Of a stretch of DNA of 64,000 nt, positions 1-64,000 are shown piece after piece. The number at the start of each line of letters is the position of its first letter. Position 1 is the first letter of the stretch. The position numbers were made by a program, and so were the translations under genes. The stretch covers positions 186,001-250,000 of the forward strand of contig NZ_VLKU01000002.1 in assembly GCF_007830335.1 (NCBI RefSeq), given 5' to 3'. Source of the stretch: Paracoccus sulfuroxidans (GTDB taxonomy: Bacteria > Pseudomonadota > Alphaproteobacteria > Rhodobacterales > Rhodobacteraceae). The notes under the pieces are model-generated. The model was not told where the DNA came from and did not search any database. It worked only from the letters and a program-made list of their open reading frames with translations.

Positions 1-985
1 AACACGCCGCGCGCGCCGCTTTTCAGCACCTTCTTATAGACCTGACGGCTTTCGCACCGCTCGGCCGCATGGGTGATGAAAACGGTGTCGTCCTGATGGA
101 AGGGACCGACGCGACCGTCGCCCAGAACCGCCGCCGCAATATGGGCCACGGCATCATCGCCGACGATCTCGAGCACGCTTTCATTGCGCATCAAGGTGCC
201 GTTGACCTGCAGGTTGAAGGATTTGAACAGCGCCTCGGCATCGACGCGGGCGAAGATCTGGCTGATGCCGACCTTCTGATAGCCCGCGCGCTTGGCCGCG
301 ATGTGGTGCAGCTGCGCGCCTTTGGCCAGATCCGCCTCGATCACCGCATTCGAACGTGCGCCGACCATGCCGGTTTCCAGCAGGGTCAGTTCCGACCCGG
401 CCTCCAGCTTCAGCACATGATGCAGATGCACGTCGGCCAGCGGATCGCTGCGACGATAGACCAGATGCACCGGGCGCGAGACCTTGCCGGTCACCCGGAT
501 CAGCACGCCATCGGTTGCTGCCAGCGTGTTCAGCGCGGCAAAGGGGCGCGCGACCGGGGTCTGGCCCGCCGTTTCCAGTTTGCCATAGACACCTGCGGCC
601 CAGTGATCGGCCTGCGCATCAGCGGTGGCCAGAGAGGCGATCTCAAGCCCCTCGCCCTTCAGCTCGTCCGAGGCAGCCGCATCGAAGCGACCGTCGACAA
701 AGACCAGCCGCAGCCGGTCGATGCTGGTGAAGAGAGGCGAATCCAGAACCGATTCATCGACCGGCAGCGCGTTGGGCTGCGGCTGGTTGAAGGCGGCCGG
801 GTTGGTGTAGCGCCAGTATTCGTCGCGCCCCTTCGGCAGGCCCATGGCCTGCAAACGGGTCAGCGCATCGGCACGTGCGGCGCGTGTGAAGCCGCCGACC
901 GGCAGATCCAGCGCGGCCAGTCGCAGCGCCAGCGGCTCTTGCGGGGCCGTTTCCGGCTTCGCCGAGGCAAGCGTTGTCGTGGACA

Positions 986-986
<1 letters not shown>
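1..986 (-). CDS. sufD: SufD, Fe-S cluster scaffold subunit (3' end cut by window)
   Basis: SufD joins SufB and SufC in the cytosolic SufBC2D scaffold that builds Fe-S clusters. About 328 codons are present and no stop is reached, so the C-terminus lies outside the window. The visible C-terminal part ends in the family's SRQVYKKVLKSGARGV stretch, preceded by the beta-helix core with an LHHIAAKRAGYQK segment. The start ATG (986-984) overlaps the sufC stop in a TGATG arrangement sharing one base, indicating translational coupling. SufB-paralogous family membership plus the sufBC context make the call firm. Confidence 0.93.
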
Positions 987-1741
<755 letters not shown>

Positions 1742-1749
1742 AGTTTTCC

Positions 1750-2057
1750 CTATTCAATCGTGACGGCCGTACCGGAGGCAGACACCATCAGCATATTGTT
1801 GATAACCTCGTAATCGAGGTCCACTCCGACGACGGCATTGCCGCCAAGCTCGGTCGCGTGCTCTTGCATCTCGCGAATTGCGGTGCGGCGCGCGTCCGCC
1901 AATGCAGTCTCGTAGGCGCCCGACCGGCCGCCTACGATGTCGCGAATCCCGGCAAAGAGATCGCGAAAAATATTCGCCCCGATGATCGTCTCGCCCACCA
2001 CGACGCCATGATAGGCGGTGATGCGGCGACCTTCGATCGAGGGCGTGGTGGTCGTGA

Positions 2058-2061
<4 letters not shown>
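1750..2061 (-). CDS. YbjQ/UPF0145-family protein inside the suf operon
   Basis: A 103-residue protein with the UPF0145 (YbjQ) pattern: a conserved [12 protein letters not shown] segment near the N-terminus, a central helix, and [15 protein letters not shown] near the C-terminus. The family forms small oligomeric rings and its function is not established. Its start overlaps the sufB stop by four bases (ATGA) and it sits 8 nt before sufC, so it is translated as part of the suf message. A role in Fe-S assembly or its quality control is inference from position only. Confidence 0.85.
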
Positions 2062-3584
<1,523 letters not shown>

Positions 3585-3585
3585 C

Positions 3586-4668
3586 TTAAACCCTTCCTGC
3601 GGTTGCCCGCCCTTCATTCCTGCCGCGCCAGCGCTGCCACGCGGACAGCCAGGCATCTGCAAAGCTTTTCACGTCCCGTTCGGACGTCGTCGGCCCGATC
3701 GAGACACGTATTGCATCGCCCGCCCTTTCCGGCGCGATCCCCATTGCCGTCAGCACGCTGCTGGCCCGTACCTTTCCCGAAGAACAGGCCGAGCCCGCCG
3801 AAACGGCAAAACCTGCAAGGTCCATCTGCATGACCTGAGTCTCACCCCGCCATCCGGGCGTAAGAATGGACAGGGTGTTCGGCAGGCGACGGCTCTCGCG
3901 CCCAGGGAATGTAACCATTTCCGCCCCGGTTTCCAGAGCGGCCATCAGTTTATCACGCAGTTCAGCCGTTTTTTCCCAGATTCCTTGATCCAGATCATTC
4001 TGCGCCGCTTTTGCCGCCGCTGCAAACCCCAGGATTCCGATCAGATTCTCGGTCCCCGCGCGGCGTCCCTGCTCTTGCCCGCCGCCCCGGATGCGGGCCT
4101 CGATCTCGGTCCCGCGGCGCAGGATCAGCGCGCCGATGCCGCGCGGCCCGCCCAGCTTGTGGGCCGAGACGATCCCGGCTTCGATCCCCAGCCAGTTGAA
4201 CGCGAAGGGGACCTTGCCGAAGGCCTGTGTCAGATCGCTGAGCGCCAGCCCCTGCGGCAGTTCCTGCATGACGCCGGTTTCCGAATTGGCCATCTGCAGC
4301 GCCGAGGCTGCCGGATCGCTGACGGTGACCGCACCCGAATGACCGACCTCAAGCGTGGGCTTGCACCAGGCCAGAACCGCCGGATGCTCGACCGCCGCGC
4401 AGTGGAATGCGCCCTCATCCGGCCCGCGCCCGGCCAGCGCCAGTGCCGCCGCCTCGGTCGCCCCTGAGGTGAAGATGACATCCGCCCCTTCCGCCCCAAG
4501 CGCCGTAGCGATCTCTTCCCGCGCCCGCTCGAGCGCCGTCTTGGCCGCCCGCCCCTCGGCATGGACCGAGGAGGGATTGCCGACGATCTCACTGGCCGCG
4601 ATCATCGCGTCGCGCGCCTCGGACCGCAGCGGCGTGGTCGCGTTCCAGTCCAGATAGACCCGGCTCAT
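3586..4668 (-). CDS. Class I (IscS/NifS-like) cysteine desulfurase
   Basis: PLP enzyme that takes sulfur from cysteine for cluster assembly. In the 360-residue sequence, His95 lies in the AAVEHPAVL segment, the PLP lysine is Lys171 ([10 protein letters not shown]), and the persulfide cysteine is Cys295 in [11 protein letters not shown], a short class I type active loop. It is somewhat shorter than E. coli IscS. It overlaps coaBC by four bases upstream and is followed after 1 nt by sufB, so it is the likely sulfur donor for this suf operon. No SufE or SufU partner gene is visible in the window. Confidence 0.9.
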
Positions 4669-5963
4669 ACGCTGTCTCCTGGCAAATCATCTTCTGCACT
4701 TTCATCGGTTTGCGCGGGATTGTTCATCTTGTTTGCGATGCGTTCGGCCAGACGCCGGGCGACCTCGGTCTTTTCAAGACGAGGCCAGCTTTCCGTGCCT
4801 TCGGCGGTGATCAGTATCACCGCATTCTCATGCCCGCCCATGATGCCGGTCGAGGGGCTAACGTCATTGGCCACGATCCAGTCGCACCCTTTGCGCTGCC
4901 GCTTCTGCTGGGCGTGATGCAGAACATCGTCGGTCTCAGCGGCGAAGCCCACGACCAGATGGGGGCGGTCCTTCGCCAGCTTGCTGATCCAGGCCAGAAT
5001 GTCGGGGTTCTCGGCGAACTCAAGGACCGGGAACTGACCCGAGCCATCCTTCTTGATCTTCTGCGCACTGGCATTGCTGACGCGCCAATCGGCCACGGCA
5101 GCGGCCATTACGGCAGCATCGGCAGGCAGCGCCGCCTCGACCGCGTCACGCATCTCACGCGCCGTGGTGACCGCGATGACCTCGACGCCTTCCGGCGGCG
5201 GCACTTCCGCCGGGCCGGTGACGAAACTGACCCGCGCCCCCAGCTTGCGCAATTCAGCCGCAATCGCCGTGCCCTGCTGGCCGCTGGAGCGGTTGGCGAT
5301 ATAGCGGACCGGATCGATCGGCTCATGCGTCGGCCCCGAGGTCACGATGATATGCCGCCCCGACAGCGGCCCGCGCGAGGGCAGCGCCACCACCGCCTCA
5401 GGCGGCAGGCGCAGCGGAGCCTCAGGCGACAGATGCTGGCGGATCGCGGCCAGAATCGCCTCGGGTTCAGCCATGCGGCCGGGGCCGAACTCGCCGCAGG
5501 CCATGTCGCCATCGGTCGGGCCGACGAAATGGATGCCGTCCGCCTCCAGCATGTCACAGTTTCTTTGCGTCGCCGCATGCTGCCACATGCGCACATTCAT
5601 CGCAGGCGCGACCAGCACCGGCTTGTCGGTCGCCAGCAGCAGGGTCGAGGCCAGATCGTCGGCCAGCCCCGTCGCCATCTTGGCTATCAGGCTGGCAGTC
5701 GCGGGCGCCACAACCACCAGATCAGCGGCGCGCGACAGCTGGATATGCCCCATCTCGGCTTCCCGTGTCAGATCGAACAGTTCCGTATGACAGGGCGACT
5801 CGGAGAGCGCAGAAAGCGTCAGCGGCGTCACGAATTCCGCCCCTGCCCGCGTCAACACCGGCACCACCTGCGCGCCCTCGCGCCGCAACGCGCGGATCAG
5901 TTCGGGGATCTTGAAGGCGGAAATCCCGCCACCGACGATCAGCAGAATGCGCTTGCCCAGCAT
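4665..5963 (-). CDS. coaBC: CoaBC, bifunctional phosphopantothenoylcysteine synthetase/decarboxylase
   Basis: Catalyses ligation of cysteine to 4'-phosphopantothenate (CoaB) and then decarboxylation (CoaC) in coenzyme A synthesis. The 432-residue protein has the N-terminal flavin HFCD domain with the PAMNVRMW motif and the ACGEFGPGRMAE segment, then the C-terminal CoaB domain with TSGPTHEPIDPVRYI and a KIKK motif. It is the first gene of the minus-strand unit that continues into cysteine desulfurase and suf genes, with a 4-nt ATGA overlap. It is divergent from comM across 139 bp. Confidence 0.96.
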   Translation of the reverse strand: MLGKRILLIVGGGISAFKIPELIRALRREGAQVVPVLTRAGAEFVTPLTLSALSESPCHTELFDLTREAEMGHIQLSRAADLVVVAPATASLIAKMATGLADDLASTLLLATDKPVLVAPAMNVRMWQHAATQRNCDMLEADGIHFVGPTDGDMACGEFGPGRMAEPEAILAAIRQHLSPEAPLRLPPEAVVALPSRGPLSGRHIIVTSGPTHEPIDPVRYIANRSSGQQGTAIAAELRKLGARVSFVTGPAEVPPPEGVEVIAVTTAREMRDAVEAALPADAAVMAAAVADWRVSNASAQKIKKDGSGQFPVLEFAENPDILAWISKLAKDRPHLVVGFAAETDDVLHHAQQKRQRKGCDWIVANDVSPSTGIMGGHENAVILITAEGTESWPRLEKTEVARRLAERIANKMNNPAQTDESAEDDLPGDSV

Positions 5964-6102
5964 GAAGGTCCTCCTGTCATGTGCCTGCCCTGCACATATG
6001 CCGATGCGCGCCGCCCGACAAGCAAAGCCGCCACCGACAGGCGTTAACCGATTTTTAAGACCGCCTCGTTAACCTTTCCTCAAGCAAGAGCAGGGGCAGA
6101 AT

Positions 6103-7614
6103 TTGGCAATCGCCTATACCGTGGCTTTCGACGGCATCGACGCGCGTCTGGTCGAAGTGCAATGCACCGTATCGGCAGGCCTTCCGGCCTTCGCCATCGT
6201 CGGCCTGCCCGACAAATCCATCAGCGAGGCGCGCGAGCGGGTGCGGGCCGCCTTCAGCGCCATGTCCATCGCCCTGCCGAATCGGCGGATCACGGTGAAC
6301 ATGTCGCCTGCGGACCTGCCGAAAGAGGGATCGCATTTCGATCTACCCATCGCGCTGGCGGTGCTGGCCGCGCTGGAGATTGTCCCGCATGAGGCGCTGG
6401 CAGGCATCGTCTCGCTGGGCGAACTGGCCTTGGACGGGCGGCTGGTCGCGGTCAACGGTGCCCTGCCCGCCGCCATGGCGGCTGCCGAGGAAGACCGCGC
6501 GCTCGTCTGCCCGCACGCCTGCGGACCGGAAGCAGCCTGGGTCGCCTCGGTTCCCGTCCTTGCCCCCAGAAGCCTGAAGGACCTGATCGATCACCTGATC
6601 GATCGCGCGCCCTTGCCCCCGGCGACAGCGGGCGAGGTCTCCTCCCCCCGGACCTGCGGCGATCTGGCGGAGGTACGCGGACAGGAACGCGCCCGCAGGG
6701 CGCTTGAGATTTCAGCAGCTGGCCGACATCATCTTCTGATGTCGGGGCCTCCTGGGGCGGGAAAGTCCATGCTGGCCTCGCGCCTGCCGGGGATCATGCC
6801 GCCCCTGACACCGGCCGAGGCACTGGAAACCTCGATGATCCATTCGCTGGCGGGCATTCTGTCGGATGGCGGTATCACCCGCGATGCCCCCTTCCGCGAC
6901 CCGCATCACAGCGCCTCCCGGGCCGCAATCACCGGCGGCGGTCGGGGCAGCCTGCCGGGGGAAATCAGCCTAGCGCATAATGGCGTGCTGTTTCTGGACG
7001 AACTGCCCGAGTTCCCCCGCCACGTCCTCGAAACGCTGCGCCAGCCCATCGAGACCGGAGAGGTCGCCGTCGCCCGGGCCAACGCCCATGTGCGCTATCC
7101 CAGCCGCTTCCTGCTGGTCGCCGCCGCGAACCCCTGTCGCTGTGGCTATCTGACCGATCCGGCGCGGTCCTGCGCGCGTGCACCAAACTGCGGGGCGGAT
7201 TATCTGGGGCGGATCTCGGGCCCGTTGATGGACCGTTTCGACATTCGGATTGAGGTCCCCGCCGTCACCATTGCCGAGCTTGAGTTGCCCCCCGACGGAG
7301 AAAGCTCCGCAACCGTCGCGGAACGCGTGGCGGCGGCGCGCGAGATCCAGTCTCAGCGATTTGCGGGCCATGCGCAGGTGCGCACCAATGCCGATGCGAC
7401 CGGAAGCCTGCTCGACCAGATTACCCCACTCGACGCCGAAGGGCGAGATCTGGTCATGCGCGCGGCTGAAAAGCTGGGGCTCAGCGCGCGCGGCTATCAC
7501 CGGGTTCTGCGCACCGCCCGCACCATCGCCGATCTTGCCGGATCTGAGGCCGTGCGACGCCCGCATCTGGCCGAGGCGATTTCCTATCGCCTGCCCTTCC
7601 TGACGAGCGGTTAA
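6103..7614 (+). CDS. comM: ComM/YifB-family Mg-chelatase-like AAA+ ATPase
   Basis: AAA+ protein of the ComM/YifB family, which in naturally transformable bacteria acts as a branch-migration helicase. The 503-residue sequence has an N-terminal Lon-protease-like domain ([15 protein letters not shown]), Walker A GPPGAGKS near residue 214, Walker B-like [10 protein letters not shown], a CRCGYL...C...C zinc-like cluster and a C-terminal Mg-chelatase domain. The start is TTG (6103), chosen because the family sequence begins there and the next in-frame ATG would delete conserved residues. Its stop and the gshB stop share the palindrome TTAA. Confidence 0.93.
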
Positions 7615-8573
7615 ACCGCCGCACTGCGCCTTGCTGCAAGGCGGCGTTCAACAGCGTCCCAGATCAGGGCGGCGGCATTCGTGCCGTCGAACCGCTCAAG
7701 CTCCTGAATACCGGTGGGTGAGGTCACATTGATCTCGGTCAGCCAGCCGTCGATGACGTCGATCCCGGTGAACAGCAGTCCCTTCTCGCGCAGGACGGGG
7801 CCAATGATGGCGCAAATCTCGCGCTCCCGCTCGGTCAGGCCGACTTTTTCCGGGCGTCCACCGACATGCATGTTCGACCGCGCCTCACCAGAGGCCGGGA
7901 CGCGGTTGATCGCGCCCACCGGCTCACCATCGACCAGAATCACGCGCTTGTCGCCCTTGACCACCGCCGGCAGGTATTTCTGCGCAATCACCGGCTCGCG
8001 GCTGATGGCCGTGAACATTTCCATCAGCGACGACAGATTGGGATCTTCAGGCCGCAGGTGGAAGACACCCGCACCGCCATTGCCATAGAGCGGCTTGACG
8101 ATGATATCGCCATGTTTCGCACGGAACTTGCGGATCTGAGCGATGTCGCGGGTGATCAGCGTGGGCGGGGTCAGGTCGGGAAAGTCCAGAACCAGCAGCT
8201 TCTCAGGACTGTTGCGGACCCAGAAAGGGTCATTGACGACCAGCACCTCATTGCTGACGCGGTCCAGCAGATGGGTGTTGGTGATATAGCTCATGTCGAA
8301 TGGCGGGTCCTGCCGCAGCCAGACCACATCGAATTCGGTCAGTTCGACTTCCACCTCATCCCCGAAGGTGACGTGATTGCCTTCTTCCCGGCGCAGCGTG
8401 ATCGGCCGCCCCTTGGCCAGGATGCGACCTTCGACATAGCTCATATTCTCAACGGTGTACTGGAACAGGCGGTGTCCCCGCTCTTGCGCCTCCAGCCCCA
8501 GCCTGAACGTGCTGTCGCCATCGATCGACACGTTTTCAACGGGATCCATCTGCAGCGCGACATTCAGGCCCAT
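7611..8573 (-). CDS. gshB: Glutathione synthetase
   Basis: ATP-grasp ligase that adds glycine to gamma-glutamylcysteine, the last step of glutathione synthesis. I start at ATG 8573 ([11 protein letters not shown]), the family's usual N-terminus, not at the upstream ATG at 8630. This gives 320 residues. Conserved segments include [15 protein letters not shown], a glycine-rich ATP loop [11 protein letters not shown] and the C-terminal [11 protein letters not shown]. It converges on comM and is preceded on the same strand by yraN. Confidence 0.96.
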
Positions 8574-8640
8574 GGGACATACTCCAGCATTTTCTGCCGG
8601 ATTTGTGGCCCGTGCTGCGGGCCATTGCAACCCCGCCGCT

Positions 8641-9069
8641 TCAGTTCAGCCCAAATGCGTTTTCGATCACTTCGATTATGCCGATCTGATCGAGCAGAGC
8701 CGCGTCAAAGCGCATCTCGGTCAATTGTCCGGTCGGCAGGCGACCACAATATTCTTCCGCCGCCTGACACAGGCGGTCCATCTTGCGCCGATCGATGCGC
8801 TCGGCCGCGAGTGCATGCCATGCCGCTTTCTTCACCTCGACAAACACGATGGTCGAGCCGTCCTGCACGACCAGATCAATCTCACCTGCCCTGCCCCGCC
8901 ACCTTTGCGCAAGAATCCGGTAGCCCCGGTCTTCATAGTGTCGCGCCACACCTGCCTCGGCAGCCATCCCGGAACGAAAGGCCACCATGCCGCGCTGCTG
9001 GCGCATCCGGTCCGGTACCGCAGCCCTGCGACCACCGCTCACCCTCTCCAAGACCGCCATCGCCTGCAT
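8641..9069 (-). CDS. yraN: YraN/UPF0102 family endonuclease-like protein
   Basis: A 142-residue protein with a restriction-endonuclease-like core: [10 protein letters not shown]...FVEVKK provides the D...ExK catalytic pattern of the UPF0102 family. Function is not settled; the family is often found beside rsmI, as here (8 nt gap downstream of rsmI). The first 30 residues are variable and the true start could be any of the early methionines (9069, 9060 or later). Confidence 0.88.
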
Positions 9070-9077
9070 GTTCGCCC

Positions 9078-9983
9078 CTATTCCTTGTCCTTCAACGTAA
9101 TCGCCAGCGCATAGACGTCGCGCCTTGCCAACCCGAACCCGGCCGCCACGTCGCTTGCGGCGTCCTTGACCGACATATGCTGCATCAGCCGCGCCAGCTC
9201 GGCGCGAATGACCTCTTCATCTGGTGCAACAATTTCCGGATGCCCGAACAGCACCACAATTTCCCCGCGCAAACCTTCTTCGGGGATCCGCTCCAGCACC
9301 TCAGATGCGGTGCCGCGAATGACTTCCTCGAATTTCTTCGTCAGCTCCCTGCAGATGACCGTAGCCCGATTCGGTTCAGTTTCGCAGATATTTGCCAAGA
9401 GTTGCTTAACGCGCTTGGGGCTTTCGAACGCGATCACCGTGGCGTCGGTCGCGGCCCAGCTTTCGATCCATCTTTTGCGCGCGCCTGCGGCCGAAGGCGG
9501 AAAGCCCACGAACAGAAAGCGGTCGCTCGGCAGGCCCGAGACCGACAGTGCCGCCAGTGCCGCCGACGGGCCGGGAACGGCGTGGACCTTGTGCCCCGCC
9601 TCAGCCGCGTCACGGGCGAGGCGATAGCCGGGATCGGCGACCAGCGGCGTGCCTGCATCCGAGGCGTAGGCCACGCTCGCCCCCTGCTCCAGCGCCTGCA
9701 GAATCGCCGGGCGCTGCCGGTCGCCGTTGTGATCGTGATAGGCAAGGATCCGCCGCCCGCGCAGCGGCACGCCGTGGATGTCCATGAGGTGGCGCAGGTT
9801 GCGCGTGTCCTCGGCTGCCAGCACATCGGCCGAGTTCAGCAAATCCAGCGCCCGCAGGGTGATATCGCGGGCCGAGCCGATGGGGGTCGCCAGCAGATAG
9901 AGGCCCGGCTGAGGCCGTGTTGCCAGCACCGAGGCCGCGACCGGACGGGCCGCCGTTTCGGAATTGTCATGACTTTCGGCCAT
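9078..9983 (-). CDS. rsmI: RsmI, 16S rRNA 2'-O-ribose C1402 methyltransferase
   Basis: SAM-dependent tetrapyrrole-methylase-fold enzyme that 2'-O-methylates C1402 of 16S rRNA. The 301 residues include GLYLLATPIGSARDITLRAL, the AAEDTRNLRHLM segment, SDAGTPLVADPGYRL and the VPGPSAALAALSVSGLP region typical of the family. About 25 residues precede the conserved core. It is divergent from the LpoA-like gene over about 100 bp, where a shared promoter region must lie. Confidence 0.95.
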   Translation of the reverse strand: MAESHDNSETAARPVAASVLATRPQPGLYLLATPIGSARDITLRALDLLNSADVLAAEDTRNLRHLMDIHGVPLRGRRILAYHDHNGDRQRPAILQALEQGASVAYASDAGTPLVADPGYRLARDAAEAGHKVHAVPGPSAALAALSVSGLPSDRFLFVGFPPSAAGARKRWIESWAATDATVIAFESPKRVKQLLANICETEPNRATVICRELTKKFEEVIRGTASEVLERIPEEGLRGEIVVLFGHPEIVAPDEEVIRAELARLMQHMSVKDAASDVAAGFGLARRDVYALAITLKDKE

Positions 9984-10086
9984 TTCGCCACCTCTTCCTG
10001 CTGGTTCGGCACGTTGCCATGAACGCCTTATGCCAATAATCTGCCCGGGTTAAGTCACTTGCCTCGACCAACAGGGAATCAACGGA

Positions 10087-11283
10087 ATGAGTATCTTTCA
10101 TACGATCCGCAAAGCCTTCAACCTGCGCCGACCCGTCATGCGCGGCGGCGCGGTCCTGTCGGTGATGGCATTGGCGGCCTGCGAGCCGATCGGAGCGGGC
10201 GGGCCTGAATCCGGCCGCACCATCGATCCCTCGAAACCGGTGCAGGTGGCGCTTCTGGTGCCCGGCGGCACCGGCAGCGGCGATCTGGACTGGCTCGCGC
10301 GCTCGCTGACGAATTCGGCCAAGATGGCCGCCTCGGACGCGCAGGGCGCGACCATCGACCTGAAGGTCTATAACGCAGGCTCGGACCCCGCGACCGCCGT
10401 CGCACGCGCCAATGAGGCGGTGGCCAATGGCGCGCAGATCATTCTGGGCCCGCTTTTCGCCGATTCCGCCAATGCGGTCGGCAGCGCCGTCGCCTCGCAA
10501 GGGGTGAACGTGCTCTCATTCTCGAACAACACCGACATCGCGGGCGGCAACGTCTTCGTGCTGGGCAACACCTTCGACAATATCGCGGACCGTCTGGTTG
10601 GCTACAGCGTCAAGAACGGCAAGCGCCGCATCCTGATGGTGGCCGAAGATGATGCCGCAGGTCAGGTCGGCGCCCGCGCCATCGAGCGCGCGATCCAGCG
10701 CAACCGCGCCACGCTGGCCGGAAGCGCGATGCACCCCGTTTCGCAATCGGGCATCGACAGCATCATTCCGAATGTCGCGGCAGCCGCTGCTTCCGGCAAT
10801 GTCGATGCGATCTTCATGACCGCAAACCAGGGCGCGGTCCTGCCCTACCTGACCGACAAGCTGAGCGGCGCGGGCATTTCCTCGGCGACGGTGCAGCTGA
10901 TGGGCCTGACCCGCTGGGACCAGCCTGCGGCACGCATGCAGCTGCCGGGCGTTCAGGGCGGCTGGTTCGCTATCCCCGACAATGCCCGCAAGGCCCAGTT
11001 CGACCAGCGCTACCGCAGCGCCTATGGCGAGGCCCCGCATGATCTGGGCTCGCTGGCCTATGACGGCGTCGCGGCCATCGCCGCACAGGTGCGCAGCGGC
11101 AATCGCAATGCTCTGACGACCTCGGGGCTGACGCAGAACGCAGGCTTCAACGGCATCACCGGCGCCTTCCGCCTGCGCCGCGACGGCTCGAACCAGCGGG
11201 CGCTGGCGATTGCCACGATCCGCAACAACCAGATGGTCATCATTGATCCGGCACCGAAAAGCTTCGGTGGCTTCGGGTTCTGA
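10087..11283 (+). CDS. LpoA-like penicillin-binding-protein activator lipoprotein
   Basis: A 398-residue predicted outer-membrane lipoprotein with a periplasmic-binding-protein (type I) fold, in the LppC/LpoA family that stimulates peptidoglycan synthases in gammaproteobacteria. The N-terminus has a basic stretch, a hydrophobic segment and a lipobox ending LAAC with the lipidation cysteine at residue 32. ABC-binding-like features such as GAQIILGPLFADSANAV follow. It lacks the N-terminal TPR domain of E. coli LpoA, so only the C-terminal part is homologous; activation of a specific PBP is unproven. glnD starts 2 nt after its stop. Confidence 0.8.
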   Translation: MSIFHTIRKAFNLRRPVMRGGAVLSVMALAACEPIGAGGPESGRTIDPSKPVQVALLVPGGTGSGDLDWLARSLTNSAKMAASDAQGATIDLKVYNAGSDPATAVARANEAVANGAQIILGPLFADSANAVGSAVASQGVNVLSFSNNTDIAGGNVFVLGNTFDNIADRLVGYSVKNGKRRILMVAEDDAAGQVGARAIERAIQRNRATLAGSAMHPVSQSGIDSIIPNVAAAAASGNVDAIFMTANQGAVLPYLTDKLSGAGISSATVQLMGLTRWDQPAARMQLPGVQGGWFAIPDNARKAQFDQRYRSAYGEAPHDLGSLAYDGVAAIAAQVRSGNRNALTTSGLTQNAGFNGITGAFRLRRDGSNQRALAIATIRNNQMVIIDPAPKSFGGFGF

Positions 11284-11285
11284 TC

Positions 11286-14069
11286 TTGACCGACGCCTCG
11301 TCCGACAGCACGCGCTCACTCGCCCCGGGTCACCCCGGGGCGCATTCGTTGATCGACCCTGACGCCTTCCTGCCGCAGCTGCAACAGCTGCTGCAGGACG
11401 CAGGCGATGCGCGCGACGTCCGCCGCATCACCGTCGAATACCTGCAAAAGGCGCGGACCGAGGTGATGGCCGATATCGTGGCCAGCTTCGAAGGCCACCC
11501 CCGCGCCGCACGCGAGACGGTGCGGGCCTTCGCCGCCCTGACCGATGCCACTGTCAACGCAGTCCACCATGTCGCGACGAACGTCCTTTACCGCCACACC
11601 AACCCCACCGAGGCCGAGCGTCTGGCGATCCTCGCCGTCGGCGGCTATGGCCGGGCCGAAATGGCCCCGCAATCCGATGTGGACATCCTGTTCCTGACGC
11701 CCTGGAAGATGACGGGGCGGATCGAAAGCGTCGTCGAGACGATGCTTTACATGCTCTGGGACCTGAAGCTGAAGGTCGGGCAGGCCACGCGTTCCATCGA
11801 CGATTGCCTGCGACTGGGCGCGGGCGACATCACCATCCGCACCAGCCTGCTGGAGCATCGGCTGGTCTGCGGCTTTGCCACCACCTCCGAGACGCTGCGC
11901 GAGCGGCTCTGGTCCGAGCTGTTCGACAATTCCATTCCCGAATTCATCGAGGCGAAGCTCGCTGAACGCTCGGCGCGCCACAAGCGGCAGGGCGGCCAGC
12001 GCTATGTGCTGGAACCCAATGTCAAAGAGGGCAAGGGGGGGTTGCGCGACCTGCAGACCCTTTACTGGATCGCCAAATACATCCACCGCGTCGACCGCGC
12101 CATCGAGCTGGTCGATCTGGGCTTCTTCACCCGCGAGGAGCACCTGACTTTCTGGCAGGCCGAGGATTTCCTCTGGGCAGTCCGCTGCCACCTGCATCTG
12201 ATCGCGCGCCGTCCGGTCGATCAGCTGACCTTCGACATGCAGGTCGAGGTTGCTCGCCGCATGGGCTATGAGGACAGCGGCGGCCGCCGCGCGGTCGAGA
12301 TCTTCATGCAAGATTACTTCCTGCACGCCACCCGCGTCGGAGAGCTGACCCGCGTCTTCCTGGTCGCGCTGGAGAACCGGCATCTCTACAAGGCGCCGAT
12401 GCTGAACATGTTGTTCCGCCGTCGCCGCCGCATCAAGCCCGGTTTCGTCGAGGATCGCGGTCGGCTGAACGTCAGCGACGAGGCCACTTTTCTGGCCGAT
12501 CCGCTGAACATCCTGCGCCTTTTCGAAGAGGCTTTGCGCACCGGCATCCTGATCCATCCCGAGGCGATGCGGATGGTCGCCTCGCATCTGGATCTGATCG
12601 ACGACCAGATCCGCCAGAACCCCGAGGCCGTGCGGATCTTCCTTGATCTGCTGCTGAAACACGGCAATCCCGAACGCAGCCTGCGCCGGATGAACGAGCT
12701 GGGCGTGCTGGGTGCCTTCATCCCCGAATTCGCGCCGGTCGTGGCGATGATGCAGTTCAACGTCTATCACCACTACACCGTGGATGAGCATCTGATCCAA
12801 TGCGTGGCCGCGCTGGCCGAGATCGAGCGCGGCAGCAAGACCGAGGATCTGCCGCTGGTCACCCAGATCATGAAGGGCAAGATCAACCGCCGCGTCATCT
12901 ATCTGGCAGTGCTGCTGCATGACATCGGCAAGGGCCGGACCGAGGATCACTCGATCCTGGGCGCGCGGCTGGCACGCAAGATCTGCACCCGTTTCGGCCT
13001 GCCCGCGCATGAGATCGAGACGATCGAATGGCTCATCCGCAATCACCTGCTGATGTCGGATGTGGCGCAGAAGCGCGACATCTCGGACCCGCGGACGCTG
13101 CGGGATTTCGCCAAGGCCGTGAAGACGCGCAAGCGGCTGGACCTGCTGACCGTGCTGACCGTCTGCGACATTCGCGGCGTCGGCCCCGGCACCTGGAACA
13201 ACTGGAAGGCCATGCTGCTGCGCCGCCTGCATGAGGAAACCGCGCGCGGGCTGGAAAACGGGCTGGAAGAGCTGAACCGCGACAAGCGCATGGGTGAGGC
13301 GAAACGCTCGCTGCGGCATCTGCTGATCGCCAAAGGGTGGGAGCCGAAGACCATCAAGGCCGAGCTTTCGCGGCATTACGACAGCTATTGGTCGGGCCTG
13401 CCCACCGACACGCAGGGCGTCTTTGCCGATCTGTTGCGCGACATCCCCGATGACACCGTGCGCATCGATCTGCATCCCGACGATGACCGCGACGCCACGC
13501 GCGCGGCCTTCGTGCTGGCCGACCATCCGGGCATCTTCTCGCGGCTGGCGGGGGCGCTGGCGCTGGTGGGCGCGAACATCGTCGACGCGCGCACCTATAC
13601 CACCAAGGACGGCTTCGCGACGGCCGTCTTCTGGCTGCAGGACCATGACGGCCGCCCCTATTCGGCGGACCGCCTGCCGCGTCTGCGCGACACCATCGAC
13701 CGCACGCTGAAGGGCAAGATCGTGGCGCGGGATGCGCTGTCCGAGCGTGACAAGCCGCGCAAGCGCGACAGCCAGTTCCGCTTTCCGACGCATATCACCT
13801 TCGACAACGAAGCCAGCGACGTCTTCACCGTCATCGAGGTCGACACCCGCGACCGCCCGGGCCTGCTATACGACCTGACGCGGACGCTGGCCGACAACCA
13901 CATCCAGATCGCCAGCGCCGTGATCGCCACATTCGGCGCGCAGGTGGTCGACACTTTCTATGTCAAGGACATGTTCGGCCTGAAGCTGCAGCAGCCCTTG
14001 AAGCGCGAGACGCTGGAAAAGCGCCTGCGCGAGGCCATCCGCGAGGGCGCCGCGCGCGCCGGGATCTGA
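11286..14069 (+). CDS. glnD: GlnD, PII uridylyltransferase/uridylyl-removing enzyme
   Basis: Nitrogen sensor that uridylylates PII when glutamine is low and removes UMP when it is high. The 927-residue protein shows the nucleotidyltransferase motif GGYGRAEMAPQSDVDILF (about 117-135), an HD hydrolase domain with LLHDIGKG (about 540), and two C-terminal ACT domains (starting near 739 and 848) that bind glutamine. The start is TTG, 2 nt after the preceding stop, implying coupled translation with the lipoprotein gene. Confidence 0.96.
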   Translation: MTDASSDSTRSLAPGHPGAHSLIDPDAFLPQLQQLLQDAGDARDVRRITVEYLQKARTEVMADIVASFEGHPRAARETVRAFAALTDATVNAVHHVATNVLYRHTNPTEAERLAILAVGGYGRAEMAPQSDVDILFLTPWKMTGRIESVVETMLYMLWDLKLKVGQATRSIDDCLRLGAGDITIRTSLLEHRLVCGFATTSETLRERLWSELFDNSIPEFIEAKLAERSARHKRQGGQRYVLEPNVKEGKGGLRDLQTLYWIAKYIHRVDRAIELVDLGFFTREEHLTFWQAEDFLWAVRCHLHLIARRPVDQLTFDMQVEVARRMGYEDSGGRRAVEIFMQDYFLHATRVGELTRVFLVALENRHLYKAPMLNMLFRRRRRIKPGFVEDRGRLNVSDEATFLADPLNILRLFEEALRTGILIHPEAMRMVASHLDLIDDQIRQNPEAVRIFLDLLLKHGNPERSLRRMNELGVLGAFIPEFAPVVAMMQFNVYHHYTVDEHLIQCVAALAEIERGSKTEDLPLVTQIMKGKINRRVIYLAVLLHDIGKGRTEDHSILGARLARKICTRFGLPAHEIETIEWLIRNHLLMSDVAQKRDISDPRTLRDFAKAVKTRKRLDLLTVLTVCDIRGVGPGTWNNWKAMLLRRLHEETARGLENGLEELNRDKRMGEAKRSLRHLLIAKGWEPKTIKAELSRHYDSYWSGLPTDTQGVFADLLRDIPDDTVRIDLHPDDDRDATRAAFVLADHPGIFSRLAGALALVGANIVDARTYTTKDGFATAVFWLQDHDGRPYSADRLPRLRDTIDRTLKGKIVARDALSERDKPRKRDSQFRFPTHITFDNEASDVFTVIEVDTRDRPGLLYDLTRTLADNHIQIASAVIATFGAQVVDTFYVKDMFGLKLQQPLKRETLEKRLREAIREGAARAGI

Positions 14070-14087
14070 GACCAGCAGGACCAACAG

Positions 14088-15632
14088 ATGCAACCGATCA
14101 GACTAATCCGCGGCTTTCTTTCCGTTGGCGCCTGGACCCTTGCCAGCCGCGTGGTGGGCTTTGTCCGCGACATGATGATTGCGGCCTATCTGGGCTCGGG
14201 CCCGGTGGCGCAGGCCTATATCGTGGCTTTCACCCTGCCCAACATGTTCCGCCGCTTCTTCGCCGAAGGCGCGTTCAACACCGCCTTCGTGCCGATGTTC
14301 GCCAAGCGGCTAGAGGACAATGACAACCCGCGCGGTTTCGCCGAAGAGGCATTCTCGGGGCTGGCCTTCACGGTCTTCATCGTCTCGATCATCGCGACGC
14401 TGTGCATGCCCTGGCTGGTGCTGGCGATGGCGGCGGGCTTTGCCGGGGATGAGCGCTATGATCTGGCGGTTCTCTATGGCTGGATCTGCTTTCCCTATAT
14501 CTTCTTCATCTCGCTGACCGCGCTGCTGTCAGGGCTTTTGAACGCGGGCGGGCGCTTTGCCGCTGCCGCCGCCGCGCCGGTCCTGATGAACTTCATCCTG
14601 ATCATCGCCATGGTGCTGGCCGACCGTTTCGGCTGGGACATGGGGCTGGCGATGGCCTGGTCGACGCCGATTTCGGGCATCGCGCAACTCGCAACGGTCT
14701 GGTGGGCCGCGAAACGCATGGGGTTCCCCTTGCGCCTGCGCCGCCCGCGTCTCAGCCCCGATATGCGGCGCCTGCTCGCGGTCGCCGCCCCCGCCGTGCT
14801 GGCCGGAGGCGTCGTGCAGGTCAACCTGCTGGTCGGTCGTCAGGTGGGTTCATTCTTCGACGGCGCGATCTCGTGGCTGACGAACGCAGACCGGCTTTAC
14901 CAGCTTCCGCTGGGCGTCGTGGGCATTGCCATCGGCATCGTGCTGCTGCCCGATATCTCGCGCCGCCTGAAGGCCGAGGACACGGTCGGAGGCCGCCACG
15001 CCTATAACCGCGCCACCGAATTCGCGCTGTTCCTGACAGTGCCTGCGGCGGTGGCGCTGGTGGTGGCGGCCTATCCGCTGATCTCGGTCCTCTTCAAACG
15101 CGGGGCCTATCTGGAAAGCGACGTCGGGCCGACGGCGGTGGCGCTGGCCATCTATGGCATCGGCCTGCCGGCCTTCGTGCTACAAAAGGTGCTGCAGCCG
15201 CTTTACTTCGCGCGCGAGGATACCCGCAAACCCTTCCATTTCGCGGTCTGGTCGATGGTGGTGAATGCGGTGCTGGCGATCGGGCTGTCGCCGCTGATCG
15301 GCTTTTCCGCCGCCGCATGGGGCACGACCATCGCGGGCTGGACCATGGCCTGGCAGCTTTGGCGCGGGACCCGCGCCTTTGGCGAGGCCGCAACCTTTGA
15401 TGACCGCCTGCGCCACCGCCTGCCCCGCATCATCGCGGCATCGGCAGTGATGGGGCTGGTGCTTTGGGGGGTGATGGAGCTTTTGGGCGACGCGCTCATG
15501 GAACCCGGGACGCGCTATCTGGCGCTGGCCGCGCTGGTCGCGGCGGGCATGGCGGCCTATGGGGCGGCCGCCATCGGGCTTGGGGCCATTCGCCCCGCCG
15601 ATCTGAAGGCGGGGCTGAGGCGTCAGCGCTGA
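14088..15632 (+). CDS. murJ: MurJ, lipid II flippase
   Basis: Inner-membrane protein of the MOP superfamily that flips lipid II for peptidoglycan synthesis. The 514 residues contain about 13-14 hydrophobic segments, beginning with the family hallmark SRVVGFVRDMMIAAYLGSG and NMFRRFFAEGAFNTAFVPMF. It lies 18 nt after glnD and is probably co-transcribed. Its 3' end overlaps the convergent rhomboid-like gene by 10 bases. Confidence 0.96.
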   Translation: MQPIRLIRGFLSVGAWTLASRVVGFVRDMMIAAYLGSGPVAQAYIVAFTLPNMFRRFFAEGAFNTAFVPMFAKRLEDNDNPRGFAEEAFSGLAFTVFIVSIIATLCMPWLVLAMAAGFAGDERYDLAVLYGWICFPYIFFISLTALLSGLLNAGGRFAAAAAAPVLMNFILIIAMVLADRFGWDMGLAMAWSTPISGIAQLATVWWAAKRMGFPLRLRRPRLSPDMRRLLAVAAPAVLAGGVVQVNLLVGRQVGSFFDGAISWLTNADRLYQLPLGVVGIAIGIVLLPDISRRLKAEDTVGGRHAYNRATEFALFLTVPAAVALVVAAYPLISVLFKRGAYLESDVGPTAVALAIYGIGLPAFVLQKVLQPLYFAREDTRKPFHFAVWSMVVNAVLAIGLSPLIGFSAAAWGTTIAGWTMAWQLWRGTRAFGEAATFDDRLRHRLPRIIAASAVMGLVLWGVMELLGDALMEPGTRYLALAALVAAGMAAYGAAAIGLGAIRPADLKAGLRRQR

Positions 15633-16333
15633 CGCAGCTGGCGCAGCACGCGCGCCACCCCGCCGGGAACGACGACGAAGGACAGAAGGAAGCCGGTGCC
15701 GAAACCGGCGACCTCGGCGATCCAGGACTTGCTGTTGCTTTGGAACAGGATCGCAAAGGCCAGCTGGAACACCAGCAGCATGCCGATCAGCGTGAAGGCG
15801 CGCATCTGGTTGGCGTTTTCCTGCCCCAACCGAATCCACAGTAGGAAGGTGAAGGCACCGACCAGCCCGTAGACGGCGGGATAGCCGCCGACCAGCGGCT
15901 CGAACATCATGCCGGGCAGCATCCAGCGCACCAGCGCATAGACCAGCGCGCCGCCGATGGCCGAGCCGAAGAACAGCACGATCACCGCCCAGACCTGAAA
16001 CTGCCGCGCGACCAGATTGCCAAGCGCCAGCGTGAAGGCGACGACAAAGGCCGCGTTCAGGAAGGACCAGTGGATGAACGGATAGGTGACGATGCGCCAC
16101 AGCTGCGCCACGTCGAAGGACCCGACCTGCAGGGCACGCAGCAGCATCTCGGGGACGAAGGCGGTGCGCTCGATCGCGGTCATGCGCATCACGCCGGTGG
16201 CGCCGCCCTGCCCGCCCAGGAAGCCAAGGTCCGCCAGCCCGAACAGCGCCTCGGCGGCAAACATCGGCAGAACCAGCACCCAGATGATCGGGGGCAACGG
16301 GTTGATCGGGGATTCGTCGTAACCGGGTCGCAT
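15623..16333 (-). CDS. Rhomboid-fold membrane protein, catalytic Ser/His apparently absent
   Basis: A 236-residue integral membrane protein with six or so hydrophobic segments in the rhomboid arrangement ([18 protein letters not shown], then AFTLALGN). I start at ATG 16333 because the longer frame to 16456 would run into the trpS leader. At the position of the catalytic GxSG the sequence reads GGYPAVYG (149-156), so the serine is replaced by Tyr and the next glycine by Pro. The usual histidine before the last GxxxG helix is also missing (AEVAGFGTG). It is therefore probably a non-proteolytic rhomboid homologue. Confidence 0.82.
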
Positions 16334-16430
16334 ATGGGTCCCTATGTCCAGTCCAGAATTTTGTGGGCGGTTGCGCCCAAGCCCGTCAAGGCGTAAGCCA
16401 GCGACCGGGAATTTCCAAGCAGGTACTGAC

Positions 16431-17456
16431 ATGACCAAGAGCTTCGCTCCGCGCATTTTCTCGGGGATCCAGCCCTCCGGCGGACTGACACTGGGGAATT
16501 ATCTGGGCGCGCTGAAACGCTTCGCCGGTTACCAGGACACCGGGATCGAGACGATCTATTGCGTCGTCGACCTGCATGCGATCACCGTCTGGCAAGACCC
16601 CGAGGCGCTGCGCAACAACACCCGCCAGATCGCCGCCGCCTTCATCGCCTCGGGCGTGGATCCGGAAAAATCGATCCTGTTCAACCAGAGCCAGGTCTCG
16701 GCTCATGCGGAAATGGCGTGGCTTTTCAACACCGTGGCGCGCGTCGGCTGGATGTACCGGATGACGCAGTTCAAGGACAAAGCGGGCAAGAACAGCGAAA
16801 ACTCCAGCCTTGGTCTGTTGGCCTATCCCTCGCTGATGGCGGCGGATATTCTGACCTATCACGCCACCGCCGTGCCGGTGGGCGAGGATCAGAAGCAGCA
16901 TCTGGAGCTGACCCGCGACATCGCGGCCAAGTTCAACCATGACTACGGCACCGAGTTCTTCCCGATCACCGAACCGCTGATCGAGGGCACGGCCACCCGC
17001 GTCATGAGCCTGCGTGACGGCAGCAAGAAAATGTCGAAATCCGATCCATCGGACGCCAGCCGCATCAACCTGACCGATGATGCCGATGCGATTGCCCAGA
17101 AGATCCGCAAGGCCCGCACCGATGCCGAGCCCCTGCCCGCCACCATGGAAGGGCTGAAGGACCGGCCCGAGGCGCGTAATCTGGTCAATATCTATGCCGC
17201 GCTGACCGGCGAGGCGGCGGACGACATTCTGGCCCGTTTCGAGGGTCAGGGCTTCGGTGCCTTCAAGCCCGCGCTGGCCGATGTCGCGGTCGAGGCCATG
17301 GCCCCGATCACCGCGCGCATGAACGAGCTGATGGCCGACCCGGCCGAGATCGACCGCATCCTGGGCAAGGGTGCCGACCGCGCCGATGCCATCGCCCATC
17401 CGATCCTTGAACAGACCAAGGAAATCATGGGTATGATCCGGTCCCGCAACGGGTGA
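16431..17456 (+). CDS. trpS: Tryptophanyl-tRNA synthetase
   Basis: Class I aminoacyl-tRNA synthetase that charges tRNA-Trp. Starting at ATG 16431 gives 341 residues, the normal bacterial size. The HIGH-like motif is TLGNYLGAL after [10 protein letters not shown], and KMSKSD is the KMSKS loop. The upstream extension to 16344 is not family sequence and is rejected. The gene is divergent from the rhomboid-like gene over about 97 bp and is followed by a strong hairpin at 17470-17487. Confidence 0.97.
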
Positions 17457-17469
17457 TAATGGTCATGGG

Positions 17470-17487
17470 GCCCCCGTTCGCGGGGGC
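17470..17487 (+). terminator. GC-rich hairpin with UUCG loop downstream of trpS
   Basis: A perfect 7-bp stem (GCCCCCG/CGGGGGC) closed by a TTCG tetraloop lies 13 nt after the trpS stop. There is only a short, interrupted T stretch after it, so termination could be intrinsic but weak, or the hairpin could protect the trpS mRNA end. Confidence 0.6.
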
Positions 17488-17550
17488 TTCGGTTCACGAT
17501 GCCGGTTGCCGGATGATGTCCGGCCGCCTTGTGGAAGAACAGGACATAGC

Positions 17551-18513
17551 ATGGCAGATCGCCTGTCCCTCCTGCTCGAAACGCGCCCCTGGCTGCTGGC
17601 CGATGGTGCGACGGGCACGAATCTCTACAATATGGGCCTTGCTCCCGGCGAGGCGCCCGATCTGTGGAATGAGACCAACCCCGGCAAGGTGCTTGACCTG
17701 CACAAGGCCATGGTCGCCTCGGGCGCGGATCTGATCCTGACGAACAGTTTCGGCGCGAACCGCAGCCGCCTGCGGCTGTCGAACGCGGTCGACAAGGTGG
17801 CCGCGCTGAACCACCGCGCCGCGTCATTGGCACGCGAGGCTGCCGATGCCGCCGGGCGCGAGGTGTTGGTTGCGGGCTCGATGGGTCCGACCGGAGAGTT
17901 GATGGCCCCGATGGGCCGCCTGACCGAGGCCGATGCCACCGCCATGTTCACCGAACAGGCCGAGGCGCTGAAGGCGGGCGGCGCGGATCTGCTGTGGATC
18001 GAGACGATCAGCGCGGTAGAGGAATTGCGCGCCGCCGCGCAGGCCGCCCGCGCGGTCGACCTGCCCTGGTGCGGCATGATGAGCTTCGAGCCAGGCGGGC
18101 GGACGATGATGGGCGTGACGCCCATGCAACTCGCGTCGCTTGTCGAGCGGCTGCGCCGTCCCCCCGTCGCCTATGGCGCGAATTGCGGCACCGGACCAAC
18201 CGAGCTTTTGCAGGCCGTCGCGGGCTTTGCCGCCGCCGGCAGCGAGCGTCCGATGATCGCCAAGCCCAATGCGGGCGTGCCGCGCTATCACGATGACGGG
18301 CTGATCTATGACGCGACCCCCAGCGTCATGGCCGAATTCGCCGTGCTGGCCCGCGATCTGGGCGTGCGGCTGATCGGCGGTTGCTGCGGCACCACGCCCC
18401 AGCATCTGGCGGCGATGCGCGACGCGCTGGACCAGCAGCCGCGCGGACCACGCCCGACGGCCGAGACCATCTCGAAGCGGATGGATCACGCCATGGCGCA
18501 GGCCGAGGAATAA
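17551..18513 (+). CDS. Homocysteine S-methyltransferase family protein (betaine-type)
   Basis: A 320-residue (beta/alpha)8 zinc enzyme that transfers a methyl group to homocysteine to give methionine; the family's bacterial betaine-homocysteine methyltransferases are the closest in pattern. Zn-binding cysteines appear in YGANCGTGP and in the pair GGCCGTTP; DGATGTNL marks the N-terminal strand. The start at 17551 follows AGGAC-like spacing better than the upstream ATG at 17506. The methyl donor (betaine, dimethylglycine product, or S-methylmethionine) cannot be read from sequence. It converges on the radical SAM gene with a 3-nt gap. Confidence 0.85.
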   Translation: MADRLSLLLETRPWLLADGATGTNLYNMGLAPGEAPDLWNETNPGKVLDLHKAMVASGADLILTNSFGANRSRLRLSNAVDKVAALNHRAASLAREAADAAGREVLVAGSMGPTGELMAPMGRLTEADATAMFTEQAEALKAGGADLLWIETISAVEELRAAAQAARAVDLPWCGMMSFEPGGRTMMGVTPMQLASLVERLRRPPVAYGANCGTGPTELLQAVAGFAAAGSERPMIAKPNAGVPRYHDDGLIYDATPSVMAEFAVLARDLGVRLIGGCCGTTPQHLAAMRDALDQQPRGPRPTAETISKRMDHAMAQAEE

Positions 18514-18516
18514 GGG

Positions 18517-19599
18517 CTAGAACAGCGACAGCTGGTCGCCCGCCCGCGCAGGCGGCCCGAAACGGCTGCAATCCAGCGGCTTGGATTTCCCCTGCAGACC
18601 CAGCCGCTTGCAGGCCAGATGATAGCGCTGGCGCAGCAGTTCGGCCTCGGGACCCTCGCCGCGCATCCGATGGCCAAAGCGCGGGTCATTGTCGCGCCCG
18701 CCCCGCATCTCTTGAATGCGGTTCATCACATGCTGGGCCTTGCCCGGCTGGTGCCGTTCCAGCCAGTCGCGAAAAAGCGGCGAGATTTCCAGCGGCAGCC
18801 GCAGCGGGATCGTGCTGGCCGAGGTCGCGCCTGCCTCTCGCGCCGCCGCAAGGATCGCCTCCAGCTCATGCGCGGTCAGGACCGGGATCATCGGCGCGGC
18901 CATCACCCGCACCGGCACGCCCGCATCCGCCAGCGCGCGGATCATCTTCAGCCGGGTCGCGGGCGCGGGCGCACGCGGCTCCATCGCGCGGGACAGTTCC
19001 GTGTCCAGCGTGGTGATCGAGACGCCGACGAAAACCTGCCCCTGCGCCGCCATCGGGGCCAGCAGATCGACGTCGCGCATCACCCCCGCCCCGCGCGTCA
19101 CGATGGACAGCGGGTGGTTCCAGGCGTGCAGCACCTCAAGGCAGCCGCGCATGATCCGCATCCTGCTTTCGATGGGCTGGTAAGGATCGGTATTGGTCCC
19201 GAAGGCAATGGGCGCGACCTGATAGCTGCGTTTCGAGATGGCCGCCTCAAGCAGTTGTGGCGCATCGGGTTTGGCGATGATGCGGGTTTCGAAATCCAAG
19301 CCCGGCGACAGCCCCAGATAGGCATGAGAGGGGCGCGCGAAGCAATAGATACAGCCATGCTCACACCCCCGGTACGGGTTGACCGAGCGATCGAAGGGAA
19401 TGTCCGGAGAGCTGTTTCGCGTCAGGATGCTGCGCGCGCGCTCGATGCGGACCTCGGTTTCCAACAGCGATTGCTCTTCGGGGATGTCCCAGCCGTCATG
19501 TTCGCGTTCGGTATGATAGGGGTCAAAGCGAACCGCAGGGCGGCTGTCAGCCCCCCTTGCCTTCAGGATCTCATCCGGGTTTCGCGGCGGCAATGTCAT
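18517..19599 (-). CDS. PA0069-family radical SAM protein (COG1533, SplB-related)
   Basis: A 360-residue radical SAM protein. The cluster motif is CEHGCIYC with cysteines at 79, 83 and 86, preceded by SVNPYRGCE and followed by FARPSHAYLGL, as in the PA0069 family related to spore-photoproduct-lyase-like repair proteins. The reaction is unknown. A GTTC-N7-GTTC box on its strand, 13 nt upstream of the start codon (19612-19626), matches the alphaproteobacterial LexA operator, which supports an SOS-linked role. Confidence 0.87.
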   Translation of the reverse strand: MTLPPRNPDEILKARGADSRPAVRFDPYHTEREHDGWDIPEEQSLLETEVRIERARSILTRNSSPDIPFDRSVNPYRGCEHGCIYCFARPSHAYLGLSPGLDFETRIIAKPDAPQLLEAAISKRSYQVAPIAFGTNTDPYQPIESRMRIMRGCLEVLHAWNHPLSIVTRGAGVMRDVDLLAPMAAQGQVFVGVSITTLDTELSRAMEPRAPAPATRLKMIRALADAGVPVRVMAAPMIPVLTAHELEAILAAAREAGATSASTIPLRLPLEISPLFRDWLERHQPGKAQHVMNRIQEMRGGRDNDPRFGHRMRGEGPEAELLRQRYHLACKRLGLQGKSKPLDCSRFGPPARAGDQLSLF

Positions 19600-19611
19600 C
19601 CCGCCAGACTA

Positions 19612-19626
19612 GAACATTTAGTGAAC
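19612..19626 (-). promoter_or_regulatory. LexA-type SOS box upstream of the radical SAM gene
   Basis: Direct repeat GAAC-N7-GAAC on the plus strand (GAAC at 19612-19615 and 19623-19626), equal to GTTC-N7-GTTC on the gene's strand. This is the LexA recognition pattern described for alphaproteobacteria. It lies 13 nt before the ATG at 19599, in an AT-rich patch suited to a promoter. Binding is inferred. Confidence 0.68.
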
Positions 19627-19765
19627 ATTTGCCAGAAAATTTCGCTCGGCTCACCCAACCGCTCGCGGTGACAAGGGAACCTTTGGCGCAGACCCGCCGT
19701 TACACTTTCAGGGGTCTTTGAATCGCCCCCGGCTTCCGGCATAGTCGTCACAACCGGAGGAGATC

Positions 19766-19933
19766 ATGCCACTTCCTCATTTCCTGCTTTTGCTTGCCGC
19801 AGTGATCATTTCTGCGGCCTTCACCATTTGGCTGGCCAGCGCCATTGGCGTGCCGCTGTTCGCACTTGGCCTGCTGGCCCTGATGGCTGCCGCCGTGGCG
19901 CATTACGCCGCGCGCGACCATCACCACCACTAG
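19766..19933 (+). CDS. Small membrane protein, 55 aa, His-rich C-terminus
   Basis: A short ORF with a strong Shine-Dalgarno (CCGGAGGAG) 5-6 nt before its ATG. The 55-residue product has two hydrophobic segments (about 5-26 and 28-47) separated by a Gly-Val-Pro turn, and ends RDHHHH. It lies between two minus-strand genes and converges with the FadR-type gene 1 nt after its own stop. Function unknown. The RBS, hydrophobic pattern and lack of any overlapping gene support it as real. Confidence 0.65.
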   Translation: MPLPHFLLLLAAVIISAAFTIWLASAIGVPLFALGLLALMAAAVAHYAARDHHHH

Positions 19934-19934
19934 C

Positions 19935-20630
19935 CTAAGGCTGATCCAGAACCAGATCGCGGATCGCCGCTAGATGCCGGGCCATGGCAGTATGGGCGCC
20001 CTGCCCGTCGCGGGCGGCAATCGCCTCGACCACATCCAGATGCATCCGGCCCTGCGCCAGCGCATATTCCAGCCGCCGGGCCTTGCGGAACACCGCATCA
20101 TGATTGCGCTGCCATTGCGCCCGCCCCCGTGCGGCCACAAGGTTCAGATAGATCGCCAGCAGCAGGGGGTTGCCGCTGGCCTGCGCGACCGATTGGTGGA
20201 AGGCGTTGTCCAGCCGCTCATATTCGCGCCAGTCCGGCGCGCGCCCCGTCTGCCCGGCCAGTTCGGCCATCTGCCTGATGTCCTGATCGGTCGCCCGCTC
20301 CGCCGCCGCTGCGGCCAGCGCGGGCTCATAGACCAGACGCGCCTCGATGAGGTCGCGGATGCTGGCGCTGTCAATCACCTGCCGGGGGTCGCGCCCGACC
20401 AGCGCCGGGCCGGGGCCGACGAAGGTGCCCTTGCCCTGCTGCCGCCAGATCTGGCCCTCGGCCTGCAGGCGGGCCAAAGCGGCGCGGATGGTTTCCCGGC
20501 TGCAACCAAGCTCACGCGCCAGATCCCGCTCGGGCGGAAGCCGGTCCTGAGGCCGCCACTCCCCTGCCTCGATCCGGGCGGAGAGCGCCAAGGCGATCTC
20601 TGATGTGCTGGCCCGTCGGGCGGTCGTCAT
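19935..20630 (-). CDS. FadR-subfamily GntR transcriptional regulator
   Basis: A 231-residue regulator with an N-terminal winged helix (PPERDLARELGCSRETIRAALARLQAEG) and a C-terminal all-helical FCD ligand domain with metal-site residues (EYERLDNAFHQSVAQASGN, RRLEYALAQ..MHLDVVEAI). I start at ATG 20630 (MTTARRAST); longer frames run antisense into the divergent transporter. The divergent SBF-like transporter 85 bp away is its likely target. The ligand is unknown but FCD regulators usually bind small carboxylates. Confidence 0.88.
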   Translation of the reverse strand: MTTARRASTSEIALALSARIEAGEWRPQDRLPPERDLARELGCSRETIRAALARLQAEGQIWRQQGKGTFVGPGPALVGRDPRQVIDSASIRDLIEARLVYEPALAAAAAERATDQDIRQMAELAGQTGRAPDWREYERLDNAFHQSVAQASGNPLLLAIYLNLVAARGRAQWQRNHDAVFRKARRLEYALAQGRMHLDVVEAIAARDGQGAHTAMARHLAAIRDLVLDQP

Positions 20631-20640
20631 CGGGCTTTCT

Positions 20641-20667
20641 CCAGACCAATTTGCAGACCAATTCTGC
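20641..20667. promoter_or_regulatory. Candidate operator between FadR-type regulator and SBF transporter
   Basis: Two copies of CAGACCAATT begin at 20642 and 20654, one near-helical turn apart (12 nt). The second copy also forms an inverted repeat GCAGA-N5-TCTGC (20653-20667). On the minus strand the units read TTGGTCTG, with the TGGT half-site feel of FadR-family operators. Placement between divergent genes supports autoregulation, but binding is inferred. Confidence 0.45.
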
Positions 20668-20715
20668 GCTCGGCTATCAGAACACGCAAGCCAGAGATGC
20701 CAAGCGGAGACCCCG

Positions 20716-21699
20716 ATGCGCCTAGACCCCTTCCTGATCCTGATGATCGCCGCCGTCGTGCTGGCGACGCTGCTGCCCGCGACTGGAGGCTTCGGCGATC
20801 TGGTCGACACGCTGGGGACGCTGGGCGTGGCGATGCTGTTCTTCCTGCATGGCGCGGCGCTGTCACCGCGCACGATCATGGCGGGCCTGAAGCAATGGCA
20901 GCTGCACGCCTTCATTCTGGGCACGACCTTCATCCTGTTCCCGATCATCGTGCAGCCGCTGCGGCTGGTCCCGGCCAGCATCATGCCCCCCGATCTGGTG
21001 CTGGGGTTTCTGTATCTGGGCGTGCTGCCCTCGGCGGTGTCGTCCTCGATTGCCTTTACCGCCATGGCGCGCGGGAACGTGCCCGCAGCCGTCTGCAACT
21101 CGGCCGGGTCGAACGTCTTCGGGCTGCTGCTGACGCCGCTTCTGGTCAGCCTGCTGATCGATTCGGGGGCCGGTGCCGCGATGGATCTGGGCCACACTTT
21201 GCGCGACCCCTGCCTGCAACTGCTGCTGCCATTCGGCCTCGGGCAACTCGCGCATCGCTGGCTGGGCGGGTTCCTGACCCGGCGCAAGGATTGGCTCTCG
21301 AATTATGACCAGTCGGTCATCGTGCTGATCATCTATTCCGCCTTCTCGCAATCGGTCGAGGCCGGGCTTTGGGACGTGCTGCCCGTCAGTGGGCTCGCGA
21401 TTGCCGCAGGGCTTTGCACGCTGATCCTGCTGATCGTCATCCTGTTCACCACGCGCGGCGCGCGCATGCTGGGCCTCTCGCGCGAGGATGAGATCGCGGC
21501 GGTCTTCTGCGGCTCGAAGAAAAGCCTCGCAACGGGGTTGCCGCTGGCGCAGGTGCTGTTCGCAGGCGCGACGGGCTTCGGGATGATCGTCCTGCCGATC
21601 ATGCTGTATAACCAGATCCAGATCATGCTGGGCGCGGTTCTGGCGCGGCGCTATGCCCAAACCGGCCCTCAGGTCGCGCAAAGCCCGGCCCGCGCTTGA
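20716..21699 (+). CDS. SBF-like (bile acid:sodium symporter family) transporter, copy 1
   Basis: A 327-residue membrane protein with about ten hydrophobic helices in the PF13593 SBF-like group. Diagnostic stretches include FFLHGAALSPRTIMAGL, YLGVLPSAVSSSIAFTAMARGN and GSKKSLATGLPLAQ, the crossover regions for sodium and substrate. I start at ATG 20716 because the upstream 37 residues are not hydrophobic family sequence. It is divergent from the FadR-type regulator. The substrate is unknown; members of this group are not proven bile acid carriers. Confidence 0.87.
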   Translation: MRLDPFLILMIAAVVLATLLPATGGFGDLVDTLGTLGVAMLFFLHGAALSPRTIMAGLKQWQLHAFILGTTFILFPIIVQPLRLVPASIMPPDLVLGFLYLGVLPSAVSSSIAFTAMARGNVPAAVCNSAGSNVFGLLLTPLLVSLLIDSGAGAAMDLGHTLRDPCLQLLLPFGLGQLAHRWLGGFLTRRKDWLSNYDQSVIVLIIYSAFSQSVEAGLWDVLPVSGLAIAAGLCTLILLIVILFTTRGARMLGLSREDEIAAVFCGSKKSLATGLPLAQVLFAGATGFGMIVLPIMLYNQIQIMLGAVLARRYAQTGPQVAQSPARA

Positions 21700-21816
21700 C
21701 CCGTCTCAGACCAAGCACTTAGGCGCTTGGTCAGGCATCGGCATCAAACCCATTGCGCTGCCGAGGGTTTGCGCTTTTCCTGCGCTGCAACCCAGCTAGG
21801 AAAGGCCCGGCCCTTC

Positions 21817-22209
21817 ATGCCCGACAAGCAGAACCGCGATCTCAGCAATCCGACGATCCGCACCATCGCCATGCCCTCGGACACCAATCCGGCGGGCGAC
21901 ATCTTCGGCGGCTGGCTGATGAGCCAGATGGACCTTGCCGCCGGAAGCGTGGCGGCGCTGACCGCACGCGGACGCGCCGCGACCATCGCGGTCGAGGGGA
22001 TGAAGTTTCACCGCCCGGTCAAGATCGGCGATGAGGTGTCGCTGTTCACCGAGCTTCTGCATGTCGGCCGCAGCTCGATGCAGATCCATGTCGAGGCCTG
22101 GCGTCGCCCGCGCGAATCGGATGAATGCGAAAAGGTGACCGAGGCGAATTTCACCTTCGTCGCCATTGATGAGACCGGCGTGCCGCGCCGGGTGAAGCTC
22201 GAGGACTGA
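21817..22209 (+). CDS. YciA-type acyl-CoA thioesterase
   Basis: A 130-residue single hotdog-fold thioesterase that hydrolyses acyl-CoA. The catalytic segment is PSDTNPAGDIFGGWLMSQMD, and EGMKFHRPVKIGDEVSLF forms the hotdog sheet. I start at ATG 21817 (MPDKQNRDLSN), where family similarity begins. It lies between two SBF-like transporter genes, 117 nt after the first on the same strand and convergent with the second. Confidence 0.92.
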   Translation: MPDKQNRDLSNPTIRTIAMPSDTNPAGDIFGGWLMSQMDLAAGSVAALTARGRAATIAVEGMKFHRPVKIGDEVSLFTELLHVGRSSMQIHVEAWRRPRESDECEKVTEANFTFVAIDETGVPRRVKLED

Positions 22210-22295
22210 CAGGCGAGGCCCGGCATCTGATACCCGCAATGAACTTCTTCGCCTTCAAGGCGTTGAGCCCTTACCGACAAACAAGGGAGTTCAAG

Positions 22296-22373
22296 ATGAA
22301 GGGTATCGTTGCCTGGCTGCTGGGCGTTCCGATTGTGGTGATTATCCTGCTTTACGTCACCGGCATCTTCTAG
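22296..22373 (+). CDS. Very small single-pass membrane protein, 25 aa
   Basis: A 25-codon ORF preceded by AGGGAG about 6 nt before the ATG. The product is almost entirely one hydrophobic helix (MKGIVAWLLGVPIVVIILLY, then VTGIF). It lies alone in the gap between the thioesterase and the convergent SBF transporter 2. Function unknown; the RBS and clean transmembrane pattern argue for translation. Confidence 0.55.
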   Translation: MKGIVAWLLGVPIVVIILLYVTGIF

Positions 22374-22438
22374 GGCCGAGTCGAGGTCACAGGATCGACG
22401 GAAAGGACCGCGCTGTCGCGGCCCCTCCGTCGCCGTCA

Positions 22439-23419
22439 TCAGGCTGCCGTCACACGTTGCGAGATGATGGCGCAGACGAAAAGCTGCATCAGGTGGAACA
22501 GCATCAGGGGCAGCACGATCATCGCGATATCCTGCCCGTGAAACAGGATGCCCGCCATCGGAAGGCCGGTCGCCAGCGACTTGGTCGAGCCGCAGAAGAA
22601 CAGCGCCAGCCGGTCGGGAAGGTTCATGCCCATCCCGCGCCCCAGCACCGTGGTCAGGATCATCACCGCCGCCAGCAGCAGCGCGACAACGGCGATCAGC
22701 GCCAGCAGCTCCTCAAGCCCGACCAGCTTCCAGATGCCGTTGACAACGCCCGCGCTGAAGGCCGAATAGACGATCAGCAGGATCGAGCCCCGGTCAACGA
22801 TCATCGTCGGCAGCTTGTATTTGTTCAGGAACCCGCCCAGCAGCGGCCTGCAAAGCTGGCCCAGGGCGAAGGGCAGCAGGATCTGTTGGCAGATCTTCCA
22901 GACCGCCGTGCCGTCGATATGGACACCGCTGTCGGAGCTCAGCAGCAGCGCGAACAGCAAAGGCGCCAGCAGCACGCCTACGAGGTTTGACACCGAGGCC
23001 GCGCAGACCGCCCCCGCGACGTTCCCGCCCGCGACCGAGGTGAACGCAATCGAGCTTTGCACCGTAGAAGGCAGGCACCCCAGATACAGCAGCCCGATGG
23101 CGAAGGCGGGCGACAGGATCAGGCCGGTCAGCGGCACCATGGCCAGCACCAGCAGCGGGAACATGACATAGGTGCAGACCATACTGCTGGACTGCAGCCG
23201 CCAGTTCGTCATCCCGGCGATGATCGTCGAGGTCGAAAGCTTCGCGCCGTACAGAAAGAACAGCAGCGCCACCGCCCAATAGGTGACCTGCGACAGCACG
23301 CGGGCGAACTCTCCCCTTGCGGGCAGATAGGATGCCAGCACGACCGTCAGGATCAGCAGCATCATATAGCGGTCAAGCCCCAGCCGACGCAGCCGCGCCT
23401 CGAACGATGAGATGGCCAT
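22439..23419 (-). CDS. SBF-like (bile acid:sodium symporter family) transporter, copy 2
   Basis: A 326-residue paralogue of the transporter at 20716: matching segments are FFLYGAKLSTSTIIAGM, YLGCLPSTVQSSIAFTSVAGGN and GSTKSLATGLPMAG, with about ten transmembrane helices. It differs clearly in sequence, so it is not a recent duplicate. Transcribed toward the thioesterase. Substrate unknown. It is followed upstream by 240 bp leading to the LsrG-like gene, in which I see no further ORF. Confidence 0.87.
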   Translation of the reverse strand: MAISSFEARLRRLGLDRYMMLLILTVVLASYLPARGEFARVLSQVTYWAVALLFFLYGAKLSTSTIIAGMTNWRLQSSSMVCTYVMFPLLVLAMVPLTGLILSPAFAIGLLYLGCLPSTVQSSIAFTSVAGGNVAGAVCAASVSNLVGVLLAPLLFALLLSSDSGVHIDGTAVWKICQQILLPFALGQLCRPLLGGFLNKYKLPTMIVDRGSILLIVYSAFSAGVVNGIWKLVGLEELLALIAVVALLLAAVMILTTVLGRGMGMNLPDRLALFFCGSTKSLATGLPMAGILFHGQDIAMIVLPLMLFHLMQLFVCAIISQRVTAA

Positions 23420-23661
23420 ATCACTCCTCCGGCATGCGGAAATCCCCGCTCCCGCGCAGCCTGTCTAGGGATAAGGCCGGGGCAATACCAGACTTGGGCC
23501 GCAGATTTGCCCGATGCGGGTGCGCGGGGGTCACCCCCGACTTGTCCTTTCGTTCAGAACGCGGCGGCACGCGGCAATGCATCCTTAAGTCTTCGGGATT
23601 ATTCCTGTATGCACGTTGAAACGGTTCTTGATTCTGCACTCATGTGACGAGGTTATCCTGC

Positions 23662-23961
23662 ATGCTTATCCAGCTTGTCAGTGTCGAAGTCGTCCCCGGC
23701 CAACGGGACCGCTTCATCGAAGCCATGCGCATCAACCGCGAAGGGACGCGCCGCGAACCCGGCAACCTGCGCTTTGATCTTCTGTGCGATCCCTCGGATG
23801 AGAACCGCTTCTCGATCTATGAAATCTTCGCCGGTCCCGACGCGCTTGAGGCACATCGCCAGACCGCGCATTACCGCACCTGCGTCCAGATGATCGACCC
23901 GATCACCACCGGGCCGCGCAGCAAGCAGTTCTTCCAGCCGGTTCTGGTCGAGCAGAGCTGA
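23662..23961 (+). CDS. LsrG-like antibiotic-biosynthesis-monooxygenase-fold protein
   Basis: A 99-residue dimeric alpha+beta barrel (ABM) protein. Its pattern GNLRFDLLCDP...YEIFAGPDALEAHR..AHYRTCV...TGPRSKQFF closely follows LsrG, the enzyme that processes phosphorylated autoinducer-2 breakdown products. No lsr transporter, kinase (LsrK) or LsrF is in the window. It could equally be a quinol monooxygenase-like or other isomerase. I choose ATG 23662 over GTG 23644. Confidence 0.78.
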   Translation: MLIQLVSVEVVPGQRDRFIEAMRINREGTRREPGNLRFDLLCDPSDENRFSIYEIFAGPDALEAHRQTAHYRTCVQMIDPITTGPRSKQFFQPVLVEQS

Positions 23962-23994
23962 TCCCCTCACGACTTGCTTTGACTGGACACCGCA

Positions 23995-25047
23995 ATGCTG
24001 GGACCCTTCCGCCCCTTCGGCGCACGCCTGCGCCGTCTTGCCCGCCTTCCGCAGCCCGAATTCTTTGGCCCCAAGGCCGAACGGGTCGAGCTTTCTGCAG
24101 CCGAGGCCATGCCCTTTCCACCCGCACTCGCCCTGCCCGGTCAGGTCGAACGGATCGCCGACACGATGTTCGCCTCGAAAAGCGACACGATCAACGTGCT
24201 GACCCGGACGGGCGTCGCGCATGAAGGGCCGACGCTGGCCTGGCATCTGCGCGACGTCGATCTGATCGACGGGGTGCTCTATCACGGCGGCGGCGAATAT
24301 CACCTGCGCCCGCGCCAACGGCGGCTGGGCCTGGCGCAGCGCCCGCGCAGTGAGGCCAGCGGTCCGCTTTATGAGACCTGGGCCAGCAACCGCTGGTTCG
24401 GAAGCTGGCTGATGGATGCGCCGCTGACCTATGATCTGGCGCTGGCCGAGGGCGCGCCCCTGACCACCGAGGCGTCCGAGGCAACAGGACACCGCCGCCG
24501 CTACAAGGAACTGCTGGACATGCGTCCCCAGCGGCTGACGGGCGATGTGCATTTCTCCAGCCTCACGCTGTTCGATGACACGCCGAACAACAGTGGCAAG
24601 GCGGCGCGCGCGCGCCGGTTGCGGGCGCGCCTGCTGGAAGGACGCAGCATCTCGCCCCTGCCCGGGGTCTTTCTGCTGCGCGGCACCTCGGGCGATCAGC
24701 GCCTGTTGGAAAATGAGGGGGAGCTGGCCGAGCGGCTGGCGAAGGACCGGGGTTTCCGCGTGATCGACCCCATGCAGGTCACCGTTGATGAGTTGATCGA
24801 GGCCTGCGCCGGGGCCGCCAGCATCATCGGGGTCGAGGGCAGCCATCTGGTCCACGGGATCACCGTCGCGCCGGACGGGGCGGCGGTCATCCCGATCCAG
24901 CCGCCGCAACGGGTCGCAGCGACCCTGAAGCAGATGACCGACCGGCTGAACCAGCGCTATGGCTTGCTGGTCGCCGAGGGCGGCGACACCCGCTTCCGGC
25001 TGGCGTGGGAGGATCTGGCGCGCACGCTGGATCTGTTCGACGCCTGA
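23995..25047 (+). CDS. Family 61 (DUF563) glycosyltransferase
   Basis: A 350-residue protein with the GT61 C-terminal pattern: VFLLRGTSGDQRLLENEGEL, GFRVIDPMQVTVDELIEAC, and IIGVEGSHLVHGI where the family usually has a GAHGAGL-like nucleotide-sugar site. No signal peptide or transmembrane segment is evident, so it likely acts at the cytosolic side on cell-surface polysaccharide or another acceptor. Acceptor and donor sugars are unknown, and there is no surrounding polysaccharide cluster. It converges on the hydrolase-like gene across a hairpin. Confidence 0.8.
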   Translation: MLGPFRPFGARLRRLARLPQPEFFGPKAERVELSAAEAMPFPPALALPGQVERIADTMFASKSDTINVLTRTGVAHEGPTLAWHLRDVDLIDGVLYHGGGEYHLRPRQRRLGLAQRPRSEASGPLYETWASNRWFGSWLMDAPLTYDLALAEGAPLTTEASEATGHRRRYKELLDMRPQRLTGDVHFSSLTLFDDTPNNSGKAARARRLRARLLEGRSISPLPGVFLLRGTSGDQRLLENEGELAERLAKDRGFRVIDPMQVTVDELIEACAGAASIIGVEGSHLVHGITVAPDGAAVIPIQPPQRVAATLKQMTDRLNQRYGLLVAEGGDTRFRLAWEDLARTLDLFDA

Positions 25048-25060
25048 GCCTTTTCGCAGA

Positions 25061-25091
25061 AGCGGCGGCGCGACTGCTCGCGCCCGCCGCT
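25061..25091. terminator. Hairpin between convergent genes
   Basis: Long GC stem with arms AGCGGCGG (25061-25068) and CCGCCGCT (25084-25091) plus inner GCG/CGC pairing. It lies between the GT61 stop (25047) and the hydrolase-like stop (25100), so it probably limits read-through in both directions. No strong T-tract is seen. Confidence 0.55.
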
Positions 25092-25099
25092 ATCTCGGC

Positions 25100-26182
25100 T
25101 CAGCTGTTGGGCTGAACGGCACGCAACCGCCTGACGGCGCGGCTTTCATCCGGAGCCACGATGCCAGAGCGCAGAAGCCGGATCAGCTGCGTGACGAAAT
25201 CCGGGTCGGTCTGCTGCAGCACCTTCAGATCATTGTCGCCCAGCATCTCGACATAATGGACGGCCACATCGTCGCTGTCGGTCTGGTGATGGTTCTCAAG
25301 CTGGGTGAAAATGCGCTTCAGCCGGTCGGTGTTGTTGCGCAGGTCCACGCAGAACTTCGCCAGCCCCTTTTCATCCATGTTCAGCGTCATACCCCAGCCG
25401 CCGGTGCGGAAGCGGTTGATGATGAACTCGGGGTCATGGGCGGCATAGTAAAGGAAGCCATGGGTGAACGGGTTCTTGCCATGCGAGAAGCGGTACCCAA
25501 CCGAGGAGCTGCTCCAGTCGCCGCGCACGTCCAGAAACGCCACCATGTCGAAGGTGAAGGAATAGCTTTGCCGGTTCAGTCCCGCTGGCCACCACCGCGC
25601 CGGAGAGCCAAAACTGTGCACCTCCAGCCCCGCGATCGCCCCCGGGCCGCGCGCCAGCATGACGCCCGTCAGCGCGTTCGAGGTGATGAGGTTGCCCTGG
25701 CTGTGGCAATAGATCGGGCAGCCCAGCTTCGCCTCGGGCGCGCCGATCAGCAGCGCGTAAAGCGCCTTGGTCGCCTGATTGCCGCCCAGCATTTCATAGA
25801 CGAAATCTTCCTTGGTGATGCCGGGCCGCAGCTTGCGCTCGATCTGGAACAGCACTTCGGTGACCTTGTACCAATCGGTCTGCCCCCCCGCCGATTGCGA
25901 CTGGATGCCAGAGAGCCGCATCTTGTCGGTCAGGCACTGGAACAGATCGCCCACAAGACTGGCCGACTGGTTATAGACGCCATAGACGGGGCTACCGACC
26001 ATCAGCGACAGCGCATTGGCGTTGTCTGCATGGTCCTGCCCGGTGTTCTGCATCCCGTTGACGAAAACCACCGGCTTTGCGGGATTGTACCAGCCTTTCG
26101 TCTGCACCTCGGGCGAGACAAAGCGGGTTACAGTGCCATCATTCGACGGCGTGGTGCCCTGATTGATAAATGGCGACCTCAT
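25100..26182 (-). CDS. Unknown alpha/beta-hydrolase-like protein, 360 aa
   Basis: I do not recognise a named family. The protein has VVFVNGMQNTG (residues 38-48), which resembles the strand and oxyanion turn of alpha/beta hydrolases, and a nucleophile-elbow-like CHSQGN with Ser161. GKNPFTHGFLYY further on offers a candidate catalytic histidine. There is no signal peptide or membrane segment. It lies 64 nt downstream of dnaE on the same strand and could be co-transcribed. Possible roles include a lipase, an esterase or a secreted effector without a classical signal. None is demonstrated. Confidence 0.6.
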   Translation of the reverse strand: MRSPFINQGTTPSNDGTVTRFVSPEVQTKGWYNPAKPVVFVNGMQNTGQDHADNANALSLMVGSPVYGVYNQSASLVGDLFQCLTDKMRLSGIQSQSAGGQTDWYKVTEVLFQIERKLRPGITKEDFVYEMLGGNQATKALYALLIGAPEAKLGCPIYCHSQGNLITSNALTGVMLARGPGAIAGLEVHSFGSPARWWPAGLNRQSYSFTFDMVAFLDVRGDWSSSSVGYRFSHGKNPFTHGFLYYAAHDPEFIINRFRTGGWGMTLNMDEKGLAKFCVDLRNNTDRLKRIFTQLENHHQTDSDDVAVHYVEMLGDNDLKVLQQTDPDFVTQLIRLLRSGIVAPDESRAVRRLRAVQPNS

Positions 26183-26246
26183 GCAAACCTCCGGTGATCG
26201 TCAACAACGCGGCGATTAAGCCTTGGGGCCGCCCTCTTGCCAACCC

Positions 26247-29200
26247 CTATTCGTCAACGATTTCAAGCACGCCGGGGATGGCCCGCAGGATCTGCCGCGC
26301 GGGCGTCGTCAGGGGTGCATTTTCGGCGATCTCGATATCGACGATCTCATCGCCGCGCCGGTAGCGCAGGCTGATCGGGCCGCAGGCGCGGGACGAGGCG
26401 CGGATCTCGGACTGGATGCGCTGCAGGGCGGCAGCGATTTCGGGCACAGGGTGCAGGTCGGCAATCGTGACCGCCAAGCGGTCCGCGCCCGCATCCGCCA
26501 CCGCCGCCTCAAGCGGCGTGACCGAGCGTGCCAGCATCTTCACCTGATCGCCCGAGGGTTCGACCTGCACCTGCAGAACGACGTTTTCCCCGGCCTCCAG
26601 ATGTTCGCGATGGGCGTCGAGCGTGTCCGAGAACACCGTGACCTCGTAAAGCCCGGTCGGATCGGACAGGCCCACGAAGGCAAAGCGCGTGCCGCGGGCG
26701 GATTTCTTTTCCTGCTTATGCGCCACGGTTCCGGCGATCGAGGCGACCAGCGCGCCGTCCTGCGCCGCCTGCTGCAATTCGGCCAGCGTCTGCACGCCCT
26801 TGCGGCGCAGCGCGGTCTGATAGTCGTCCAGCGGATGGCCCGACAGATAGAAGCCCACCGCTGCATGTTCCTGCGCCAGCTTCTCGGTCGGCAGCCAGAC
26901 CGGCGCGACCACGGCGCGGGGCGGCGGAAGATCCTCACCGCCGCCAAATAGCGAGGACTGGTTCGAGGCCGCAGCCTCCTGCACCGCCGAGGACCAGGCG
27001 ACCAGACCATCAAGCGATTTCAGAACCTTGGCCCGGCTGGGCTCAAGCGCGTCGAAGGCCCCGGCGCGGGCCAGCATCTCCAGCGGGCGCTTGCCCACAC
27101 GGCGCATGTCCACGCGGCGGGCGAAATCGTTCATGTCGCGGAAGGGCGCATCGCCGCGCGCATCGGTGATCATCCGCATCGCCTCAAGGCCCACACCTTT
27201 CAGCGCGCCGAGCGCATAGATGATCTTGCCATCCCGCACGGTGAACGAGGGCGCCGAGCGGTTGACGCAAGGCGCCACCGTCTCGATCCCCATGCGGTCG
27301 GCCTCGCGCTTATAGACCGCCAGCTTGTCGGTCAGATGCATGTCGCAGTTCATCACGGCGGCCATGAATTCGACCGGGTGGTTCGCCTTCAGCCATGCGG
27401 TCTGATAGCTGACGACCGCATAGGCCGCCGCGTGCGATTTGTTGAAGCCGTAGTTCGCAAATTTCTCAAGAAGGTCAAAGACCTCTCCGGCCTTCTTCGA
27501 TTCGACTCCATGTGCGACAGCGCCATCGACGAACTTCGGCCGCTCCTTGGCCATTTCCTCGGCGATCTTCTTGCCCATGGCGCGGCGCAGAAGGTCGGCC
27601 CCGCCCAGCGAATAGCCCGCCATCTCCTGCGCGATCTGCATCACCTGTTCCTGATAAACGATGATGCCCTGCGTCTCGGCCAGAATATGGTCGATGGAAG
27701 GGTGAATGGATTCAAGGGGTCGCAGCCCGTTCTTCACCTCGCAATAGGTGGGGATGTTCTCCATCGGGCCGGGACGGTAAAGCGCGACCAGTGCGACGAT
27801 ATCCTCGATGCAGGTCGGGCGCATGCGCCGCAGCGCGTCCATCATGCCCGAGCTTTCCACCTGGAACACCGCCACCGTGCGGGCCGAGGCAAACAGGTCA
27901 TAGCTGGCTGTGTCGTCCAGCGGGATGGCGTTGATCTGGTCGATCCCGCCGTCCGGCGGCTGGTAAAGATTGCTCCCGTCGGGCGCAATATGCAGGTGCC
28001 GCCCACTGTCCTGGATCAGCTGGACGGCGTTCTGGATGACGGTCAGCGTCTTCAGGCCCAGAAAGTCGAACTTCACCAGACCGGCCTGCTCGACCCATTT
28101 CATGTTGTATTGCGTCGCGGGCATATCCGAGGCCGGATCGCGATAAAGCGGCACCAGCTTGTGCAGCGGCCGGTCCCCGATCACCACGCCCGCCGCGTGG
28201 GTCGAGGCGTTGCGCAAAAGCCCCTCGACCTTCGCCGCGTAATCCAGAAGCCGGGCCACGACCTCTTCCTGCGCGGCCTCGCGCAGGCGCGGCTCATCGG
28301 CCAGCGCCTTGGTGACGCTGACGGGCTTCACGCCCTCGACCGGGATCATCTTCGACAGCCGGTCCACCTGCCCGAAGGGCAGTTGCAGCACCCGGCCCAC
28401 GTCGCGCACGGCGGCCTTGGACAGCAGCGCACCGAAGGTGATGATCTGCCCGACCTTGTCGCGGCCGTATTTCTCTTGCACGTAGCGGATGACTTCCTCG
28501 CGCCGGTCCATGCAGAAGTCGATGTCGAAGTCCGGCATCGAGACGCGTTCGGGGTTCAGGAAGCGTTCGAACAGCAGGCTGTAGCGCAGCGGATCAAGGT
28601 CGGTGATGGTCAGCGCATAGGCCACCAGACTGCCCGCGCCCGAGCCCCGGCCCGGTCCCACCGGAATGCCCTGATCCTTGGCCCATTTGATGAAATCGGC
28701 GACGATCAGGAAGTAGCCGGGGAAGCCCATCTGCTCGATGATATCCAGCTCGAACTTCAACCGCGCCTCGTACTCCTCGACCGAGGTGGCGTGCGGGATG
28801 ACGGCCAGACGCGCCTTGAGGCCGTCCCAGGCCTGACGGCGCAATTCCTCGACCTCGTCATCGGCAAAGCGCGGCAGGATCGGCTTGTGCTTGCTGACAG
28901 CGAAGGCGCAGCGGCGGGCGATCTCGACGGTATTTTCGATGGCTTCAGGCAGGTCGGCGAACAGCGCCGCCATCTCGGCCGCCGTCTTGAAGTGATGCGC
29001 GGGCGTCAGGCGACGGCGCGGCTGGGTCTGGTCGACATAGGCGCGCTCGGCAATGCAGATCAGCGCGTCATGCGCGTCATAAAGATCGGGCTTGGGGAAA
29101 TAGACATCATTGGTCGCGACCAGCGGCAGATCCTGCGCATAGGCGATGTCGATCATGCCGCCTTCCGCCGCGACCTCGGCGGCCAGAGGCGCGCCCTCGG

Positions 29201-29720
29201 CATCGTGGTGGCGCTGCAATTCGATATAAAGCCGCGTCGGAAAGGCCTCGGCCAGATCGCGGGCCAGATCGCCCGCATCCTGCTGACGCCCGGCGGCGAC
29301 CAGCTGGCCAATCGGGCCGCCCGCCCCGCCCGTCAGGCAGATCAGCCCGCCGGACAGACGCGCGATCTCCTCCATCGTGACATGGGGCAGCGAGCCGTCG
29401 TCGCGCAGGTAAAGACAGGTCGACAGCTCCATCAGGTTCAGCCAGCCCTCGGCCGATTGCGTCAGCAGCACGACGGGGCCGGTGACGCCCCCCGCTTCCA
29501 GCGTGATCTGGCAGCCGACAATGGGCTGAATGCCGGTCTCCAGCGCCTTGACGGAAAACTCCAGCGCGGCGAACAGCACGTTGGTGTCGGTCAGCGCGAC
29601 CGCAGGCATGCCGTTCTGCTCGGCCAGGCCGATCAGTTTCTTGACGGGAACCGCACCCTCCAGCAGCGAATGCTCGGAATGGGTGCGAAGGTGAATGAAT
29701 CGTGGTGAGGTGTCGGCCAT
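26247..29720 (-). CDS. dnaE: DNA polymerase III alpha subunit (DnaE1)
   Basis: Replicative polymerase catalytic subunit, 1157 residues. The N-terminal PHP domain starts FIHLRTHSEHSLLEGA; the polymerase palm carries the catalytic aspartates in MPDFDIDFCMDRR; helix-hairpin-helix and an OB domain (VASIAGTVAHKQEKKSARG) follow. Length and the presence of a full C-terminal region fit DnaE1 rather than ImuC/DnaE2. The ATG at 29720 is divergent from the ABC transporter operon, separated by about 95 bp. Confidence 0.97.
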   Translation of the reverse strand: MADTSPRFIHLRTHSEHSLLEGAVPVKKLIGLAEQNGMPAVALTDTNVLFAALEFSVKALETGIQPIVGCQITLEAGGVTGPVVLLTQSAEGWLNLMELSTCLYLRDDGSLPHVTMEEIARLSGGLICLTGGAGGPIGQLVAAGRQQDAGDLARDLAEAFPTRLYIELQRHHDAEGAPLAAEVAAEGGMIDIAYAQDLPLVATNDVYFPKPDLYDAHDALICIAERAYVDQTQPRRRLTPAHHFKTAAEMAALFADLPEAIENTVEIARRCAFAVSKHKPILPRFADDEVEELRRQAWDGLKARLAVIPHATSVEEYEARLKFELDIIEQMGFPGYFLIVADFIKWAKDQGIPVGPGRGSGAGSLVAYALTITDLDPLRYSLLFERFLNPERVSMPDFDIDFCMDRREEVIRYVQEKYGRDKVGQIITFGALLSKAAVRDVGRVLQLPFGQVDRLSKMIPVEGVKPVSVTKALADEPRLREAAQEEVVARLLDYAAKVEGLLRNASTHAAGVVIGDRPLHKLVPLYRDPASDMPATQYNMKWVEQAGLVKFDFLGLKTLTVIQNAVQLIQDSGRHLHIAPDGSNLYQPPDGGIDQINAIPLDDTASYDLFASARTVAVFQVESSGMMDALRRMRPTCIEDIVALVALYRPGPMENIPTYCEVKNGLRPLESIHPSIDHILAETQGIIVYQEQVMQIAQEMAGYSLGGADLLRRAMGKKIAEEMAKERPKFVDGAVAHGVESKKAGEVFDLLEKFANYGFNKSHAAAYAVVSYQTAWLKANHPVEFMAAVMNCDMHLTDKLAVYKREADRMGIETVAPCVNRSAPSFTVRDGKIIYALGALKGVGLEAMRMITDARGDAPFRDMNDFARRVDMRRVGKRPLEMLARAGAFDALEPSRAKVLKSLDGLVAWSSAVQEAAASNQSSLFGGGEDLPPPRAVVAPVWLPTEKLAQEHAAVGFYLSGHPLDDYQTALRRKGVQTLAELQQAAQDGALVASIAGTVAHKQEKKSARGTRFAFVGLSDPTGLYEVTVFSDTLDAHREHLEAGENVVLQVQVEPSGDQVKMLARSVTPLEAAVADAGADRLAVTIADLHPVPEIAAALQRIQSEIRASSRACGPISLRYRRGDEIVDIEIAENAPLTTPARQILRAIPGVLEIVDE

Positions 29721-29815
29721 GGACGATATCTAGGCGCGACCTGCCTAACTGTGCAATTGTCTCTGGGCGGAATTCCGCTAATAAGAAGGCAGGGTTGAGG
29801 GAAAGGCGCGCAATC

Positions 29816-31336
29816 GTGACCGAGGTATTCCGGGCCATCGGCCTGGGCAAAAGCTATCCCGGCGTGCGCGCCAATGATGATGTCAGCTTCGCGGTCTCTG
29901 CGGGCGAAATTCACGCCCTGCTGGGCGAAAACGGCGCGGGCAAATCGACCCTTGTGAAGATGATCTATGGGCTGGTCAGGCCCGACGACGGCCAGATGCA
30001 GCTTTCGGGCGCGGAATATCTGCCCGCCGACCCGCGCGCCGCCCGTGCCGCAGGCGTTGCGATGGTGTTTCAGCATTTCTCGCTGTTCGATGCGCTGACG
30101 GTGGCGGAAAACATCGCCCTTGGCATGGAGAACCCGCCGCCCCGGCGTGAGCTTTCGCGCCGCATCGCCCAGACCAGCAGCGATTATGGGCTGCCCCTGA
30201 ACCCGAACCGCCGCGTCGCGACCCTGTCCGCGGGCGAGCGTCAGCGGGTCGAGATCCTGCGCTGCCTGCTGCAATCCCCGCGCCTGCTGATCATGGATGA
30301 GCCGACCAGCGTCCTGACCCCGCAAGAGGCCGAGATCCTCTTCGCCACCCTGCGCAAATTGGCCGGGACCGGGACTGCAATCCTTTACATTAGCCACAAG
30401 CTGGAAGAAATCCGCAGCCATTGCGACAGCGCCACCATCCTGCGCCATGGCAAGGTGGTGAACACCGTCACGCCGCGCGACCACTCTGCCCGGGCGCTGG
30501 CCGCGATGATGGTCGGGGCCGAGATGCGCACCGTCGACCGCAGCAATCGTCAGGCCGGAGCGCCGGTGCTTGAGGTCTCGCACCTGTCGCTGGACGCGCC
30601 CACGGCCGAGGGGACACGCCTTCAGGACATCTCGCTGGAACTGCGGGCAGGTGAAATTCTGGGCGTTGGCGGTGTCGCCGGAAACGGCCAGGAAGAACTG
30701 CTGTCGGCACTGTCGGGCGAGGCGCTGTCGCCCGCCGGGACGGTTCTTCTGGAAGGGCAGGATCTGTCGCGCAAAGGCCCCGAGACGCGGCGTCAGGCGG
30801 GGCTTCTGGCCGCGCCCGAGGATCGGCTGGGCCATGCTGCCGTGCCCGAATTCAGCCTGACCGAAAACACCCTGCTGACCGGCGCGAACCGGCAAGGGCT
30901 GGTCCGTCGCGGCCTCATTGACCCCGGGGCCGCGCGCCGCTTTGCCGAAGCCGTGATCACCGCCTTCGACGTCCGCACGCCCGGCCCCGGCACGGCAGCG
31001 GGCGCGCTGTCGGGCGGCAATCTGCAGAAATTCGTGATCGGGCGCGAGGTGCTGGGAAAGCCCCGCGTTCTGGTCGTCAACCAGCCGACCTGGGGCGTGG
31101 ATGCGGGCGCTGCCGCCGCCATCCGCCAGTCGCTGCTGGACCTAGCCCGTGGAGGCGCGGGCGTCATCGTCATCAGTCAGGATCTGGACGAATTGCTGGA
31201 ACTCTCCGACCGTTTCGCCGCCCTGAACGACGGGCGGCTGTCGCCACCCCGCGCGACCGAGGGCCTGACCATCGAGGAAATCGGCCTGATGCTGGGTGGC
31301 GCGCATGGGATGGAGGTCGCGCATGTTGAGGCTTGA
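29816..31336 (+). CDS. Nucleoside-type ABC transporter, double ATPase subunit
   Basis: A 506-residue protein with two fused ABC domains, as in sugar/nucleoside importers. The first has GENGAGKST and LSAGERQRVEI; the second has degenerate P-loop GVAGNGQEE and LSGGNLQKFVIGRE. I start at GTG 29816, with GAGGGAAAGG upstream; the longer frame to 29702 overlaps the divergent dnaE start. It is the first gene of a four-gene BMP-type transporter operon. Purine nucleosides are the family's usual cargo, which is inference here. Confidence 0.9.
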   Translation: MTEVFRAIGLGKSYPGVRANDDVSFAVSAGEIHALLGENGAGKSTLVKMIYGLVRPDDGQMQLSGAEYLPADPRAARAAGVAMVFQHFSLFDALTVAENIALGMENPPPRRELSRRIAQTSSDYGLPLNPNRRVATLSAGERQRVEILRCLLQSPRLLIMDEPTSVLTPQEAEILFATLRKLAGTGTAILYISHKLEEIRSHCDSATILRHGKVVNTVTPRDHSARALAAMMVGAEMRTVDRSNRQAGAPVLEVSHLSLDAPTAEGTRLQDISLELRAGEILGVGGVAGNGQEELLSALSGEALSPAGTVLLEGQDLSRKGPETRRQAGLLAAPEDRLGHAAVPEFSLTENTLLTGANRQGLVRRGLIDPGAARRFAEAVITAFDVRTPGPGTAAGALSGGNLQKFVIGREVLGKPRVLVVNQPTWGVDAGAAAAIRQSLLDLARGGAGVIVISQDLDELLELSDRFAALNDGRLSPPRATEGLTIEEIGLMLGGAHGMEVAHVEA

Positions 31337-32393
31337 GCCGCGCGCCTCGGCCTCTCTGGGCTGGCAGATCGCAACACCGGTGCTGGCCGTGCTGGCCACC
31401 ATGATCGCGGGCGGCATCCTGTTTGCCGCACTCGGCTTCGACCCGCTGGCGGCGATCCGCACCATCTTCTGGGACCCGCTGTTCGGCACGGCGGCGGGCT
31501 ATTCCCGCCCGCAGCTTCTGGTCAAGGCAGGCCCCCTGATCCTGATCGCCTGCGGTCTGGCGCTTGGCTTCCGCGCGGGCATCTGGAACATCGGGGCCGA
31601 GGGTCAGTACATCATCGGCGGCATCTGCGGCGCGGCGGTGGCACTGGCTACCTACCCCAATGAAGGCATCTGGATCTTTCCGGCGATGATCGCGGCAGGC
31701 GCGCTTGGCGGCATGGCTTGGGGGCTGATCCCCGCCCTTCTGCGCAACTGGTTCGGCGCTTCCGAGATCCTCGTCTCGCTGATGCTGGTCTATGTCGCGC
31801 AGCGCATCACCGCCTGGATGTCCTTCGGGCCGCTGAAAAACCCCGAGGGCTTCGGCTTTCCCGGCTCGCGCAACCTGCAGCAATATGAACCCGCCTCAAA
31901 CCCAGAACTCATCGCGGGCACCGGCCTGCATTGGGGTGTGGTCGCGGCGGGCGTGGCGCTGATCGCCACCTGGTTCATCGTCTCGCGTCATATCCTGGGC
32001 TTTCACATCCGCACCGCAGGTGCCGCGCCCCGCGCCGCCCGCTTTGCCGGGGTGAAGCCCAGCTGGCTGGTCGCACTGTGCCTTGGCTTCTCGGGCGCCC
32101 TGGCGGGCATGGCGGGGCTTTTCGAGGCTGCCGGACCCGGCGGCCAGATCACCGAGAACTTCGGCTCGGGCTACGGCTTCACCGCCATCATCGTGGCCTT
32201 TCTGGGCCGCCTGCATCCCGTGGGCATCCTGCTGGGAGGCCTTCTGCTGGCGCTGACCTATATCGGCGGGGAACTCGCGCAGCTGACCATGCAGATGCCC
32301 GCCGCCAGCGTGCAGGTGTTTCAGGGCATGCTGCTGTTCTTCATCCTCGGGTTCGACATCCTGACCCGCTTCCGCATCCGGAGGGTCCGCTGA
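31323..32393 (+). CDS. Nucleoside-type ABC transporter permease 1
   Basis: A 356-residue inner-membrane permease of the BPD_transp_2 family with about nine hydrophobic segments; family marks include GFRAGIWNIGAEGQYI and GLHWGVV. It overlaps the ATPase gene by 14 nt and shares one base with the next permease (TGATG). With the second permease it forms the heteromeric channel of a BMP-dependent importer. Confidence 0.9.
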   Translation: MLRLEPRASASLGWQIATPVLAVLATMIAGGILFAALGFDPLAAIRTIFWDPLFGTAAGYSRPQLLVKAGPLILIACGLALGFRAGIWNIGAEGQYIIGGICGAAVALATYPNEGIWIFPAMIAAGALGGMAWGLIPALLRNWFGASEILVSLMLVYVAQRITAWMSFGPLKNPEGFGFPGSRNLQQYEPASNPELIAGTGLHWGVVAAGVALIATWFIVSRHILGFHIRTAGAAPRAARFAGVKPSWLVALCLGFSGALAGMAGLFEAAGPGGQITENFGSGYGFTAIIVAFLGRLHPVGILLGGLLLALTYIGGELAQLTMQMPAASVQVFQGMLLFFILGFDILTRFRIRRVR

Positions 32394-33280
32394 TGATCGA
32401 TCCGCTTTCCGTCTTCCTGATGCTGCTGGGAGCTGCGACCCCGATCCTTTTCGCCTCGCTGGGTGAGCTGGTGGCCGAGCGCGCGGGCGTTCTGAACCTC
32501 GGCGTAGAGGGCATGATGATCTGCGGCGCGCTGGCGGGCTTTGCCGCCGCCCATGCCTCGGGCAGTCCGGCGCTTGGCTTTCTGGCGGCGGCGGTGGGCG
32601 GCACGGCCATCTCGCTGATCTTCGCCGGGCTCAGCCAGTATCTGCTGACCAATCAGGTGGCGACGGGGCTCGCGCTGACGCTGTTCGGGCTGGGTCTGAC
32701 CGCAATGTTCGGCAAGCCCTATGAGGGCACCAAGGCCCCCAGCATGCCCATGGGGCCGCTGGGGCTGAACTGGATGATCTGGCTGGGGCTGATCGCGGTG
32801 CCGCTGGTCTGGTGGTTCCTGAACCGCAGCCGCGCCGGGCTGGTCCTGCGCGCGGTCGGCGAAAACCACGATGCCGCCCATGCGCTTGGCTATCCCGTCC
32901 GCCGCATCCGCGTGCTGGCGATCGCCTTCGGCGGGGCCATGGCGGGTCTGGGCGGTGCCTATATCTCGATCGCGACCGTGCTGCAGTGGACCGAGGGGAT
33001 GACCGCAGGCGCGGGCTGGATCGCACTGGCCATCGTCGTCTTTTCCCGCTGGGACCCGCGCGGCGCATTGGCCGGGGCGTGGCTTTTCGGTGGCGTCACG
33101 GTGTTGCAGCTGCGCCTGCAGGCGGCGGGCGTCTCGGTGCCCGTCCAGCTTCTCAGCATGGCCCCCTATCTGGCCACGATCCTTGTGCTGGTGCTGATCT
33201 CGGCCCAGCAGAAATTCGGCCGCTCGGCGGGGGGTGCTGCCCCCGGCTCGCTGGGACGGCCGTTCCATGCGCTGCGATAA
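32393..33280 (+). CDS. Nucleoside-type ABC transporter permease 2
   Basis: A 295-residue permease with ERAGVLNLGVEGMMICGAL, the motif that mirrors the NIGAEGQ of permease 1, and about eight to nine transmembrane helices. The start ATG (32393) overlaps the permease 1 stop in TGATG. The frame is open far upstream in permease 1 but that is an out-of-frame shadow. Followed after 28 nt by the binding protein gene. Confidence 0.9.
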   Translation: MIDPLSVFLMLLGAATPILFASLGELVAERAGVLNLGVEGMMICGALAGFAAAHASGSPALGFLAAAVGGTAISLIFAGLSQYLLTNQVATGLALTLFGLGLTAMFGKPYEGTKAPSMPMGPLGLNWMIWLGLIAVPLVWWFLNRSRAGLVLRAVGENHDAAHALGYPVRRIRVLAIAFGGAMAGLGGAYISIATVLQWTEGMTAGAGWIALAIVVFSRWDPRGALAGAWLFGGVTVLQLRLQAAGVSVPVQLLSMAPYLATILVLVLISAQQKFGRSAGGAAPGSLGRPFHALR

Positions 33281-33308
33281 GGCGCCCCAAGTCCGACAGG
33301 AGAATCCC

Positions 33309-34385
33309 ATGAAACGCAGAACCCTACTTGGCAGCGCCGCCGCATTGATGGCCGTCTCGGCGCTGCCCGCGCTGGCGCAGGGCGAGAAGCTGAAGGTCGG
33401 CTTCATCTATGTCGGCCCCATCGGCGACGGCGGCTGGACCTATCAGCACGATCTGGGCCGCCTCGCGATCGAGAAGGAATATGGCGACCGGATCGAGACC
33501 TCCTATATCGAATCCGTCCCCGAGGGCGCGGACGCCGAACGCGCGCTGACCCAGCTGGCGCTGGCCGGCAACAAGCTGATCTTCGCGACCAGCTTCGGCT
33601 TCATGGACGCGGTCCAGAACGTCGCGAAGAAATTCCCCGACGTGAAATTCGAGCACGCCACCGGCTACAAGCGCGCCGACAACGTCGCGACCTATGACGC
33701 GCGCTTCTATGAAGGCCGCGCCGTGATCGGCACCATCGCGGGCCTGATGACCAAATCAAACAAGATCGGCTATATCGGCTCTTTCCCGATCCCCGAGGTG
33801 CTTCAGGGCATCAACTCGGCCTATCTGGCGGCGAAAAAGGTGAACCCCGAGGTCGAGATGAAGGTCGTCTGGGCCTATAGCTGGTTCGACCCCGCGAAAG
33901 AGGCTGACGCCGCCGCCGCCCTTTTCGCCGAAGGCGTCGACGTCTTCATGCAGCACACCGATTCGACCGCACCGCTGGCCAAGGCCGCCGAATCCGGCGC
34001 CATCGGCTTTGGTCAGGCCTCGGACATGGCGAACTTCAAGCCCAGCCCGCGCGTCTCGTCCATCATCGACAACTGGGAGCCCTATTACATCAAGCGCGTC
34101 GGCGCGGCGCTGGACGGCACCTGGAAATCCGAAGGCGTCTGGCTGGGCATCGGCGATGGCGAGGTCGAGATCGGTGAGATCACCGACGCCGTCCCCGCCG
34201 AGGTGAAGGCCAAGGCCGAGGAGGTCCGCGACGCCATCGCCAAGGGCGAGCTGCACCCCTTCACCGGCCCGCTGAAAAAGCAGGACGGCAGCGACTGGCT
34301 GGCCGAAGGCGAAACCGCCAAGGACGAGGATCTGTCGGCAATGAACTTCTACGTCGAAGGCATCACCGCGCAGCTGCCGAAATAA
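33309..34385 (+). CDS. BMP-family periplasmic substrate-binding protein
   Basis: A 358-residue BMP/PnrA-type binding protein. The N-terminus MKRRTLLGSAAALMAVSALP and ALAQ is a signal peptide with an Ala-X-Ala-like cleavage site, and has no lipobox. Domain marks are GFIYVGPIGDGGWTYQHD, FATSFGFMDAV and VDVFMQHTDS. In characterised members this fold binds purine or pyrimidine nucleosides. An AG-rich RBS (GACAGGAGAA) precedes ATG 33309. A bidirectional hairpin follows the stop. Confidence 0.92.
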   Translation: MKRRTLLGSAAALMAVSALPALAQGEKLKVGFIYVGPIGDGGWTYQHDLGRLAIEKEYGDRIETSYIESVPEGADAERALTQLALAGNKLIFATSFGFMDAVQNVAKKFPDVKFEHATGYKRADNVATYDARFYEGRAVIGTIAGLMTKSNKIGYIGSFPIPEVLQGINSAYLAAKKVNPEVEMKVVWAYSWFDPAKEADAAAALFAEGVDVFMQHTDSTAPLAKAAESGAIGFGQASDMANFKPSPRVSSIIDNWEPYYIKRVGAALDGTWKSEGVWLGIGDGEVEIGEITDAVPAEVKAKAEEVRDAIAKGELHPFTGPLKKQDGSDWLAEGETAKDEDLSAMNFYVEGITAQLPK

Positions 34386-34408
34386 GCCCTGCACACGGGA
34401 AAAACGAC

Positions 34409-34434
34409 AAAGGCCGGGACATGTCCCGGCCTTT
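34409..34434. terminator. Bidirectional terminator between BMP gene and acpP
   Basis: A near-perfect inverted repeat with 12-base arms (AAAGGCCGGGAC and GTCCCGGCCTTT) followed by T on the plus strand and T-rich on the minus. It can end transcription of the nucleoside transporter operon from the left and of any acpP read-through from the right. Confidence 0.8.
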
Positions 34435-34466
34435 TGCAATTCCACGCGGCCTGACAGCCAGACATG

Positions 34467-34500
34467 AAAAAGCGGCGGCCTCCTTCTCGGATGCCGCCGC
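34467..34500 (-). terminator. Rho-independent terminator of acpP
   Basis: On the minus strand, an 8-bp GCGGCGGC/GCCGCCGC stem is followed by five T residues (plus-strand AAAAA at 34467-34471). It starts about 24 nt after the acpP stop. It ends the fabD-fabG-acpP unit here, so fabF is not downstream as it often is. Confidence 0.75.
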
Positions 34501-34523
34501 CCTGTCAGAAATCCAGCGAGGTC

Positions 34524-34757
34524 TTAGACAGCGCCCTGGATGAACTTCACGGCATCGCCGAAAGTCTGGATGGTTTCAGCTGCGTCGTCCGGGATTTCGA
34601 TGCCGAATTCTTCCTCGAACGCCATGACCAGCTCAACCGTGTCCAGCGAGTCGGCGCCAAGATCATCGATGAAGGACGCGGATTCGGTCACCTTGTCCTC
34701 GTCAACGCCCAGGTGCTCGACGACGATTTTTTTCACGCGATCAGCGATATCGCTCAT
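34524..34757 (-). CDS. acpP: Acyl carrier protein
   Basis: A 77-residue acidic helical carrier of growing fatty acyl chains. The phosphopantetheine serine lies in the canonical [18 protein letters not shown] motif. Located downstream of fabD and fabG on the same strand, 137 bp after fabG, so it probably also has its own promoter, as is usual for this highly expressed protein. Confidence 0.98.
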
Positions 34758-34894
34758 GTCACTTCCTCATTTTCGCGGGCATCCGCCCAGATGTGCCGGC
34801 ACAAGCGCCGACGACAGCCCAGGGCGGTTCCCCTGCAGCCTTATTCGCGGGATATAGCACGAGACCGTGATCTTGCAACCCGCATAAACCATGT

Positions 34895-35632
34895 TCACAG
34901 CATCGCCATGCCGCCGTTCACATGCACGGTCGTGCCGGTGACGTAACCCGCCTCGGCGCTGGAAAGGAACAGGGCGGCAGCGGCGATTTCCTCAGCCGTT
35001 CCCATGCGCCCCGCCGGGATCTGCGTCAGCAGGCGCGACTTCTGATCCTCGTTCAGCTTCTCGGTCATCGCGGTCTCGATGAAGCCCGGCGCGATGCAGT
35101 TCACGGTGATTCCCCGCGAGGCGACCTCATAGGCCAGGCTTTTCGACATGCCGACCAGCCCGGCCTTCGCCGCCGCATAGTTCCCCTGCCCCGCATTCCC
35201 GGTCGCACCCACGACCGAGGAAATATTCACGATCCGACCCCAGCGGGCTTTCATCATGCCCCGCAGAACGCCCCGGCACAGCCGAAAGCTCGAGGTCAGG
35301 TTCACGTCGATCACCTGCTGCCATTCCTCATCGGACATGCGCATGAACAGATTGTCCCGCGTGATCCCGGCGTTGTTGACCAGAATATCCAGGGACCCCA
35401 TCGCCGCGATGGCAGCCTTCGGCAGCCCCTCGACCTCCTCGGCCGAGGACAGATTCGCCGTGACCACATGGGCGCGCGACCCTAGCCGGTCCGACAGCTC
35501 CCGCAAGGGGGCCTCACGGGTCCCCGACAGGGTCACTTCCGCCCCGGCAGCATGCAGGGCTTCGGCAATCGCACCGCCGATTCCGCCCGAGGCCCCGGTC
35601 ACCAGCGCCTTCTTGCCCGTTAGATCAAACAT
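34895..35632 (-). CDS. fabG: 3-oxoacyl-ACP reductase
   Basis: NADPH-dependent SDR enzyme that reduces 3-ketoacyl-ACP. In the 245-residue protein the cofactor motif is TGASGGIG, the catalytic YxxxK is YAAAK with the serine in NISSVVG, and the C-terminus HVNGGMAML is typical FabG. I start at ATG 35632, with GAGGCGGGA upstream, instead of ATG 35659 which lies in the repeat-bearing leader. It is 72 nt downstream of fabD, with an intergenic hairpin repeat between. Confidence 0.96.
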   Translation of the reverse strand: MFDLTGKKALVTGASGGIGGAIAEALHAAGAEVTLSGTREAPLRELSDRLGSRAHVVTANLSSAEEVEGLPKAAIAAMGSLDILVNNAGITRDNLFMRMSDEEWQQVIDVNLTSSFRLCRGVLRGMMKARWGRIVNISSVVGATGNAGQGNYAAAKAGLVGMSKSLAYEVASRGITVNCIAPGFIETAMTEKLNEDQKSRLLTQIPAGRMGTAEEIAAAALFLSSAEAGYVTGTTVHVNGGMAML

Positions 35633-35654
35633 TCCCGCCTCATCTTCTTTGTTG

Positions 35655-35692
35655 TTCAAATACCCCGGGGGTCCGGGGGCAGCGCCCCCGGC
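35655..35692 (-). repeat. GC-hairpin intergenic repeat, copy A
   Basis: Between fabD and fabG. Read on the minus strand it is a hairpin GCCGGGGGC..GCCCCCGG followed by ACCCCC, GGGGTATTTGAA. The same layout recurs at 58815-58855 and, with an insert, at 59898-59955. The hairpin could be a processing or attenuation element within operons; this is inference. Confidence 0.7.
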
Positions 35693-35704
35693 TTCCTTCC
35701 CGGT

Positions 35705-36631
35705 TCATTCCTTCAGGGCCGCGATATCCGCAGGCGTCGCGATGTTGCGCGTGACAGCCTCTTTCGCCGTCCGCTTGATCATCCCGGACAGGGCTTTGCC
35801 CGCGCCGATTTCCCAATATTCGGTCACACCGGCCCCCGACAGAAACTCGATCGACTCGCGCCAGCGGACCGAGCCGGTGACCTGCTCGACCAGCAGGCGC
35901 CGGATCGCACCGGGCTCAACGACGGGCTCGGCGCGCACATTGGCGATCAAAGGCACCGCAGGCGCCTGAATCTCCACCCCGGCCAGCGCCTCGGCCATGA
36001 CGGCCGCAGCGGGCTGCATCAGCGCCGAATGGAAGGGGGCCGACACCGGCAGCATCAGCGCACGTTTTGCTCCCTGTTCCTTCGCCAAAGCCGCCGCCCG
36101 CTCGACCGCCGCCTTGTGACCCGAGATCACGACCTGCGCCGGATCATTGTCATTGGCGGCCTGACAGACCTCATCCCCGGCGGCCTTGCGGGCAATCTCG
36201 TCGACCGTCGCAAAATCCAGCCCCAGGATCGCCGCCATCGCGCCCTGCCCGACGGGCACCGCCTCCTGCATTGCGGTGCCGCGCAGGCGCAAAAGACGCG
36301 CGGTATCGGCAAGGCTCAGCGCGCCTGCCGCGCAAAGCGCGGAATATTCGCCAAGGCTGTGCCCGGCGACGAAATCGGCATCGGTGATCGCATAGCCCTC
36401 GGCCTCTAGTGCGCGCATCGCGGCCATCGAGGTCGCCATCAGCGCAGGCTGGGCATTCTGGGTCAGCGTCAGGGTCTCGATATCGCCATTCCAGATCAGA
36501 TCGGAAAGCTTCTCACCCAGAGCGTCATCGACCTCGCGAAAGACCTCTGCGGCGGCCGGGCTGGCCTCGGCCAGCTCACGCCCCATGCCGATGACCTGCG
36601 CACCCTGCCCCGGAAAAACGAATGCCCGCAT
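35705..36631 (-). CDS. fabD: Malonyl-CoA:ACP transacylase
   Basis: Transfers malonyl from CoA to ACP to feed fatty acid elongation. Starting at ATG 36631 (MRAFVFPGQGAQ) gives 308 residues; the upstream extension is not conserved. The active-site serine is in GHSLGEYSAL, and the oxyanion and second-half motifs PVSAPFHSALM and VRWRESIEFL are present. First gene of the fabD-fabG-acpP order, without fabH or plsX in the window. Confidence 0.97.
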   Translation of the reverse strand: MRAFVFPGQGAQVIGMGRELAEASPAAAEVFREVDDALGEKLSDLIWNGDIETLTLTQNAQPALMATSMAAMRALEAEGYAITDADFVAGHSLGEYSALCAAGALSLADTARLLRLRGTAMQEAVPVGQGAMAAILGLDFATVDEIARKAAGDEVCQAANDNDPAQVVISGHKAAVERAAALAKEQGAKRALMLPVSAPFHSALMQPAAAVMAEALAGVEIQAPAVPLIANVRAEPVVEPGAIRRLLVEQVTGSVRWRESIEFLSGAGVTEYWEIGAGKALSGMIKRTAKEAVTRNIATPADIAALKE

Positions 36632-36716
36632 GCGGAACCTCTGCTTTGTTGTCTCGTTGCAGACACGCTTAGCCCGCAGCGCGCCCTGCCGCAACAATTT
36701 GCGGGGAATGCGCGCC

Positions 36717-38057
36717 TTAACGGGGAATGACGATCTCGGCCAGAAGCCCGCCCAGATGCTGCCCCTCGCCCAGTCGCAACTGCCCGCCATGCGCGCGGGC
36801 AATGTCGACGGCAATCGCCAGCCCCAGGCCCACGCCCTGCCCCTGGTTCTGGTTGCGCGCCGGATCCAGACGGGTGAAGGGCTTCATCGCCTCCTCGCGC
36901 CTCTCGGCCGGAATGCCCGGACCGTCATCCTCGACCGAGATGCGGAAATACCCCGGTCCAAGCGCGCCCGAGACCTCGGCCCGGCTGCCATAGCGCACGG
37001 CATTGCCGATCAGGTTTTCCACCGCACGCCGCAGGCTGTCAGGCCGAAAGGTCGCCTTGCCCTGCGGATCGCCCGCCATCTCGGTCAGGGTCACCTTCTG
37101 GCCGCCGCGCTGCGCATCGGCCACCACTCCGCGCAGGAAATCCAGCGCCGGCAGCAGCTCGGGCGGCGCCTCCTGCGCATTGTCCCTTGCATGATCGAGG
37201 AACGCCTCGACCATGGTCGACATCGCCGTCACATCGCTTTCCAGCGCCGTGACCTCCTCGCGTTCGGGCGGATAATCCGGGCTCAGCATCGAGAGCCCCA
37301 GCCGCAGCCGGGTCAGAGGCGTGCGCAGGTCATGGCTGATGCTCGACAGCATCTGCTTGCGCTGTTCGTTCTGCCGCTCGATCCGCGCGCGCATCTCCAG
37401 AAACGCAGTGCCCGCGCTGCGGATCTCGACCGCGCCTGCGGGACGATAGGGCAGGATGCGCCCCTTGCCATATTCCTCGGCCACGCGGCCCAGCCTGCGG
37501 ATCGGGCGCAGCTGGTTGCGCAGGAAAATCGTCGCAATCGCCGTCATCAGAAGCGAGGTCCCCGCCATCAGCACCAGAAGCTGGTGCGGGTTCGAGGCGC
37601 TGACCCGCTGGCGCGGAAAGATCAGCGCATAGGGGCCATAGGGGCCCTGCAAGGTCACCCGAACCTCGCGCCGCTGGCCCAGATCCACCGCCTCGACCTG
37701 CGGCAATTGTTGATGCAGGACCGAGATCACCACCCGGCCGGAGAAATCGTAAAAGCTCCGTTCCTCGACCGCAGCCTGCGTCGCGGGCAGCTCGAACTGC
37801 ATCCCCAGCGGCGCAAGAAGGCTTTCGACATCGGCCCGCGCGACCTCGATATCCGGGGCCGCTTCGACGCGATCCGCGATCAGGGCGATCTCTCCGGACA
37901 TGCCCAGCGTCATCTGCCGTGTGACATCCTCGAAATGCCGCTGCAGGAACATGACCGTCACGACCAGCGTGATCACGACCACCGGCAGGAATAGAATCAG
38001 CGCCGCCCGCCCGTAGAGCCCGCGCGGCATCACATGCTTGAGCCAGTCGAAATTCAT
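36717..38057 (-). CDS. EnvZ-like membrane sensor histidine kinase (orphan)
   Basis: A 446-residue kinase. Transmembrane helices lie near residues 18-38 and 160-178, flanking a periplasmic domain of about 120 residues; a HAMP segment follows, then the H box with His242 in SSISHDLRTPLTRLRLG, the N box NLIGNAVRYG and the G box DDGPGIP. It resembles EnvZ-type (OmpR-partnered) kinases. No response-regulator gene is adjacent, so its partner is elsewhere. The signal is unknown. It is divergent from the MBL gene over about 74 bp. Confidence 0.87.
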   Translation of the reverse strand: MNFDWLKHVMPRGLYGRAALILFLPVVVITLVVTVMFLQRHFEDVTRQMTLGMSGEIALIADRVEAAPDIEVARADVESLLAPLGMQFELPATQAAVEERSFYDFSGRVVISVLHQQLPQVEAVDLGQRREVRVTLQGPYGPYALIFPRQRVSASNPHQLLVLMAGTSLLMTAIATIFLRNQLRPIRRLGRVAEEYGKGRILPYRPAGAVEIRSAGTAFLEMRARIERQNEQRKQMLSSISHDLRTPLTRLRLGLSMLSPDYPPEREEVTALESDVTAMSTMVEAFLDHARDNAQEAPPELLPALDFLRGVVADAQRGGQKVTLTEMAGDPQGKATFRPDSLRRAVENLIGNAVRYGSRAEVSGALGPGYFRISVEDDGPGIPAERREEAMKPFTRLDPARNQNQGQGVGLGLAIAVDIARAHGGQLRLGEGQHLGGLLAEIVIPR

Positions 38058-38131
38058 TGCGGGGCAGTCCTGCCTTTCCTCGGCCTCCGATTGGTTCTGG
38101 AAACCGGAAACATCCCTGCTAGGCTAGCGCC

Positions 38132-38998
38132 ATGACCACACCCTTGAAAGCCCCCCGCGTCATTCTGGCCGACAACGCCTCGCCCCTGACCGGGCGCGGC
38201 ACGAACACCTTCCTCCTGGGCGAAAGCCAGGTCGGTATCATCGACCCCGGCCCCGATCTGCCGCAGCACCGTGGGGCGATCCTCGCGGCCGTGGGCAAGG
38301 GCAAGGTCACGCATATCCTGATCACCCATGCGCATCTGGACCATTCCGAAGGCGCGCGCGCCCTCTCCGAGGCCTGCGGGGCCCCGATTCTGGCCTATGG
38401 AGAGGCCACGGCAGGTCGCTCTGCCGTCATGGCCCGCCTTGCTGCTTCAGGCCAGCTGCGTGGAGGCGAAGGGCTCGACCTGGCCTTCCGGCCCGATCAG
38501 ATCATCGCCGACGGCAGCGTGATCGAGACCGATGAATGGAGCCTCACCGCGCTGCACACGCCGGGCCATTTCGCCGGTCATCTGAGCTTTATCGAAGGCG
38601 ACCGCATCTATTGCGGCGATATCGTGCTGGGCTGGTCCTCGACGCTGATCTCTCCGCCAGATGGCGATCTGGCCGATTATTTCCGCTCGCTCTCGCGCCT
38701 TGCGGCGCTGAACCCGCGTGAGCTTCTGCCCGCCCATGGCGATCCGGTGACCGATCCCGCCGCCCGCTTCGCCGAGCTGGCCGCGCACCGCCGCGAACGC
38801 ACCGCGCAGATCCTTGCCGCGCTGCGCGAGGCCCCCGGTTCACCCACAGATCTGGCCGGTCGGATCTACGATGTGCCCTCGGCGCTGATGCCCGCCGCCG
38901 CGCGCAATGTGCTGGCCCATCTGGTCGCGCTGAGCGAGCTTGGCGCCGTCGCCCCCAAGGGCGATCTGACCGCCGAGAGTGTTTTTCATCTGTCGTGA
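38132..38998 (+). CDS. MBL-fold metallo-hydrolase (LACTB2-like)
   Basis: A 288-residue metallo-beta-lactamase-fold hydrolase with the dinuclear zinc motif THAHLDH (65-71), further ligands HTPGHFAGHLSF and YCGDIVLG, and a C-terminal winged-helix-like region. Its order resembles the LACTB2/RNase-type or glyoxalase-type hydrolases; the substrate is not predictable. The C-terminus is about 75 bases before tRNA-Asn. Strong GC-rich ordinary codon use. Confidence 0.83.
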   Translation: MTTPLKAPRVILADNASPLTGRGTNTFLLGESQVGIIDPGPDLPQHRGAILAAVGKGKVTHILITHAHLDHSEGARALSEACGAPILAYGEATAGRSAVMARLAASGQLRGGEGLDLAFRPDQIIADGSVIETDEWSLTALHTPGHFAGHLSFIEGDRIYCGDIVLGWSSTLISPPDGDLADYFRSLSRLAALNPRELLPAHGDPVTDPAARFAELAAHRRERTAQILAALREAPGSPTDLAGRIYDVPSALMPAAARNVLAHLVALSELGAVAPKGDLTAESVFHLS

Positions 38999-39058
38999 AA
39001 AAATTGCGACAAACCCTCTGGACGCCCCCAAAGACCCCCGCTATACACCGCCTCGTGT

Positions 39059-39133
39059 TCCGGCGTAGCTCAGCGGTAGAGCAGTTGACTGTTAATCAAT
39101 TGGTCGTAGGTTCGATCCCTACCGCCGGAGCCA
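39059..39133 (+). tRNA. tRNA-Asn (GTT)
   Basis: Complete cloverleaf: acceptor TCCGGCG pairs with CGCCGGA (39123-39129), discriminator G, encoded CCA at 39131-39133; D stem GCTC; anticodon stem-loop TTGACTGTTAATCAA with GTT at 39091-39093; T loop TTCGATC. Length and identity elements fit tRNA-Asn. Confidence 0.97.
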
Positions 39134-39392
39134 AATCCTTCTAAATCAAAATCTTGAAGGCCATTTGGCAGCACATCTTTATCCCGCTGTTCTGCGACCC
39201 TCGCTCTCAACCTGCTGATCCTTTCTGGAAGCGCAGGAAGTTCGGCTATGGCGAACCATGCCTTGCCGCGGCGCACAATCCAGTTTTGGCACCGCAGTGC
39301 CACTCAAACTCCCGCTCTCATCCATTCGCCCGAGCCACGCCCGCCGCTTCGCTTCAGCGGCGGCCGCAACCCTGCCGTTGAGCCGGAAGGCG

Positions 39393-40595
39393 CTACAGCA
39401 ATCCCTTCAAATCAAACCCCGCATCCGCAACCTGCTCGGGCGCGGGTGAGCGGCTTGCCTCGATCAGCCGCTTGCCGATCATATAGGCACGCGGGTCGTT
39501 CATCGCGTCGACCGCGCGCAGCGTGTCGGCCGCGTAATACCAATGCGACAGGCTGGCAGCCGACGCCCCCGGGCGCGCGACGATGCGGTCATGGCCCGCG
39601 TTCAGCCCGGCGATCTGCAGCTTCACGTCATATTGGTCAGACCAGAACCACGGCTTGGGCTCATAATCCTGCCCCGCGCCCAGCATGTTCGCGGCCACCG
39701 CTTCGGCCTGATCAATCGCGTTCTGCACGCTTTCCAGCCGGATCATCGCGCCGCGATAGGGCAGTCTGGCACAGTCGCCCGCAGCCCAGATCTGCGCGTC
39801 CGAGGTCTGGCCCTGGGCGTCAACGACAATCCCCTGATCACAATGCAGGCCCGCCGCCTCGGCCAGCTGAGTGTTGGGCAGGATGCCGATGCCCAGAATG
39901 GCGAAATCGGCCCGGCAGGTGCTGCCATCTGACAACTGCGCGGTGATGCCCTCGCCGCCCTCCAGCCGCTCAAGCCCCACGCCTTCGCGGAAGGTGACAC
40001 CATGCGAGCGATGCAGGGCTCGGAAATAATCGGCGGTCTCGGGTGCTGCGACGCGTTGCAGGATGCGCGGCGCGGCCTCGATGACGGTGACCTCAAGGCC
40101 CAGCTTCGTGGCGACGGCCGCAGCCTCCAGCCCGATATAGCCGCCGCCGATGATCAGCACCTTGCGGCCCGGCTGGAACTCGGCGGCCAAGCGGTCGACG
40201 TCGGCCAGCCCGCGAACCGCATAGAGCCCCGGCAGATCGCCCCCCATCGCCGCCGGAAGCCGGCGCGGAGACGAGCCGAGGGTCAGCGCCAGCTTGTCAT
40301 AGGGAACTTCCTCCCCGTCCAGAATGACGCGCTGCCCCTGCGTGTCGATGCCCGTCGCCATGCGGTCGCGGATCACGGTGATCTCCTGCTCGGCATAGAA
40401 GCGTTCGGGGCGCAGGTAGAGTTGCTCGCGCGTCATCTCGCCCAGCAGGTATTTCTTCGACAGGGGCGGACGCTGATAGGGCAGATCCGGCTCGCCGCAG
40501 ATCAGCGTGATCGGGCCATCATGCCCCAGCACGCGCAGTTTGGCCGCCAGCGCCGCACCGGCCTGTCCGCCGCCAAGGATCACGATTCGGGTCAT
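39393..40595 (-). CDS. Ferredoxin reductase (FAD/NAD(P)-dependent, rhodocoxin/putidaredoxin-reductase type)
   Basis: A 400-residue FAD- and NAD(P)H-binding flavoprotein that passes electrons to a 2Fe-2S ferredoxin. It has two Rossmann motifs (VILGGGQAGAALAAKLR and VLIIGGGYIGLEAA), LPYQRPPLSKKYL near the FAD site and the WAAGDCA segment. I start at ATG 40595. It is divergent from the creatininase operon, which contains an adrenodoxin-type ferredoxin gene (48023) as its likely partner. Confidence 0.88.
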   Translation of the reverse strand: MTRIVILGGGQAGAALAAKLRVLGHDGPITLICGEPDLPYQRPPLSKKYLLGEMTREQLYLRPERFYAEQEITVIRDRMATGIDTQGQRVILDGEEVPYDKLALTLGSSPRRLPAAMGGDLPGLYAVRGLADVDRLAAEFQPGRKVLIIGGGYIGLEAAAVATKLGLEVTVIEAAPRILQRVAAPETADYFRALHRSHGVTFREGVGLERLEGGEGITAQLSDGSTCRADFAILGIGILPNTQLAEAAGLHCDQGIVVDAQGQTSDAQIWAAGDCARLPYRGAMIRLESVQNAIDQAEAVAANMLGAGQDYEPKPWFWSDQYDVKLQIAGLNAGHDRIVARPGASAASLSHWYYAADTLRAVDAMNDPRAYMIGKRLIEASRSPAPEQVADAGFDLKGLL

Positions 40596-40680
40596 GCTGT
40601 GGCCTCCTCTGCCGCTTCCGTCCCTGCCCGTTCGCCGGATGTCCTGCATGCCACCGGCGCGAAAGATTGTTTCCTTTCCG

Positions 40681-40740
40681 GGCCTCTGAAATTTACTTAC
40701 CAAATAGTTTGACCGTTTGCTATGAAATTAACTAAGCTCA
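40681..40740. promoter_or_regulatory. AT-rich divergent promoter region of the catabolic locus
   Basis: The only AT-rich patch between the ferredoxin reductase and the creatininase operon. A plausible sigma70 promoter is TTACCA (40697-40702), 18 bp, TATGAA (40721-40726) pointing right. It contains two direct GTTTG units within TAGTTTGACCGTTTGCTA, where a TetR or other repressor could bind. Assignment is tentative. Confidence 0.4.
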
Positions 40741-40759
40741 GGGAGAGAGGGAGGAAAAC

Positions 40760-40807
40760 ATGCCGCAACGATTCGAATCCCCAAGCCTTGAGGGGTGGCC
40801 CGCATGA
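40760..40807 (+). CDS. 15-codon leader ORF translationally coupled to creatininase gene
   Basis: Short ORF encoding MPQRFESPSLEGWPA, preceded by a strong GAGGAAAAC RBS. Its TGA (40805-40807) overlaps the creatininase ATG (40804) in an ATGA junction, so ribosomes ending here can restart there. It may be a leader peptide or a coupling device. No role beyond coupling can be read from sequence. Confidence 0.5.
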   Translation: MPQRFESPSLEGWPA

Positions 40808-41604
40808 AGCGTTTCTGGGCCGATTATTCCCGCCGTGATTTCGCCGTGCTAGACCATGAGCGTCTGATTGCGGTTCTGCCGCTTGGCGCGATTGAACAAC
40901 ATGGCCCGCATCTGCCGATGTCGGTCGATACGCTGACCGTTGACGCCGTCGCCCGCCGCCTTGCGGCTGCCCTGCCCGCCGAAAGCCCTGCGATCTTCCT
41001 GCCGACGCAGGCGATCTGCAAAAGCGATGAGCATATTGATTTCCCGGGCACCCTGACCCTGACGGCCGAGACGCTGATCCGCGTGCTGGTCGAGATCGGC
41101 GCCAGCGTGGCGCGGGCGGGTGTGCGCAAGATGGTGCTGCTGAACGGCCATGGCGGCAATATCCCGATCATGGATGTCGTCGCGAGAGAGCTGCGCGTGC
41201 ATCATGACATGCTGGTCTTTTCGGTGAACTGGTTCGGCTTCGGCATGCCCGAGGGCATCTATTCCGAGACCGAGTCCCGCCACGGCATCCACGCAGGCGA
41301 TATGGAGACCTCGGTTCTCTTGGCGCTGGACCCGGCCAATGTCGACATGACGCAGGCGCGCGATTTCCGCTCTCGCGGGCAGGATCTGGCCGAGCGTCTG
41401 CGTCACGTCGGGCTGGGCCGCTCGGCCAAGCCGGGCTGGAAGACGCAGGACCTGAACCCGGCCGGAGCCTGCGGCGAGGCGCATCTTGCCACCGCCGAAA
41501 AGGGCGAGGCCACGCTGAACCACGCCATCCCCCTGCTGGTCGAGGCGATGGCCGAGATCGACTCGATCCCGCTTAGCTGGCTCGACGCCGCACCGGAGAC
41601 CTGA
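40804..41604 (+). CDS. Creatininase-family amidohydrolase
   Basis: A 266-residue metal-dependent amide hydrolase. Metal-ligand motifs of the creatininase family are visible: IEQHGPHLPMSVDT and LNGHGGNIPI, with a glutamate in HAGDMETS. The family includes creatininase, formamide-type ring-opening hydrolases and MftE, so the substrate is undecided. I choose ATG 40804, with GAGGGG eight nt upstream, over GTG 40795. First full-length gene of an 11-ORF operon; the ABC ATPase follows after 3 nt. Confidence 0.88.
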   Translation: MKRFWADYSRRDFAVLDHERLIAVLPLGAIEQHGPHLPMSVDTLTVDAVARRLAAALPAESPAIFLPTQAICKSDEHIDFPGTLTLTAETLIRVLVEIGASVARAGVRKMVLLNGHGGNIPIMDVVARELRVHHDMLVFSVNWFGFGMPEGIYSETESRHGIHAGDMETSVLLALDPANVDMTQARDFRSRGQDLAERLRHVGLGRSAKPGWKTQDLNPAGACGEAHLATAEKGEATLNHAIPLLVEAMAEIDSIPLSWLDAAPET

Positions 41605-41607
41605 CCC

Positions 41608-42396
41608 ATGACCGACACATCCCCCCTGATCCAGATGTCCGGCGTGGAAAAGCAGTTCGCCAATGGCACGGTCGCGGTCCGCGATATGTCGCTGTCGATC
41701 CAGAAGGGCGAATTCGTCAGCTTCCTTGGCCCCTCGGGCTGCGGCAAAAGCACGGCGCTGAAGATGGTCTCGGGCCTTTTGTCGGTGTCGCGCGGCAAGA
41801 TCTCGGTCAATGGCCATGCGGCGGGCGAAGGCGGCGACCGCAATGACATCGGCTTTGTCTTCCAGGAGGCGACGCTGATGCCCTGGGCCACGGTCTTCGA
41901 GAATGTCTATCTGCCGCTGAAGCTGCACGGCATGTCGAAAGCCGGGGCGCGGCCGCGCGTCGAAGAGGCGCTGGCGATGGTGGGTCTGGCGAAATTCGCC
42001 AAAGCCTACCCGCGCGAGCTTTCGGGCGGGATGAAGATGCGGGTCTCGATTGCCCGCGCCATGGCCACCAAGCCCAAGCTACTGCTGATGGATGAGCCCT
42101 TCGCGGCGCTTGATGAAATGACCCGCGCCAAGCTGAACGACGATGTGCTGGCGCTTTGGGAAGAGCATAAGCTGACGGTGATCTTCGTGACCCATTCGGT
42201 CTTCGAATCTGTCTATCTGTCGAACCGCGTCGTGGTGATGGCAGCCCGCCCGGGCCGGGTGGTCCATGACATCCCCCTGCCCGGCGGCTATCCGCGAACC
42301 GCCGCCTACCGCCTGACGGCTGAATATGCCGAGGCCTGCCGACTGGTCAGCAACGCACTGGAAGGAACGCTCGATCATGCCCACCTCAATCACTGA
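41608..42396 (+). CDS. ABC transporter ATPase, SsuB/TauB/ThiZ-type
   Basis: A 262-residue importer ATPase for the nitrate/sulfonate/pyrimidine class. It has Walker A GPSGCGKST, Q-loop FVFQEATLMPWATV, signature LSGGMKMRVSIA and Walker B LLLMDEPFAALDE. It overlaps the permease by 20 nt. With the permease and the NMT1-type binding protein it forms one importer whose substrate is likely the compound degraded by this operon. Confidence 0.93.
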   Translation: MTDTSPLIQMSGVEKQFANGTVAVRDMSLSIQKGEFVSFLGPSGCGKSTALKMVSGLLSVSRGKISVNGHAAGEGGDRNDIGFVFQEATLMPWATVFENVYLPLKLHGMSKAGARPRVEEALAMVGLAKFAKAYPRELSGGMKMRVSIARAMATKPKLLLMDEPFAALDEMTRAKLNDDVLALWEEHKLTVIFVTHSVFESVYLSNRVVVMAARPGRVVHDIPLPGGYPRTAAYRLTAEYAEACRLVSNALEGTLDHAHLNH

Positions 42397-43240
42397 GCCA
42401 GGCCTGCCCGCAGCGGCGGCCCCGACCGAGATCGACCCCCGCATCCTGCGCGAAAACCGCGAACGCCGCATGCGCATCCTGCTGCCGATCGGCGCGATCA
42501 CCCTGGCGTTGGCGCTGTGGGAGTTCCTCGTCTGGTTCTATCAGGTGCCCCATTACCTGATCCCCGCCCCCAGCCTGATCGCCAAAACGCTGGTGCAGGA
42601 CTGGGCCAGCCTTGCGCAAAGCGCGGCCTTCACCGTCAAGCTGACGCTGCTGTCGCTAGGTCTTGCGATCATCGGCGGCGTCGCCTTGGGGATGATCTTC
42701 GCGCTGTCGAAACCGGTCGAGATGGCGCTGTTTCCCTTCGCCGTCATCTTGCAGGTGACGCCGGTCATCGCCATCGCGCCGCTGATCCTGATCTATGTCA
42801 GCAACACCTTTGTCGCGCTGCTGATCTGCGCCTGGATCGTGGCCTTCTTCCCGATCCTGTCGAACACGGTGATCGGGCTGCGCAGCGCCGACCACAACCT
42901 GCGCGACATGTTCCGGCTTTATCAGGCGACACCCTGGCAGCGGCTGCGCTATCTGCTGATCCCCTCGGCCCTGCCCTATTTCATGGCGGCGCTGAAGATC
43001 GCCGGTGGCCTTGCGCTGATCGGCGCGGTGGTGGCCGAATTCGTCGCGGGCACCGCGGGCCAGAACACCGGCCTTGCCTCACGCATCCTGGAATCGAGCT
43101 TCCGCAATGAGATCCCGCGCATGTTCGCGGCGCTGTTTCTGGTCTCGCTTCTGGGCGTCGTGATCTTCCTGATCACCTCGTGGCTGTCGCGTCTGGTGCT
43201 GGGGCACTGGCACGAAAGCGAAATCAAGCGCGAGCATTGA
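42377..43240 (+). CDS. ABC transporter permease, SsuC/TauC/ThiX-type
   Basis: A 287-residue BPD_transp_1 permease with six predicted transmembrane segments and the EAA-like loop near the C-terminal half (ATPWQRLRYLLIPSALPYFM). The gene overlaps the ATPase gene by 20 nt upstream and the amidohydrolase start by one base (TGATG) downstream. An N-terminal soluble extension of about 45 residues precedes the first helix. Confidence 0.92.
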   Translation: MPTSITEPGLPAAAAPTEIDPRILRENRERRMRILLPIGAITLALALWEFLVWFYQVPHYLIPAPSLIAKTLVQDWASLAQSAAFTVKLTLLSLGLAIIGGVALGMIFALSKPVEMALFPFAVILQVTPVIAIAPLILIYVSNTFVALLICAWIVAFFPILSNTVIGLRSADHNLRDMFRLYQATPWQRLRYLLIPSALPYFMAALKIAGGLALIGAVVAEFVAGTAGQNTGLASRILESSFRNEIPRMFAALFLVSLLGVVIFLITSWLSRLVLGHWHESEIKREH

Positions 43241-44430
43241 TGGCCATGCGTGATCTGGGCGAAACCACCCTGACCGGCCTGACTTTGGCCGGTCGTCCGG
43301 GCCGCTGGCAGATGCAGATTGCCGCAGGCCGCATTGCCGCGCTGCGCCCCTGCACCAAGGCGGGCGGCGGGCTGGTCCTGCCGCTTCTGGCCGATGTCCA
43401 TACGCATCTGGACAAGACCTTCACCGCCGCGCGCATGCCGCGCCGGGCCGGGTCGCTGTTCGATGCCATCGAGATGATGGGGGCCGATGCGGCGGGCTGG
43501 ACGGTGGACGACCTTCGCGCCCGCACCCAGCGCGGCCTTGCCCGTGCCTATCATCACGGCACCGCGCTGATGCGCAGCCATGTCGACTGGGGCGAGGCGC
43601 AGCCGCCTCTGGCCTGGTCGGTGCTGAATGAGCTGAGGCAAGACTGGCGCGGCAGGATCGAGCTGCAGCTTGCGTCGCTGACGGCGCTGGACTTGATGCC
43701 CCAGATCGGGCCCGGCATCGCCGCCCATCTGCGCGAAAGCGGCGGCGTGCTGGGGGCCTTCATCTATCGCAACGCCAATCTGGCCCGCGATCTGGCCACC
43801 ACCTTCGATCTGGCCGAGAAACACGGGCTGGATCTGGACTTCCACGTCGATGAGGGCCTTGACCCCGAGGCGCAGGGCTTTGACGCAATCGTCGAGGAAA
43901 CCCGGCGCCGGGGCATGGCGGGTCATGTGCTTTGCGGCCATGCCTGCTCGCTTTCCGTGCGCGACCCTTCCGAGGTCGCGGGTCTCCTGGACCGCGCGAC
44001 TGATGCCGGGATCGGGCTGACGGTTCTGCCGGGCGCCAACAGCTATCTGCAGGACGGCGCCCCCGGTCGCACGCCGCGTCTGCGCGGGCTCGCGCCGCTG
44101 ATCGAGGCGGGCGCGGCGGGCGTTCCGGTGATGATCGGCTCGGACAATGTGCGGGACGGGTTCTATCCCTACGGCGATTATGACCTCTTCGACATCTTCC
44201 GGCTGGCCGTCATCCTGGGCCATCTGCCGCCCGAGGATTGGCTGGACGCCGTCAGCCAGCGCCCCGCCGCATGGATGGGCCACAGCCTGCAACTGGCCGA
44301 GGGCGGCCCCGCCAGCTTCATCTGGCTGGACGCCACCGACCTGCCCGACGCCATCAGCCGGCCCCGAACCGCCCGCCACGTCTGGCGCGAGGGCCGCATC
44401 TTGCCCGAAACTCAAGGAGAGACGGAATGA
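43240..44430 (+). CDS. Cytosine-deaminase-like amidohydrolase
   Basis: A 396-residue metal-dependent hydrolase in the CodA/AtzC-type branch. Metal-ligand motifs: HTHLDK near residue 49, the DFHVDEGL strand, the HVLCGHACSL strand and IGSDNVRD. These residues fit hydrolytic deamination or amide cleavage of a ring nitrogen compound such as a pyrimidine or triazine. It could start six nt later. Its stop overlaps the FAD enzyme start (ATGA). Confidence 0.85.
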   Translation: MAMRDLGETTLTGLTLAGRPGRWQMQIAAGRIAALRPCTKAGGGLVLPLLADVHTHLDKTFTAARMPRRAGSLFDAIEMMGADAAGWTVDDLRARTQRGLARAYHHGTALMRSHVDWGEAQPPLAWSVLNELRQDWRGRIELQLASLTALDLMPQIGPGIAAHLRESGGVLGAFIYRNANLARDLATTFDLAEKHGLDLDFHVDEGLDPEAQGFDAIVEETRRRGMAGHVLCGHACSLSVRDPSEVAGLLDRATDAGIGLTVLPGANSYLQDGAPGRTPRLRGLAPLIEAGAAGVPVMIGSDNVRDGFYPYGDYDLFDIFRLAVILGHLPPEDWLDAVSQRPAAWMGHSLQLAEGGPASFIWLDATDLPDAISRPRTARHVWREGRILPETQGETE

Positions 44431-45818
44431 CCAGCACCTGGGACATCGCGGCATTCAAGGCCGATCTGCCCGAAATCCGGCAGCATGATGACGAGAAATA
44501 CCTGGCTGCACGCTCGCAGGACTACTTCTGGTACAGCCCCATCCTGAACGAATTGCTGAAGGACAAGCGTGGCGATCTGGTCGTGGTGCCGCAAAGCGTG
44601 GACGAGGTCATCCAGATCGCGTCGCAGGTGGCCCGTCACCGCATTCCGCTGACCCTGCGCGGCGGCGGCACCGGCAATTACGGCCAGTGCGTGCCGCTGG
44701 AAGGCGGCATCATCATGGACCTCACCCGGCTCGACAAGGTGATCGAGATCACGCCGGGCCATGTCCGGGTCGAGGCTGGGGCGCGCATCTCGCGGCTGGA
44801 CGATGCCGCGCGGGCGACCGGACAGGAATTGCTGATGTACCCCTCGACCCGGCAGATGGCGACGATCGGCGGCTTTCTGGCAGGTGGTTCGGGCGGCATC
44901 GGCTCGCTCCGGCACGGGATGCTGCGCGATCCGGGGAACGTGACCTATGTGAAGGTCGTCACCATCGAACCCGAGCCGAAGGTGATCGAACTGCATGGCG
45001 ACGAAATCCAGAAGGTCCAGCACGCCTATGGCACCAATGGCATCGTGGTCGAGATGGGCGTGGCCCTGACCAAGGCCACCGACTGGATCCATACGGCGGC
45101 GCTGTTTGACGGCTATGATCAGGCTCTGCGCTTTGCCACGCAGGCGCAGGTCGACGGGCTGGACTGCTATCTGCTGACGACGGTCGAGCGTCGCTTCGCC
45201 CCCTATTACAAGAAGCTGGGCGATTATTTCCCCGCCGACCGCGACGCAGTCTTCGCCATGGTCGCGCCGGGTGACATGGCCCGCTTCACCGCCGAGGCCG
45301 AAGAAATGGGTGGCCGCGTCTCTTTCGCGATGACCAAGCCCGACCTCAGCGCGGCCGGTCTTCAGCCCGCCTATGAATGCGGCTGGAACCACACCACGCT
45401 GCAGGCGCTGAAGGTCGATCCGGGCTGGACCTATCTGCAGGTCGCCTATCCCCGCCCCTTCGACATCGATCTGGTGATGCGCCAGATGGAGCGCTATGGT
45501 GACGAGATGTTCTGGCATCACGAGATGGCGCGGGAAAAGGGCGATGTGCAGATCTTTGCCCTGCCTCTGGTGCGCTGGCGCGACCGCGATGCGATGTATC
45601 GCCTGATCGCCGAACTTGAGGAAAAGGACGGCTGCACCATCTTCGACCCCCATGTCGTCACCATCGAGGACGGCGGCATGAAGACCATCGACGACACGCA
45701 GATCGCCTTCAAGAAGCTGGCCGACCCCTACGGCCTGATGAACCCCGGCAAGACCCGGGGCTGGACCGCCGACATGGCGCGCGACGACACCACGTTCAAA
45801 CAAGGACAATCCGCATGA
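44427..45818 (+). CDS. FAD-binding (GlcD/VAO-type) oxidoreductase
   Basis: A 463-residue flavoprotein with the FAD_binding_4 fold: LRGGGTGNYGQCVPLEGGI, then PSTRQMATIGGFLAGGSGGIGS, and a C-terminal YGLMNPGKTRGW segment typical of the GlcD/VAO family. It probably oxidises an alcohol, amine or hydroxy-acid intermediate. No signal peptide. It overlaps the amidohydrolase and binding-protein genes by ATGA junctions, so it belongs to the pathway rather than being accidental. Confidence 0.85.
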   Translation: MTSTWDIAAFKADLPEIRQHDDEKYLAARSQDYFWYSPILNELLKDKRGDLVVVPQSVDEVIQIASQVARHRIPLTLRGGGTGNYGQCVPLEGGIIMDLTRLDKVIEITPGHVRVEAGARISRLDDAARATGQELLMYPSTRQMATIGGFLAGGSGGIGSLRHGMLRDPGNVTYVKVVTIEPEPKVIELHGDEIQKVQHAYGTNGIVVEMGVALTKATDWIHTAALFDGYDQALRFATQAQVDGLDCYLLTTVERRFAPYYKKLGDYFPADRDAVFAMVAPGDMARFTAEAEEMGGRVSFAMTKPDLSAAGLQPAYECGWNHTTLQALKVDPGWTYLQVAYPRPFDIDLVMRQMERYGDEMFWHHEMAREKGDVQIFALPLVRWRDRDAMYRLIAELEEKDGCTIFDPHVVTIEDGGMKTIDDTQIAFKKLADPYGLMNPGKTRGWTADMARDDTTFKQGQSA

Positions 45819-46825
45819 ACAAGATGATGACGGCCCTTGCCCTGACGACCGCGCTTTGCGCGGCGGGCACCGCATGGGCAGATGACAAGGTGGTCTTCGG
45901 CACCAACTGGCTGCCGCAGGGCGGCCATGGCGGCTTCTATCAGGCGCTGGCCGACGGCACCTACAAGAAGCACGGGCTGGATGTCGAAATCATGCCCGGC
46001 GGCCCGCAGGTGAACAACCGCCCCATGCTTTCCGCCGGACGGCTGGACTTCCTGCTGGGGGGCAACCTTCTTCTGTCCTTCGACAACGTCAAGAACGGCA
46101 TCCCGACCACCGTCGTCGCCGCCTTCTACCAGAAAGAGCCGCAGGCGCTGATCGCGCACAAAGGCAAATACGCCGACTGGCAGGCGCTGACGACCGCCCC
46201 CACGGTTCTGGTCGGCAAGGACGGCCAGTTCAGCTTCTGGCAGTGGATGGTCTCCAGCCAGGGCTTCAAGAACGAACAGCTGCGCCCCTATGCCTATAAT
46301 CTGGCGCAGTTCCTCAGCGACGATGCGATGGTCCAGCAGGCCTATGCGACCGCCGAGCCGATCTATGCTGCCGAACAGGGCGTCGAGACCGACACCTTCC
46401 TTCTGGCCGATCAGGGCTGGAACACCTATGCCAACACCATCGAGACCCGGCAGGAGCTGATCGACCAGAACCCCGAACTGGTGCAGCGTTTCCTCGATGC
46501 CTCGATCGAGGGCTGGTACAACTTCCTTTATGGCGACCACACCGCCGCCTATGAGATGATCATCGCCGCCAACCCCGAGCTGACGGCCGAAAAGCTCGAC
46601 AAGGAAGTCGCGCTGATCAAGGAGCTGGGCATCGTCGACAGCGGCGAGTCGCTGGAGAAGGGCCTTGGCGCGATGGATGAGGCCCGGGTGAAGTCGTTCC
46701 TCGACACCGCCATTGCCAGCGGCCTTTACAAGGACGGCGAGGTCGATCTTACGAAGGTCGCGAATTACACCTTCGTCAACAAGGGCCACGGGCTGGACAT
46801 CAAGGAGAAACTTGAGGCCCAGTAA
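45815..46825 (+). CDS. NMT1/THI5-like ABC substrate-binding protein
   Basis: A 336-residue periplasmic binding protein of the NMT1/THI5/SsuA fold. The signal peptide is MNKMMTALALTTALCAAGTA with WA-DD cleavage near residue 22. Conserved core: WLPQGGHGGFYQALADGTYKKHGLDV and FLLGGNLLLSFDNVKN. Homologues bind pyrimidine or thiazole-type ligands, sulfonates or nitrate; the context of ring hydrolases favours a pyrimidine-like or other N-heterocycle. Starts inside the FAD gene's stop (ATGA). Confidence 0.9.
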   Translation: MNKMMTALALTTALCAAGTAWADDKVVFGTNWLPQGGHGGFYQALADGTYKKHGLDVEIMPGGPQVNNRPMLSAGRLDFLLGGNLLLSFDNVKNGIPTTVVAAFYQKEPQALIAHKGKYADWQALTTAPTVLVGKDGQFSFWQWMVSSQGFKNEQLRPYAYNLAQFLSDDAMVQQAYATAEPIYAAEQGVETDTFLLADQGWNTYANTIETRQELIDQNPELVQRFLDASIEGWYNFLYGDHTAAYEMIIAANPELTAEKLDKEVALIKELGIVDSGESLEKGLGAMDEARVKSFLDTAIASGLYKDGEVDLTKVANYTFVNKGHGLDIKEKLEAQ

Positions 46826-46849
46826 CCCGCCAGAACAGGAGCGCGCCGC

Positions 46850-46999
46850 ATGCCGGGAATGGCGACACCGCCCACCCCGATGCCGAAAGCCCATGCGGCG
46901 CGCGTCCTTGATGGGCCTGATGGCCTTTGCTGTTCGATTTCAGCAGCAAGCCGCCCGGCTGCGGGCATGAAGCTTGAAGAAACGGGATTTTCAGAATGA
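46850..46999 (+). CDS. Candidate 49-aa ORF coupled to tetR
   Basis: An ORF of 49 codons between the binding protein and the TetR gene. AGGAG precedes its ATG by about 9 nt, and its TGA overlaps the TetR ATG in an ATGA junction. The product (MPGMATPPTPMPKAHAARVL at its start) is Pro-rich at the N-terminus and has a CC pair. I see no recognisable family. It may be a real small protein or just a coupling ORF. Confidence 0.4.
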   Translation: MPGMATPPTPMPKAHAARVLDGPDGLCCSISAASRPAAGMKLEETGFSE

Positions 47000-47628
47000 G
47001 TGTCGCGCAGAAAAAGCGCATGATGATGCATGACGCGATCCGCGAGGGCGCAATCCGCGAATTCGCCCGCAACGGGCTGGCGGGCACCTCGACCCAGGCC
47101 ATCGCCGAGGCGGCCGGGATCACCAAGGCGCAGCTGCATTACTATATCTCCAGCAAGGAAGAGCTTTATCAGCAGGTGCTGGGCGACATCGTCCGCCAGT
47201 TCCGGGAAATCTTCTTCATCACCACCTCGCAGGATGATCCACGACAGGCGATCACATCGTATATTGCGCGCAAGATCCGCCATACGCTGGAGCATCCCGA
47301 AATCACCCGCCTCTTCGCGCATGAGATCGCGCGCGGCGGGCCCGAGATGTCGACCCATTGGCAGACGCTGAAAGTCTCGGTCGAAGAGGCCAATCAAGTG
47401 ATCCGGGGCTGGATCGAGGCAGGCAAGATCCGCCCGGTCGATCCGCTGCTGTTGCAGATGAACCTCTGGGCCGTGACCCAGCATTACGCCGAATATGAAG
47501 CGCAGGCCCGGATGCTGATGGAACTGCCAGATGACGTGCCCCTTGATGCCGAACGGCTGATCCATGAGGCGACGCAGACCTTCCTTTTGCGCTGCGGCCT
47601 GACCGACGATGAGGAGACGACCCCATGA
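46996..47628 (+). CDS. RutR-like TetR-family regulator
   Basis: A 210-residue repressor-type protein. The N-terminal helix-turn-helix (TSTQAIAEAAGITKAQLHYYISSKEELY) is TetR-like, and the C-terminal region (RQAITSYIARKIRHTLEHPEITRLFAHEI) follows the YcdC/RutR type that senses pyrimidines in E. coli. It lies inside the operon it likely controls, overlapping RidA by ATGA. A pyrimidine-like effector is inference. Confidence 0.85.
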   Translation: MSVAQKKRMMMHDAIREGAIREFARNGLAGTSTQAIAEAAGITKAQLHYYISSKEELYQQVLGDIVRQFREIFFITTSQDDPRQAITSYIARKIRHTLEHPEITRLFAHEIARGGPEMSTHWQTLKVSVEEANQVIRGWIEAGKIRPVDPLLLQMNLWAVTQHYAEYEAQARMLMELPDDVPLDAERLIHEATQTFLLRCGLTDDEETTP

Positions 47629-48011
47629 CCCCCTTGGCCCCACCCTCTCTGGCCGCGCCCTTTGGGGCCTATTCGCACGGCATCGCCTCGGGCGGCATGA
47701 TCGTGACCTCGGGCCAGCTGGCGCTGGCCCCCGACGGCACCATCCCCGAAGGCGTGACCGCGCAGGCCGAGATGTGCTTCACCAATATCGCCGCCATTCT
47801 GGCCGAGGCCGGGGCCGATTTCAGCCATGTCCTGCGCTTCACCGCCTTCGTCACCCGGCGCGAGGATATGGCGGCCTATATGGCGGTCCGCGACCGGCAT
47901 GTGCGCGACCTTTCCGTTAAACCAGCGTCAACGCTTCTGATCGTCAGCGGCTTCACCCGCCCCGAATTTCTGGTCGAGATCGAGGCGGTCGCCCTCGTCC
48001 CCCAAACCTGA
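47625..48011 (+). CDS. RidA-family enamine/imine deaminase
   Basis: A 128-residue RidA/YjgF/RutC fold protein that hydrolyses reactive imine or enamine intermediates. FGAYSHGIASGGMIVTSGQL and the C-terminal arginine region VSGFTRPEFLVEIEAVA match the family. In the Rut pathway a RidA-type protein (RutC) accompanies RutR control, a parallel to this operon. It overlaps the TetR gene by ATGA and precedes the ferredoxin gene by 11 nt. Confidence 0.9.
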   Translation: MTPLAPPSLAAPFGAYSHGIASGGMIVTSGQLALAPDGTIPEGVTAQAEMCFTNIAAILAEAGADFSHVLRFTAFVTRREDMAAYMAVRDRHVRDLSVKPASTLLIVSGFTRPEFLVEIEAVALVPQT

Positions 48012-48022
48012 GGACCCCGGAT

Positions 48023-48340
48023 ATGGTCAACGTCACCTTCATCGAGCCCGACGGCACGCGCCGCACCATCTCCGCCGCCATCGGCGCCTCGCTGATGCAG
48101 GCCGCCCGCAACGAAGGCGTGGCGGGCATCGAGGCCGAATGCGGCGGCGCCTGCTCTTGCGCGACCTGCCATATCCATATCGCCGAGGACTGGGCCGGGC
48201 GGCTGCCCGAACGCTCGGCGCTGGAACTGGACATGCTGGACTTCGCCAATCGATTTGACCCGGAGGCTTCGCGCCTGGCCTGCCAGATCACCGTCACCGC
48301 CGATCTGGACGGGTTGCTGGTGGACGTGCCCGGGCAATAG
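48023..48340 (+). CDS. Adrenodoxin-type 2Fe-2S ferredoxin
   Basis: A 105-residue ferredoxin of the putidaredoxin/adrenodoxin class, which passes electrons from a flavin reductase to an oxygenase, often a P450. Ligand cysteines are Cys40, Cys46 and Cys49 (ECGGACSCATCHIH) plus Cys87 (RLACQIT). An extra Cys44 lies in the loop. It is the last gene of the catabolic operon. The reductase at 39393 is the probable electron donor; no oxygenase is in the window. Confidence 0.93.
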   Translation: MVNVTFIEPDGTRRTISAAIGASLMQAARNEGVAGIEAECGGACSCATCHIHIAEDWAGRLPERSALELDMLDFANRFDPEASRLACQITVTADLDGLLVDVPGQ

Positions 48341-48653
48341 GGCGGTGCCTGCTGGCCGCATATGGCAACACTGCATTATATCTGTGCTAGAGCAGCCATC
48401 ATCGCACAAGAGCATCAAATGATCATAAGCGGTAAGCTGTGAAGGTCGCTCTCTCCCCTGATCGGCAGCGATACGGGACCAAGCGGTCATGGCCTCGGCT
48501 ACAGCATCATGAAGTTTTCGGTATCACGCGTGTAGCGTGACAGGGGTATTGTCAGAGTCTGCCACGCAACATGTCAGCGCGCCGTTTTTCTTAGACGCCC
48601 CGTTCACTCCCGCTTGAACTCACTCAAAGCACGTCATCCGTCGCAGATCCAGA
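48341..48653. other. Lower-GC intergenic segment
   Basis: About 313 bp between the ferredoxin gene and the protease insert. It is visibly less GC-rich than the neighbours and contains no convincing ORF. One inverted repeat (TCACGC-N5-GCGTGA at 48524-48540) is present but not linked to any gene. It may be the edge of the acquired segment. Confidence 0.6.
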
Positions 48654-49448
48654 TCACGGCTGTTTGTTAATCAGCGTTTCCATCAACATTTGCAAAGCGC
48701 CTGCTTTGATAACCCGAATCCGCTCACGCCCTGCTCTAACGTTGATGCCTGCCAGGTGGATAGTGAAACAGCCATTCTCAAAAAGTACGGTAAATGCAGG
48801 ACCACCGCTCATGCCATCAGGATCAAATGTCAGCGGATCGACAGGCTCAAAAATATGGACTGCGTCATCTGTGCCTTGACCAGCATAGCGGCACAGCACT
48901 TTCTGCTTAACCAACTTCATTTCGCCGTCTTCATAGTCGATCTGGCGCCCCTGGAAGGGGTAACCGTAGCTGATGGCGCCCACTACACGATCCGCCGGAA
49001 CGCTAGGGTGTTGGCCCCGGAAATCGAAAAACAGGTGCCTCAATTCCGGCAACTCACTGGTAGGCTCTGTGAAGTCGAAAAGCGCAATTTCATGATGATC
49101 GCCTTCGTTCATGCCATAATCGAAAGAAATAAAGCCACCGGAGGTGATGCACTTCGTCTTTCCCTCATGCGGCACGGTTAAACAGATCCCCGTTATGTCG
49201 TTAACAAGCTTCAGTTGGTGCCTAGTGCACGTCATAAAGTAGCGGTCCCGATATCGGATGAGTGTCGCCGAGCCGGGGATTGTCAACGGGTACACTTCGT
49301 CACCCGTCCAGAATCCGAGGCACTCGCAATACTGGGAGAAATGATCTTCGACGAGCCGCCCAGGAAGAATGAGACCGTTATGATTGACGGACATATTGCC
49401 AAGCCAGTCGAATATATCCCGTGAAGCAGTGAAGCCGGTGGGCGTCAT
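48654..49448 (-). CDS. Trypsin-like peptidase-domain protein, probable horizontally acquired gene
   Basis: A 264-residue protein with a chymotrypsin-fold pattern: TCTRHQL with candidate catalytic His77, HHEIALFDF around residue 118-126 where the acid would lie (Glu120 or Asp125), and GMSGGPAF with Ser214. There is no signal peptide, so it acts in the cytoplasm. Base composition and codon use are lower in GC than both sides. Stand-alone bacterial trypsin-like proteins like this occur in some defence loci, but no partner gene is present. Function unknown. Confidence 0.6.
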   Translation of the reverse strand: MTPTGFTASRDIFDWLGNMSVNHNGLILPGRLVEDHFSQYCECLGFWTGDEVYPLTIPGSATLIRYRDRYFMTCTRHQLKLVNDITGICLTVPHEGKTKCITSGGFISFDYGMNEGDHHEIALFDFTEPTSELPELRHLFFDFRGQHPSVPADRVVGAISYGYPFQGRQIDYEDGEMKLVKQKVLCRYAGQGTDDAVHIFEPVDPLTFDPDGMSGGPAFTVLFENGCFTIHLAGINVRAGRERIRVIKAGALQMLMETLINKQP

Positions 49449-49673
49449 ATAGTTCTCTGCTATTGATACCTATCTGGGGAAACGTAGCCACACCTCTGAT
49501 TGTCTGCAAAGGGCTCTTCGCGTCGGCGAAGCCAAGAAGTGCCAGACGCAGCGCCCCCTCAAGCCATAGGCACGCGCGCCCCCAAGCCCCGGTGCCTTCA
49601 CCAAAAGAAGATCACCCCTCGCGGCGGTTGGTGATTGCGCTTGCTCCCCGGTCGCGGTAAATGCCGAAAAGAC

Positions 49674-49747
49674 GCGGGCGTAGCTTAATGGTAAAGCTCC
49701 TGGTTCCCAACCAGATGACGAGGGTTCGATTCCCTTCGCCCGCTCCA
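49674..49747 (+). tRNA. tRNA-Gly (CCC)
   Basis: Acceptor GCGGGCG pairs with CGCCCGC (49737-49743), discriminator T, encoded CCA at 49745-49747. Anticodon CCC at 49706-49708 within TTCCCAA; T arm GAGGGTTCGATTCCCTT. The anticodon stem has a C-A mismatch at its outer pair, not uncommon. The protease insert lies 225 bp upstream, so the tRNA is a possible integration landmark, though no integrase is present. Confidence 0.96.
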
Positions 49748-49824
49748 TCCCTTCCCTGCCATCGTCCCGTTCAGACGCCCGACCCGTGGCGGGATGGCGC
49801 GCGACTTACGCGCGCCGCCAAGCC

Positions 49825-51456
49825 TCAGCCCATCGACTTCGCGCGATCACGCAGCTGGAACTTCTGGATCTTGCCGGTCGAGGTCTTGGGCAGGTCGGTG
49901 AAGATGATGGTCTTCGGCACCTTGTAGCGCGCCATATTGGCGCGGCAGAACTCGATGATGTCTTCCTCGGTCGCAGTCCGGCCTGCCTTCAGGGTGACGA
50001 AGGCGCAGGGCGTTTCGCCCCATTTCTCATCCGGGCGCGCGACGACGGCGGCCTCCAGCACGGCGGGGTGGCGATAAAGCACATCCTCGACCTCGATCGA
50101 GGAGATATTCTCGCCCCCCGAGATGATGATGTCCTTCGAGCGGTCCTTGATCTCGATGTAGCCATCGGGGTGCATCACCGCCAGATCGCCCGAGGCGAAC
50201 CAGCCGCCGTGGAAAGCCTTCGCCGTGGCGGCGGGGTTTTTCAGATAGCCCTTCATCACGATATTGCCGCGCATGAAGATCTCGCCAATAGTCTCGCCAT
50301 CCGAGGGGACGGGCTCGAGCGTCGCGGGATCGGCCACCATCAGCTCTCCCAGCGTCAGGTTCTTGACGCCCTGCCGCGATTTGAAGCGCGACCGCTCATC
50401 CGGGGGCAGTTCGTCCCAGGCGTCCTTCCATTCGCAGACGACCGATGGGCCATAGGTTTCAGTCAGCCCATAGACATGGGTGACGGTCACGCCCATCGCC
50501 TCCATGGCCGCGATGACGGCGGCGGGCGGCGCGGCACCTGCGGTCATCACCTTGATTTCGTGATCGAAATCCTTCAGCTCATCGGCGGCGTTGGTCAACA
50601 TGTTCAAAACGATGGGCGCGCCGCAGAAATGGCTGACCTTTTCGTCGCGGATCAGCTGATAGATCGGCTCGGCCCGGACCGAGCGCAGGCAGACGCAGAC
50701 GCCGCCATTGGCGGCAATGGTCCAAGGGAAACACCAGCCGTTGCAGTGAAACATCGGCAGCGTCCACAGATAGCGAGCATGGTGGGGCATGTCCCAGGCG
50801 ATGATGTGCTGCATGGCATTCAGCGCCGCACCCCGGTGGTGATAAACGACGCCCTTCGGATCGCCCGTCGTCCCCGAGGTGTAGTTGAGCGAGATGGCAT
50901 CCCATTCATTCGCAGGCAGATGCCAGTTGAAATTCGGGTCGCCCTCGGCCAGCAGGTCCTCATAGGTCAGCTCGCCGATGCGCTTGCCGCCCTCGAAACT
51001 GGGGTCAAGAATATCGACCACCAGCACGTCCTTGCCCACGCGCAGCTTCAGCGCCTGCTCGGCCACTTCCGAGAACTCGGGGTCGACCAGCAGCACCTTG
51101 GCCTCGCCATGGCCCAGGATGAAGGCGATGGTTTCGGCATCAAGGCGGGTGTTGATCGCGTTCAGCACGGCCCCGGTCATGGGCACGCTGAAATGCGACT
51201 CGAACATTTCGGGGATATTGGCGGCCAGCACCGCGACGGTGTCGTTCTTGCCGATGCCGCGCTTGTGCAGCGCGCTGGCGATGCGGCGGCAGCGGTCATA
51301 GGTCTCGGCCCAGTTGCGGCGCACGCCGGTGTGCACGACCGCCAGCGCGTCGGGATAGACGGCGGCGGTGCGCTCGATGAACCGCAGGGGCGTCAGCTGC
51401 TCGAAATTCGCCAGTCCCGCGTCCAGGCCGAATTCGTAAATGTCATGGTGGGTCAT
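49825..51456 (-). CDS. AMP-forming acyl-CoA synthetase
   Basis: A 543-residue ANL-superfamily ligase that activates a carboxylic acid through an acyl-adenylate to acyl-CoA. The P-loop-like motif is NYTSGTTGDPKGVVYHH, followed by YGLTETYGP and the C-terminal GWFASGDLAVMHPDGYIEI, KDIIISGGENIS and TSTGKIQKFQLRD. Medium-chain or aromatic substrates are possible. I start at ATG 51456 (MTHHDIYEFG). Confidence 0.93.
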   Translation of the reverse strand: MTHHDIYEFGLDAGLANFEQLTPLRFIERTAAVYPDALAVVHTGVRRNWAETYDRCRRIASALHKRGIGKNDTVAVLAANIPEMFESHFSVPMTGAVLNAINTRLDAETIAFILGHGEAKVLLVDPEFSEVAEQALKLRVGKDVLVVDILDPSFEGGKRIGELTYEDLLAEGDPNFNWHLPANEWDAISLNYTSGTTGDPKGVVYHHRGAALNAMQHIIAWDMPHHARYLWTLPMFHCNGWCFPWTIAANGGVCVCLRSVRAEPIYQLIRDEKVSHFCGAPIVLNMLTNAADELKDFDHEIKVMTAGAAPPAAVIAAMEAMGVTVTHVYGLTETYGPSVVCEWKDAWDELPPDERSRFKSRQGVKNLTLGELMVADPATLEPVPSDGETIGEIFMRGNIVMKGYLKNPAATAKAFHGGWFASGDLAVMHPDGYIEIKDRSKDIIISGGENISSIEVEDVLYRHPAVLEAAVVARPDEKWGETPCAFVTLKAGRTATEEDIIEFCRANMARYKVPKTIIFTDLPKTSTGKIQKFQLRDRAKSMG

Positions 51457-51582
51457 GCTGACGTCCTCTTTCCTCCAAGGCCGCGCACGGCCTTCCACAT
51501 CCCGGTCAGGCATCAAAGCTAACCGCAGATGCCCGGCAAGGGCCAGAGGGGGCAAGTTAGAAAAAAGGCTGAGCAGGGGAGG

Positions 51583-52866
51583 TCAGAACCGCGCCTCGGC
51601 CAGATGGACAAGCTGCGCGCCCGCCTCATACCAGGCCTCGCGCAGCGGGCGCAGGGGCACCGCCTGCGGCGTGCTGGGCTGCAGGGGCAGGTCCTCATCC
51701 CCGATCTCGTGGCACAGATAGGCGGCGAGGCAGCGCCCGAAGGCAGTGCCGGGCGCAATGCCGCGACCGTTGTAGCCGCAGAAGGCGAACATCCCGTCAT
51801 CAAGGCGGTGGAAGCGCGGCAGGTTGTCCGAGGTCATGCCGATCTTGCCATACCATTCGGCCTCGAAGGTGATAGGGCCGATCTGCGGAAAGATCCGGCG
51901 CAGCATCCGGCGCGCCCATGCGGCATGGACCGAGCCCCCGGTGCCGCGAAGCGCCCCGACCGAGCCGAAAACCAGACGGTTGCGCGCGTCGAAACGGAAT
52001 GAGGACAGCACCTCTTTCGTGTCCCATGCGCCCTGCCGCCCCGGCAGGATGCTGGCCGCAACATCATCGGGCAAGGGCGGGGTCGCCAGATTAAAATAGG
52101 GCAGATGCACCTGCTGCGTGCGGATTTCCGGCATGATGCCCTGCGTATAAGCGTCGGTCGCCAGGACGACGCGGGGCGCGATCAGCGTGCCCTTCGGCGT
52201 CTGGATGTGCCACTGCCCATCCTCTCGTGCCACTGCCGTCGCCGGGCTGGTCGTATAAATGCGCCCGCCCGCGCGCAGCACCGCATGCGCCAGCCCGCGC
52301 GCATAGGCCAAAGGCTGGATCGTCCCGGCGCGTTCATCCAGCAGCGCGCCGCTGTAGTAATCCGTGCCCAGCATCGCGGCGGCATCCGCCTTGCCCAGCA
52401 GCCGCACTGGCGCGCCGCGCGCCTGCCATTGCCGCGCACGCTCGGCCAGTTCGGCCTGCCCCTTGTCGCCCACAGCGGCATGCAGCGTGCCCACGTGATT
52501 GGCCTCGCAGGCGATGTCATGGCGGCGGATCAGATCCCAGACATGGGCCGGGCCTTCGCCCAGAAAGTCGATCAGGCGATTGCCCTGCGCCTCGCCCAGC
52601 GTGGCCACCAGATCCTCGGGCATGACCCACATGCCCGCGTTCACCAGCCCGACATTGCGCCCCGCCGCGCCATAGCCGATCTCGACCGCCTCGATCAGGG
52701 TGACGTCGACGCCGCGTTCGGCCAGATGCAGCGCGGTCGAAAGGCCAGTGTAGCCCGCACCGATGATGGCGACCTCGGCCCGGATCTGCCCCTCGACCGC
52801 CCCGGTCCGGGGGGCAGGCGGCGCAGTCATTTCCCACAGCCCGTGGGAGTGCGGATCATTGAGCAT
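51583..52866 (-). CDS. FAD-dependent amine oxidase (DAO family), AmaA/L-pipecolate-oxidase-like
   Basis: A 427-residue flavoenzyme with the dinucleotide motif IIGAGYTGLSTALHLAERG and GYGAAGRNVGLVNAGMW, both close to the PuuB/AmaA branch, and a C-terminal GYNGRGIAPGTAFGR. With the divergent LysR gene and the ALDH7-type dehydrogenase it matches the amaA-amaB arrangement for pipecolate-to-aminoadipate lysine catabolism in pseudomonads. Substrate is inferred from this context. I start at ATG 52866. Confidence 0.8.
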   Translation of the reverse strand: MLNDPHSHGLWEMTAPPAPRTGAVEGQIRAEVAIIGAGYTGLSTALHLAERGVDVTLIEAVEIGYGAAGRNVGLVNAGMWVMPEDLVATLGEAQGNRLIDFLGEGPAHVWDLIRRHDIACEANHVGTLHAAVGDKGQAELAERARQWQARGAPVRLLGKADAAAMLGTDYYSGALLDERAGTIQPLAYARGLAHAVLRAGGRIYTTSPATAVAREDGQWHIQTPKGTLIAPRVVLATDAYTQGIMPEIRTQQVHLPYFNLATPPLPDDVAASILPGRQGAWDTKEVLSSFRFDARNRLVFGSVGALRGTGGSVHAAWARRMLRRIFPQIGPITFEAEWYGKIGMTSDNLPRFHRLDDGMFAFCGYNGRGIAPGTAFGRCLAAYLCHEIGDEDLPLQPSTPQAVPLRPLREAWYEAGAQLVHLAEARF

Positions 52867-52962
52867 GCGGGCCTCGTTCAAGAAGGATGGCAGGGGACGG
52901 GCGGAAGCGGCGCCAGCCTCTATTCTTCTTCGCCACGCCCGCGATTTGCGATAACGAGAGTT

Positions 52963-52980
52963 TTGCAAGACCTCATGCAA
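52963..52980. promoter_or_regulatory. Candidate LysR operator
   Basis: An inverted repeat TTGCA-N8-TGCAA lies between the divergent FAD enzyme and LysR genes, 14 nt before the LysR start. It fits the T-N11-A shape of LysR-type regulator sites. Binding is inferred from position. Confidence 0.5.
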
Positions 52981-52993
52981 TGCCGGAATATCC

Positions 52994-53911
52994 ATGCGCG
53001 CCCCACGTCGATTTCTGCCCTCTCTTCCATTGCTTGCCGCCTTCGAGGCCGCCGCCCGGACCGGCTCGATCACGCAGGCCGCGCAGGAATTGTCGCTGAC
53101 GCAATCGGCCGTCTCGCGCCAGATCAAGTCGCTGGAAGAGCAGCTGGGGGTCGAGTTGTTCCACCGCGAAAAGCAGACCATCCGCTTGACCTCGGGCGGT
53201 CAGGGCTATGCGCGCGAGATCCGCGATGCGCTGCTGAAGATCTCCAGCGCGTCGCTGAACCTGCGCGCCAATCCCGGCGGGGGCACGCTGAACATCGCGG
53301 CCCCGCCGACCTTTGGCGCGCGCTGGCTGACGCCGCGGCTGCCGGGGTTTTTCGCGGCCCATCCGGGGATCAGCCTGAACCTCTTCAGCCGCACGACGCG
53401 CTTTGACTTCCGCGAGGATGTGGTCGATGCCGCCATCCATTTCGGCCAGCCCGACTGGCCGGGCACGGATGCGATCCGGCTGCGGGGCGAAACCGCCCTG
53501 CCCCTTTGTTCGCCCGAATTCGCCCGGCAGCACGGCTTTGCCTCGCCCGCCGATCTGCGCGGCGCAGCGCTTTTGCACCTGACCTCGCGCCCCGATGCCT
53601 GGGAACGCTGGCTGCGCTTCTATGAGGTCGATGACAAGGCCGTGCACGGGATGCTGTTCGACCAGTTCTCGACCATGGCCGAGGCGGCGATGGCGGGTCT
53701 GGGCGTGGCACTTTTGCCGGAATTCATGTTCGGGCCTGAGCTGGCCGAGGGGCGGCTGGTCCCGGCCCTCCCCATGCCGCTGAGCGGCTCTGACGCCTAT
53801 TACCTCTGCTGGCCGGAAGAGCGTGAGGCCTCGCCCGCGCTCTCGCAATTCCGCGACTGGCTGCTGGCCGAGACGCGGCCGGATCGCAAGGGTCATTCCA
53901 CCTCGGAATGA
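52994..53911 (+). CDS. LysR-family regulator, GcvA-like
   Basis: A 305-residue LysR-type regulator with N-terminal helix-turn-helix (GSITQAAQELSLTQSAVSRQIKSLE) and a type 2 periplasmic-binding-like effector domain. The N-terminus MRAPRRFLPSLPLLAAFEAAA follows GcvA-type proteins. It is divergent from the FAD oxidase and about 136 bp upstream of the aldehyde dehydrogenase, so it probably controls both in response to a pathway intermediate. Confidence 0.9.
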   Translation: MRAPRRFLPSLPLLAAFEAAARTGSITQAAQELSLTQSAVSRQIKSLEEQLGVELFHREKQTIRLTSGGQGYAREIRDALLKISSASLNLRANPGGGTLNIAAPPTFGARWLTPRLPGFFAAHPGISLNLFSRTTRFDFREDVVDAAIHFGQPDWPGTDAIRLRGETALPLCSPEFARQHGFASPADLRGAALLHLTSRPDAWERWLRFYEVDDKAVHGMLFDQFSTMAEAAMAGLGVALLPEFMFGPELAEGRLVPALPMPLSGSDAYYLCWPEEREASPALSQFRDWLLAETRPDRKGHSTSE

Positions 53912-54047
53912 TCTCTCGAATCAATGTCGTTTGATTGTCGCCGCCCGCTGGCGTCTTGTCCCCGAGACCTTAGATGGGGCGGAAAGGCCGCCTTGCCCAT
54001 GATGCGCATGGCCCGGGGCGCGGGCCATCTCCAACAGGATGACCGAT

Positions 54048-55577
54048 ATGCATGAACTGAACACGCTTCCCGCTGAGACGCGCGAAATTCTTCTGTCGCT
54101 GGGTGTGCCCGCCGCGCGGCTGGACGGCGGCTCGGTCACGGCGCGCACGCCCATCACCGGCGAGGTACTGGCAGAGGTCGTGGCCGACACCACCGATCAG
54201 GCCAATGCCGCCATCGAGCGTGCGCATGCGGCCTTCCAGATCTGGCGCAACGTCCCCGCCCCCAAACGCGGCGAGCTGATCCGCCTGCTGGGCGAGGAGC
54301 TGCGCGCCTCGAAGGACGTGCTGGGCCGTCTGGTCTCGGTCGAGGCGGGCAAGGTCACCTCCGAGGGCTTGGGCGAAGTGCAGGAGATGATCGACATCTG
54401 CGATTTCGCTGTCGGCCTCTCGCGCCAGCTTTACGGCCTGACCATCGCGACCGAACGCGCCGATCACCGAATGATGGAGACCTGGCACCCGGTGGGCGTC
54501 GTGGGCGTGATCTCGGCCTTCAACTTCCCGGTCGCGGTCTGGTCCTGGAACGCGGCGCTGGCGCTGGTCTGCGGCGATGCCGTGGTCTGGAAGCCGTCGG
54601 AAAAGACCCCGCTGACGGCACTGGCGACCGATGCGATCCTGCAGCGCGCCATCGCGCGTTACCGCGCTGAGGGGCATGAGATCCCCGAGGGCCTGACCGC
54701 CGTCCTGATCGGCGGGGCCGACATTGGTGAGCTGCTGGTCGACCACACCCGCGTCCCCGTCATCTCGGCCACCGGCTCGACCCGCATGGGCCGGGCCGTC
54801 GGCCCGCGCGTCGCAGCGCGCTTTGGCCGTTCGATCCTGGAACTCGGCGGCAACAACGCCGCCATCGTCGCGCCCAGCGCCGATCTGGAACTGACCCTGC
54901 GCGGCGTGGCCTTCGCCGCCATGGGCACGGCGGGCCAGCGCTGCACCACGCTGCGTCGCCTCTTTGTCCATGACAGTGTCTATGACGCGCTGGTCGAGCG
55001 GCTGAAGGGTGCCTATCGCTCGGTCACCGTCGGCTCGCCCCTGAAAGAGGGCAATCTGGTCGGCCCGCTGATCGACAAGGCCGCCTTCGACGGCATGCAG
55101 AAGGCGCTGGAGGCCGCGCGCGCCGCCGGAGGCTCGGTCGTCGGTGGCGAGCGTGTCGAGGCCGCCCAAGACGCCTATTACACCCGCCCCGCACTGGTCG
55201 AGATGCCCGCACAGACCGGCCCGGTGCTGGAGGAAACCTTCGCGCCGATCCTCTACGTCATCCGCTACACCGATTTCGCCGATGCGCTGGCGATGCAGAA
55301 CGATGTGCCGCAGGGGCTGTCGTCCTCGTGCTTCACCAATGATCTGCGCGAGGCCGAGACCTTCCTGTCGGCATCGGGTTCCGATTGCGGCATCGCCAAC
55401 GTCAACATCGGCCCCTCGGGCGCCGAGATCGGCGGAGCCTTCGGCGGCGAAAAGGAAACCGGCGGCGGGCGCGAGTCCGGCTCGGACGCGTGGAAGGCCT
55501 ATATGCGCCGGGCGACCAACACCATCAACTATGGGCGGTCCCTGCCCTTGGCGCAGGGCGTCAAGTTCGATATCTGA
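54048..55577 (+). CDS. ALDH7-type aldehyde dehydrogenase, AmaB-like (aminoadipate semialdehyde dehydrogenase)
   Basis: A 509-residue NAD-dependent aldehyde dehydrogenase. Motifs: VVGVISAFNFPVAVW, ATGSTRMGRAVGP, the catalytic glutamate in ILELGGNNAAIV and nucleophile Cys in TAGQRCTTLRRLFV, all of ALDH7 type. In lysine breakdown this enzyme oxidises 2-aminoadipate-6-semialdehyde. I prefer ATG 54048 because AGGA lies 8 nt upstream; ATG 54039 lacks an RBS. A clear terminator follows. Confidence 0.88.
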   Translation: MHELNTLPAETREILLSLGVPAARLDGGSVTARTPITGEVLAEVVADTTDQANAAIERAHAAFQIWRNVPAPKRGELIRLLGEELRASKDVLGRLVSVEAGKVTSEGLGEVQEMIDICDFAVGLSRQLYGLTIATERADHRMMETWHPVGVVGVISAFNFPVAVWSWNAALALVCGDAVVWKPSEKTPLTALATDAILQRAIARYRAEGHEIPEGLTAVLIGGADIGELLVDHTRVPVISATGSTRMGRAVGPRVAARFGRSILELGGNNAAIVAPSADLELTLRGVAFAAMGTAGQRCTTLRRLFVHDSVYDALVERLKGAYRSVTVGSPLKEGNLVGPLIDKAAFDGMQKALEAARAAGGSVVGGERVEAAQDAYYTRPALVEMPAQTGPVLEETFAPILYVIRYTDFADALAMQNDVPQGLSSSCFTNDLREAETFLSASGSDCGIANVNIGPSGAEIGGAFGGEKETGGGRESGSDAWKAYMRRATNTINYGRSLPLAQGVKFDI

Positions 55578-55586
55578 GGATTATCG

Positions 55587-55604
55587 GGGCGGCTTCGGCC
55601 GCCC
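55587..55604 (+). terminator. Rho-independent terminator after the aldehyde dehydrogenase gene
   Basis: Seven-base stem GGGCGGC/GCCGCCC closed by a TTCG tetraloop and followed by TTTCCTTT. It begins 9 nt after the stop codon at 55577 and separates this gene from the nrd promoter region. Confidence 0.82.
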
Positions 55605-55729
55605 TTTCCTTTCAAAGCACTGTCACGCCACGTCAGCGCCGGGCGCGCTGGCCCGGAAGGCGCGACTGTCCTACTGTGACTTAAAGGCCATGGCCGGAAC
55701 GTCACGGCCACCGGCGCCTAAATCCCTCC

Positions 55730-55776
55730 ACACAACATATTGACAAGACGTTACCGAAAACGTCTATTTATGGGGT
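55730..55776 (+). promoter_or_regulatory. nrd promoter with two NrdR-like boxes
   Basis: A sigma70-like promoter: TTGACA (55740-55745), 17 bp, TCTATT (55763-55768). Box 1 (55730-55745, ACACAACATATTGACA) agrees with about 12 of 16 positions of the NrdR consensus and covers the -35; box 2 (55761-55776) agrees less well and covers the -10. The boxes are 31 bp apart centre to centre, the usual spacing of NrdR pairs. A palindrome GACGTT-N6-AACGTC (55747-55764) lies between. Direct reading of the sequence; binding is inferred. Confidence 0.62.
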
Positions 55777-55940
55777 CTTGGTCCTCGGGGCGACTCGGGG
55801 TGAAGAGGGAAACCGGTGCAATGCCGGTGCTGCCCCCGCAACTGTAAACGGCAAGCAAAGCTGAAGATCCACTGGATGAAACCGGGAAGGACAGCCGAAG
55901 CGTTGAGCCGTGAGCCAGGAGACCTGCCAGGACGGAAGAC
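55775..55940 (+). ncRNA. Cobalamin (B12) riboswitch upstream of nrdHIEF
   Basis: The class signature is clear: GGGAAACCGGTGCAATGCC, CTGCCCCCGCAACTGTAA and the B12 box GAGCCAGGAGACCTGCC. A P1 helix forms between GTCTT...GTCC (55775-55784) and GGAC..AAGAC (55930-55940). A hairpin CCGTGC/GCACGG (55950-55966) and a long stem pairing GCAGG (55971) with CCTGC (56014-56018) lie before the nrdH RBS, giving an expression platform that can hide translation or stop transcription when B12 binds. Confidence 0.93.
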
Positions 55941-56041
55941 AGTACGAAACCGTGCGGTGGGCACGGAGACGCAGGTTTCGCGGGCCCCCGGCCCGTGGCC
56001 GTCGTCCCGCCCGCCTGCAAACGCAAAGGGACAATGAAGCG

Positions 56042-56263
56042 ATGACCATCACCGTCTACTCCAAACCGGCCTGCGTCCAATGCACCGCGACCACCCGCGC
56101 GCTGGATGCCAAGGGGCTGTCCTATGACGTCATCGACCTGACGCAGGACAGCACCGCCATGGAGAAGGTGACCGCGCTTGGCTATCGTCAGGCCCCCGTC
56201 GTCATCGCGGGCGAAGAACACTGGGCGGGCTTCCGTCCCGACATGATCGGCCGCCTGTCGTAA
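56042..56263 (+). CDS. nrdH: NrdH, glutaredoxin-like reductant of class Ib RNR
   Basis: A 73-residue redoxin with a CVQC active site (Cys11, Cys14) and the GFRPDMI C-terminal region typical of NrdH. It delivers electrons to the NrdE reductase subunit. AAAGGGA precedes the ATG at 56042. It is the first gene after the B12 riboswitch, and nrdI follows after 13 nt. The short frame beginning 55910 is riboswitch, not coding. Confidence 0.95.
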
Positions 56264-56276
56264 GGCAGGTCAAGCC

Positions 56277-56693
56277 GTGCTGGGACTGGTCTATTTCTCA
56301 TCGGTTTCGGGGAACACCGCCCGGATGGTGCAGCGCCTTCAGATGGGCGGGCTGCGCATTCCGGTGTCGCCTGCCGATCCGATGCCCCAGCCCGACGCGC
56401 CCTATGTGCTGATCTGCCCAACCTTTGCCGATGGCATGGGGCGTGGCGCGGTCCCCAAACGGGTGATCCACTTCCTGAACGACCCTGCCCGTCGCGCGCT
56501 GCTGCGCGGCGTCATCGCGGGTGGCAACCGCAACTTCGGCGCGACCTTCGCCCTTGCGGGCGATGTCATCGCGAAGAAATGCAATGTCCCGGTGCTCTAT
56601 CGCTTCGAGCTGGCCGGGACCGAAACCGACATTGCCCGCATTCGCGCGGGGTTAGCTGAATTCCGGGGGATGGAATGCTCGATAATGGCGTGA
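56277..56693 (+). CDS. nrdI: NrdI, flavodoxin-like activator of class Ib RNR
   Basis: A 138-residue flavin protein that helps assemble the dimanganese-tyrosyl radical cofactor of NrdF. FMN-loop residues appear in [16 protein letters not shown], and the [16 protein letters not shown] segment is typical. The start is GTG 56277. Its 3' end overlaps nrdE by 19 nt. Presence of NrdI marks the system as class Ib. Confidence 0.95.
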
Positions 56694-58801
56694 AGGCCGA
56701 GCTTGATTATCATGCGCTGAACGCGATGCTGAACCTCTATGACAGTGAGGGGCAGATCCGTTTCGATGCCGACCGCAAGGCGGCGCATCAGTATTTCCTG
56801 CAGCATGTGAACCAGAACACGGTCTTCTTCCATTCGCTGGACGAAAAGCTCGATTATCTGGTCGAGGAGGGCTATTACGAGGCGCAGGTTCTGGACCAAT
56901 ATTCCAAGAACTTCATGCGCCAGATCTGGGACGAGGCGTATCGCAAGAAGTTCCGCTTCCCGACCTTCCTCGGCGCGTTCAAATATTACACCAGCTACAC
57001 GCTGAAGACCCGCGACGGTCAGCGCTATCTTGAGCGCTATGAGGACCGCGTCGTCATGGTCTCGCTCGCCTTGGCGCGCGGCGATGAAAAGCTTGCAACC
57101 CGCTTTATGGAAGAGATCCTCTCGGGCCGGTTCCAGCCCGCGACGCCGACCTTCCTGAATGCCGGGAAGAAGTCGCGCGGCGAGCTGATCTCGTGCTTCC
57201 TGCTGCGCATCGAAGACAATATGGAATCCATTGGTCGCGCGATTAACTCGTCGCTGCAGCTTTCGAAGCGCGGTGGCGGCGTGGCGCTGATGCTGACCAA
57301 TATCCGCGAGGCCGGTGCGCCGATCAAAGGGATCGAGAACCAGTCCTCGGGCGTCATCCCGGTGATGAAACTGCTGGAAGATAGCTTCAGCTACGCAAAC
57401 CAACTTGGTGCACGTCAGGGCGCTGGCGCGGTCTACCTGAACGCCCATCACCCCGATATCCTGCGCTTCCTTGATACCAAGCGCGAGAATGCCGATGAAA
57501 AAATCCGCATCAAGACGCTGTCGCTTGGCGTCGTCATTCCGGATGTGACCTTCGAACTCGCGAAGAAGAACGAGGATATGTATCTCTTCTCGCCGCATGA
57601 CGTGCAGAAGGTTTACGGCGTGCCCTTCTCGGAAATCTCGGTCTCCGAGAAGTATCAGGAGATGGTGGACGACAAGCGCATCAAGAAGCGCAAGATCAAC
57701 GCCCGCGCCTTCTTCCAGACTCTGGCCGAGATCCAGTTCGAAAGCGGCTATCCCTATATCATGTTCGAAGACACGGTGAACAAGGCGAACCCGATCGACG
57801 GGCGCATCACCATGTCGAACCTCTGTTCGGAAATCCTGCAGGTGAACGAGGCGTCGGAATTCAACGACGATCTGAGCTATTCGCGCATGGGCACGGATAT
57901 TTCCTGCAACCTCGGCTCGCTGAATATCGCGGCGACGATGGACGGCCCGGATTTCGGTGCGACCGTTGAAGCGGCGATCCGCGCGCTGACCGCTGTCTCG
58001 GAAATGTCGGCGATTGATGCCGTGCCCTCGATCCGTCGCGGCAATGACGAGGCCCATGCCGTCGGCCTTGGCCAGATGAACCTGCATGGCTTCCTCGCGC
58101 GTGAGCGTATTCATTACGGCTCACCCGAGGGCGTTGAATTCACCAGCGTTTATTTTGCAGCGATTGCCTATCACGCGATCCGCGCCTCGAATCTGATCGC
58201 GCGCGAAAAGGGCGAGAGTTTCAAAGGCTTCGAGAAATCGAAATATGCCGATGGCACCTTCTTCGACAAATACACCGAACAGGACTGGCTGCCGGTATCC
58301 GAAGAAGTCACCCGGGTTTTTGACGGGATCACGCTGCCCTCGCGCGAAGATTGGGCAGAGCTTAAGTCCGACGTGATGGAATACGGGCTTTACAACCGCA
58401 ACCTTCAGGCGGTGCCGCCGACCGGGTCGATCAGCTATATCAACAACTCGACCAGCTCGATCCACCCGATCGTCGCGAAGATCGAAATCCGCAAGGAAGG
58501 CAAGATCGGCCGCGTATATTATCCGGCGGCCTTCATGTCGAACGACAACCTCGAATATTACCGCGACGCGTATGAGATCGGGCCGGAAAAGATCATCGAC
58601 ACCTATGCCGCGGCGACCGAACATGTCGATCAGGGCCTGTCGCTGACGCTGTTCTTCCCGGCAGAAGCCACGACGCGGGACATCAACAAGGCGCAGATCT
58701 ATGCGTGGAAGAAGGGGATCAAGACGATCTACTACATCCGCCTGCGCCAGACCGCGCTGGAAGGCACCGAGATTCAGGGCTGCGTGTCCTGCGCTCTGTG
58801 A
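56675..58801 (+). CDS. nrdE: Class Ib ribonucleotide reductase large subunit
   Basis: A 708-residue reductase subunit that makes deoxyribonucleotides. It lacks the N-terminal ATP-cone of class Ia, as usual for NrdE. Motifs: ISCFLL for the first active-site cysteine, NLCSEI and NLGSLNIA around the second, and a redox-active C-terminal CVSCAL tail. It pairs with NrdF and takes electrons from NrdH. A 75-nt gap with a repeat precedes nrdF. Confidence 0.97.
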
Positions 58802-58814
58802 GCCACGTCATGAC

Positions 58815-58855
58815 GCCGGGGGCTGTCTGCCCCCGGACCCCCGAGGATATTTTGA
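58815..58855 (+). repeat. GC-hairpin intergenic repeat, copy B
   Basis: Between nrdE and nrdF. Hairpin GCCGGGGGCTGTCTGCCCCCGG followed by ACCCCCGAGGATATTTTGA, matching the same order as copy A. It ends about 21 nt before the nrdF start. Confidence 0.72.
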
Positions 58856-59848
<993 letters not shown>

Positions 59849-59897
59849 TCCTTCGCCACGAGGCAACAGGGCAGGACGACCCCGTCTTCTCTGTTGC

Positions 59898-59955
59898 TTC
59901 AAATACCCTCGGGGGTGAATTGCGGTGAAACCGCAAGAGGGGGCGGAAGCCCCCC
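59898..59955 (-). repeat. GC-hairpin intergenic repeat, copy C (with insert)
   Basis: Between the convergent nrdF and ATPase genes. It keeps the TTCAAATACCCTCGGGGGT side and a GGGGGCGGAAGCCCCC hairpin, but carries an inserted GCGGTGAAACCGC hairpin. Related to copies A and B. Confidence 0.65.
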
Positions 59956-59967
59956 ACTGCCGTCAGT

Positions 59968-60810
59968 TCAGACCGCGATTCCCTGACGCCCGGCCAGATC
60001 GACAAAGAATTGCCAGGCCACGCGACCCGAGCGTGAACCGCGGGTGGCCTGCCACTCGACCGCCTCGGCGCGCAGCTGTTCGTCGGCGATGCTGACGCCG
60101 TAGCTGTCGCAATAGCCGCGCACCATGGCGAGGTATTCGTCTTGCGAGCAGGGATGGAAGCCCAGCCACAGCCCGAAACGATCCGAAAGTGACACCTTCT
60201 CTTCGACGGCTTCGCCCGGATGGATCGCGGTCGAGCGTTCATTGTCGATCATGTCGCGCGGCATCAGGTGGCGCCGGTTCGAGGTGGCGTAAAGGATCAC
60301 GTTCTCGGGCCGCCCGGCGATCCCACCATCCAGCACCGCCTTCAGCGATTTGTACTGCGTGTCGTCATGGCTGAAGGACAGATCGTCCGAGAACAGGATG
60401 AAGCGCAGGTGCTGGGCCTTGCCCAGAATGGCCAGCAGTCGGTTGACCGAGCCCAGATCCTCGCGCGCGATCTCGACCAGCACCAGAGGCAGGCCTTCGC
60501 GAACGGCCTCAGCATGGGCGGCCTTGACCAGCGAGGATTTCCCCATCCCGCGCGAACCCCAGAGCAGCGCATTGTTGGCCGCATGGCCGCGCGCGAATTG
60601 CATCGTATTGGCCAGCAGCGTGTCGCGTGCGCGGTCAATCCCGATCAGCTGCACCATGTCCACCCGGCTGACGGTGTCGACCGGGACCAGCCGGTCCGGA
60701 TCGGGCTGCCAGATATAGGCGGTGGCTTGCGTGAAATCGGGCTCGGGCTGCGGCGCAGGCGCCAGACGCTCCAGCGCCTCGGCGATGCGCTTCAGGGCAT
60801 TCTTACTCAT
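59968..60810 (-). CDS. DUF815-family AAA-type ATPase
   Basis: A 280-residue P-loop ATPase with Walker [10 protein letters not shown] and ILFSDDLSF (Walker B). [15 protein letters not shown] sensor segment follows, as in the DUF815 family. I start at ATG 60810. It overlaps tatC by 8 nt, so it is translated after the Tat genes. No link to Tat function is proven. Confidence 0.85.
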
Positions 60811-61696
60811 CAGTTTCCAGTTCCTCAGCGGCGCGATTGCGTTCAATCCGCCGGACAAGCAGGATCGAGATCTCGTAAAGCCCATAGATGACGGTGAACA
60901 GCACCACCTGGCTGATCACGTCGGGCGGGGTCACCATTGCGGCCAGGACAAGGATCACGATGATCGCATAGCGCCGCACCGTCGCCAGCCCCTCGGACGA
61001 GACGAGCCCGGCCTTGCCCATCAGCGTCAGCGCGACAGGCAGCTGGAACGAAATGCCGAAGGCCAAGATGAACTTGGTCGTCAGCGTCAGATATTCCTCG
61101 ACCGAGCCCTGGAAGACGATCCCGGCCCATGGGTTCTCGACCGAGACGCCGACGCCGCCGGTCGTCCCGCCGGGCGCGGCCTGACGTGCGGCCTCGGAGG
61201 CGGCCACCGTCGCATCGGGCAAGGCGGTCGGGCCCTGCTGGAAGCCCAGGAAGAAGTCGAAGGCCCAGGGCAGGATGACGTAATAGGCGAACGAGGCGCC
61301 CAGCAGGAACATCACCGGCGAGGCGACAAGGAACGGCAGAAGCGCGTTCTTTTCGCTGCGGTAAAGGCCCGGGGCAACAAAGCGCCAAAGCTGATAGCCG
61401 ACGACCGGAAAGGCCAGAACAAAGCCACCGAAGAAGGCGATGCGCATGGCGACAAAAAAGCCCTCCTGCAGCTTCAGCAGGATCAGACCGCAAGCCTGAT
61501 TGCGCTTTTCAAGCGCATGACAGATCGGCTGCGTCAGGAAGTCGAAGATTGGGTTCCAGACGAAATAGCACAGAACCATGGCAATGACGAAAGCCAGCAC
61601 CGACCAGATCAGGCGGGTGCGCAGCTCGGCCAGATGTTCGATCAATGGCGCAGAGGATTCGTCGATATCGTTGGGCTTGGCAGATTTCGTCGCCAC
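60803..61696 (-). CDS. tatC: TatC, twin-arginine translocase receptor subunit
   Basis: A 297-residue polytopic protein that binds twin-arginine signal peptides. It starts with [19 protein letters not shown] and has six hydrophobic segments. A loop of about 30 extra residues ([20 protein letters not shown] region), rich in Ala and Gly, sits in the periplasmic loop between helices 3 and 4, making it longer than E. coli TatC (258). It is 21 nt downstream of tatB. Confidence 0.95.
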
Positions 61697-61717
61697 GAAG
61701 CGGCCTTTCCTGTCTGA

Positions 61718-62230
61718 TTACTGCTCGCGGTCCGAACGGCGGACGGCGTGAAGGCGGCGTTGCCCCGGCGAGGGCTGAAGCTCTCCTTCGCGCAGCGGCG
61801 CGGAAATTCCGGGCGGAGGTGGCAGTTCGGACCCCGCGGAAGCAGGCCCGCCCTGATCGGGCACCGAAGTGGAGCTGGCGGGCGCTGCCGGGGCTGAAGG
61901 ATCGGGCACCGGGCTTTTCGACTTCGCCTGTTCCTTGGGGTTCAGCGGGTCCCATTTCTCGAACCGCTCGGCCGCACGGTCAAGCGCATCAAGGCCGAGG
62001 TTCTTCTTCGACGTGAGCGAGTTCACGTCCTTCAGCGCCTTCGACGCGTCCTCAAGCCCCGAGCTTTTGGCCGCGTCCTCCATGGCGCTGGTGAATTCGC
62101 GCGCCATGCCACGGGCACGCGCAGTGATGCGGCCCAGAGTGCGGAACAACTTGGGCAGGTCCTCGGGACCAATCACGATCAGCGCCACAACGCCGATCAG
62201 CAGAAGCTCGCTCCAGCCGATATCGAACAT
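61718..62230 (-). CDS. tatB: TatB, twin-arginine translocase subunit
   Basis: A 170-residue protein with one N-terminal helix (FDIGWSELLLIGVVALIVIGPEDLP), the amphipathic helix after the GPEDLP hinge and a Pro/Ala/Ser-rich C-terminal tail. This fits TatB, which forms the receptor with TatC. It is 20 nt downstream of tatA. Confidence 0.93.
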   Translation of the reverse strand: MFDIGWSELLLIGVVALIVIGPEDLPKLFRTLGRITARARGMAREFTSAMEDAAKSSGLEDASKALKDVNSLTSKKNLGLDALDRAAERFEKWDPLNPKEQAKSKSPVPDPSAPAAPASSTSVPDQGGPASAGSELPPPPGISAPLREGELQPSPGQRRLHAVRRSDREQ

Positions 62231-62250
62231 GACGGCTCAGTCGCCCCGGA

Positions 62251-62562
62251 TCAGGACTTGGTCTGATCGGTGGGGGTGACGTCGCGCAGGTTGCTGTCGG
62301 TGGACAGGCGGGCGCGGTCGGCGTCCAGCTTGGCGCGCTCGGCGGCCAGTTCGGCGCGGGCGGCGGCGATGTCATCGGCGGTGTTCAGTTCAGCGGCCTT
62401 TTCTTCGGCTGCATCCTCTTGCGAGCCTTCCTTCACGCCTTTCTTGAAAGCCGTGATGCCTTTGCCGACCTCGCCCATCAGGGACGAGACCTTGCCGCGG
62501 CCAAACAGAACCAGAACGACAATCGCAATCAGCAATAGCGCCATGGGGGAAGGTGCGTGCAT
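62251..62562 (-). CDS. tatA: TatA, twin-arginine translocase pore subunit
   Basis: A 103-residue protein with a single N-terminal helix (ALLLIAIVVLVLFGRGKVSSL) and amphipathic helix, then a charged coiled-coil tail. The start at 62562 follows GGAGG seven nt upstream, better than the longer frame to 62586. First gene of the tatABC-DUF815 unit. Confidence 0.93.
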   Translation of the reverse strand: MHAPSPMALLLIAIVVLVLFGRGKVSSLMGEVGKGITAFKKGVKEGSQEDAAEEKAAELNTADDIAAARAELAAERAKLDADRARLSTDSNLRDVTPTDQTKS

Positions 62563-62726
62563 GTATTTACCTCCGTGGCGCGGCATCTTCGTGCCGCGCG
62601 TAGCTTAGCCTTGTGTCACACTGATATAGGGGTCGTCGCGTCATGAAGAAACCCCCAAACGCGTGAGGAAGGCCCTTGCAGGTCTTGTGGCTTTCCCGGC
62701 CCGCCGTTTCAGGCCATAGAGGAAGA

Positions 62727-63338
62727 ATGGACAGCACCCAGATCATCAGCGCTTTCGTCACCCTGTTCGTGGTCATCGACCCGGTCGGGCTGGCGCCGCT
62801 GTTCATCGCGCTGACCCGCGACATGACCCATGCGCAGCGCAGGCGAATCGGCTGGCGGGCGCTGGCCATCGCGGCCGCGCTGCTGACCGTCTTTGGCCTT
62901 GCCGGAGAGGCGATTCTGCGCGGCATCGGGATCTCGCTTCCCGCCTTCCGCATCGCGGGGGGCCTTTTGCTGTTCCTGACCGCGCTCGACATGCTGTTCG
63001 AGCGGCGGACTGAACGCCGCGAGGGGCGCACGCAGGGCGAAGAGGACGACCCTTCGGTCTTTCCTCTGGCCACGCCGCTACTGGCCGGTCCCGGGGCGCT
63101 GGCTACGATGATTCTGCTGGTCGGGCAGAACGAAAGCCTGCCGCATACGCTGATGGTGCATCTGGTGATGCTGTCGGTTCTGGCGATCGCGGCAGCCTTC
63201 TTTGCCATGGCCGGGCAGATCGCCCATATCCTTGGGCGTACGGGAACGATGGTGATGACACGGCTTTTCGGCATGCTGCTTGCGGCCCTGTCGATCCAGT
63301 TCGTCATCGACGGGCTGAAGGGATCGGGGCTGTTCTGA
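62727..63338 (+). CDS. MarC-family integral membrane protein
   Basis: A 203-residue protein with six predicted helices and the family pattern LFVVIDPVGLAPLFIALT and PLATPLLAGPGALATMI. Its function is not established; MarC was once thought to confer multiple antibiotic resistance but this was not supported. ATG 62727 follows GAGGAAGA. Its stop overlaps the next start (TGATG). Confidence 0.88.
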   Translation: MDSTQIISAFVTLFVVIDPVGLAPLFIALTRDMTHAQRRRIGWRALAIAAALLTVFGLAGEAILRGIGISLPAFRIAGGLLLFLTALDMLFERRTERREGRTQGEEDDPSVFPLATPLLAGPGALATMILLVGQNESLPHTLMVHLVMLSVLAIAAAFFAMAGQIAHILGRTGTMVMTRLFGMLLAALSIQFVIDGLKGSGLF

Positions 63339-63913
63339 TGACCGAAGACTTTGGCCGCATGGCCTATCTTGTGCTGCTGCTGGTCGCCGTCGGAGGCTTC
63401 CTGCTGACCGAATTGCGCGCCCGGCCCGGCCAGACCCTGCGTCAGGCGCTGGCCTGGGGGATGATCTTTCTGGGGGCGATTGCGGTGGCGGGCCTCTGGG
63501 GCGACATCAAGGGCATCGTGAGCCCGCAGCAACGCGTGCTGGAGGGTGGGCGCATCGAGGTTCCGGTCGGCAATGACGGCCATTACCACCTGACGGCCCT
63601 TTTAAACGACGTCGAGGTCAGCTTCGTTGTCGACACAGGCGCCTCGACCATCGCGCTTGGCCCCCGCGACGCCGAACGCATCGGCATCGACCCCGAGTCG
63701 CTGGCCTATATCGGCATCGCCAATACCGCGAATGGTCAGGTCGGCACCGCGCCCGTCACCATCCGCACCTTCGATCTGGGCGATCTGCATGACCAGAACG
63801 TGCAGGCGGTCGTGCTGCAGGGCGATCTGGACCAGTCGCTTCTGGGCATGTCCTATCTGTCAGGCTTTGCCCGCGTCAGTATCGAAGGGAATGTGCTGGT
63901 GCTGGAGCGCTAG
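63338..63913 (+). CDS. TIGR02281-type retropepsin-like aspartic protease
   Basis: A 191-residue protein with two N-terminal hydrophobic segments and a clan AA protease domain. The catalytic aspartate is Asp99 in FVVDTGASTIAL; the downstream LLGMSYLSGF flap region is typical. Coupled to MarC by a one-base overlap. Substrate unknown. It likely faces the periplasm. Confidence 0.85.
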   Translation: MTEDFGRMAYLVLLLVAVGGFLLTELRARPGQTLRQALAWGMIFLGAIAVAGLWGDIKGIVSPQQRVLEGGRIEVPVGNDGHYHLTALLNDVEVSFVVDTGASTIALGPRDAERIGIDPESLAYIGIANTANGQVGTAPVTIRTFDLGDLHDQNVQAVVLQGDLDQSLLGMSYLSGFARVSIEGNVLVLER

Positions 63914-63926
63914 GCCCCGCCTGCGG

Positions 63927-64000
63927 CTATTGCTTGCGTTCCCAGCGACCGCCCGCCTCGGACCAGTATTCGGCACTGACGCCCGCCGCCTTCAGGTCGC
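63927..64000 (-). CDS. 3' end of a holC-like gene (DNA polymerase III chi subunit)
   Basis: Only about 23 codons and a TAG stop are inside the window. The C-terminus DLKAAGVSAEYWSEAGGRWE followed by RKQ follows the W....GRWEKK ending of DNA polymerase III chi. Too short for certainty; another protein with the same ending cannot be excluded. Confidence 0.5.
   Translation of the reverse strand, partial: DLKAAGVSAEYWSEAGGRWERKQ

Follow-up and report, generated by a model that had tools for sequence, protein, structure and literature searches.

The class Ib operon and its leader

The locus considered here lies on the forward strand of a 64 kb stretch of Paracoccus sulfuroxidans DNA, which was analysed as a whole and is called the window below. 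It carries the class Ib ribonucleotide reductase (RNR) gene row nrdH-nrdI-nrdE-nrdF at 56042-59848, with all four products scoring above their NCBIfam cut-offs in a profile search (Table 1). The preliminary description had placed a class Ib nrdHIEF operon at 55730-58801; the operon is present, but 58801 is only the end of nrdE, and nrdF continues to 59848. The nearest solved chain to NrdF is NrdF2 8j4x (E 1.1e-157, residues 10-323 aligned). Class Ib enzymes use a dimanganese-tyrosyl radical cofactor, and by family this NrdF would be expected to use manganese as well. The leader upstream of nrdH holds a pair of putative NrdR boxes and a cobalamin riboswitch, followed by the elements of a candidate expression platform.

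Table 1. Features of the nrdHIEF locus (window positions), and the three other cobalamin riboswitches of the genome
Feature	Position	Strand	Evidence and remarks
Putative NrdR box 1 ACACAACATATTGACA	55730-55745	+	16.1 bits (strong); overlaps TTGACA 55740-55745, a -35 by eye
Putative NrdR box 2 CGTCTATTTATGGGGT	55761-55776	+	6.4 bits (weak); overlaps possible -10 TCTATT 55763-55768, by eye
Cobalamin riboswitch aptamer (RF00174)	55762-55945	+	134.8 bits, gathering score 31.5, E 9e-34 for the window
L5 segment GCCCCCGC	55832-55839	+	Complementary to L13
P13 hairpin CCGUGC-GGUGG-GCACGG	55950-55966	+	Carries L13 GCGGUGGGC at 55954-55962
GUCCC, possible strand hiding the ribosome-binding site	56004-56008	+	Alternative fold and group-level complementarity
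GCCCGCC, can pair with L13	56009-56015	+	Alternative fold; adjoins GUCCC
Likely nrdH ribosome-binding site AAAGGGAC	56025-56032	+	By reading the sequence
nrdH, glutaredoxin-like reductant	56042-56263	+	TIGR02194, 99 bits, cut-off 85.75
nrdI, flavodoxin for class Ib assembly, GTG start	56277-56693	+	TIGR00333, 145 bits, cut-off 74.65
nrdE, class Ib alpha subunit	56675-58801	+	TIGR04170, 1245 bits, cut-off 750
nrdF, class Ib beta subunit	58877-59848	+	TIGR04171, 480 bits, cut-off 355
Cobalamin riboswitch before cbtB/cbtA-like genes			Genes named by eye
Cobalamin riboswitch before a DUF1636-like frame, then cobW and cobN			Frame named by eye
Cobalamin riboswitch before an ABC transporter			Permease below the cut-offs of the models it matches, BtuC among them

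The cobalamin riboswitch and its expression platform

That a canonical cobalamin riboswitch sits between the box-bearing promoter and nrdH, as was first read from the sequence, is confirmed by an Rfam scan in which the RF00174 match spans the full model (positions 1-189 of 189). By analogy with the family, its ligand would be adenosylcobalamin and the predicted direction of control is that B12 turns the operon off. The predicted L5-L13 kissing loop and a covarying P13 emerge clearly from the comparison of leaders. The two loops are complementary in the window, and a 19-base L5 motif recurs with 0-3 mismatches in 32 of the 33 riboswitch-bearing leaders of the genus, the remaining one (L121, five mismatches) having a marginal riboswitch of 39.1 bits. 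Pairs 4-7 of P13 are formed in 98% of cells across 24 leaders, compared with 23-53% when the hairpin is slid, and the pair -5/+5 is found as TA, TG, GC and CG; these figures refer to 24 of the 33 leaders, nine having been dropped with no anchor or no motif behind the anchor.

How the aptamer might act on the operon is suggested by GGGAC at 56028-56032 in the likely ribosome-binding site, which is complementary to the GUCCC strand upstream. Across the genus, the Shine-Dalgarno (SD) region pairs better with its own upstream strand than with swapped strands in 15 of 21 clusters of riboswitch leaders (p 0.026), and better than shuffled SD regions do in 14 of 21 (p 0.029), against 13 of 27 (p 0.86) and 10 of 27 (p 0.052) respectively for leaders that have no riboswitch, all on test stretches chosen after looking at examples. 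Hiding of the ribosome-binding site is thus a plausible and moderately supported off-mechanism. The riboswitch might instead act mainly through transcription termination, or through Rho or RNase, and two features of the window lean that way: its own SD pairing is unremarkable, no better than with swapped strands (-14.5 vs -14.6), and the stretch from P13 to nrdH contains a GC-rich hairpin, GGGCCCCCGGCCC. No terminator-like site was found on the + strand in 55600-56100, however, by a scan that leaves Rho outside its coverage, and the SD complementarity at group level is confined to leaders bearing the riboswitch, so that we regard termination or Rho/RNase action as possible, though on balance doubtful. 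Folding of the whole leader was no better than that of shuffles (z 0.00) and is uninformative. Concealment of the ribosome-binding site is the route carried forward below.

Ribonucleotide reductases and cobalamin genes of the genome

It had been predicted from the locus that the organism would also carry a B12-dependent class II RNR, and the genome bears this out. NrdJ matches PRK07562 at 2181 bits (cut-off 1737). Another reductase of class II type, 765 residues long, matches TIGR02504 at 595 bits (cut-off 400), aligning with the B12-dependent NrdJ of T. maritima (1xje) through the NPCGE stretch. Together with NrdE these make three RNR large-subunit genes; a Pfam search of the genome returned no further large subunit, and a search for class III NrdD returned none. 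There is one copy of NrdR (TIGR00244, 159 bits, cut-off 124.65). Four cobalamin riboswitches were found, including that of nrdHIEF (Table 1). Cobalamin synthesis genes, whose presence had been put forward as a check alongside nrdJ, are represented by cobW and cobN behind one of these riboswitches, and B12 uptake only by the ABC transporter with its BtuC-like permease below cut-off.

Riboswitch and class II enzymes across the genus

The survey comprised 125 Paracoccus genomes, with class Ib scored by NrdI, which is present in 77; NrdJ is matched at E 1e-100 in 103, and 94 are over the family cut-off. Rfam scanning of 76 leaders gave RF00174 at or above the gathering score in 32, or 33 of 77 with the window included. 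The riboswitch occurs in 2 of the 21 class Ib genomes that have no NrdJ and in 31 of the 56 that have it (Fisher p 2.4e-4), and counting weak or fragmented NrdJ (G031, G067, G112, G113, G173) as absent gives 4/26 vs 29/51 (p 5.8e-4). Both genomes with the riboswitch and no NrdJ (G116 and G063) have the second class II protein. Ten class Ib genomes are without a TIGR02504 match at E 1e-100, among them G173, where NrdJ is found only in pieces and with a stop. The riboswitch is present in none of the ten class Ib genomes lacking a class II match, compared with 33 of the 67 that have one (p 0.0039). In G031 a riboswitch of 88.8 bits is kept and NrdJ is in pieces; moving this genome, a poor assembly (79% complete, 6% contamination), to the group lacking class II changes the comparison to 1/11 vs 32/66 (p 0.020).

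Kinship was controlled for on a quick NrdE tree in which 17 of 74 inner branches are well supported, and the pairs obtained are too few for significance. For NrdJ there were four supported independent pairs (2.8 agreeing, 0.2 disagreeing, median p 0.25), and for any class II enzyme five pairs (1.5 agreeing, none disagreeing). The trend agrees under the control for relatedness and is not significant. The pattern matches the prediction of the proposed mechanism; because the genomes are related and independent pairs too few, we do not take the association as proof. The riboswitch is dispensable where class II exists, since, of the 67 class Ib genomes in which a class II enzyme is matched, 34 are without it. 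The idea that riboswitch loss follows from NrdJ loss alone was rejected, as 25 of the 56 NrdJ-bearing class Ib genomes are without a riboswitch.

A wider comparison took the best 80 of 586 NrdE loci. Both riboswitch motifs lie upstream of nrdE in 46 of these 80, mostly in Rhodobacteraceae and Rhizobiales. One such locus (L038) is titled Nocardioides marinus, with an NrdE 83% identical to the query, and its title may be wrong; in the other loci with actinobacterial titles among the best 80, the two motifs were not seen together. Rfam placed RF00174 before nrdHIEF in 14 of 16 chosen loci, among them those of Devosia, Pseudovibrio, Rhizobium, Ensifer and the betaproteobacterium Lautropia. The match in L033 reaches only 37.1 bits, and the two loci in which RF00174 is absent (L074 and L080) are both from Pseudochrobactrum. 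NrdJ is matched in 45 of 49 genomes of such loci, the four without being L024, L027, L074 and L080, and in L024 the riboswitch is kept (113.8 bits) with no NrdJ match. As judged by these motif and model matches, the same arrangement is present in other Rhodobacterales and Rhizobiales.

Changes of state and apparent decay of the riboswitch

On the NrdE tree the minimum number of state changes is 10 for the riboswitch, 7 for NrdJ and 8 for any class II enzyme, and the riboswitch has often changed while class II was retained. The distance from box 1 to nrdH is 306-359 nt in every one of the 33 riboswitch leaders and 162-289 nt in 40 of the 44 riboswitch-less leaders, and shortening of the leader is therefore common. 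A hidden divergent riboswitch in the riboswitch-less leaders was also considered and rejected: the 15 of 44 with box 1 placed 268 nt or more upstream of nrdH yielded a single match at E <=5, that of L156, whose 31.3 bits fall just under the cut-off of 31.5, the other 29 having been searched at the gathering score only.

The nearest relatives by NrdE are G170 (96% identity) and G031. The alignment with these shows that L5, P13 and L13 are retained and the B12 box is altered, and the riboswitch of G170 scores 76.8 bits, lower still than that of G031. These sisters, the ten or more state changes on the tree and the many genomes that have class II and no riboswitch would all fit a leader whose riboswitch is decaying and now has little use. 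The copy in the window argues otherwise, with its score of 134.8 bits and with 0/19 mismatches in the L5 motif, 0/17 in the 3′ core motif and 1/7 in the B12-box motif (as in several other high-scoring leaders), and we consider such decay improbable here. The window copy is intact, within a clade in which decay seems to be under way.

In G070, which has no class II match, P13/L13 is retained in an otherwise decayed leader. It may be that the riboswitch was ancestral in the genus and disappeared from lines left with no class II enzyme, and that in some lines the ligand-binding core went first while the P13/L13 hairpin stayed, giving ligand-deaf leaders which might keep another regulatory role. 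We offer this as a speculation that is unlikely to be correct; if it were true, the leader would record for each species whether the class Ib enzyme has to give way to a B12-dependent one.

Promoter and NrdR boxes

The tandem NrdR-like boxes of the preliminary description hold up as a pair that is conserved across the genus, but box 2 is weak in the clade of the window, with 1.5 bits in G170 and 0.1 bits in G031. The boxes lie 31 bp apart in the P. sulfuroxidans leader, and 31 bp is the commonest best-scoring spacing in the genus (32 of 77 leaders) in a search with the published consensus acaCwAtATaTwGtg, as given in a passage of PMC4009431, allowing spacings of 18 to 49. A matrix trained on 74 other leaders of the genus, the window's clade excluded, gives the pair 22.6 bits, a score which shows conservation and not binding because the training set consists of homologous promoters. 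None of 300 dinucleotide shuffles reached 22.6 bits (maximum 9.4), and the pair before nrdH is the sole place in the window with at least 18 bits. Scanning 55600-56100 for a consensus sigma-70 promoter gave no site, the -35 and -10 elements resting on reading by eye. The best box pairs upstream of nrdJ and of the second class II gene (10.8 and 1.2 bits, respectively) are unconvincing.

Given the box match and the nrdR gene in the genome, NrdR would be expected to bind the pair. It is very unlikely that the boxes are instead part of another regulator's operator, for which the weakness of box 2 and a perfect inverted repeat between the boxes (AGACGT-N8-ACGTCT, 55746-55765) could be cited, since that repeat is missing from the sister leaders, which led us to reject it as a conserved operator, and the 31-bp pair recurs genus-wide and is similar to the consensus in the part of PMC4009431 concerned.

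Proposed mechanism

Starting from what is read directly in the genomes (the riboswitch, the box pair, P13/L13, the operon, the NrdR gene, the class II genes and the genus pattern), we infer that the class Ib operon is very probably under two stacked controls, NrdR at the promoter and a B12 riboswitch in the leader RNA, with class II used when B12 is present. NrdR would bind the box pair and repress nrdHIEF when dNTPs are sufficient. Adenosylcobalamin would bind the leader riboswitch, fixing the L5-L13 kissing loop and P13. In the predicted state lacking B12, L13 would pair with the GCCCGCC strand (Table 1), the hiding strand would be consumed and nrdH would be translated; with B12, the kissing loop would free the GUCCC strand, which by the most likely route would hide the ribosome-binding site and turn nrdHIEF off. 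The supply of dNTPs would then come from the B12-dependent class II enzyme or enzymes in the presence of B12, and from class Ib in its absence. The dual input on class Ib by NrdR and cobalamin, as originally suggested, accordingly has both of its elements and the class II partner in place, and the control itself is what these elements would predict.

The genome showed only class Ib and class II reductases, and for dNTP synthesis the cell seems to select either a metal-dependent enzyme or a B12-dependent one. The genus provides natural controls, with class II present or absent and with the riboswitch intact, damaged or missing at the same operon, and with these one can ask what maintains a riboswitch and what wears it away.

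Comparison with known systems

The Streptomyces class Ia nrdABS operon reportedly carries a B12 riboswitch, a finding attributed to Borovok in 2006. As in Paracoccus, the riboswitch there stands on the operon of a B12-independent class I RNR; the differences are that nrdABS is class Ia and the Paracoccus operon class Ib nrdHIEF, and that the two belong to different phyla. Streptomyces also has a class II RNR, according to a section of PMC4009431. More generally, B12 riboswitches control certain RNRs in other microorganisms, as stated in an extract of PMC5962746 citing Vitreschak 2003 and Borovok 2006. Control of a B12-independent RNR by a B12 riboswitch was thus already known, and the class Ib nrdHIEF case would add to it. 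We claim no priority: no report of a cobalamin riboswitch upstream of nrdHIEF was among the literature matches listed, and an earlier alphaproteobacterial prediction may well exist.

The NrdR regulon with tandem boxes goes back to Rodionov and Gelfand 2005, as described in portions of PMC4009431 and PMC4428469, which also give a spacing of 32 bp for the NrdR boxes of mycobacterial nrdH. The likeness here lies in two consensus-like boxes, 31 bp apart, before nrdHIEF in a genome with nrdR; the differences are the weakness of box 2 in this clade and the riboswitch that lies downstream of the boxes. An L5-L13 kissing loop serves as the expression platform of cobalamin riboswitches in the account excerpted from PMC9600662, and the Paracoccus leader resembles it in its complementary L5 and L13 and covarying P13, the SD strand here being a candidate. 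In Caulobacter crescentus, part of PMC6538847 reports RF00174 riboswitches on metE and btuB, with B12 repressing the B12-independent metE; the riboswitch type is the same, and in Paracoccus its target is a reductase operon, for which repression is predicted.

Class II reductases in the genus

A match to NrdJ, the B12-dependent class II reductase, was found across the genus in 47 of the 48 genomes without NrdI, the marker of class Ib. The only NrdI-less genome without such a match, G087, carries the second class II-type reductase (TIGR02504), and its assembly is 81% complete. This second protein, represented at one locus by a reading frame of 765 aa, is widespread in the genus alongside NrdJ. 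In G173, a genome with class Ib and without the riboswitch, NrdJ lies in three pieces with a stop codon, which reflects either a real loss or an assembly error.

The nrd cobalamin riboswitch and its surroundings

The nrd riboswitches of the window's two closest relatives, G170 (locus L171) and G031 (L175), have a changed B12 box with L5, P13 and L13 intact, even though both class II enzymes are matched in G170. In the window itself, TTGACA is separated from the possible −10 by a mismatch-free inverted repeat, AGACGT-N8-ACGTCT; this repeat is not kept in the sister species and is perhaps a chance occurrence. By eye only, a three-codon frame (ATG AAG CGA, then stop TGA) overlaps the nrdH start by ATGA.

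Features seen next to nrdHIEF in individual genomes of the genus include three cobalamin riboswitch matches inside 1.1 kb (G021), a back-to-back divergent pair with one member before the operon (G029), and a tmRNA gene immediately upstream of the riboswitch–nrdHIEF operon and divergent from it (G007). In G069, a divergent TPP riboswitch lies ~115 bases from the nrd cobalamin riboswitch, itself a marginal match (39.1 bits). A riboswitch–nrdHIEF operon, with an NrdE 83% identical to that of the window, is also present in L038, a locus titled Nocardioides marinus, which is either a mislabelled record or a case of transfer.

Positions of the features described in the window and elsewhere
Feature	Source	Position	Strand
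NrdJ in pieces	G173	C1:2963072-2966499	
Second class II-type reductase	L016	4745-7042	+
Inverted repeat	Window	55746-55765	
Three-codon frame	Window	56034-56045	
Cobalamin riboswitch	L169 (G021)	1-92	−
Cobalamin riboswitch	L169 (G021)	208-399	+
Cobalamin riboswitch	L169 (G021)	880-1070	+
Divergent cobalamin riboswitch	L164 (G029)	2102-2291	−
Divergent cobalamin riboswitch	L164 (G029)	2571-2751	+
tmRNA gene	L159 (G007)	55-411	−
TPP riboswitch	L121 (G069)	3511-3605	+
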